This document shows, one piece after another, positions 1 through 64,000 of a DNA stretch of 64,000 nt. The notes under the pieces were generated by a model. The model saw only the letters and a program-made list of their open reading frames with translations, was not told where the DNA came from and did not search any database. The DNA is taken from assembly GCF_026151205.1 (NCBI RefSeq), contig NC_087081.1:16232837-16296836 (forward strand). Reading direction: 5' to 3'. The translations under genes were made by a program, and so were the position numbers. Each line of letters begins with the position of its first letter. Within the stretch, counting starts at the first letter, position 1. The DNA is from Bolinopsis microptera. Taxonomy: Eukaryota; Ctenophora; Tentaculata; Lobata; Bolinopsidae.

Positions 1-3000
1 TTCATAATCGTTCCGAAATTTATCGTGATTTTAATCACTGCAGCATATCTGGGGCCTTTATTACGATTAGCCTTTCTTTAAGGGTATTTTGCCTTCGACC
101 ATGACATAACTAAATATTCCGAAATTTGGTTAGCCTAGACGTTCAATAGTTGACACTGTTACTCGATTATTCGTTTTCTGCTAAAGTGCTCAAGATATCG
201 TTAGTTTTTACCTCGTTCGTTAACTCCGTGAACATTCCTTTTTATAAGGGGTGATGTTATTCCGTTAAACCATGAGAGTCCAAGTATGAAGTCATCCTTA
301 TCAATCAAAATTTACCTAGTTTCCCATCAACCTCCCACGTCTTTCCATTCCTGTTCTGACTCATTGCAAACCCTGCTCGCTTGAGGCGCAATGAGATTAA
401 CACCACTAAGATCTCAGTAGGTGTCATTTAAAACTTAGGCTGGTTCTCTTTGTAATTCCGCATTCACTCAACCTTAACTTGTTGGTGACTGTCGCGGACG
501 CCCCTCACTTTATCTCCATCTCGCGCCATTTTCAGCCACGGCACCTTCCTTCTCAAGGATCAATTATCAGAAAAATGCAAAAAACCAATCAAATCAACTT
601 GTTGAAAGACGTAATTTTTTTGACGCTTCGTCTGGAAAACGTTTTCTACAAATCTCATCTCCCTTCTAGAATAACCTCTTTATTTCCAGCACACTTACAG
701 TTTAACACCGTCTACCACGGCTCATTGTACACCATAACCGTTTAGGATCCCTGTCTCTCCCTCCCAGAGTTAGGAGAGCTAGTGGGGATAATTGTAACTG
801 TAATCGTCGAGTGAGAGCTGGTCTCTCAGCTACTCGGTTACCTGCTCTTTTCCCTCAGCTAATCGAACCAAGACTCAGCTCCGGCTTATTATACCACTTT
901 TATCTCAACTCTTCACCGCCATTCTCTCTATTTTCGTGAGCTCATCAACTATGACTTCACCTGACTTGACAAGGCTATTTGTACTGGCGCTTCGTCTTGT
1001 CATGATCTATTGTAAAGAATGTTACTTAAAACAGTGTTCATCACTTATTCAGACGGAGGTGATGAATTCTCGCCCATAAGATCAGATCTTGTCATAATCT
1101 CCTAACTTTTCATTTCCACCTCGGCAATTTCTTGAAATACTTTCCGTCACTATGACTGCCTAATCATTTCCACTATTTGAACATAGATCTTTTCTTGACT
1201 ACTGATTTTTAATTTGCATTTAAAACATGAAACCACGAAACATGACATCACATCTTTCAATTCGCGACGTTTTATAATCTCAGCAGTTCGTTCCAGAAAC
1301 ATCCAGACATCTCTGCATTTCCTTGTTCTTCGAAAGAACCCAGTTTTTAGCATCGATAACCCTTATCTAGTTTCTTACCGATAATAAGCCCTGTTTTAAC
1401 CTTTTCTGATAATAAAACCACCATTGCTGGGAAAACCACCATTTCTGGTATTAAAGCTCCATTTTAGGTTTAAAAAAACCCGGTACTGATCAGGTTAATA
1501 TTACGTTATGTCTTCCTCACTAGTATCTGGTATTACTGTAAGGTCTAGTTCTTATTAGATTACGATTCATAGCGTCATCTCAGATAACGCTAATTGCAGA
1601 TAAGGTAAGTGAAGGTACATCTAGTCACCACCACCACAACCGGTATAGTTTAAAATGTAATTTTCGTGATTCTCAGGTTGTTCGGAATCCGTTTATCTTC
1701 TCTTTTTAAGATTTCATTCAGAGTTCTTCAATACCTCTTTCTTCGGTTCCAATTTGATCCATTGTTAAACATTTCCATCTAGATATCTCCTTTATCTGCT
1801 TTCTAATATTATTACCAATGGACACTGGGACAGTTTATAAAGCATAATGCCTACGATTTTACGCCTTGTTGAAACATTCGAATAATTTTTCTACATATCA
1901 TGAATTTTACAATTTGCCCTGAACTCCTAATGTTCCCATGTAAATGTTCTACTTGTAGTATACAAGTATGTCTCACTGCCAAACATGACGTAAGTTCCCC
2001 ATCTACTACACAATTACTGCTCACTTAAGAAGTCCTGTTCCTAGCCTTTACAGACTGCAGTGTGCCAATTAGCTGAAGTACTCTTACAGGGTGTGGCCAC
2101 AGAGCCTTATAAGGAGATGTAGAGACACGTGATGCCCTTATAAGGGGATGTGGCCACAGAGCTAACTCAATTTACTGGTTAATCCCAGAGGAAGTTAGAT
2201 AACAGGTACATGTAGAATGTGGATAGTTAATTATTAATCATGTAATGTTTGTTAAAGCTCGGTCAGTTTTCTTGGCTTTTTCAACTTCTCTCATAGAAAT
2301 GTTTGATGAAGGAGCACTGTGCGTCCTGTGGTTGTGAGTTAGAGGTCTGTAATTGTTGTGGTAATATAACCTGTTACTTAGAATCCCTAAAATCCCAGAC
2401 TCCTGACCCCTTGTCCACCATATCCTGGAAATACGTAATTTTAATTGGAATTTTACGCATTCCCGGATCCTAATCTGAGGATGAATTATAATTGGAGATG
2501 TCACGTGTGACTCACTGTAAATCAAAGTTCCGAACTTGTTTCGTCTGTGTTCCCTGTCCCGTATCAATGACCGGCGAATTCCAAACGGGCGGGGGTTCCA
2601 GGGACCCAGCCAGGAATTTGCGATCCCTGAAAATGAGGCCGTTAGCAGTGTCGAATGTCGCATATTTGGGCAATGACACTGCTGTGTTTGTAATGGTACC
2701 CTCCCACCTTCGTCCCTTTTTAAACGAAAAGTTTACCTAATACTCCAACTGATCGATTACCTAATCGTGAACATATCATACCATTCCTGACATAACTCTC
2801 CATTCCTAGCCTTACTTAATCATTACCAATTATTGAGCATCTTATTTGTCTCTCCATACAATATGAACATCTTAATCACCCTTAACTGACGAATGATGAC
2901 AATTTGCGGCATTTTGAAATGTGTGACATTTATTTAACAATGACTGATTTTGGCCTATATTTAGTGTTAGTTCTTAAATTTTAAGCTTCACTCTCTGATT

Positions 3001-5980
3001 TTAGTATGAACGATATATTTTCAAGTATATGATACCTATTCCTAACTTTTATCATGATAGTTTCTGGGATGACTAGATTAAACACTGCTGAGTATACGTT
3101 TATCTTAATAGTGGTGTTCTTAAACTTCAATTTATTATTATTATTATTGAACAACTCTGGGTTTTGCATCTGTAACAATGTTCACAGTAAGCCTTCAGTC
3201 TCTTAGTGCGAGCTTTATTATCCTTGACAACAAGACTGTATTCTATTGTGCATGTGACTGTTACAAACACAACCGGTCCTCTGTCAAGCAATCAACCGGG
3301 GCTGAAGACCATTTAACTCAGACAGCTCAATCTGAATGTGTCAGAAATGTTTGTAGATTAATTAAACTCTTGCTCGTACCCCTGTCGTGAATAGTACAAG
3401 CTCTCTCTCTCTGTGAGTGTATGCTCTCAGTACCCTACACATATTGTACAGTGTTATGGCGGGAGTTTTGAACCTGAGGTCACGTGACCTACATCCCCTC
3501 TCTACAGAGTGTACCGTGTGAGCTGCGCACTACAAGCTATCTCTCTCTTTATTATGTGTACTGTCCTGGGCCCTTTTAGTCAATATATTATCCATCCTTT
3601 AAGGTAACTTTTAGGACCTTTAAATTTATATGTCGTTCTTTCAAGTTCACTTTACCCTGATTTTAGTTTAGTTGACTCGAAATTTTCAGTTGTTTCCTAC
3701 AAATGGCAAGAGCTCTTTTTATAGCTTCATTTTATCTTAAAAATGGAATTCTTCTTTAGTCAGAGGTTTAATTTTGTGAATAGGTTAATTTTGTAACTCA
3801 TAGATTTTAGGTTGATAATAGCTTGCTATTTTGCAATAGCAAAAAGTGACTACTACTGCTATAATCCAAGACAAAAGCAGATATATATAGTTGCTTGCCC
3901 ACGTCACGAATAACCAAATAAGGTATAATTGGCCGTTTAATGGGAGCAAACCTCTCTACCTCGCTCCTCAAACCGTTATTGCTTTGAACCGTTTATTGCT
4001 TCTGAGAGGCACCATTTTTAGTAAAACAGTAAGCTTTAACTTTCTTATTCCTTTTCAAATGATCTGTCTAAAAGAGAGGCTGTTCTACAAGACCCTCTTA
4101 GTCAGGAATATTTTGTTCGTACGTGAACTGCGTCCTGCCACGGTATGCCACCGACTTTTTATCATGTTTCAGAGCTACAGAGATCGATAAAAGTTCCAAG
4201 TTTTAATTCTGTCCGTATACTGCAGATTTCAGAGTACCGCCAGTCTTGATGAAACACTTGTCAGTGATTGGTAGATAACTTTGCAGGTTTACACGTACAT
4301 TGAGTGTACAGCTGTAAAACTGTGTCTGCAGACTCTGCTATGTCTACTGTGTGTTTAGTCTGCCTCAGGGTCGTTTACATTCTCCTTTTAGAATTTGTCT
4401 TCTGGCAATATTACGTTTTGGGCATTTTTAATAAATACTTCTTGGGGTGACTGGATCATGTTTAGATAACATTAACATCTGCTGAAAAGGAGTTTATTGA
4501 AAGAGGAGCTGGATATTGATTGGCCAACTGTTGGCAGTGTTGGTCACGTGATGTTTAAAAGTAGCAGCTGTCATCTGCCTCCGCAAACATCTCGCAAACA
4601 CTCTCCCACTATCTCAGCTGGGTTCATATAGCCTACCACTTCATATTATATGTATAAGTATTTGCAATTTAAAGCGGGGGAAGCCTAATAATTACTTAGA
4701 ACGGTGGTGTCGGATGATTCTAATTAGTAACAGATATTAGCTGGTGTACTGTGTCTAGTGTCTACAGTCCCCCACATACCTGCACAGTGCACTCTACAGG
4801 GTTGTGAGGGGGAGCTGGGTTCGTGTGTCTTTAATTCTTTAATTGGGAGGAGGGTTTAAAGGGTACAGCTCTCAGTTGTTGTGTAGTTCGTACTGGCGGT
4901 GCTGATCTGCAATATCTGCAATATATTGTGTTGCTCAGTTGTTGTGTAGTTCGTACTGGCGGTGCTGATCTGCCATATATTGTGTTGCTATGTTTATAAT
5001 GCTGAATTCAAGCATTATCATTGTTTTAGATTCCTTATGTTCTACCTTCTAATATTTTCTAAAATAGGTATTGGATGAATTCATAACTTAGAATCCTTTA
5101 CGATACTAATGATTCCCCTTCAGAAAATTTGTTTCTGGTTATTTTCCTTTTAAAATATTTTTCACGCCGCCTTCTTGACTACGGTAAACCAACTTATGCC
5201 TGATGGTCCTTCATAAATCGGTCTACTAACTCATTAACGGACGTAATTGCCTAAAATTCCCTTGATTCTCCAATATGGCATTATTGCACTTCGCACGATG
5301 TAATCTTCATGCTTTGTTACCATGTTACTTTTATATCAGATATAAATAGTCCAACTTCAATGCACTTTGCAATCTTTTAACTTGGTCCATTAGCAGACAG
5401 GAAAACGGGCAACAGCCAGTAGGGAGCCAGTAGGGAGCCTATCACAGGATCACGTGATGGTGTCCCACCAATCACCTCTCATTTCCCGTCTCGCGTGATC
5501 ATCTGTAAATACAGGCAGTAAATCCACCAAATAATGATGCTAAGTTAGATTTACTTTCTTGCCCGCCCTTATTTAGTAAAAACATGTGACTAGGCGAGCC
5601 CATTTTTAGCCATACCACGTGACATGTCCCTTATAAGGAAATCACGTGACAAGCTGCAACTTCTTACTGTTCGTGTTTTACCGGAATTGCTTTATTTTCA
5701 GTGCTAGGAGGATTGTTCTTCTTGATACTGTCTAACATTTGTTATTTAACGGTTGCAGACTACTTTTGATATTATTACTGAAAGGGTTGACTCTAGCACA
5801 TAATAGGCGACGTGAGGGAAGCAAAATGTTGTTTATATCGGGGCATTTCATTTTCAGGTTGTTTAATTCAGCGTAGTGCTATAATACTACTACCAACGCT
5901 TAGTCGTGCGATTACCGTATTCTGGTCCGTACATCTAATAAACTGGTTTCGGTTTGTTTTACTTTGTTCTAGTAATAGTA
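1..5980. other. Intergenic or upstream non-coding region, no supported gene
   Basis: Open frames here are short, lack splice sites and have no recognisable protein character. Visible structure is limited. A CACAGAGC-containing block with TTATAAGG is repeated near 2090-2165. A pair of direct repeats of about 63 bp lies at 4871-4990. Several isolated TCACGTGA palindromes occur near 3480, 5450, 5620 and 5645. Untranslated 5' exons of the plus-strand gene that starts at 7839 could lie here, because that gene has a splice acceptor just before its start codon. Confidence 0.6.
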
Positions 5981-5986
5981 ACTTGT

Positions 5987-6030
5987 GATATCACGTGACG
6001 TCATCACAATATCACGTGACGTCATCATGA
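5987..6030. promoter_or_regulatory. Clustered TCACGTGA and TGACGTCA palindromes
   Basis: Two copies of an overlapping TCACGTGACGTCA block occur within 45 bases. TCACGTGA is the E-box form bound by bHLH-zip factors, and TGACGTCA is the CRE bound by bZIP factors of the CREB/ATF group. Whether they act here is inference. The same pairing recurs at five other places in the window. Confidence 0.35.
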
Positions 6031-6080
6031 TAACATATTGACCCAGTATCGGCATGTTAACACATAGCTATTGATTATAG

Positions 6081-6740
6081 CAGGGCTTGTATAGCGCAAG
6101 AGGAGGTGGTTTGTATGCAGCAGAACAATAATAACCTCACCAGGGCTTGTATAGCGCAAGAGGAGGTGGTTTGTATGCAGCAGAACAATAATAACCTCAC
6201 CAGGGCTTGTATAGCGCAAGAGGAGGTGGTTTGTATGCAGCAGAACAATAATAACCTCACCAGGGCTTGTATAGCGCAAGAGGAGGTGGTTTGTATGCAG
6301 CAGAACAATAATAACCTCACCAGGGCTTGTATAGCGCAAGAGGAGGTGGTTTGTATGCAGCAGAACAATAATAACCTCACCAGGGCTTGTATAGCGCAAG
6401 AGGAGGTGGTTTGTATGCAGCAGAACAATAATAACCTCACCAGGGCTTGTATAGCGCAAGAGGAGGTGGTTTGTATGCAGCAGAACAATAATAACCTCAC
6501 CAGGGCTTGTATAGCGCAAGAGGAGGTGGTTTGTATGCAGCAGAACAATAATAACCTCATCAGGGCTTGTATAGCGCAAGAGGAGGTGGTTTGTATGCAG
6601 CAGAACAATAATAACCTCACCAGGGCTTGTATAGCGCAAGAGGAGGTGGTTTGTATGCAGCAGAACAATAATAACCTCACCAGGGCTTGTATAGCGCAAG
6701 AGGAGGTGGTTTGTTTGCAGCAGAACAATAATAACCTCAT
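6081..6740. repeat. 60-bp minisatellite, 11 copies
   Basis: Eleven head-to-tail copies of a 60-bp unit are almost perfectly identical; single changes appear in the copies near 6560 and 6715 and at the right end. Because 60 is divisible by three and the unit lacks stops in several frames, long open frames arise on both strands. They are repeat artefacts with no splice context. Confidence 0.97.
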
Positions 6741-7073
6741 CGGAATGTAGGCCGTTATTACGAGTTACTCATTATATTTAAAACTTACTGTTTACGATAT
6801 AATGGCACCAGTTTTTATCACTGTCTTCTGTATATATTTCCTCATCGTTAGCCGCCCTTATCATTGTCCACTTTTACTGCTCCACTTTAAGCTTATCCAC
6901 TGATTTTAAGTATAGGCCGTTTCTTTGAACACATGATAAAAAACGATTTGTCATTCCTAACCTGCTCTTCAAATAAATCTATAGAATTTTATTAATTTAT
7001 CAAGTTAATGACGAAACTTCGTGATTGCTCAAAGGAGCACTATATAATTCGTGAACGGTAATATTAATGTATA

Positions 7074-7425
7074 GTTATTAGTTACAGTACTCACTAATAG
7101 TTATTATTAGTTACAGTACACACTAATAGTTATTATTAGTTACAGTACCCACTAATAGTTATTATTAGTTACAGTACTCACTAATAGTTATTATTAGTTA
7201 CAGTACCCACTAATAGTTATTATTAGTTACAGTACCCACTAATAGTTATTATTAGTTACAGTACCCACTAATAGTTATTATTAGTTACAGTACTCACTAA
7301 TAGTTATTATTAGTTACAGTACTCACTAATAGTTATTATTAGTTACAGTACCCACTAATAGTTATTATTAGTTACAGTACTCACTAATAGTTATTATTAG
7401 TTACACTAATAGTTATTATTAGTTA
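7074..7425. repeat. 29-bp minisatellite, about 12 copies
   Basis: The unit is based on TTACAGTACCCACTAATAG followed by TTATTATTAG. Copies alternate between TACTCAC, TACCCAC and TACACAC variants, which looks like partial homogenisation. It lies in the presumed 5' intron or upstream region of the gene that starts at 7839. Confidence 0.95.
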
Positions 7426-7811
7426 AAGTGACCACTCGTTAGTTTTACTTAGTCTTTAGTTTTCAGTACTTATTGTGCTCACTGATAAATTCTATCGTGC
7501 GCGTGGTGCAGTGTTAGTACATATTGTTTTTATTAACGAATTGACTGTGCATGTGATCGTTCACTCTCTTTTTACATTCATATCCTCGGATGATTTTGCC
7601 TTTAATTTCTGTTCATTTTTTTTCGTTGGCTTTAATACTAACTACATGCTAACTAACAGTAACCTACATTAATTATAATTATGCTATAAATATCATTAAC
7701 TATTCTTTAATATCATTAACTATTCTTTAATATCATTAACTATTCTTACTTTAAAGGTTACTTTATTCAACTCTGAAATAATTGTAATATTAACTGTAAC
7801 TCTAATTGTAG

Positions 7812-10800
7812 GGTCGCTCCAGTAAATTAGAAATCACAATGGTTGACACAGAAACAACACCAGTTCCAGAAGTTGCTGAAACTACCAAAGCCCAGGTAAA
7901 CCATACTTTTCTTTCTTGCAATATTTCTGCTATATTTGACAGATCTTTGAATCCTGTTAAAGGAAACAACTTAACTAACTGCCCAACCTCCCCAGGTTGA
8001 AGAACCAGTTGCTGAACCTGTAGTTAATGGGGATCACGTTGAATCAGAAGAGGAGAAGTTATCTGAATCTGAAGAGAAAGATAGTGCTGTGAAGGAGAGC
8101 GTGCCCGTTGAAGAAGCAGCCCCCGCAGAAGAAGCCGCTCCAGTAGAAGAAGCCGCTCCAGTAGAAGAAGCCGCTCCAGTAGAAGAAGCCGCTCCAGTAG
8201 AAGAAGCGGCACCTGTAGAAGAAGCCGCTCCAGTAGAAGAAGCAGCTCCAGTAGAAGAAGTAGCACCTGTAGAAGAAGCCGCTCCAGTAGAAGAAGCAAC
8301 TCCCGCTGTTGTGGAAGAAACGCCATCACCAGTGGAAGAGCCTGAAATTGCAGTAAGTAAAAAGTTTAGAGTTTGAACTTATGTGATGTTTTGTGTCGTG
8401 TAACGTGTTTGTGTGCAACTGTGCGCTTAAAGCAGCGCTGACCTTGGTGAACGCTTTCTGTAGTGCAGTGAATATTATAATTGTCACCTGCCTACCTAAT
8501 TGCATTGGGAATCAGTCCCCCCTTTAACCATTATGTCACTTCATTGCATCCCTAAAGTAGCTATCACCTACTGAGTACTGAGTGATCTTTCTCTCACATC
8601 TGTCAAAACACAACCCGCTCAAAACACAACCCCCTCAAAACATAAACTGGCTCCCCTCATGAGTTTGAAAGTCTTTTTCACAGTCTAAAGAAGAAGATCC
8701 AGTTCCTGAAGAACCGGCATCCGCAGAAGAACCTGTAGTAGAAGAACCTGCAGTAGAAGAACCTGTAGTTGACGAACCCGCAGTCACTAAAGAACCTGCA
8801 GCCATTGTAGAACCTGCAGCCGTCGAGGAACCTGCAGCTGTTGAAGAAACTGCAGCTGTTGAAGAACCTGCAGCTGTTGAGGAACCTGCAGCCGTCGAGG
8901 CACCTGCAGCTGTCGAGGAACCCGCAGCCGTCGAAGAACCAGCAGCCGTTGAGAAACCTGCAGCTGTCGAGGAACCTGCAGCTGTTGAGGCACCTGCAGC
9001 CGTCGAGGAACCTGCAGCTGTTGAAGAACCTGCAGCCGTCGAAGAACCAGCAGCTGTTGAAGAACCTGCAGCTGTTGAAGAACCTGCAGCTGTTGAAGAA
9101 CCGGCAGCTGTTGAAGAACCTGCAGCTGTTGAAGAACCGGCAGCCGTTGAAGAACCGGCAGCCGTTGTAGAACCTGCAACTGTTGAGGAACCTGCAGCTG
9201 TTGAGGAACCTGCAGCCGTCGAGGAACCAGCAGCCGTTGAGGAACCTGCAGCTGTCGAGGAACCCGCAGCCGTTGAGGAACCAGCAGCCGTCGAAGAACC
9301 TGCAGCTGTTGAAAAACCGGCAGCCGTTGAAGAACCTGCAGCTGTTGAGGAACCTGCAGCCGTTGAAGAACCTGCAGCCGTTGAAGAACCTGCAGCCGTT
9401 GAAGAACCTGCAGCCGTTGAAGAACCTGCAGCCGTTGAAGAACCTGCAGCCGTTGAAGAACCTGCAGCCGTCGAGGAACCCGCAGCTGTCGAGGAAGATG
9501 CAGCTGTCCAAGAACCTGCAGCCGTTGAAGAACCGGTAGATGCCTCCGTAGCAGCAGAAGTGGCTGCAGCTGCCGCCATAGTCGAGGAGGCGTTCAACAA
9601 GGAGGAGTCTCTGGAAGCCCCGGTAAGATTTCCGGGGAGCTGTTGAACCTTATGTAGCATTGCTATAATTTGAACCTTATGTAGCATTGCTATAATTTGA
9701 ACCTTATGTAGCATTGCTATAATTTGAACCTGTCGATCGGGCTAAAAAAATAAACTTAAGTTATTGGCCACATTCAGTCGTCTACATTTTTCACAAAATT
9801 CTTATTATTGTCAGTTTTTCATGTTCAGCTCAATCTTTTAAACCTTTCCTGCATGTTCCAAGCTGCACGTTCTTCCCATTTCTCTCTCAATTTCAGTCAG
9901 CACTGCTTTTGTTTTACACCAGCTCCATTTGGAACTAATTCAGATTGTTAGATTGGGTTAATTTTTGTTTAAATACGTTAGGCTGTGTTGAGTGTCTGAT
10001 TTTGCATGTCTTTGCTTTAAAACTTTACCCTAGGCAATATGCTTATGGAACATGTTATTTTGTTCAATTTAAGTTCTTATAAAAGAGATTATTGTTATTT
10101 TGAATGATAGCAGCATGATCTCATGATTTAACCATAAGTTCTACTGTCGCACAATATTATAATTTTAGTACTGTCAATATAAAATATTACGATTAATTTA
10201 AACTGTCGTCCGCCAGGCAGAAGAAGCTGCACCTGATGCTGCACCCTGCTGCTGAAGAGGCACCTGCTGAGGTAGCTGCCGAGGAAGAAACACCCAAAGA
10301 AGAAGAAAAGAAGCCAGAGTGTGAAACTCCTTCAAAAAAGAAGGGTCTTATGTCCAAGTAAGAACTCTCCTTTCACTCAAGATTGTGGATTGTGGAATCG
10401 TTGCCATTTTCAATTATCGTCTCGGAAATTTCAGGCCATTCATTTGAGATGTGCAAACGGCGATCATTCATGAGATTCGTGTCACTTTCTTATGTTTAAA
10501 GAATTAAACACTATTTACATTAATTTCAAATTAGTTCTGTAATCCAGAGAAGTAACAATCCCTTGCTACTGCAAGGAAGAGAGTTTTAATTCTCACAACT
10601 TTTTACAAATGCATCCTGTGTAGGCTGGGTCTGAAGTTCCCGAAGAAGAGAAGAAGGAAGTAGCTGCGGAGGAAGAGAAACCAGCCGAAGAGGAGGCAGC
10701 CGTTGAGGAGGAGGCTGAACCTGCTGCCGAACCTGCTGCTGAAGAGGTAGCTTTTAATTCTTAACAATTGTAGGGGGTTTTTAGAGTTGAACATATTAAG

Positions 10801-13800
10801 TCAGCAAGACAAAATGTTGGTTAATGTATCGTTCAGAAGTCCCCACGCAATGTCAGATTTTGCTTATTTTTGTTGCTATTTTGGACGTTTTGTGCAGCGA
10901 AAAATTCAGGAGATTAATTATAAGACAGTTTTAACTGCAGTTAAACTGTGCCACCTCCTTCTTTTACATTTTTCTGTTCGTGTATATCAAACAACGAGCA
11001 GTTTCACATTTTCCGTGCGACTGTCATTGGTTAATAAATTGAGCCATCTTCCGTAATTGGGTTAATAAAATTCTTAAACCGACGAAGGCTCGGCTAAGTT
11101 TAGGATAATTTCAAGATGATGGAAGTTTATTTTTGGTAAATTGCGCAAGTTGTTCGGACTAATTCTATTTCCGAGGGGTACATGGGATGCCGTTAAATTT
11201 GGAATTAAAATTACGTAAATAAATAAATCCTGGCTCACTTTTTAAACTTATTGTGACAAATTCTTGTGATCAACCGAGCATTCATTAAGTTTATTTCGCT
11301 GTTTCTTCGGTGAAAAATTTCTCTTTGAAAGATATAAGTAACTCTCTAAAGAAGCATTAGTAGTGATCATTCACCCGCGCATGTATGATATTATATTTAG
11401 AAAATATTGCTACATAACATGACCAGGCCAAGCAAATCTCTAAAGCTGGTCGCTGAGCCTCATTATTCCATATATGGCAATGTACTGAGACTAATTAGTG
11501 AGATTGCAGATTGAGTAAGGTGAGGGTGTAGGTAGCATTTGTACTGTGTGTTCTATCACGTGATAAGACGGGTTATGACGTCATGTCACGTGATGTGACG
11601 TCATCAACGTGGTGGTCGGCTAGTTTTTATAAACATTTAATCTTCTCTGGCTAGAAAGATTGGGAGAGATTTAGAAATTTCTAATATCGTGGATATAGGT
11701 TATGTCAGCATAAGTGTTAAAATATCGGTACATCTACGATTCGTTGGTTTTGGGGCGTTATCAGCGATTACGTAATTGTTTATACGAAAGAACAGGGCAT
11801 CTAGTACCATTACGGACCATAAATAACGTATCATAGTGACAAAGAGCTGTGTATTGGAACAAGATGCATGATCCCCGGTCCTTTATCTATAATATTGAAT
11901 AGATGGGTAATTTGTCCGCTAAGTGTCGTGTCTGATAATACTCCTTCATAATACTCCTCATTGGTCATGTCTAACATTATGAGAAGCACCTGGTCTGCAG
12001 CTGAATAAAGTAGGAGCTATTATAAAGGAGTATTATAAAGACCTCTCATGTAACCTTCTCGTACTACGTTTCTTGTGGAAGATGGGTTAGACGCGCACTC
12101 TGAACCAGATTCTGTTGTAGAACAACTTTAAACCCAGAAATGTATAAATACATATGAGTCACGTGTCAGCAAATATTAATTGCAGTCTTCATTTGCCTCA
12201 ACATTCTACCACGACCCGGCTACATGCTACATAGAGGCCAGGGGGGGGGGGGGCAATACACACGCGTATTGTATTTGTATCATTGTAACATTAAGTGTCA
12301 TGATATTAATAGCCTCTATGTTCTTCTTTTGTACAATCTTCAACCGGAAGACTTTCGGCGGGAGCTTTGAGCGGGGAATTCTATGAAGGAAATGACAAGA
12401 AACTATTATACTTAAAATTTACATAATTTACACATTTTGTAGATATTAATAATATTATTGCTAACGTGTGTTCCCCAGACACCTGCTCCTGCAGCTGAAG
12501 AAGAAGTGGTAGAGACTCCAGCTGAAGAGACAACTGAAGAACAACCTGAGAAGAAGAAGAAGACTAACATAATTAAGAGATTGTCACAACGCGGACTCAA
12601 GAAGCTGAGGAAGGTGAGATAAGGATTAATTATTTAGTCTGTAGTGTCCCCCCCCCCCCCCCCCTCCCCCCCCCCCCCCCCTCCAGCTCCCCCCCCCCCC
12701 CCCTGTAGGGACAGTTTTGTAAATCTGGAGCAATTACAGATCTAAAACTGCCTGTTTTATATGGTAGCAATGTGATACTCGCAATATTATATTTACTGTC
12801 CAGTAAATTAAACTAAACACGTTTTTTTGGTTAAAAAGCACGTTTCGTTAGTGAAAATGTCTTTAATTATCAGTAAACACTGCAAATGTTAGTGGAGAAG
12901 CCCTTGAACCCACCTTCTCACATGAATTTTATTAAATACTTCGCATATTTCTGTGTCATTATAAGAACCTCTGATTCCTTCATTTAACCACGTGACACTA
13001 CACGTGACATTACGAGTTTGGTTTGATGACGTCACATTATCAGTTTGGTTTGATGACGTCACCTAGCATCAAATATTGTGACGACAGTTTCAATCCGGAT
13101 ATCCCCACTCTAATACCAGGTCAATTAGGTGGCCCAGCTATATCTACATTTAGATTTGACACTGTTCCCCGTCCTGTGAAATTACCTCGAGGTGTAGCTG
13201 TCAGGTTTAACTTCACGTGACCACGTTTTAACCAACCGGAATTCAGCTTTACAGCACGTGATCTCGTCTTGACCAATAGCAGATCACAGTTATCAGGGTA
13301 ATTTCCCGACAACTGTCATTTTAGTGTGGTGTTATGTTAATACCCCCCTCCTACTTGGCAATCTCCCTGGTCAGAAGAATCCTTCTCGGTGAGAGGGACC
13401 CAGTTTTTAAAGGGAATTAGAGTTTATATCAGTAACCAGGATTTTATCCTGGTAGAAAGGTTATAGGATAAGTCCAGGAGCTATACAGTGTACCCAGTAT
13501 ACAATATACAGTGTACCCAGTATACAATATACAGTGTACCCAGTATGCAATATACAGTGTACCCAGTATACAATATACAGTGTACCCAGTATACAATATA
13601 CAGTGTACCCAGTATACAATATACAGTGTACCCAGTATACAATATACAGTGTACCCAGTATACAATATACAGTGTACCCAGTATACAGTATACAGTGTAC
13701 CCAGTATACAATATACAGTGTACCCAGTATACAATATACAGTGTACCCAGTATACAATATACAGTGTACCCAGTATACAATATACAGTGTACCCAGTATA

Positions 13801-14288
13801 CAATATACGGTGTACCCAGTATACAGTATACAGTGTACAATATACATGTATACAGTATACAATACAATATACATGGCGTTAATTCATTAGTCGTCGTATA
13901 GTACCATGAGAGATACTATTTTTGAGAAACAGTATTTGCAGGCATGGTACGTGAGATATGGTACCTTAGAAATCAGCATTTACAATTTACAGGTACTTTA
14001 CAGGCACTGGGCATAATTCTCTTTACACCAGAAATCCCTCTATCCCAAATACTCCCAACACGTGATACTTACTAAATACACGTGTCACGTGCCTGACACT
14101 GGCTAAGCAGCTCTGTTCAGTGAGCGGTGTTTTAGGAGGGCAGTGTTATACAGTGTTGGGATACTAATCCTGCCTCCTAGTGTTGGGATACTAATCCTGC
14201 CTCCCACAGTTAAACACTGCTACTGAATATTCAACGTCTCCCCTGCTCTGAAACTTACTGTCTCCTTTCAACTACACTTGTAATATAA

Positions 14289-14320
<32 letters not shown>

Positions 14321-14796
14321 GTTTTGTTACTAAGGTCCCCCCCACATAAACAAACCACTATATAGTTGTATAATGACTGTGAGTAGTGGTGCCTAGTCGC
14401 CGGTCTGGGACCGTGCCAAATAGTAGTGAGACGGTACTGTGATACTGTCCGAATACCTCCTATAATACACATCTAATTAGTACATGTTACTAATTACATG
14501 TTACTTATGATTACCCTGAAATAGACAAGGACTATCGATTAGAGTCTACACAGGTTTGTAACCATTATCACATACCACCACTACAACACCACTGTTAGTA
14601 GCCTGTAGCATCTATACTAATAATCTCAAGATGTGTTTCGTTTGTTCGCTCGCGTGTAATTTCCTAACGGCTTATTCAAGAAAACGGTAAGAGTTACGGG
14701 GCTGGTTCTTGACGAAGCCAAATGATAAAAGTTTTAAAAATCGGTCGATGGTAAATGTAATACTGAAGTGTGTGTGTACTCTCCCACTTTCGCTCC

Positions 14797-14879
<83 letters not shown>

Positions 14880-17800
14880 CCCCCCCCCGCAATAGATTTG
14901 CTGTATAATTAGGTAATTTGGCGGGGGACCTCAAGATTGCCTATCAAGTATTACTATTAGATGAATGAGCTAATATCACACCTATTTCACCGCTAATATC
15001 ACACCTCATAACTATATCTCCACCAGTACCATAATATATTGTTTCAGCCCAAGTCCAGCGAAGAAGCAGTCGGTGATGAAGTAAAGGTCGTGGAGCCAAC
15101 AGCAGATGAAGCAGCCCCAGCGGAAGAATCAGCCCCCGCAGAAGAAGCAACCCCCGCAGAAGAAGCAGCCCCCGTAGCAGAAGAAGCAGCTCCCGCTGAA
15201 GAGGAACCCGCTGAAGAGGTAAGAAACAGGCATTATCAATAAAAATAAAAATGAAGAAATTTCACTTTGCTAAGTTTAAAAAGAGAAGGGTCTGATCTAG
15301 AAGTGGGTAAATAGTTCTAAGTTTATCGGTTTATTTGGGTTTTTAATTCTTCTCGGCCTCCCGACGAATAATGCTCTGTATGTGGTAAATAAGGTGGTTA
15401 CCCCTGGTTACCCCTGGTTACCCCTAGCCTGGTTACCCCTGGTTACCCCTGGTTACCCCTGGTTACCCCTAGCCTGGTTACCCCTGGTTACCCCTGGTTA
15501 CCCCCAATACGCTGTCGTGAATTGTGCAGCATTTAAAACTCCTTGTCTAGTGGTTGTGATTTAGCTGTATCTATTATATACAGCTGATATGCTTCTCGTG
15601 TTGTATAGCATATTACCCTCCTGTCTCCTTGTGCTGACTTTAGTAAAGGAGACTGTCTCCTTGTGCTGACTTTAGTGAAGGAGACTCAGAGACTGTCTCC
15701 TTGTGCCGACTTTAGTAAAGGAGACTGTCTCCTTGTGCTGACTTTAGTAAAGGAGACTGTCTCCTTGTGCCGACTTTAGTAAAGGAGACTGTCTCCTTGT
15801 GCTGACTTGAGTAAAGGAGACTGTCTCCTTGTGCCGACTTTAGTAAAGAAGACTGTCTCCTTGTGCTGACTTGAGTAAAGGAGACTGTCTCCTTGTGCTG
15901 ACTTGAGTAAAGGAGACTGTCTCCTTGTGCCGACTTTAGTAAAGGAGACTGTCTCCTTGTGCCGACTTTAGTAAAGGAGACTGTCTCCTTGTGCTGACTT
16001 GAGTAAAGGAGACTGTCTCCTTGTGCCGACTTTAGTAAAGAAGACTGTCTCCTTGTGCTGACTTTAGTAAAGGAGACTGTCTCCTTGTGCTGACTTTAGT
16101 AAAGGAGACTGTCTCCTTGAATTCAGGAGACACATCACCTCCATTCCATCTTGCCGTCATTGGAAAAGTAAAGACTTGACATAACTTTATCACCAAACTG
16201 CCTAAAGTAGTCCAGTATTTGAAGTTACTGTTAGTAACTCCCTGTCTGTAACTCCGTAAAGGCGCGGCGGAACGTGTCAATATGTGACTACTGGTACCTG
16301 GCTGTTATTTGAAATGTGATCATGTAAACTTTGGCTCTTGTCATGGTTTTAACATGGACAATACTGACTTTCTATTGGCTGGTTCCATTTTACCCAGTAT
16401 ACGGTTACTGGAATGTGTTTAGGAGTGGTGTTTGGGAGGTTGAACTTCCAGTGACCAGACAAGTGTGGGAGTGATTAATTATCCCTGATAATAGGGTGGC
16501 AGTTCACCCCCTTTTAATTATGGTATTAAGATGCTGCTGAGTAAATACCAGGCCCGCATATTGAGCCAGTAGTTTCTGAAGTGGAACACAGGTTGACATT
16601 CATTGACCGGTGTTATCAGAGATACGCATCCCACCAATCACAAGGGAGTATTTGTATCACGTGTTATCTTACTAATACAACCCTGGTTAAATTCCTGGTG
16701 TCATTCACTCGTCTAATTAATGAGGTCTCGTATTTCAATATCTCTAGACAAGTCTCTGTTTCCAGTTCAAAATTGACTAATTAAGACAATCGCTGCTTTC
16801 AACAAACAACAACCAATGGTGGTGTTACCTGGCCTCTCTGTTGACCAATCAGCAATCAGCATCCCTTATACCACTCATACGTTTTCTGTAGAGTGAAATT
16901 GTGTTGCTTTGAGTGGTCGATAGAGTTAAAAACAGTCTAATTTCAATAAACAAAATTATAACAAGATTTAATTTACGATATTTCTATAACTATGAATTGG
17001 ACATAGGTACCAATATATTAACACTTATCGTTTTGATATTCCCGCGATCAAACGACAAACAGCATGATGGAATTGATTGAATGACTGATTATTTCACGTT
17101 TGATTCTTGCTTGACTTGATTTTAGCTGATTGATTTGATTTTACCATTTTATAATGTTTACTCATCAGTAGATATGTATTCCAATAATTTGTAGGTTTCT
17201 GTGGAGAAGGCCGACAAACGTCGGCTAAGTTTTGGGGCGCAAATTCGAAATCGTCTGTCGTTCGGAAAGGGTGATAGGAAAAAGAAGGTAAACTACGCGG
17301 CCGCTGCATATGACCACGCGGTGTGACGTCACGTGACAGTGTGGCGTGACGTCATTTCACGTGGTATGACGTCACTATGCTCTAGCTGCATTATACTTGC
17401 TCATCACGACAGTACTCAGTACAGCCGTACAATAATTCAATATGATTAGCTGCAACAATACAACTATGCGCTTAGTTAATAAAGACACCGTGATGTGGTA
17501 GTCTTTCACATGAAGAGCTTTTGAACAAAGTGTCCTTTCATTACACTATTAAGGCCCAGAAACTGAAGATCCTGCAATTCATGCTTACTCTCAATTTGAA
17601 ACTGCAATATTCGCACAATTGAAATTTTGAGGAACCTATAAATAAGTTTCGACCATTTACCAAGTTTCGTGTTAAATATTATTAACTGCACGGATTGGAA
17701 TGAAAAGCATGTGTTAGGGCTTTTTACTTAAATAATAATATCACAGGTTCATTATTAGACTTGTTCCTAACCATCTTCGCTATTCTAGATTTTGCTTTTT

Positions 17801-20800
17801 TAATATTAAAATTTGCCATCAACATGCCAGTTCTTTGCTGAATCCTTTATTTTTCTTCTTATATTTTTGTTATAATTTTAACATGTGACACTTGCACCGT
17901 ACACACGAACTTGTAACCAAGTTGCGACCACCTTGAATGGTTTCCAGGTTCGTCACAAGTTGTGGCTGAGTAAATATGCTAGAATCTTCTTTTAACTAAG
18001 TTATTTAGTTGCAGTTTGACAACGTGACCAGGGCGATATATCACAAATCTACAACAAGTATCCAGACGAAGTATTATCATGTTCATACATTAACCCCTAT
18101 ATAGTCATATAAATGAAGTGAAAGTGTTGTCCAAATAGTTTAGCAACAGTAGTATTTATGAAGGAGCAATATAAAGTAGAAGAATCCTATTAAAGCCAGG
18201 TAGCCTCTTAAGTTGTGCAGTAAGAAGAATCTTACCTCTACACTCTACAGTGGTACAGTGTGCATTTAACGGCAATGTGTTTAACTGCAGCTATTATTGG
18301 ATCTTTTAACCATCTCCTAATATTTGAATGATCTAAGAACTTAGCACATTCTCGCGTAGAAAGGAGGTTTAATATTTCCAATTATGGTAGTAGTCGGAGA
18401 ACATGTTAGCTAGGGTCTAATATACTATATAATATTGCTGTGCCTTACTGACTCTAGAGGTTAAGCGCAAAAACACCACCGCCATATTACTGAATCTAGT
18501 TGCTATAGTTTAGTAAAAGTGCAACGCTGGTATGTGATTATCACTATCTGCGAGGTATGTGTTTTTGTCAGGTAACTCATTACATTTAACTTACTTATTA
18601 TCCTATCGGAACAATTTGTTTAATCATAGCCAATCACAGCACAGCTCTTCAACCAAATTGTACAATAAAAAGACAGCATTGTATGCACGTGATTGATAAG
18701 CACCTGTTGCCATGGCAACGAACTTTCAAACGTCTTACTACAGATCCGCTCACTAAATATTGGCAATAATTCAAGTGTAAGTCCTGTGAGCTATTATGAC
18801 ATAATATAATATCATTCGGCAACTTACTAAGTGTATGCTAGCATATGACCTGTTGGCAGAACTTAAAGTTTCATGTTGAAGGTCTTATGAATTGTCAACT
18901 TAGCTGGACCCTGCTTATAGGCTCCAGTAAGGTTGTACTGGCACTAAATCTCGCATCAGTGATCGAGCGAGTTAGTCACCCTGCATGTTACCTGCATGTA
19001 TTCAGCATGTTTACACTCCTTTAACCTGCATGTTTTAATTATTACAGGGAAACTACATGTCATGTCGCCACTCCCCGTTTAATTAAAGCGTCCTCCAATG
19101 TTACCCCTCTCTTGTTTCCTCTTAGTAATTAACCCACCGGAACTAACCCATGAGAAGTTCTAGTGGCATGTTTGTTATGACACGTGACAGTCCGGAACCA
19201 ACCAGCTGCTTCTACCGCTTTATTGTCACATAAATGTCTTTCCCATATGCAGCACACACAAAAGATTTTCTAAGTCGTAAAATAACGAATATAATCTCAG
19301 AGACCAGCAGTTGCCGAAGAGCCAGCAGCAGAGACTCCAGCAGAAGAAGAAGCTCCTGAGACTCCTGAAACTGAGGAGGAGATCAAGGAGAAGGTTTGTT
19401 AAATGAAATGCTCGTTATGTAGTGATATAGCCTTGTTATGCAGACAGCTGCTAACACAGCAGTGGCTAATTGAAACAGTCTAATTAGTTCTTGTCGTCTT
19501 GAACGAAGATGATAAAGAGGTTAACTTGTCCTATCAATGGAGACTACAGACCATACCGGTACCAGCCCGCGCAAAGCTCTTATCATTATAGAAACCCAAA
19601 GTTTACCGCGCGTTTTATACGCGCGGCTTAATTCTTAATCGATTCGATTCACTTCTGAAAGGACAATTTTGGTGTGAAATGCCCTGCATCGACATCTCGT
19701 GTGTTAGCTTCCATCTACGCTATTAAAAGAGGTATATTTTCCCATATCAATAGCAAAGACTTTCAATTTCCAGGCAGAAGACGAATCCGCCGAAAAAGAA
19801 GACACAGAAGAGAAGCCCAAGGCCAGGAAGAGTTTCCTCTCTATCTTCAAGAAGAAGCCTAAAACCGAGGACGCAGCCGCACCCGAGGTGATGATCATAT
19901 TCAAATCAATCATACAGATTGTATTTGGAAATATTAAATACTATTTTGATGTGCTCCTATCAAACCTCCATATCTCTTCATTCTTTGACTATTGATCAGT
20001 AAGGAGTAATACCTGACTATATATTTTATCCAGGTAGCAGAAGAGGAGGCCCCCGCGGACCCTGCTGAAGAAGCCCCTCCAGTTATAGAAGAACCAGAAG
20101 CTGCAGCCCCTGAAGAAACACCTGCCGAAGATGCCCCAGCTGAAGAGACGCCTGCTGAAGACACACCTGCTGAAGAGGAAAAGACTGAGGTTAACGAAGA
20201 CAAACCTAAGAAAGGTAAGGTTGCTAGTGGCGCAGGTGCGAGGTTTATTTTTATATTACCCGAACTGTGAATGATGTATGGTTAATACTATGCAGGACTC
20301 TGATTTTCTGGACAAGTGACCTTTATTAGATGTAACTATTGTTTCAGAAAACTTCATGAGCAGAATGAAGAACAGCTTTAAGAACACGAAGAGACCAAAG
20401 GTAGAGAAAAGGAATAACGATAACGAGGAGCCAGCAGCTGAAGAAATCGCCCCCACTGAAGAGGTCTATATTTTACTCCTTTCAATCACTTGTTCGCGCG
20501 TACTGTTAACTATGTTGCTGACTGTTATTTACTTTAAAATCATGATAAAGCAGCCGGTGGCAGCAGACTATTGCTGTTATTGTTTCAATCTGTGCTTTTA
20601 TAAATGTTTTTCTTTCAGGAAACGCCGGTAGAGAAAACAGATAACGAAATAACAGATAACAAAGAGGCAGAGGAAACGAAAAAGGAAGAAAAGGAGAAGA
20701 AGAAACGATCGAACATCTTTAAGAAACCCAAGAAAGAGAAGAAAGAAGAGGATGTAGTGGAAGATAACAAGGTATTAGTCGCAGAATTTAGATCGATATT

Positions 20801-22308
20801 ATCTCTGATTACTTCTACTGTTTGATATAATATCTCAATGTTCAGATCTAATTTAATCTATTGGTTGTTGTTGTTGTTGTACTTTATGGAAGACAGCAGC
20901 ATGGTTTATTTAACGTTAACTAGGGAATCTTCCCTTCTGAAAATTCAAATAAATGTTGAGATCCTTACCCGTAAACCCCGGCCTTAATCAGTACCAGCCT
21001 GGTTCAGCTTATCCCGGCTAAATCTAAAGTTTTTTGAAGTCAATCCCTTCCAAAACAAATAGTTTCGCTCTATCAATCAAAATTCTGAAATCAGTTTGAG
21101 CTCCTTGTTGCAGTGACTATTACTTGTGATCTTGTCTGGTCATGCTGCTGTCCCCATAAGGTACTTCATGCATTGCACTGGTTGTTATGATTGTTATGTT
21201 GACTGTCCAGCTAGCCCCCCGCTTTGTTGCATACTTACATACCTTACATACCGCACATACCGTCAAATATTTGTAATCTTTGTGAACAATTATGATCAGC
21301 TTGACTGCGAAATTCTGTGTTCTTGCTGATTTCTCCTTTTAATAACACGATGTTGCTCTTCAAAATATATTTACGTCTGCATATTTCACGGCCCTATCCA
21401 AACACAATTCCCGAATTTGTTGATCACGTGATAAATTTTGTACTGAACCTGCTGCTGGCTAGTTCCACTTTCTCGCTATTCGTTAGCTTTACATTCAGAC
21501 GATCGAAGAAGCAGCAAAAGATGACACGAACGAGAACAAGAAGAGGAGCAAGCTGAACCTCTTCTCCAAGAAGAAAGAAAGTACGGATGAGAAGTGTGAC
21601 AAAGAAAAAGCAACACCCGTCCACACGTCGGACGAAGAAACCCACAACGTTGACAATGTAATTTTCTCCAGTCCTCTATAAAACGTTCTCACGAGTTATC
21701 AGTTCGCACTGTTTTATATCATTATCCCCAGACTTTAGTTGGAGTTGCTCAATGCTTATTCCCGAACTGCGTTAAGCTGCACATGTTTTGCCCCATAAGC
21801 TAGCCTTACGAAGCGTGCAGCGCTGCCCCCCCCCCCCCCCCTTAAGCCCCCCCCCCCCCCCCCCCCCCCTTTAGCAGCACTGAATGTTCCCCTGATGAAG
21901 CCTCTATCACTATGTTGCTATAAAGCTTGCATGTTCAACATTACTTGTCTATTCCCCTGACATTTCATTCAGGTCATATTATTGCACATGTTGACTACTG
22001 CATGGATTTAGCACAATTTAACGAGTTTTAAAACAAATTCGTGATGTTATTTACGCTTATTGTGCTTTTTCATTTACGCATTCTCAAAGCAATATCAGCA
22101 GAAATGGTCGTTCGCACGGGCAGGGCTAAGGAAAATATTGAAATAACTATTGATGATCAAAGTAAAATTGTGGGATATTGTTTGGGAGACTGGGGATTAA
22201 ATCGACCATTTCTACTCTAACCACTTCACAGTCACTTCCCATCACAATGCACTCTTAGTATTTATACTGTTTTCTTAGGGCACGCCTGGAGTGGAGGTCG
22301 GCGCCTGA
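7812..22308 (+). CDS. Acidic Pro/Glu/Ala/Val-rich protein with alternating basic patches, multi-exon
   Basis: I do not recognise an ortholog. Coding exons with GT-AG borders: 7839-7895 (ATG start), 7996-8352, 8684-9622, 10624-10746, 12479-12613, 15048-15218, 17195-17287, 19301-19393, 19774-19887, 20034-20214, 20348-20463, 20619-20771, 21499-21657, 22279-22308 (stop TGA). Joined, they give about 906 residues. All borders are phase 0 except 20214/20348 (phase 1), so most exons can be skipped without frameshift. Exons 2 and 3 are long runs of EEAAPV and EEPAAV repeats. Later exons mix acidic stretches with basic patches such as [43 protein letters not shown] and KLNLFSKKK. No signal peptide, membrane segment or catalytic domain is visible. 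The design recalls neurofilament tails, PEVK segments or MARCKS-like effector patches, but this is resemblance of composition only. A splice acceptor at 7810-7811 implies an upstream leader exon. Confidence 0.85.
8107..8300 (+). repeat. 18-bp coding repeat in exon 2 (EEAAPV units)
   Basis: About ten copies of an 18-bp unit encode PVEEAA-type hexapeptides in frame. Silent differences (GCC/GCG/GCA for Ala, CCA/CCT for Pro) show that the copies have diverged while the peptide is kept. Confidence 0.93.
8740..9536 (+). repeat. 15-18-bp coding repeat in exon 3 (EEPAAV units)
   Basis: Roughly 45 units encode EEPAAV with occasional [12 protein letters not shown] and EETAAV variants. The nucleotide array is rich in CTGCAG and gives open frames on the opposite strand and in shifted frames; those are shadows. 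The tract makes up most of the 313-residue exon. Confidence 0.95.
9642..9729. repeat. 27-bp repeat, three copies, next to a donor site
   Basis: Three copies of TTGAACCTTATGTAGCATTG plus CTATAAT begin 19 bases after the 5' splice site at 9623. Confidence 0.9.
10217..10357 (+). CDS. Optional or poison exon of the acidic repeat gene, with frame conflict
   Basis: The block has the same codon character as its neighbours (Ala/Pro/Glu, then a Lys-rich end with SKKKGLMSK) and is flanked by CAG and GTAAG. If splicing uses the first AG (exon from 10217), the frame stops after 12 residues at a TGA created by a run CACCCTGCTGCTGA. Removing one C would restore a typical acidic repeat. If splicing uses the AG four bases downstream (exon from 10221), the whole exon is open but begins with KKLHLMLHP and ends in phase 2. 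Joining to 10624 would then give about 12 more basic residues and a stop. The exon may be alternative, broken, or contain a base error. The 906-residue model skips it. Confidence 0.6.
11553..11612. promoter_or_regulatory. CACGTG/TGACGTCA cluster in intron
   Basis: TATCACGTGATA, ATGACGTCATG, GTCACGTGATG and GTGACGTCATC follow each other within 60 bases. Function is inferred only from the known E-box and CRE motifs. Confidence 0.35.
12649..12706. repeat. C-rich tract close to a donor site
   Basis: Runs of C broken by short T-containing interruptions start about 35 bases after the donor at 12614. Similar G or C runs occur at 12241-12252, 14290-14317, 21828-21869, 25818-25846, 26981-27001, 41482-41537, 52844-52880, 55312-55357 and 57397-57420. 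Confidence 0.9.
12988..13062. promoter_or_regulatory. CACGTG and TGACGTCA cluster in intron
   Basis: Two CACGTGACA motifs are followed by two copies of a CAGTTTGGTTTGATGACGTCAC-like block. They lie in the intron after 12613. A regulatory role is inference. Confidence 0.35.
13483..13873. repeat. 23-bp minisatellite, about 16 copies
   Basis: The unit is TGTACCCAGTATACAATATACAG with few variants, degenerating at the right into GTATAC/GTACAA dinucleotide-like sequence. Open frames in all six frames here are artefacts of a 23-bp period in a stop-poor sequence. Confidence 0.96.
14290..14317. repeat. Poly-G run
   Basis: 28 consecutive G residues, a candidate for quadruplex structure and for sequencing or assembly length error. 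Confidence 0.95.
14799..14888. repeat. CT dinucleotide microsatellite followed by C run
   Basis: About 38 CT repeats followed by about 12 C residues, located about 160 bases before the acceptor of the exon at 15048. It may extend the polypyrimidine environment of that intron. Confidence 0.96.
15394..15508. repeat. 10-bp GGTTACCCCT repeat
   Basis: About eleven units of GGTTACCCCT, twice interrupted by AGCCT. It lies in the intron after 15218. Confidence 0.94.
15621..16120. repeat. 32-bp minisatellite with an inverted repeat in each unit, about 15 copies
   Basis: Each unit contains AAGGAGAC and GTCTCCTT separated by one base, so each can form a hairpin. Between the palindromes is TGTGCTGACTTTAG, which looks like a branch point, pyrimidine stretch and AG. 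The array lies in the intron between 15218 and 17195. Confidence 0.95.
17321..17374. promoter_or_regulatory. CACGTG/TGACGTCA cluster just after an exon
   Basis: Within about 90 bases of the donor at 17288 there are three TGACGTCA-type sites and two CACGTG sites. This is the same pairing as at 5987 and 11553. Confidence 0.35.
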
Positions 22309-23477
22309 GCATCATGAGCCCATTACATGTAAGTGTAAACCAGTGGTATTACCACATACTCCGCATACTATCAAGGAACTTAGGAATGTAGGAGATATTG
22401 TAAGGAAATCATTCCTCACCAACATTGATACACTCTGTCAATGTTCTAACCGTATCGCATTATATATCCCCGTTATATGTAGCCTGTTTGTAATCTCCAT
22501 TGCCAGTGTTTTCTCTGTGTTATTTTTTCAATGTTATTCTCGTTTCAGCGGAGCTCAGTTTCCCTGATTATGTCTCGCATTAAGCGGCCCCGAACTACGG
22601 GCCCAGGAACAGGTGCACCCACCTACGGTACGCTAAATAGAGAGCCCTGTCCAGGCACTGACAATTCTATTCTAGACACTGCACCTTAAAGCAGGCTCTC
22701 AACGCGCAGATCTCCGTGCCGAGATGCGCAGCACGTGCTAAGTTTGAGCATGTGTTTGTATGCATGGTACGTGCGGGTGTGAAACGTTTTGTTCTATTTT
22801 TAATTTACGGTATATGTTTCTTTTTCGGTTTTTGGTTAATTTAGTCCACGCCAAATAGAAAATATGTACAAGAATTATTGAACGGATTCCCTAATCCCGA
22901 GCTATTTGCATATTTTCTTATTTACTAAATTTATATTTTCGAAATTTCTCGTAGCGATATCATTCGTTGCTTGATTTTAATATTGGAGTTTAGAATTTGT
23001 TGGAAATTTGAATCTGCATGAAAATTTATTGAGAATTATTAAATATATAATTTAAATTAGTCTACCATGGTGGAAAAATTTTTAGCTTCAAACATCTCCT
23101 TTGCTTATTGAGTATTACTATAAGTAGTTTCCTAGGAAATATTTAATTGTTGATAATATTAGAGGCAGAACGATTATGATCGATAAAAGACCTATGTTTT
23201 AAGGTGTCCCCTAATGGGCCGTGTTTTGTTTCATGATATAATGCTATCTTCAGTTAAAATATTTTATTTTTATTCAACTAAAAGTCGGAAGCCGAGCATT
23301 GATTTTTATAGGAGCTTAATGAGCAAGCTTAGAACTTGTAATGTTTTAAAGTGAGCCTGCACTTGAACTGTAATATTAATGTAATTTTTTATTAACATTA
23401 AAAATGACTCATTTTATTATCTTCATCATTCTTGCCAAATCAATCGAAATTATGTTTCCCTATCAGTTTAGTATTTG
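22309..23477. other. 3' flank of the acidic repeat gene
   Basis: After the TGA at 22306-22308 the sequence CATGTAAGTG near 22337, followed by a TTTCAG near 22549, could be a 3' UTR intron. I see no AATAAA close to the stop. No further coding exon is recognised. Confidence 0.4.
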
Positions 23478-23485
23478 TTCGGGAA

Positions 23486-23695
23486 CAGTGGCGTAACGAA
23501 GGGCCCCGCTGACCCCGCTGTGCGGGGGGCGCCAAATCGTCGTTTGAATGTGGGACAATTTCGAAAACTTAACTAAAGTACTAGCAAAACTGCGCGTTTT
23601 GCTCTATATACACACTTTTTTAGAGATTTTACCGGCGTATTCTCTAAAATTACCTAATTTGTTCAATTCTAGGGAGGGGCGCCAACTGGCCACTG
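23486..23695. mobile_element. Small non-autonomous hAT-type DNA transposon
   Basis: The 210-bp element starts CAGTGGC and ends GCCACTG, and is flanked on both sides by the 8-bp direct repeat TTCGGGAA (23478-23485 and 23696-23703). Eight-base target duplications and CAGTG-type ends are typical of the hAT superfamily. It has no coding capacity. Confidence 0.88.
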
Positions 23696-23780
23696 TTCGG
23701 GAATAGCCATCAAAAGGTGTATTAACAAATAAGTTTACTGATAGTGATAAGAAATACTCTTCAAAGTTTCTCCGAAGTGA

Positions 23781-24002
23781 CTTACTGGGCCGCGCTCAGC
23801 CTGTCATTCCGCCGAATCTCTATTCTATGTTCATGAACATAATAACCTGAAGTCCCCAGGTAACGAAGTGACGCGCGCCGCTCTTAATCTTCAAGGCTGT
23901 TGTAGGTTCATAACCTACCAGGACGCGCGCCGAGTTGGACTCGTCGACGGTCCTAATTGCTAATATTTGGAACAAATATTTTACGAGTATCACCCGTTAA
24001 CG
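23781..24002. repeat. Dispersed repeat families A and B
   Basis: Family B (23781-23870) contains a CTGGGCCGCGCTCAGCCTG and CATTCCGCC core; relatives occur at 27226-27305, about 30667-30750, 38498-38585 and 38779-38855. Family A (23900-24000) begins TGTAGGTT with an AACCTACCA palindrome, then CGCGCGCCGAGTTGG, and ends ACGAGTATCACCCGTTAA. Relatives occur at 36694-36763, 37087-37180, and inverted at 38308-38399 and 39678-39764. Both look like degraded small mobile elements. Confidence 0.8.
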
Positions 24003-24277
24003 AGGGTGTCAATCCTTCGCAGCTCGGCGTGGCTCAGTGGTGCATCGAGCCAATCTAATTTCTAATGAAGGTGTGGTCGCGAGAAGCATTAGTAGCCATC
24101 TACTTTAAGGACATCGCCAAAATCGCAGATTTTCTGACCATTCCCACTGTCCGGGTGTGTCCGAATTTTCAAAACGTCCGGATTTCCAGCTACTTGGAAA
24201 TCCGGACAATTTAGAGTACAAATATGAAATAAAACCAACTCAAATTCATTTGTCATTGACAAGTTTCAACTTCAAGT

Positions 24278-24326
24278 AACTACACATTTTATTAATAATG
24301 ACTCATTGTTAATAAAATGTGTAGTT
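24278..24326. repeat. Perfect inverted repeat of 18 bp
   Basis: AACTACACATTTTATTAA and its complement flank a 13-base loop. It could be a hairpin or the remains of a palindromic element. Confidence 0.85.
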
Positions 24327-24593
24327 GATTGACGGTGTCAACCCATCGAAATCGTTGCTCTGCGAAGCAGAGCAACGCAGAATGCTAGTTTGCGCGGCGC
24401 GTCGAAGCGGCGAAGTCCTCCAAAATGTGCAGTACTAGTTACTTGAAATAGAAAATAATACATTTAGTGTCGAACAAGTTTAGCACAGTTACATTTAAGT
24501 ACTAATACAACTTATATATAATAAGTAGCCATCCAATCGAATAAGTTTTAAGGCAGTACTAGTAGGAGAATTATATGAAAGTTGTGTCCTGGC

Positions 24594-24935
24594 TTTCATG
24601 AGCTGCTCCATGGGAATCGACCCAGAAACCCTTACTAATACTGGATGGGGCTTAACTTTGAAAGTAAAAGAGTTGGAGACTTCCGGTTTTTTGTAACATG
24701 TTCCTCTTTTAAACATTAAAAGTAACGTTACCTCCCCAGGAGGATAATTCAAGACAACGTAGTTGTTGAGTTATCTCAAAATCTCCAGAAAAGTCCCATT
24801 TCGGGCCGATCAAAAGTTTGCAACTTTAACTTTGCGGATTCCTGTACTCTGATTGGCTGAATTGTGTCACGTGGTAGCTGCTTGAACATTGGAATGCGCC
24901 ACGCGTGCAAATCATGCTTAATGTCGCGCGCGATC
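24594..24935. repeat. Dispersed repeat family D
   Basis: This block shares its order of motifs with 37450-37765: AAAGTAAAAGAG, GAGACTTCCGGTTTTTTG, CTCCCCA, ACTTTGCGGATTC and CTCTGATTGGCTGAATTGT. The two copies have diverged, so the family is older than the GPCR duplication nearby. Confidence 0.8.
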
Positions 24936-25811
24936 AGGTCGAGCCGTCTGTTTAAATTAAACCATGACTCTAATTATACATGTAGTAGTACCACCACCAG
25001 CCAGAAACTTTTCCTGGGTTTCTTTGCAGTTTGCACTTTGGTCCTCCTGTGATTAGTGAAACGACAATGGGGGTCACGTTGACACACGCTGCAACCCCTT
25101 TTGTTCGCGCGGCGGCCGGCCGGCCGGCGTGCACGCTTCGCGTGCACGAGAGGTTATACTAATACAACGTGTTTGTTTGGGGACTGGTTTGTAAGCCAGC
25201 CAATGTTTACGAATATAATATTAATAACTTTATTACATAATCATAAATATATATCATAAATATTTCAAATCTGAAACACAAATTTGCACGCAGTTAATAA
25301 ACTGCGTGCAAATAGCAAGGGTCACGACGTGATACAATGTTTCATAACGCCATCAAACTGTGCAAAATATTAACATGGATCATCAAAAATGTAGCAGCAG
25401 TAGCAGAAATTTGCATTTGTAACTTTATCATTATTGATTATGCTGGTCGTAATGCCTTGTCATACGTTGTATGACCCGCCGCGCACGAAGTGCGCGGCTC
25501 CCCCTGTATCGTCAAAGACTATAGTGAAGCGACCGTGGGGGTCACCACGTGATACAAGTAATGCCTATGTTATTACTCGCTCAGTTTGGCAAACCGGAGA
25601 AAACTCTGATCTTTGGAAAAATCCTCTACAGCGTCATGGGATGTAATCTTTTAATTTTTTTCTATTAGCCAACATTCGACATTTTTCTTGAAAATATCCG
25701 GTCATGTCGCTCAACAAATTAATGAGTTGTAAGTGCCTCAGATCGAAAAAACTTGGCTGGGTTTGACCAGACACCACCTAATCACGGTGTTATGAGCTTC
25801 TCACCATTGGC

Positions 25812-25846
<35 letters not shown>

Positions 25847-25848
<2 letters not shown>

Positions 25849-26980
25849 CACCCTAATTTTTTTGTGAAACTTGGTTTCGAGATAGCAGTTGAACAACAAA
25901 CTAGGACCGGTGACCGAACTTTTGAGGGGGTCCTGGACCCCAACCGCCAAACGGTGCCCGCGGGGCAGCCACGCCCATATTTGGTCCAAATTAGGCCCAA
26001 TTTAGCCAAATACCCTCAACATGCCCAAAACCCAGATTTTAGGTGCTTTACTTGTAGCTAGTGGTCCCCTGAACTCGTATATGAATTTTCATCAAGATTG
26101 GACAAAAAATGACTGAGTTATGAGCCAAAAACCATATGCCCATATTTGGGTATACGCACCAAATTTGGTCGATTTTGGCCCATAAATTGGTCAAATATCA
26201 ATATTTTTGAATGAAACCAACTTTATATGGAAGGTAAGCCTATACTACACATTCTCTATGATTATCAGCTCAGTATCTACCTAACTGTGGATTCTGTGCT
26301 CAATTAATCGCAAAAAATGAACAAAATCGCCCATATCTCAGTTCGCGATATTTGCGAAACTGATTTCGTTCAAAACAATAGAACTCAATAGGGTTTCAAT
26401 ATTTTTACATGAAATTTTCAGAATCAACGTAGAATCGCATTTCGACCTTAAGTTTTCATATGGAATTTTGAGTTAGGCCTTTAAAAAAATTTGGCGGCCA
26501 AATTCTGAAAAATGCCCGATTAATTGAGCACAGAATCCACAGTTAGGTAGATACTGAGCTGATAATCATAGAGAATGTTTAGTATAGGCTTACCTTCCAT
26601 ATAAAGTTGGTTTCATTCAAAAATATTGATATTTGACCAATTTATGGGCCAAAATCGACCAAATTTGGTGCGTATACCCAAATATGGGCATATGGTTTTT
26701 GGCTCATAACTCAGTCATTTTTTGTCCAATCTTGATGAAAATTCATATACGAGTTCAGGGGACCACTAGCTACAAGTAAAGCACCTAAAATCTGGGTTTT
26801 GGGCAAGTTGAGGGTATTTGGCTAAATTGGGCCTAATTTGGACCAAATATGGGCGTGGCTGCCCCGCGGGCACCGTTTGGCGGTTGGGGTCTGGGACCCC
26901 CTCAAAAGTTCGGTCACCGGTCTTAGTTTGTTGGTCAACTGCTATCTCGAAACCAAGTTTCACAAAAAAATCAGGGTGAA
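25847..26980. mobile_element. Foldback element, copy 1
   Basis: Two inverted arms of about 465 bp (25847-26310 and 26517-26980), nearly identical, surround a loop of about 206 bp. A G run precedes the left arm and a C run follows the right arm, so the inversion extends into the homopolymers. Short open frames in the arms are mirrored between the arms and copied with the element; they show no protein family. The right arm and loop are part of the duplicated unit 25901-29470. Confidence 0.9.
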
Positions 26981-29470
26981 CCCCCCCCCCCCCCCCCCCC
27001 CTTAACAATGGTCAAAAAATAGTCCATTAACAATGTTATTGTTAATGGTCTGGCCCGGCGAGCACTTGCCATCGGGCCATTTCGAGAAGATTTTCGAGAA
27101 CATTTCGAGAAGAAAGCGGCGCGCGCTACTTCGAAGAAATTTAGACGAGTAACATCCGTCAATATTTTTATTTCAATCCTGCCTCATTTTGTATCCGGGA
27201 TACTATCCCTTACAATACGTAGCAAATTACTTGGGGATCCCAGGCTATTGTGTTCATAAACATGAATAGAGATTCGGCGGAATGACAGGCTGAGCACCGC
27301 CCGGTAAGTAGCAAATCGCGAATCTGCGAATCACCCTGGTCACTAATAGTAATTTATACTTCAACTTGGATAGTTGGATCAATCCATTTATTTACTTCGC
27401 AGGTAACTCTGCTTTCGAGGAATTTACCAACAAAAAAACTTTTGTATTAGAGACAAAGTTCGACAATTCAAAAGGATGTTTTAGCTACAAGGGCTAGGTC
27501 TGACGATCCGTTAATGTTATTTCAAATTGACTCTAAATGAATATTAATCGTTAATATTTTAACATGAACTGTTAAATTGCTGTCAACATTCTGTACAAAC
27601 TTCGTAAAAAACCCGGTATAAAAAGGTTGAAGATCATTTTTTATTACTAATGAAAAAATTATTAGGGAGCGTTCACATATAACGTCAGCAAGATTTTGCC
27701 CAATTTTACCCCCCCCCATCCCCCCTGTCAGCAACTGTCAGCATTGAGCGACCCCCTCCCCCCTAATGACGTCAGCATTTTCCAGACGGGGTTTAATGCT
27801 TGGGGAGAGGTCTTCAACTCAGTTCTTAGTTTAGGGTAATACTGTCAAAGGATCACATTTATCCACTGTTACACCTGAACAACATGATTTATATCGAAAC
27901 CACAATAGTCCAACTCAGGGAAGGCAGGGAGAATAGAAGTCGATTATGAAATTGATCATAGTCATTGCTCGCAGAGTTCGTGCCGCTGCTTAATGTTTAT
28001 CTAAAGAACCCACAAGTATTGACCGCGGATCATTTTCCCATTGATCATCCACCGTAAATACCTGTAATACTAATTATAAAGTCATCTTTACTACACGAGG
28101 ATAGTTTTCAATAAAATCTACCATTTTATCACATGAATTCTGTGACCTCATGTGCCTCTTCTTTTTTATAATTAAGTTCTGCCATGTTTGAAGTCTGGTG
28201 TGATTGTTTCACGAGAATTATTATCAGAAATTTCAGTTAAAAAATAACATGATCTGGAGTTAGAGATCACCACGTGCGGTTCCAGATCACTATTATACGC
28301 ACGTGCATTATCTCAATATAAAGGAGCTGTTGCTCCAGGTCTTTTTACCAGCTGCTGCACCACCTTCTGGTCTATTTTCTTAGGTTAATAATAATATTGA
28401 TGATTAGTGAAAGCTGAATCACCTTGGTGTGCAATATAATATTTATTGCAGTACGTTTATAAATTTTACCAGTATACCTACTGCACGATTCAACGTTTTG
28501 TTTTATCTTGGCTGATTATTTGATTTCTCGATACAAGAAAAGCCTCTAGCAATTTCAATAGTGAAATGTGAGTGAGGAGAGCCCTGTGTAGAGTGTTCGC
28601 GTATAAATAGCACGTACCTTATCGGCCATTTTAATGTCCGTTAAAATAAAGTCCGTTTACTAGTTATAAGGTCCGTTCAACTTCAAGTCAAAGTCTGTTG
28701 AATTTTTCCCACGAAAGTATTCCACTACGAACATATTTTCCAGGATATGACTACTTTTTAATTTCGGTAAATTCCAATTTCTACAATCGGACTAAATTAT
28801 ATCACCATTTTTACTGCTAACGACTGCTTTTTTATTTGTACTAGTGCGTTGTTCGTTTGATTAAATTCCTTCTCAAATAAACAGTTCATTAAACAAGCAC
28901 CTAGTTCAGGTTGAATTAAGTTTTACCTTACTTAAGAAAGACGAGTGGCAGCAAAAGAAATGTGGGCAGGTTCAATGATGATGATGTGTATAACAACAGG
29001 TCTTACTCACGGTCTAGGTAAACTACTGTACAAGTGATTTTGTAAAAATGTGTTTTAAATTTTAACAATATGCAAACAATTTTAAAATGATTAAGACTAA
29101 TGTATTAACCGAGTGAATAATTTCAGGAAATTCCCAGTACATGGAAGTGAACAACTTATTTCTGACCGAACTATCTGAAAATGGAACATTCAAATGTTAT
29201 CGAGAGGACAAATACTTCAAGATCCTGTCAAGCTATGAACTTGAAAACAAGGACAATCAGGGAGCACCTTTAAAAGCACACCGGGTGAGCCAAAAATGTT
29301 ATGATGACATCGGAACTGAGCTTGGGTCGTATCAGGCGTGTATTGTTAACGGCTATACTAAAGGTGGGTCCTGTGGTAAAGTTTGTTCTGATTATAATGA
29401 GAATCACTTGGTATGGCCAGTAGTTTTACCCCCAGAGACAATGTGTGATGGCGTAGAGGACTGTCAGGAT
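25901..29470. repeat. Tandem segmental duplication, left unit
   Basis: This 3570-bp unit runs from inside the left arm of the foldback element, through non-coding DNA, to residue 134 of the GPCR gene. The right unit (29471-32919) matches it almost base for base. At the junction, GPCR sequence GACTGTCAGGAT joins CTAGGACCGG from inside the foldback arm. That is what a direct tandem duplication with these two breakpoints produces. Confidence 0.93.
27048..27158. repeat. Dispersed repeat family C
   Basis: The core is GAGCACTTGCCATCGGGCCA, then GCGCGCTACTTCGAAGAAATTT-like sequence and GACGAGTAACAT. It is present here, in the duplicate at 30507-30617, and diverged at 37978-38085. Confidence 0.8.
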
Positions 29471-29575
29471 CTAGGACCGGTGACCGAACTTTTGAGGGGG
29501 TCCTGGACCCCAACCGCCAAACGGTGCCCGCGGGGCAGCCACGCCCATATTTGGTCCAAATTAGGCCCAATTTAG
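28960..29575 (+). pseudogene. Truncated 5' copy of the LDLa GPCR gene fused to foldback sequence
   Basis: Exon 1 (28960-29017) and the start of exon 2 (from 29127) match the intact gene, with at least one silent change (TTC/TTT near 29215). At 29470 the coding sequence breaks inside the first LDLa module, before its calcium-binding GSDE segment, and runs into foldback arm DNA for 35 further codons to a stop. If transcribed, it would give about 168 residues with a leader and no membrane domain. The upstream DNA is the same as for the intact gene, so expression is possible. More likely it is a duplication relic. Confidence 0.88.
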
Positions 29576-30447
29576 CCAAATACCCTCAACATGCCCAAAA
29601 CCCAGATTTTAGGTGCTTTACTTGTAGCTAGTGGTCCCCTGAACTCGTATATGAATTTTCATCAAGATTGGACAAAAAATGACTGAGTTATGAGCCAAAA
29701 ACCATATGCCCATATTTGGGTATACGCACCAAATTTGGTCGATTTTGGCCCATAAATTGGTCAAATATCAATATTTTTGAATGAAACCAACTTTATATGG
29801 AAGGTAAGCCTATACTACACATTCTCTATGATTATCAGCTCAGTATCTACCTAACTGTGGATTCTGTGCTCAATTAATCGCAAAAAATGAACAAAATCGC
29901 CCATATCTCAGTTCGCGATATTTCATATGGAATTTTGAGTTAGGCCTTTAAAAAAATTTGGCGGCCAAATTCTGAAAAATGCCCGATTAATTGAGCACAG
30001 AATCCACAGTTAGGTAGATACTGAGCTGATAATCATAGAGAATGTTTAGTATAGGCTTACCTTCCATATAAAGTTGGTTTCATTCAAAAATATTGATATT
30101 TGACCAATTTATGGGCCAAAATCGACCAAATTTGGTGCGTATACCCAAATATGGGCATATGGTTTTTGGCTCATAACTCAGTCATTTTTTGTCCAATCTT
30201 GATGAAAATTCATATACGAGTTCAGGGGACCACTAGCTACAAGTAAAGCACCTAAAATCTGGGTTTTGGGCAAGTTGAGGGTATTTGGCTAAATTGGGCC
30301 TAATTTGGACCAAATATGGGCGTGGCTGCCCCGCGGGCACCGTTTGGCGGTTGGGGTCTGGGACCCCCTCAAAAGTTCGGTCACCGGTCTTAGTTTGTTG
30401 GTCAACTGCTATCTCGAAACCAAGTTTCACAAAAAAATCAGGGTGAA
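29471..30447. mobile_element. Foldback element, copy 2, left arm truncated
   Basis: The left arm lacks its first 54 bp and starts exactly at the duplication junction. The right arm ends at 30447 before a C run. It arose by duplication, not by a new insertion. Confidence 0.88.
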
Positions 30448-32919
30448 CCCCCCCCCCCCTTAACAATGGTCAAAAAATAGTCCATTAACAATGTTATTGT
30501 TAATGGTCTGGCCCGGCGAGCACTTGCCATCGGGCCATTTCGAGAAGATTTTCGAGAACATTTCGAGAAGAAAGCGGCGCGCGCTACTTCGAAGAAATTT
30601 AGACGAGTAACATCCGTCAATATTTTTATTTCAATCCTGCCTCATTTTGTATCCCTTACAATACGTAGCAAATTACTTGGGGATCCCAGGCTATTGTGTT
30701 CATAAACATGAATAGAGATTCGGCGGAATGACAGGCTGAGCACCGCCCGGTAAGTAGCAAATCGCGAATCTGCGAATCACCCTGGTCACTAATAGTAATT
30801 TATACTTCAACTTGGATAGTTGGATCAATCCATTTATTTACTTCGCAGGTAACTCTGCTTTCGAGGAATTTACCAAAAAAAAAACTTTTGTATTAGAGAC
30901 AAAGTTCGACAATTCAAAAGGATGTTTTAGCTACAAGGGCTAGGTCTGACGATCCGTTAATGTTATTTCAAATTGACTCTAAATGAATATTAATCGTTAA
31001 TATTTTAACATGAACTGTTAAATTGCTGTCAACATTCTGTACAAACTTCGTAAAAAACCCGGTATAAAAAGGTTGAAGATCATTTTTTATTACTAATGAA
31101 AAAATTATTAGGGAGCGTTCACATATAACGTCAGCAAGATTTTGCCCAATTTTACCCCCCCCCCCCCATCCCCCCTGTCAGCAACTGTCAGCATTGAGCG
31201 ACCCCCCTCCCCCTAATGACGTCAGCATTTTCCAGACGGGGTTTAATGCTTGGGGAGAGGTCTTCAACTCAGTTCTTAGTTTAGGGTAATACTGTCAAAG
31301 GATCACATTTATCCACTGTTACACCTGAACAACATGATTTATATCGAAACCACAATAGTCCAACTCAGGGAAGGCAGGGAGAATAGAAGTCGATTATGAA
31401 ATTGATCATAGTCATTGCTCGCAGAGTTCGTGCCGCTGCTTAATGTTTATCTAAAGAACCCACAAGTATTGACCGCGGATCATTTTCCCATTGATCATCC
31501 ACCGTAAATACCTGTAATACTAATTATAAAGTCATCTTTACTACACGAGGATAGTTTTCAATAAAATCTACCATTTTATCACATGAATTCTGTGACCTCA
31601 TGTGCCTCTTCTTTTTTATAATTAAGTTCTGCCATGTTTGAAGTCTGGTGTGATTGTTTCACGAGAATTATTATCAGAAATTTCAGTTAAAAAATAACAT
31701 GATCTGGAGTTAGAGATCACCACGTGCGGTTCCAGATCACTATTATACGCACGTGCATTATCTCAATATAAAGGAGCTGTTGCTCCAGGTCTTTTTACCA
31801 GCTGCTGCACCACCTTCTGGTCTATTTTCTTAGGTTAATAATAATATTGATGATTAGTGAAAGCTGAATCACCTTGGTGTGCAATATAATATTTATTGCA
31901 GTACGTTTATAAATTTTACCAGTATACCTACTGCACGATTCAACGTTTTGTTTTATCTTGGCTGATTATTTGATTTCTCGATACAAGAAAAGCCTCTAGC
32001 AATTTCAATAGTGAAATGTGAGTGAGGAGAGCCCTGTGTAGAGTGTTCGCGTATAATAGCACGTACCTTATCGGCCATTTTAATGTCCGTTAAAATAAAG
32101 TCCGTTTACTAGTTATAAGGTCCGTTCAACTTCAAGTCAAAGTCTGTTGAATTTTTCCCACGAAAGTATTCCACTACGAACATATTTTCCAGGATATGAC
32201 TACTTTTTAATTTCGGTAAATTCCAATTTCTACAATCGGACTAAATTATATCACCATTTTTACTGCTAACGACTGCTTTTTTATTTGTACTAGTGCGTTG
32301 TTCGTTTGATTAAATTCCTTCTCAAATAAACAGTTCATTAAACAAGCACCTAGTTCAGGTTGAATTAAGTTTTACCTTACTTAAGAAAGACGAGTGGCAG
32401 CAAAAGAAATGTGGGCAGGTTCAATGATGATGATGTGTATAACAACAGGTCTTACTCACGGTCTAGGTAAACTACTGTACAAGTGATTTTGTAAAAATGT
32501 GTTTTAAATTTTAACAATATGCAAACAATTTTAAAATGATTAAGACTAATGTATTAACCGAGTGAATAATTTCAGGAAATTCCCAGTACATGGAAGTGAA
32601 CAACTTATTTCTGACCGAACTATCTGAAAATGGAACATTCAAATGTTATCGAGAGGACAAATACTTTAAGATCCTGTCAAGCTATGAACTTGAAAACAAG
32701 GACAATCAGGGAGCACCTTTAAAAGCACACCGGGTGAGCCAAAAATGTTATGATGACATCGGAACTGAGCTTGGGTCGTATCAGGCGTGTATTGTTAACG
32801 GCTATACTAAAGGTGGGTCCTGTGGTAAAGTTTGTTCTGATTATAATGAGAATCACTTGGTATGGCCAGTAGTTTTACCCCCAGAGACAATGTGTGATGG
32901 CGTAGAGGACTGTCAGGAT
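29471..32919. repeat. Tandem segmental duplication, right unit
   Basis: This 3449-bp unit is 121 bp shorter than the left unit. About 98 bp are missing from the foldback loop (between the paired GATATTT context near 29923), 12 bp are missing near 30651 between TATCC repeats, and the C run is shorter. It contains the 5' flank, exon 1 and the start of exon 2 of the intact GPCR gene. Confidence 0.93.
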
Positions 32920-35900
32920 GGTTCGGACGAGGATAATTGTGGTGAAGATATTGCGGGGAGATACTGTGCTGCAGATTTCAGTCAACAGATTCCAAAGGAG
33001 TACCTGTGTGATGGGTCTGTACATTATTGCGTAAAAGACAGGCCAGAGATTAAAGATGAATCGGACTGGTGGTGCAACAATGGTAATAGGCCTGGTGCGG
33101 TCGAGAGGATCAAATGCCAAAACATGAAAGGTTTCTTGCATCCAGCAAAGTTCTGTGATGGTACTAACGACTGTGGAGATGCTTATAATTCTGATGATGG
33201 TCCTTATGATGAGTTAAGATGCAATTCTACCCAAAATGAGTCTTATCTGAATGCTGATGGTGGCAGGCTGTGTCAGGACAATGTGACAGGTGATATCAGA
33301 TATCTTTATCCTGAGCAGATCTGTGGTAATCCTAGAGTAACCACGGGTGCTGTTGAAACAGAGGATTTTCGGCCATGCTGGAAAAAGCTTGATCAAATAC
33401 ATTGCAACAAAGAACATACAAGTGTTCATGGCTTAAGATGTCTTCTCGAATATTATTTGGAAAAATACGTAACAGAGAACACACACGAGTATTTTGACCA
33501 TGAGTTACGAAACAGACTGTCAAATAATACCTATAACGAAGAACGAGAAGAAACCATAATATCAAAATACCTGCTCTGTGACGGTGATAGGGATTGCGAA
33601 AATGGTATCGATGAGAAATGTCAAGACCCAAATGAAATGATTGATAATAAAAACAAAAAGGTTAGCGACCAAAATGATATGAATAATATCGCTCGAACGT
33701 GTCTGATACATAGACATCACATTTGTGATGGCTACAGAGATTGTCTAGAAGGAGAAGATGAACTAGACAGTATTTGCGAGACTGACGATTGGCAGAAGCT
33801 GCCTGGGTGTGTGAGAGTAGGAGCCAGGAACTTCGCGGATAGCACCAAAACAAGTTTGATTCATGTAGATTGGATCAAGGATACTATCACAGATTGCAGA
33901 AATGGAGTAGACGAAGAAGATAGAACACAGATTTGTCCGGTCACTTTTACGAATGGAGACCGGCAGCTAAGAAGTTTCAAAGGCGAATGTCCCGAAGTGT
34001 ACAAATGTACAGATGAAATGGAGAATCGGGACAGCTACGTTGAAATCTTTGACCTATGCCAGTCAAGTCTAGACACTTGTGAACGCCAAAACAGAATCTG
34101 TCAGGCAGCAAAGAGAAGACCATCCATAGAAACAACGCCAATCAAAACTTCAAGGGTAGAAGTAGAAGGTATCATCGCCACTAAACATGTGGCCCCTTGT
34201 TTACCTGGTTTGATGAAATATAGACAGTTCAACTGCACGACCAGTGATCAGCATATCTTTGGATCTAAGAATAGGACCTCTGGAATAATGAACACAACTT
34301 GGGTCTATGAAGACAAGGTGCGTGATTGTTCTTATTACTTCGGAGAGACGTTTCTTTTCCTGACATGCAACGATCTTTGTTTTTCAAGGGAAGAATATGC
34401 CCGTTATTGGTACTATTTACATCGGCCATATATTCAACCTCGGAAATGTCCTTTTAAACAACCAAAATACCAAGATGATCTCTTTAGAGACTCTAGAGAA
34501 ACTTATCCAGTAGCAAGAATCACAGTTGAAGACGAGTTTAAAAGTGGAGATATTAAATTGAGATTGGTTGCTAAAATTAAGGACGGTTATCAGCTAAAAT
34601 GGTTTGGATGTGATAATGGCAGAGTGGTTCTTTTGAACGAAGTTTGTAATTTGGTAAACGATTGCGGAGATAACTCTGACGAATTGTACTGCTCTAATTC
34701 AGTGAGCTGCCGAGTTGCAACTGGTTATAATTATGATTCGGATTTCTCAAAAGTATCAAGAATACCACTATCATCGTTCAATGATGGAAAAGTCAATTGC
34801 AAAATAGTAAATGATTATAGTTCTAGGATGAATGACGAGTGTACCTCTCCATGGCTTTCTTTTCTTCTGGGTGAATACTCGGGAAACACCTACACATTTG
34901 CGATTGCCTTTGGTGTGCTGGCAACGGCTATAAATTCTTTTGTCATAGCAAAGAATATTTGGTCTTTGCGGAAAACCACAATGAAGTCGGTGTTATTTGG
35001 AGACACTATATATATTCTCATGATATCTGTTGGGGACTTTTGCATAGGTGTCTATCTTTTATTGTTAATAAAGAACCACTCGAGTTTCGGAACTAAATAC
35101 TGTTCTGAAAAATTTCGCTGGCTCTCATCGAACACGTGTAATTTCTTGGGAGCCCTTAGCACTTTTGGTTCGCAGATTTCACTGCTCTCGATGACTGTCA
35201 TGAGTATTTTGCGAGCAAGAAATCTCTCCAAATCACTTTCGTTTCGTTTTTCGAGACGACTTTTGGCAGTCTACATCATTTTGGCATTGGCAGTTGTAAT
35301 TCTGTCTGTTGCAATAGCGGTAACACCTCTCCTGGATATTTTCGAAGATTACTTCTTGAACGGACAAGTGTATGGAGATTCATACCAGCATCCGAAAGAG
35401 CAAATAAAAATATCTTTTCTCCTTGGACAGCAAACCAAGCGGGACCTTGTCAGTGTTATTGATGCTCATTACGGCTCAACAATCCAAAAGAAACTACTCC
35501 AAAATGGAGAAGGCTTAAGATGGAGTGAAATCAGGCGTCTCTTTGAAGGCATGTTCACAGGATTTTGGAGGAATAAAGATAGTGAAATTTCCGGAATCCC
35601 CTTTGGAAGAGTTGGATTTTATGGAAGTAGTGCAGTCTGTCTCTTTAAATACTTCGTCACCAAAGATGATCCTCAGCATATGTTCTCGATAGCAATATTG
35701 GGGCTGAATTTGGCTTGTTTCGTGATCATCACAGCATCCTACTTGAAAATTCTGCACCAGACCACCAAGTCTAGTCAAGCTGTAGCCGGAGCCAGGGCCA
35801 ACAAATCCATTTTGCTCCAGACAAAGATATCGATGATAATCCTCTCAGATGCAGTATGCTGGCTGCCCTTCATTACCTACGCTTTTCTTCACTATACCGA

Positions 35901-36267
35901 GGTTGAAAATGCAGAGAAGCACTATCTTTTCTTCTCCGTCATCCTTCTACCTGTAAACTCAGTTGTCAACCCAATCATCTACCACTACAACCATTCATAC
36001 GTCAAACAGAAGGGCAGGGAGGTCTTGGCGAGGGTCCGTTCCAGTGATTGTTATTTGGGCTCCGTTTTCTTCCTATCTGAACTTCTCACCAGCACCGTAA
36101 CTTTATTATCAGGTTATGACATCCGATCCACGATCCAACCGATTCTAAAAAGAGTAAATCCTCATTTGGTCTCAACCGTAGTGAGATATAAAGTTGAGAA
36201 CTCTCAAGTTGAAATCGAAGACACTGACATGAAGGAGGATTCTCTCGTTGAAATCGAATGTGATTAA
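32409..36267 (+). CDS. LDLa-repeat class A G protein-coupled receptor
   Basis: Exon 1 (32409-32466) encodes a short hydrophobic, Met-rich leader. Exon 2 (32576-36267) encodes the rest, about 1249 residues in total. The ectodomain of about 785 residues is cysteine-rich and has LDL receptor class A modules, clearest around residues 126-141 (CDGVEDCQDGSDEDNC), 150-190, 200-235, 348-369, 394-420 and 698-726. Seven membrane segments follow from about residue 790. Class A marks are a TM2 Asp (SVGDFCIGVYLL), CWLP in TM6 and NPIIY in TM7 near residue 1150. The DRY position at the end of TM3 reads ILRARN, so the acidic-Arg-Tyr motif is absent. The layout recalls relaxin-type LGR receptors and the snail receptor GRL101, but I see no leucine-rich repeats. 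Ligand unknown. AATAAA signals lie at about 36549 and 36580. Confidence 0.92.
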
Positions 36268-37086
36268 TGATCATGCTTATAAGTTATGCTACCGGGTTAC
36301 GATTTTGTTATCATTGGTACAAAGTAACGATCACAGAATCCAGAACTCGAATTTTGCAACATACAAAACCAGAAAGGTTGTCGAGAATTGTTTCAAGACT
36401 GTTTTGGTAGGTAGTATAAAGTGCCGTAAGGGTCTATAATTATTAGCTGTCAAATTCAAACTGTACAAATATAGTTATACATTGCCCCGAGCTTGAGCAA
36501 GTTATTGCATGTTCAGATGATGAATACTATTTAATTATTGTTGTAGGAATAAACCTGTAGATGAAATACTTGTTGTAGAAATAAATAAAACCCATATTCA
36601 TATTTATGATTTCCCAAATTGTCAATCAGAAAAAAAGAACTTTCATTTATTATTATCAAAAACTGGTGCTAATCATTGTGAAAGACTGCAATATTGTAGG
36701 TTTATAACCTACCAAGACGCGCGCCGAGTTGGATTTGAAACAAACATTTTACCCGTTAACTGCAATAAAGACTACCTCCTGCTCTATTCAGCTACCCTCA
36801 GAGCAAGTACCCTCAAATTCTCGTTCATGCTGCCTCAGGTTATATCCAGCCTTATTTTAAGGTTATTTAAGGCTTCCAAAATCTCTTTTTATATTCTCAA
36901 TTCTGATGATTTTCCGTTTATCGAAGCTTTCTTTGGGAATAGGATTTTATGTACCTAGCTTAATCGTGTCTTGTGCCATCCTCATCGCATCAAAGTTTTC
37001 TCCGGACATCAGACATACTGCTTCCACATTCCAGTACCAATTGATGGCGACTTGTGGCACTCTCACCGACCTCGCTGATTGGTCAT

Positions 37087-37180
37087 TGTAGGTTTACAAC
37101 CTACCAGGACGCGCGCCGAGTTGGACTCGTCGACGGTCCTGGATATATGGAACAGATATTTTACGAGTATCACCCGTTAA
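37087..37180 (+). repeat. Dispersed repeat family A copy
   Basis: Complete copy from TGTAGGTTTACAACCTACCA to TATCACCCGTTAA, most similar to the copy at 23900-24000. The terminal TGTAGGTT/AACCTACA inversion could be the end structure of a small element. Confidence 0.8.
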
Positions 37181-38307
37181 ATTGGTCATTGGTCAAAATT
37201 TTAGTCAAAACCGCGAAATTGCGGTCAAGGGGATGGCAGAAATTTTTTTTCAACAATCTTCCAAAATCTCTGTTCATTACATTCTGATATGATTTTCCGT
37301 TTATCAAAGCTATCTTTGGGAATAAAACTTTGAATACGTGAGCTTGTGCCATCCTCAGTGACCTTTCTAGATGGTCATTCAAGGGGACAGCTCTCACTCT
37401 CACCGACTTGCTCTATACTATGACTATGCTCTATACTATGACTATCCAGAGCCCCTCCCATGAAACCTTACTGGCTGGGGCCTAACTTCAAAAGTAAAAG
37501 AGATAGAGACTTCCGGTTTTTTGCAAAATGTTCGCCTTGTAAATGTTAAAATAACTTTTCCTCCCCAAGAGGAAAATTAGCCCCAGGGACATTGTAGTTT
37601 TTAGTTATTTAGAGTTATCCCAAAAAGTTTTATTTTGGGCCTAATAATTATAGTGCGCAGCTTTGAGCTTTGACTTTGCGGATTCTTGTCCTCTGATTGG
37701 CTGAATTGTATCACGTGATGCAATCGCATTCTTGGGATGTTCGAAGCGTGCAATAAACTTACGAGCGCGCGCGAGCTTGTACATGCTGTGAAGACGCGAT
37801 CACGTACCTGTATTAATACGCCCAGCCAGTAGAATTGCTGGGGACTTCGAAGTATTTTGAACGAGATCTCGTTCAAAATACAGGGATCTAAACTAATACA
37901 GAGTAATTTAAATTAGTGTCAAAGAGTTGAAATAAACTTTTTCGTTAATTCTGCCAACATTTTTGACCATTGTTAATGATCTGGCCCGGCGCGCGCTACT
38001 TCGTAGCACTTGCCATCGGGCCATATTTCGAGAAGAAAGCGGCACGCGCTACTTCGAAGAAATTTTGACGAGTAACATCTGTCAACCAAAATTTCCGGAT
38101 TTTCAGAAACCTCAAACCTCCCAGTCACCCTGTCCGAAATTCTGAAACCCCCTCCCTATTTGCCAGACGTCCTAAGTAGATGGCCCCTTATTGGATAATG
38201 GATGCGCATGTCCAACATGCAAAAGGATGATGATTAATCACTCTACAATCGACTGTCGCGTGAATTTTTCAACCGTACGTTGACTACGTTCTCTAGCTGG
38301 TCCTGAA

Positions 38308-38399
38308 TTAACGGGTGATACTCGTAAAATATCTGTTCTATATATTGGACCGTCGACGAGTCCAACTCGGCGCGCGTCCTGGTAGGTTGTAAACCTACA
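38308..38399 (-). repeat. Dispersed repeat family A copy, inverted
   Basis: Reverse-complement copy of the family seen at 37087-37180, including the CGACGAGTCCAACTCGGCGC core. Confidence 0.8.
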
Positions 38400-39845
38400 A
38401 GTCCTGAACGACTATCCGACACCCCTGATTCACGATGTCAATCCTTTGCAGCTCGGCGAGGCCCAGTGGTGCATCATGCCGATATACTGAAGGTGGTTAC
38501 GAGTTTCCTGGGGACCTCAGGCTATAATTTTCATAAACATAGAATAGAGATTAGGCGGAATGACAGGCTTAGCGCGGCCCAGTAAGTTACGAGCAGCATT
38601 GTTTGATGCGCGGCGCGGCCTAGTCACTAGTACAATGTATGTAGTACTACTACTAGTACATACTTGCTACTACTAGTAGTGCATCTGGCATCGCGCTACA
38701 ACCGAAACCCTAACCCTATAATCTGAACACAATCCATGAATCCATAACAAAAGCATATGCTAAAACCTTATATAACTTACTGGGCCGCGCTCAGCCTGTC
38801 ATTCCGCCAAATCTATATTGTTAATGAACATAATAGCCTGGGGTCCTCAGGTAATATATAACGAGAAATTAGATACATTTTTTTATACGGTCATTTTTTG
38901 ATTAGTTGATAAATTCAGTTTTAAGTTCAATTTTTTGCATAATTTTTGATTTTGATAAGTTCAGTTTTAAGTTCCTTTTTTTGTATTTATAGTAAGTTTT
39001 CAGTTCTACAAGTCTTTTAAGTAGACTTATCATATCAGGTCTTTAGGATGTTCTTAGTAACTACTTTGGATTTGTGTAAAGTTTGATAATAATACGGTCA
39101 TATCACGTGATCCAGACAGTTTTTCACGGTCACGTGATATGACCATATAATATAATTATAATTTCTCGTCAGGGTTTCAGCATATTGATATGCTTCAGTT
39201 AGAGATTGGGTTAGGGTTGGGATCAGATTATATTTATAGGGTTTCGAATAGTCATTCAGAGCCACCTAGAGGACGTGTTTAAAAAGTGTAGACAGTAGAG
39301 TGATTAATCATCATCCAAAAAGTTTTTCGACAATTTAACAAAAAATGTTTAGAACAAATTCCAGGGAAGCATTTTTACCCTACGTCATAGGGGTGATTCG
39401 GAATAGGCGTCCAAAAATACACCAAACTTGATTTCTTATATTGTATACCCTCAGGGCCTTTTCACAAAATTAAAAAATTGGGGCGAGTGATTTAGTGGGA
39501 GCGGTCGGAAACAGTAAGACTAAGAGTAAGAGTACTACTCAACTAGTAGTAACAAAAGTTTTGGATTAGCCGGCCCAGGGGAGCCAATCCAAAATCAGAG
39601 TGCTAACATGGTGCATTTGGCATTGCACAATTACAATTAGTCTGGTTCTAGAATATAATGTGGGATTATGTTTTGGATTAACGGGTAATACTCGTAAAAT
39701 ATTTGTTTCAAAGACCGTCGACGAGTCCAACTCGGCGCGCGTCTTGGTAGGTTATTTTAACCAACAAGTCAAGGATCCTTCCAGACATACACAATACACA
39801 TCAATATGACATTAAAATAGTGAATCTCTAACTAGTGGCTGCGGA

Positions 39846-39851
39846 TTTATT
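39846..39851 (-). terminator. Polyadenylation signal candidate for RWDD4
   Basis: AATAAA on the minus strand, about 250 bases after the stop codon at 40100. Confidence 0.4.
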
Positions 39852-40099
39852 TAGGCCTAGTCATAGGCACAAAATGCACCAACAGTTTGGTCACGCCTAC
39901 TTTTTAAAATCAACTGATATCCAGAAAGTTAGAAGTGAGTTTTATACGGGTCCCACATCCAACATAATTAAACTATCTTTTTAGTTTATAACGTTTCATG
40001 TTTGCAAACCAATCACGATTGATATTCTAGATTTGACCATTATCCAGCATTTACAAAAATATCAGTTGTGAATAAATTAAAAATATTTACAATAATGCT

Positions 40100-41681
40100 T
40101 CAGTTCCCGGCTCCAGTTTTACTCAAATGTTTGATAACATCGACCCAGTCCCAACCCCTCGGCTTGTCGTCCGCATCTATGTTGCCGTATTTGTCGTAAA
40201 AACGTCTTTTTTGACCTTTCGTCATGCCTTTAGTTGAAGCAAGTTTTTCCTTTTCCTTCTTCTCTAAAGCGATGGCTTCCTGACAAAGACAAAAATGATC
40301 AATTACAAAATCAACGGTAGCTATAACACAAGCTAAACAGCATAATTTTGCCACACGTTGTGTCTCATTGACATTAATATTATCACGCGCGGCCGGTAAA
40401 CAGTAAATGGACACGTGTGGAAAATAACGCTGTACTTTATTACGGATGCAAACAGTGAGCACCCAGTAATCATGATTAACTACTTAGACTAATTAGAAAC
40501 CTTCTCCTCTCGCGTTACGACGTTTTCGTTTTTAACCAGCGCTCTAATTTCCTCTAGATTATCAGTCACATAGTTGATAATGTTGAAAGTCATCGCCATT
40601 CCTGACCAGTCATCGTACTGAGAACGAATCTTACCCAGGATCTTTACTTTCTCGTGTGGCTGCAGAATAGAACACTGTTAACTAACACTGTTAACTAAAT
40701 ATTTACCTAATGAACACTGTTAACTTTACGTAAGGGACCTTGCTCGCACCAGTAACTGCACGTTGGTAGTCTTATTACAGTTACACGGTACAGTAAAACC
40801 CCGATTTATCGCGACTGTTTCCTTTCCCCCGCGATAAATTGAGGTTTTACTGTAGTACGCGATAAATTGAGGTTTTACTGTAGTACGAGGGTCCGTTTTA
40901 TGTTTATCACATAGAAAGAGAACTGAATTTAATATGCACCGTCAGGAGTAAGAACTAACCTTAATATGTGAGTCAGGAGTAAGAACTAACCTTAATATGT
41001 GAGTCAGGAGTAAGCACTAACCTTAATATGTGAGTCAGGAGTAAGCACTAGCCTTAATATGTGAGTCAGGAGTAAGCACTAACTTTAATATGTGAGTCAG
41101 GAGTAAGCACTAACCTTAATATGTGAGTCAGGAGTAAGCACTAACCTTAATATGTGAGTCAGGAGTAAGCACTAACCTTAATATGTGAGTCAGGAGTAAG
41201 CACTAACCTTAATATGTGAGTCAGGAGTAAGCACTAACCTTAATATGTGAGTCAGGAGTAAGCACTAACCTTAATATGTGAGTTGAAGAAGCTGTTAAGA
41301 TCTACCACAGCATTCTCGGACTCAGGGTACTTTTTTGGCCACGTTATCTGAAAATAGAAGATGTTAGATTTCATCCCATTACCGCTAATACTATGTAATG
41401 TCAGCAAACCCATCCCATTACCTCTAATACTATGTAATATCAGCAAACCCAACAGATAAAAATAAATAGAGCATTCAAGAAGGGGGGGGGGGGGGGGGGG
41501 GGGGGGGGGGAGGGGGGGGAGGGGGAGGGGAGGGGGGTACCTGTATCATAATACTCTTTAGTTCATTCTCCTCACTGATGAACTTGTAACAGTACACTGT
41601 GTCTTTAATCTGCTTGAAGTTGGTGTCGTCCTCGTATATTGAGAGTAAAACTTCCTGCTCATCGGCCTGGTCATCATTCAT
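40100..41681 (-). CDS. RWDD4: RWD domain-containing protein 4
   Basis: Four exons, read on the minus strand: 41681-41541, 41347-41270, 40659-40501 and 40279-40100. They encode 185 residues, close to the family's usual 188. The N-terminal part is an RWD fold with the start EQEVLLSIYEDD and the WPKKYPE segment where the YPxxxP-type turn lies. The C-terminal tail has the family signature RGWDWVDVIKHLSKTG after a Lys-rich helix. All borders are phase 0. The biochemical role of RWDD4 is not established. The start is preceded by TTTTCAAG three bases before the ATG, an apparent splice acceptor. A G-rich tract begins four bases inside intron 1, and intron 2 is largely an array built on its own donor site. 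ZMAT2 lies 527 bp upstream on the same strand. Confidence 0.95.
40931..41290 (-). repeat. 31-bp minisatellite copied from the RWDD4 exon 2 donor site, about 11 copies
   Basis: On the minus strand the unit is CTCACATATTAAG|GTTAGTGC plus TTACTCCTGA. The copy at the exon edge contains the real border: the last 13 coding bases of exon 2 and the donor GTTAGT. All the other copies carry the same AAG|GTTAGT or a near variant inside the intron. Confidence 0.93.
41482..41537. repeat. G-rich tract next to the RWDD4 intron 1 donor
   Basis: Long G runs separated by single A residues. On the coding strand the donor GTACC is followed directly by C runs. Confidence 0.93.
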
Positions 41682-42208
41682 GATCTTGAAAATTAGTTGA
41701 CTTGAAAATGAGCTGTGAGTAACTGGTTGGTTAATTAATTGTATTAATCGAGGAATTATAATCCTTCGATAAGGTTTGTCTGGGAAAATCCAGAACTTTT
41801 TCTTCCAACTCTTGGATTTATCATTAAATTTAGAACAACTGTATTTTTATATTTTTCACCGCCAACAAAAACAAAACTCGGATATCTCATGTTGGTATCA
41901 TAAGAGCGAATTGTTGTAAATATTCAGATAACTTCATTCACATGTGAGTCTATTAACATGATTAGGTAAAAAGGAAAATCTCGACTGGTTAAAGATTAAA
42001 TATGGTACTTGTTCGTTGCAGTCCCAACCGATTAAACTGGTCATGAAATTATATTCCTCTGTTGAGATGATTGTTAAACGCATAAATAACACCAGATTAG
42101 CATAATTAACACCATATTAGCATAATTAACACCAGATTAGCTTTAACATGAAGTGCTCGACACTTGTACCATGTACGTTTCTGATCAAGGCATTAAATTG
42201 TTTCCCGG

Positions 42209-44517
42209 CTACTTTCCAAAGCCGCCGAACCCCATTATTGCAGCAAGTTCAGGATCCAGTTCCTCCTCCCCCGCCCCGGCCACGGCCCGCTTCTTGTCCT
42301 TCTTTCGCTGGCGTTTCAGTGCTCTCTGCCGCTCCTCCTCCTCTTGTCGCTCCTGAGCTCGAGCTTCAAGGTCGTAGTCCTCCGCCTAGGTGGGGGACAT
42401 TTCATTATTATGGAATACAAATAAATAAGTAAACTGAATGTTACAGTGCATTCTGAATGTTACAGTGCATTCTGAATGAGAAGTAAAAACAGAAATATAA
42501 ACTTACTTTATTTTTCTCATCGTCCTCCCTCTTTCGTTTATTTTTATCAAATCTGGCTCGGACCTGCTCTAAAGTTGATCTCTCTACTTTCATCGACATT
42601 CCTAAATTTCGTTGATCTGAAAAATAATTTATAAAAATAGTAAAATCATTGGTGGTCTTTGGTGCTGTCAATTAAGAGTTCATCAGAATAAACTACGACA
42701 GACATGATCCACAAGCCACTTGATGACAGCTTTTACTCCACATACTCTAGCAAGATCGAGTATTTGTTTGCTGTAGCCTCAGTGTTTGGGCACGATATTT
42801 AGTAAACTATTATTAATGTATTCGCCATTCGGTCACTAATTGGTGACATGATCTGATCACCGTGGGACCCCTGATAATTGGGTCGTGCAGCCATGAAAAC
42901 AATCAGGATTCCCAGAAACTTACGTTTTTTGCCGTTGATATGATCCAGATAGTTGATGGAATCTTTAACAACACAATCACAAACTTTGCAGTAATAGCCT
43001 CCTTGCATTGCGCTGGGACTGTCTTTTGTTACCACCATAGTCTTCCCCAACTTGGAGTCTAGATCGACCTGCAATTATAGGACTTTAAAAAAAATACTTT
43101 CAACACTACTATATAACAAATAATTCGAGCATGAATACGAAGTTGTTACTTTGAAACGTCGTTTATCCTAACAGTGCAGTATCATTTGTCGCAGTAATAA
43201 GAATAATCAGAAATTATCATCTGCAATCATAGTACTGGAGAGTGGATCATGCGGGCACAATAACCCGGTTAACAGATCGTAATCAATAAGAATGTAATAG
43301 CTTTCGGTCAGTTAAATTAAACTAGTTACGTTATTTCATACCTTGTGGTCTCTAGGTCTAAGAAGTTCTCTTTTAACCTTCCTCTCCGATACGATTTCTG
43401 GTTCTGAAACACATGATATATAAACTTCACAATAATAAACTCGTGATAAATAAACTTCACAATATTAAACACGTGATACATAAACTTCACAATAACAAAA
43501 ATGTTGACCGCTTCTACGAGTTAAATTGAACGCCTGCATCGCCTACATCGGCAATCTATAATACATCTTGCTTGGCAGAGGATATCTGGTATTTAAAATT
43601 AATGCGTAACACGATATACAACCGACATTGAAGAATTTTCCTAATTGTTACAGTGTGGTTATGAGCTAGACGTTTTCTCACCATTTTCTGCGACAAGTCG
43701 GTCTTTCGCTTTCTGAGCATATTCATCTTTATCCCAAGTTTTCCTGTACGTCGTCATATCTATATGATTGTTATTTGTACAGCAAGTTATCAGTAATATC
43801 GTTAACTAGTTTGTATAGCACATGGAAGTGTAGCACAGTTGGGGAATAGTTGAGAGATCGGATCAAATTAAACAGAAAGCGCGTAAAGCAAAATGCTGAA
43901 ATTGTGTGGTTTCTGTATAAAGCTGTATTTGCGCGTAACACGTTATAGTGCGCGGCTCAATGTTGCTTCTGCTGAATTGTAAGTTACTGTTTTTCAGGAA
44001 TTATTATGGTTTATTAGTGATTTTGTGGATAAATGCAACAGCCAGCAACAGTCAAGAGTCGTCTTAAAGTATACTCTAGGACTCTAGCCCCTGCAATGAA
44101 ATTTTAGCCGGGTACTTGAGATATTGGCCTGTTTCCAAAACAGTACTGTGTATAGAAACGTACATATCTAGTTGAGCCAGCCAGAGGTTATCAATAAAAC
44201 AAATAGTTACAAATTAAACAAACGTAGAATAAATTTGAATATTTCACCGCAATCACGTCACTAAACATTAAAGTATTCCCCTGTGACGTCACACCACGTG
44301 TTATGACGTCACGTTAATATGAGCTTAACAGTTAGCTGCATTCATTTGAACATTACCGAAATCTAAAAAGACAATAAACCGATTTTCGCAAAGACTTGGT
44401 CTCCAAAGCGACTGTAACATTGACTTCAGAATGCGATAAAAAGATTAAAATAAAAAATAACACAATATATGAAAAGTCAGAAATATACTAACGGGGCCGG
44501 TTCGAACTAAAGGCCAT
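42209..44517 (-). CDS. ZMAT2: Zinc finger matrin-type protein 2 (Snu23 family, spliceosome)
   Basis: Six exons on the minus strand: 44517-44493, 43759-43682, 43403-43342, 43068-42924, 42616-42507 and 42385-42209. They encode 198 residues, against 199 in vertebrates. Visible parts are a KTWDKDEY start region, a matrin-type zinc finger ([11 protein letters not shown], then [10 protein letters not shown]), the conserved [16 protein letters not shown] segment, a charged helix and a C-terminal MGFGGFGK. The family (yeast Snu23) is a nuclear protein of the spliceosomal B complex. It sits near the U6/5' splice site helix and leaves before activation. The ATG directly follows a TTCCCTTTTAG acceptor. 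Thirty-base repeats end at the acceptor of the exon at 43403. The MAP4K stop codon lies 490 bp upstream and RWDD4 follows downstream. Confidence 0.96.
43404..43500 (-). repeat. 30-bp repeats ending at a ZMAT2 acceptor site
   Basis: Three copies of a unit with TTATTGTGAAGTTTAT and ATCACGTGTTT. The copy at the exon edge ends in GTGTTTCAG, the real acceptor. The two others end in GTTTAAT and GTTTATT, so they keep the upstream part but not the AG. Confidence 0.85.
44283..44314. promoter_or_regulatory. TGACGTCA-CACGTG-TGACGTCA cluster
   Basis: Two TGACGTCAC sites flank a CCACGTGT site within ZMAT2 intron 1. It is one of six such clusters in the window. Confidence 0.35.
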
Positions 44518-45007
44518 CTAAAAGGGAAGAAATTGAAATGTCATTATCAGACACTTGCTCTGAATTGAGATGCTTTCAATATGGAGTTATAAAGTGAATA
44601 ATTCTGTAACAAATAAGCATGTGCAAATCACTTGTACAACGATTCAAGCAACAAATGTTGGTTGTTCAATGTTCATTAGCAGTACAATAACCATCACACT
44701 TTAATAACATATTCATATCATGTCACATTAAACAATTGGGACAAGGAGACGGTAAGCTTATACTAAAAAGCTTTTAAAGTATTTGATCGGTTAACCCACA
44801 AGTAGTAGTTTCTACAAATGAAATGTTTTTTGAAAGCTCTCAAATAGTTTACACCATCATCCTTATCCAAACAACATAGGGAATCTTTAAAAGAACCAAG
44901 TTTATCATTTGACGGTAAAGTACGCCTTGAACTATAGACATATCATCACATCTAATTAGCTGTTTATAGGTTGATTAACCTGTCAATTAGCTAATCATAT
45001 AATCAAT

Positions 45008-61372
<16,365 letters not shown>

Positions 61373-61528
61373 GCCGTAGTACGTACATGTAGCATTGCAC
61401 TGGAACCACCAGAGTGTGGTTTTTTCCAGTCTGCGCCGTGTGCTTATACAAATATACGCGGCGCAGATAGACTGGAGGAGATTGCACTGTGTAGGCTCTG
61501 GTGTAATGTGATATGTATGTACTACGGC
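61373..61528. mobile_element. Short palindromic element (MITE-like)
   Basis: Two imperfect inverted arms of about 75 bp begin GCCGTAGTACGTACAT and end ATGTATGTACTACGGC around a short AT-rich centre. No coding capacity. An open frame over it is by chance. Confidence 0.7.
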
Positions 61529-64000
61529 TTTACAAATTTTGGAAGCATGTAGGGATATATTTCTGATACCAATCGTATATACTAAAAATACTCTAGCACA
61601 ATTGTAACTGCAGTTTTACAGAACTCTAAATGCTTAATGAACACTCTTGCAGGTACCACCCGTATTCACACTCAGACCTGAGTTTAGTCATTTTCCAATA
61701 CGAGATTGGGGACGGGTTCTATAAACAAACAAACAACAAATCTGATTCGAAAGTGTTCAGTAAATATTTTACACGACCTAATGCACTAAAATTATCTGAC
61801 CTCAGACCTTAACTCTACTAAGCCATAAACCCATCAGTATCTTTATCTCTTACCAATTTAAAGGTATAACCATAATCAATAATCATATGATATACAATAT
61901 ACATATGTATAACACTGATTAAGATTAGATATCGTACATTAAGGTGATTACATAAAATAACACACGTGCACTACTCAGCTTACACATTGAAACTTAGTTA
62001 CAATAACAAACCAGCTATATCACACTATACACTAGATATAACACACACTACACTAGATATAACACACACTACACTAGATATAACACACACTACACTATAA
62101 TACTACACTAGATATAACACACACTACACTAGATATAACACACACTAGATATAATACTACACTAGATATAACACACACTACACTAGATATAACACACACT
62201 ACACTAGATATAACACACACTACACTAGATATAACACACACTACACTAGATATAACACACACTACACTATAATACTACACTAGATATAACACACACTACA
62301 CTAGATATAACACACACTAGATATAATACTACACTAGATATAACACTAGATATAGTTAGCAAGAGTTAGGTAATAATATACACTGTGATTAACATTAAGT
62401 ACTAGGTAGGTGGGTCTATACTCTATAGTGTGTAGTGCAGTGTAGTGTAGTGTAGTGTAGTGTAATGTAATGTAATGTAATGTGTGTAGTGTAGTGTAGT
62501 GTAGTGTAGTGTAGTGTAGTGTAGTGTAGTGTAATGTGGTGTAGTGTGTAGTGTAATGTGGTGTAGTGTGGTGTAGTGTAATGTAGTTTAGTGTAGTTTA
62601 GTGTAGTGTAATGTAATGTAATGTAATGTAATGTAGTGTAGTTTAGTGTAGTGCGTATAAAACATTGCGTAAGGTTAGGCTAACAGGTTCATTCTGCACC
62701 AGTGTAACACAGAGTAATTTACAGTACTCAAATTACAGAATACTTGTGGAATGTAGCAGTGAGACGATTATTCCAGTTGAGAAGATCAGTGTAGCATCCT
62801 AATTTCTACTTTTCTACATTTTCTACTTCCTACTTCACACATAACACACATAACTACACTACACACTACACTGGTTTGTACTCCAGTGACAGGAATTATT
62901 AAATGTTCAAAAAAAACATGTACATATATTATCTTTGTAACAACAATCTACTATATATATGTATATATATTATATACATTATAATACAAAGATAATAAAT
63001 GTACAAAGATAATAAATGCATTGAATGCATTCGAGTGTATAAATTATAATACACTCATGTTATATAAGTAGCACAAGTTCATTCTATTCAGCATTATGTG
63101 TATAAAATGTGGTCCTTATTGCTAATAAAATGTACTTGTTTCTTAAACCAGCCTCTTTTAACTAGATAATAACTTATTTAAAACCACAGTTCTACTACTA
63201 CTACTACTACCACAGTTCTGTAATCTCAAACCTCTCCACGTTCTACTGTTCTATGTTTACCTAGTTACAAAGTTAAGTCCCGTTATCAAGTATCTTATGG
63301 GGGCATGAAGAACCCCCCTCCCTACCCCCTTAAGGGGCATGAAGACCCCCCCTCCCTGCCCCCTTAATTAACAACTAAAATACTCAATACTGATCCCCTC
63401 ACTGAGATTCTTATATTCTGAAATAGTTTTGGTACTCAACTTGGCAATATTCCTCTGTGAGTTGATCGTATAATTTACCAATAAATTAACGTGTAGCAGC
63501 TAATGGGCCGAAGTAGCAGATGCTATAATATTATGTTATACAGTGACTGTTGTCATTGGTTAAAGTTAAGTATAATATTTACCAGTGTCATTAATTGTCT
63601 GATCGAACAAATATGGCACTGCAGATAGAAAAGTCATGTCGCCCACACTAGGCTCTACACATAGCTGTGTGGGATTTGGGCGTCTTTCAGCACAGATCAC
63701 AGGTACAGTGTGTTATGTTCAATAGTTCATATCACCGTTAATATCATGATCACTCTACATATTACTGTCAGACGAAAAATAAGTTTAACTGATAATAAAC
63801 TAGAAATTAAATACACAACAATTTAATTAAAGGGTCACAACGACAGAGATTTCATTTCCATTAATTACCAATTGTTACCGCCACATACGGAGATCACCGT
63901 GTTACTATTTAATGAGTGAAATTCCGAACATTCTAGCTCACTCACACTCCAAGTTAGGGGCTGATCTAATTACGGCCTAGGGGTAAGCTTGTGACGTAGA
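61529..64000. other. Non-coding region with microsatellites
   Basis: Holds an ACTAGATATAACACACACTAC array (62027-62350), a GTGTA/ATGTA pentamer array (62425-62655) and AT-rich DNA. A minus-strand open stretch at about 63707-63585, ending at a GTAAAT donor, has no visible acceptor or recognised family, so it is not called. Confidence 0.6.
62027..62655. repeat. Microsatellite block: ACACACTACACTAGATATA and GTGTA units
   Basis: The first part (to 62350) repeats a unit of about 20 bp with longer-range repetition of a block with TATAATACTACACTAG. The second part (from 62425) is built of GTGTA, ATGTA and GTTTA pentamers. Confidence 0.93.

Follow-up and report, generated by a model that had tools for sequence, protein, structure and literature searches.

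Introduction

In amphioxus, minisatellite-like tandem duplications of 5′ or 3′ exon-intron borders have been described as mirages, and the two reports state that many of the duplicated AG and GT signals are retained and that regular splicing is undisturbed (PMC3087553; PMC3902484). The genes named there as mirage carriers are Adh3, those for the globins BflGb6 and BflGb9, and troponin C, together with PGBD5, the repeats of which were likened to mirages (PMC3087553; PMC3902484); the unit sizes given are about 150-160 bp for globin and 10-72 bp for Adh3 (PMC3087553). In the open-licence ctenophore literature on minisatellites, tandem repeats and introns, no report of such arrays was found. Several splice donors are reportedly provided by a minisatellite in the human gene IFI6 (6-16, G1P3), and these repeated donors are said to be used in transcripts. 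Tandem repeats at exon-intron borders, as in the AGGT duplication associated with Rogers, are likewise said to be able to create introns. In duplicated human genes, internal tandem repeats located at exon-intron borders are reported to be linked to new introns (PMC2812944). In this study, we analysed intronic arrays of similar build in three genes of a ctenophore, with respect to their position, the splice-site copies they carry and the introns of other genes.

Results

Tandem arrays in the introns of three genes

The window, the whole stretch of 64,000 nucleotides analysed herein (C10:16232837-16296836), was taken from a genome of 264.65 Mb in 232 contigs; the positions below are counted from its first letter. 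Three minus-strand gene models were assembled manually on the basis of GT-AG borders and reading frame, and each was open throughout. The RWDD4-like gene (40100-41681) consists of four coding exons (41681-41541, 41347-41270, 40659-40501 and 40279-40100) and carries an RWD domain (Pfam, E 1.1e-13). The ZMAT2 (Snu23-like) gene (42209-43757) has five coding exons with zinc finger matches in Pfam, and the MAP4K-like gene (45008-59846) was modelled for its last 16 coding exons, including Pkinase (E 1.9e-63) and CNH (E 4.4e-36) domains of Pfam. These names are our presumptive assignments from the Pfam domains and from human sequences; the RWDD4-like protein gave no match to solved structures at E 0.001. 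Upstream of the exon at 59846, the MAP4K-like gene has 4 additional introns, some of them past the right end of the window, which were located by splice-aware alignment with a human kinase domain.

The 22 introns of the three gene models total 14,670 bp, with a median of 331 bp. Tandem Repeats Finder (TRF) detected 29 arrays in these introns, occupying 35.7% of the intron bases, after exclusion before testing of the array at 56348-56404, which is a coding repeat of MAP4K-like exon 8. Tandem repeat coverage over 264 kb was 15.9%; in another ctenophore, Hormiphora, 13% of the genome is reported to be marked by the same program (PMC8527503).

Repeats of other kinds were also observed in the window. 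A 325-aa ORF at 8669-9646 (plus strand) is made mostly of an 18-bp minisatellite (about 46 copies, encoding EEPAAV-like repeats), and an array of 60 bp x 11 at 6081-6739, with copies 99% alike, is open in three frames (229-247 aa). Between about 26000 and 36264 (plus strand), a segment is tandemly duplicated with a spacing of about 3.45 kb, a truncated copy (29117-29572) being followed by an intact single-exon ORF of 1,233 aa, receptor-like, at 32566-36264 (plus strand). MAP4K-like intron 13 (46274-49388, minus strand) contains an element whose inverted ends, GGGCATATTTCAAAAC, are located at 49327 and 46946; the element is nested in, and splits, a minisatellite of the 11-bp unit GTAACACTTCT, and includes an ORF at 48422-47766.

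Arrays across and close to exon borders

Four of the arrays in the 22 introns span an exon border, three at donors and one at an acceptor, each including 4-18 exon bases. All lie on the minus strand and were delimited by TRF, with copies 92-98% identical within arrays. The array of RWDD4-like intron 2 (40941-41283, 31 bp x 11) has a unit made of the exon end CTCACATATTAAG and the donor GTTAGT; it overlaps by 14 nt with the exon end, which is at 41270 and is followed by GT, and its 11 donor copies comprise 10 GT and 1 GC. In MAP4K-like intron 14 (45660-46128, 40 bp x 11.7), the unit carries TTAG followed by GTGTGT, that is, the donor plus 4 exon bases, and the array overlaps by 4 nt with the exon end at 46125, all 12 donor copies being GT. 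The array of MAP4K-like intron 6 (57407-57593, about 46 bp x 4) carries CCTCCACCTCCTCCAA followed by GTATGT, the donor plus 18 exon bases, with an 18-nt overlap with the exon end at 57576 and GT in all 4 copies. The single acceptor array, in MAP4K-like intron 10 (50553-51481, 41 bp x 22.5), carries CCTCAG followed by TGAACCCCT, the acceptor plus 9 exon bases; it overlaps by 9 nt with the exon start at 50561 and holds 23 acceptor copies, all AG. A preliminary description of this DNA had stated that the units of arrays in at least four introns carry the splice site of the gene itself with neighbouring exon bases, and these four arrays agree with it. Its attribution of such arrays to three genes holds for two, the RWDD4-like and the MAP4K-like, as the ZMAT2 array merely ends 3 nt short of an acceptor.

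Five additional arrays, again on the minus strand in TRF delimitation, have an end 3 nt from a border. Three of these are at an acceptor, each ending 3 nt short of it: MAP4K-like intron 9 (51917-52144), MAP4K-like intron 1 (59457-59548) and ZMAT2 intron 1 (43407-43499). The other two begin 3 nt past a donor, namely the array of MAP4K-like intron 5 (58126-58186) and the C-rich run of RWDD4-like intron 1 (41481-41537). The preliminary description had counted at least four more arrays ending exactly at an acceptor; what we found is the three above, in addition to which 6 further arrays end 11-26 nt away from an acceptor. For introns shorter than 1.3 kb, the edges within 26 nt of the border, with positive values lying in the exon, are +18, +14, +4, -3, -3, -14 and -15 on the donor side, and +9, -3, -3, -3, -11, -20, -23, -24 and -24 on the acceptor side.

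Array placement compared with chance

The observed positions were compared with those of arrays placed randomly, each in its own intron, with 10, 20 or 30 exon bases of overhang allowed (own-intron null). Spanning arrays, 4 of 29, were then expected at 1.65, 3.0 and 4.1 (p 0.08, 0.35 and 0.62, respectively), a result decided by the choice of overhang, since at zero overhang spanning is impossible by construction. When the arrays were collapsed and then randomly dropped back into the introns (collapsed-intron null), the expectation was 2.1-4.8 (p 0.13-0.76). Under a laxer model in which an array may fall in any intron, p for spanning was 0.009, 0.09 and 0.23 at 10, 20 and 30 nt of overhang, and 0.017 for the 18 arrays with a score of at least 100 alone. 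With introns so short (median 331 bp) and arrays taking up 36% of their sequence, the number of spanning arrays is close to chance within individual introns. Border-spanning thus occurs at the rate expected of short, repeat-filled introns, and the assertion that chance placement would not favour exon borders fails for spanning, 4 of 29 being near the random 1.65-4.8.

The closeness of array edges to borders gave a different result. Edges within 3 nt were found for 9 of the 29 arrays, against 2.3-4.7 expected in the own-intron null (p 0.0002-0.02) and 2.9-5.4 in the collapsed-intron null (p 0.0002-0.05); within 10 nt the count was again 9, against 4.2-6.4 in the latter (p 0.008-0.14). Within 26 nt, there were 17 of 29, compared with 6.1-7.9 expected (own-intron null, p at most 0.00015) and 7.1-8.7 (collapsed-intron null, p at most 0.0001), an excess of about twofold. 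Among arrays in introns shorter than 1.3 kb, 16 of 21 were within 26 nt of a border, against 6.8-8.3 expected. This closeness in the window genes is due to the stronger arrays: of those with a score of at least 100, 8/18 lie within 3 nt and 13/18 within 26 nt, compared with 0/9 and 3/9 of the weaker ones. In these genes, array edges near borders exceed random placement and are only partly explained by the null models; to this extent the preliminary reading, that the arrays gather at borders beyond chance, was borne out.

Decoy sites and their predicted products

The four spanning arrays contain 46 decoy sites, of which 45 retain GT or AG. From position -3 to +6, 17 of the 24 donor decoys are the same as the real donor (8/10, 3/3 and 6/11 by array). 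The predicted product was read for the use of each decoy. With any of the 24 donor decoys, translation would run into a stop inside the first unit added. A premature stop is likewise predicted for 21 of the 22 acceptor decoys, the remaining one (50684, +123 nt) being in frame. The predicted protein is therefore broken by 45 of 46 decoys, and the normal open protein is obtained from the exon-adjacent copy only; decoys that truncate the protein could not act as spare sites. When the decoy dinucleotides were compared with the other columns of the unit in the arrays of RWDD4-like intron 2 and MAP4K-like introns 14 and 10, GT was changed once in 11 copies in one donor array and not at all in 12 copies in the other (p 0.35), and AG was unchanged in 22 copies (p 0.06). 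The GT and AG columns show no significantly better conservation than the rest of the unit, as fits neutral copies. Judged from these predicted products, the arrays would have no function as a backup of splicing.

Introns of other genes and a genome-wide motif count

The comparison set consisted of 35 introns, 19 of dynein, 12 of CTR9 and the 4 at the 5′ side of the MAP4K-like gene, the last being from the gene of the finding itself. The dynein introns were chosen by hand from L030, L035, L039 and L040, leaving out the low-scoring loci L041, L043, L044, L047 and L048, the overlapping loci L045 and L046, and, in L039 and L040, introns that were weak or lay at an end. No border-spanning array was found in these 35 introns, for which 0.3-0.9 were expected (in a run of 34 introns including two spurious CTR9 introns), and one array lay within 26 nt of a border, at 5 nt from a CTR9 donor. 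The 35 introns hold 26 arrays, and power is low because only 5 of them are in introns shorter than 5 kb. The difference in spanning introns, 4/22 in the window genes vs 0/35 elsewhere (p 0.02), is to be expected because the window genes were picked for standing out. The 19 dynein introns are small (123-503 nt) and without arrays.

The dynein heavy chain genes of this genome (G000) differ in structure, several being nearly intron-free (open frames of 1,670-3,703 codons) and others having introns every few hundred bases. The CTR9 gene (L049 to L010) has one intron of 21.5 kb with long ORFs that resemble a retroelement and other genes; of the remaining 11 introns, nine measure 135-433 bp and the other two 1.0 and 2.6 kb. 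Other sources of introns were tried and set aside. An ab initio exon predictor for a wider sample was dropped for gross over-prediction, the two strands of 274 kb yielding 1,048 and 1,073 introns, with known introns exactly recovered in 14/22 and 5/12 cases. The 4 predicted introns of an AKR gene were left out as unreliable, and a PF00069 kinase search (127 of 769 candidates scored, on contigs C1-C13 plus one small contig) was not used for introns, its matches being mostly intron-free.

Three perfect donors AGGTAAGT at minisatellite spacing were also counted genome-wide, overlapping matches rather than arrays being counted. This gave 1,212 matches vs 11 for the reversed motif; among the approximately 100 triple-donor matches listed, there were about 7 arrays. 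The apparent hundred-fold excess of donor arrays was rejected, since 254 and 1,426 matches were obtained with two more control motifs of equal composition, indicating that motifs vary as widely. Over 264 kb, units with a strong donor numbered 10 of 70 vs 6.25 expected (s.d. 2.2). On this coarse test, with three control motifs and matches instead of arrays, perfect-donor arrays are unexceptional genome-wide.

Discussion

The arrays are probably minisatellites of the mirage type, that is, ordinary intronic arrays of a repeat-rich ctenophore genome, some of which were seeded across an exon border and are tolerated with no backup function. The first duplication could arise by slippage or unequal exchange at any point of a short intron, and one falling on a border would survive because one copy always stays at the exon edge; the extra copies would accrue on the intron side and drift neutrally. 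The spliceosome would pass over the decoys, the exon-side site being favoured by exon definition and not by the letters of the site, as we infer because identity with the real donor at all nine bases was found in 17 of 24 donor decoys. Several results count against this neutral model. The edges within 26 nt (17/29, and 16/21 in introns shorter than 1.3 kb) are both left unexplained by it, spanning is above expectation at the tightest overhang when arrays are free among introns (p 0.009), the genes differ in spanning introns (4/22 vs 0/35, p 0.02), and the reversed-motif control, taken alone (1,212 vs 11), favours donors.

The edge positions, 9/29 within 3 nt and 17/29 within 26 nt, are what would be seen if arrays arose mainly at splice junctions, through R-loops, pausing or short homology at borders under transcription, for instance, with edges commoner at borders than elsewhere in introns, and the concentration of the effect in the stronger arrays (8/18 with a score of at least 100 vs 0/9 of the weaker within 3 nt) points the same way. 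We nevertheless hold such a focus to be unlikely, considering that the region was chosen for looking unusual, that the pattern had no repeat in the 35 other introns, where, however, no more than 5 of 26 arrays are in introns shorter than 5 kb, that the excess is in large part made up of edges 3-26 nt inside introns rather than across the border, and that perfect-donor arrays are unexceptional genome-wide. The duplication process starting at splice junctions that the preliminary description had proposed is not supported by the 0/35 in other introns, at low power, nor by the genome-wide count. Its general form, in which minisatellites arise preferentially at the exon borders of transcribed introns, transcription or splicing seeding the duplication and the intron lengthening from an anchor at the border, we regard as rather unlikely. 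A growth of arrays within very short ancestral introns, until all but the essential donor and acceptor signals is filled, would agree with the 56-674 nt of non-array sequence in the 14 array-bearing introns shorter than 1.3 kb, with the small, array-free introns of dynein, and with the heaping of acceptor-side edges at -3 and at -20 to -24, taken as limits of the acceptor signal. This growth is quite improbable as the explanation, because the collapsed-intron null already accounts for it and yet expects only 7-9 of the 29 arrays within 26 nt.

Selection keeping the copies as redundant or regulatory splice sites, the other proposal of the preliminary description, could be read from the GT or AG kept in 45/46 decoys and from the AG unchanged in 22 aligned acceptor copies (p 0.06 under the change rate of the array itself). 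It appears very improbable to us: 45/46 decoys would truncate the protein at a premature stop and would be unable to replace a lost site, and conservation of the decoy dinucleotides does not significantly exceed that of other columns. A role of the decoys as a poison-splicing switch giving unproductive isoforms is conceivable.

With as many as 23 nearly identical splice sites in a row and the normal protein predicted from a single one of them, the arrays offer natural tests of the exon-side choice made by the spliceosome. If true genome-wide, the clustering at borders would tie splicing or transcription to the birth of tandem repeats. In the available portions of the two reports, mirages are recorded only from lancelets (PMC3087553; PMC3902484), and the ctenophore case suggests that genomes rich in minisatellites generally produce mirages as a by-product.

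As for the known systems, the arrays described here resemble intron change by tandem duplication in having repeats at exon-intron borders, and differ from intron-creating duplication in that the introns concerned are taken to be old already. As in IFI6, several splice donors are supplied by a minisatellite; in contrast to the donors reportedly used in IFI6 transcripts, use of any of the 24 donor decoys here is predicted to hit a stop before the first unit ends. From the amphioxus mirages the present arrays differ in copy number and unit, with 4-23 copies, units of 31-46 bp and 4-18 exon bases, the amphioxus units being 10-72 or about 150-160 bp; the host is probably of another phylum. They are like mirages in forming tandem minisatellite-like repeats (31 x 11, 40 x 11.7, about 46 x 4 and 41 x 22.5 by TRF), in units that combine intron with exon bases (14, 4, 18 and 9), in the duplication of both border types (three donors and one acceptor), and in the GT or AG kept in 45/46 decoys. 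The preliminary description knew of no described system of such a kind, but in mirages exon-intron borders are duplicated in tandem (PMC3087553; PMC3902484), and the splice-border arrays of this ctenophore, as read from their sequences, would belong to that already known kind.
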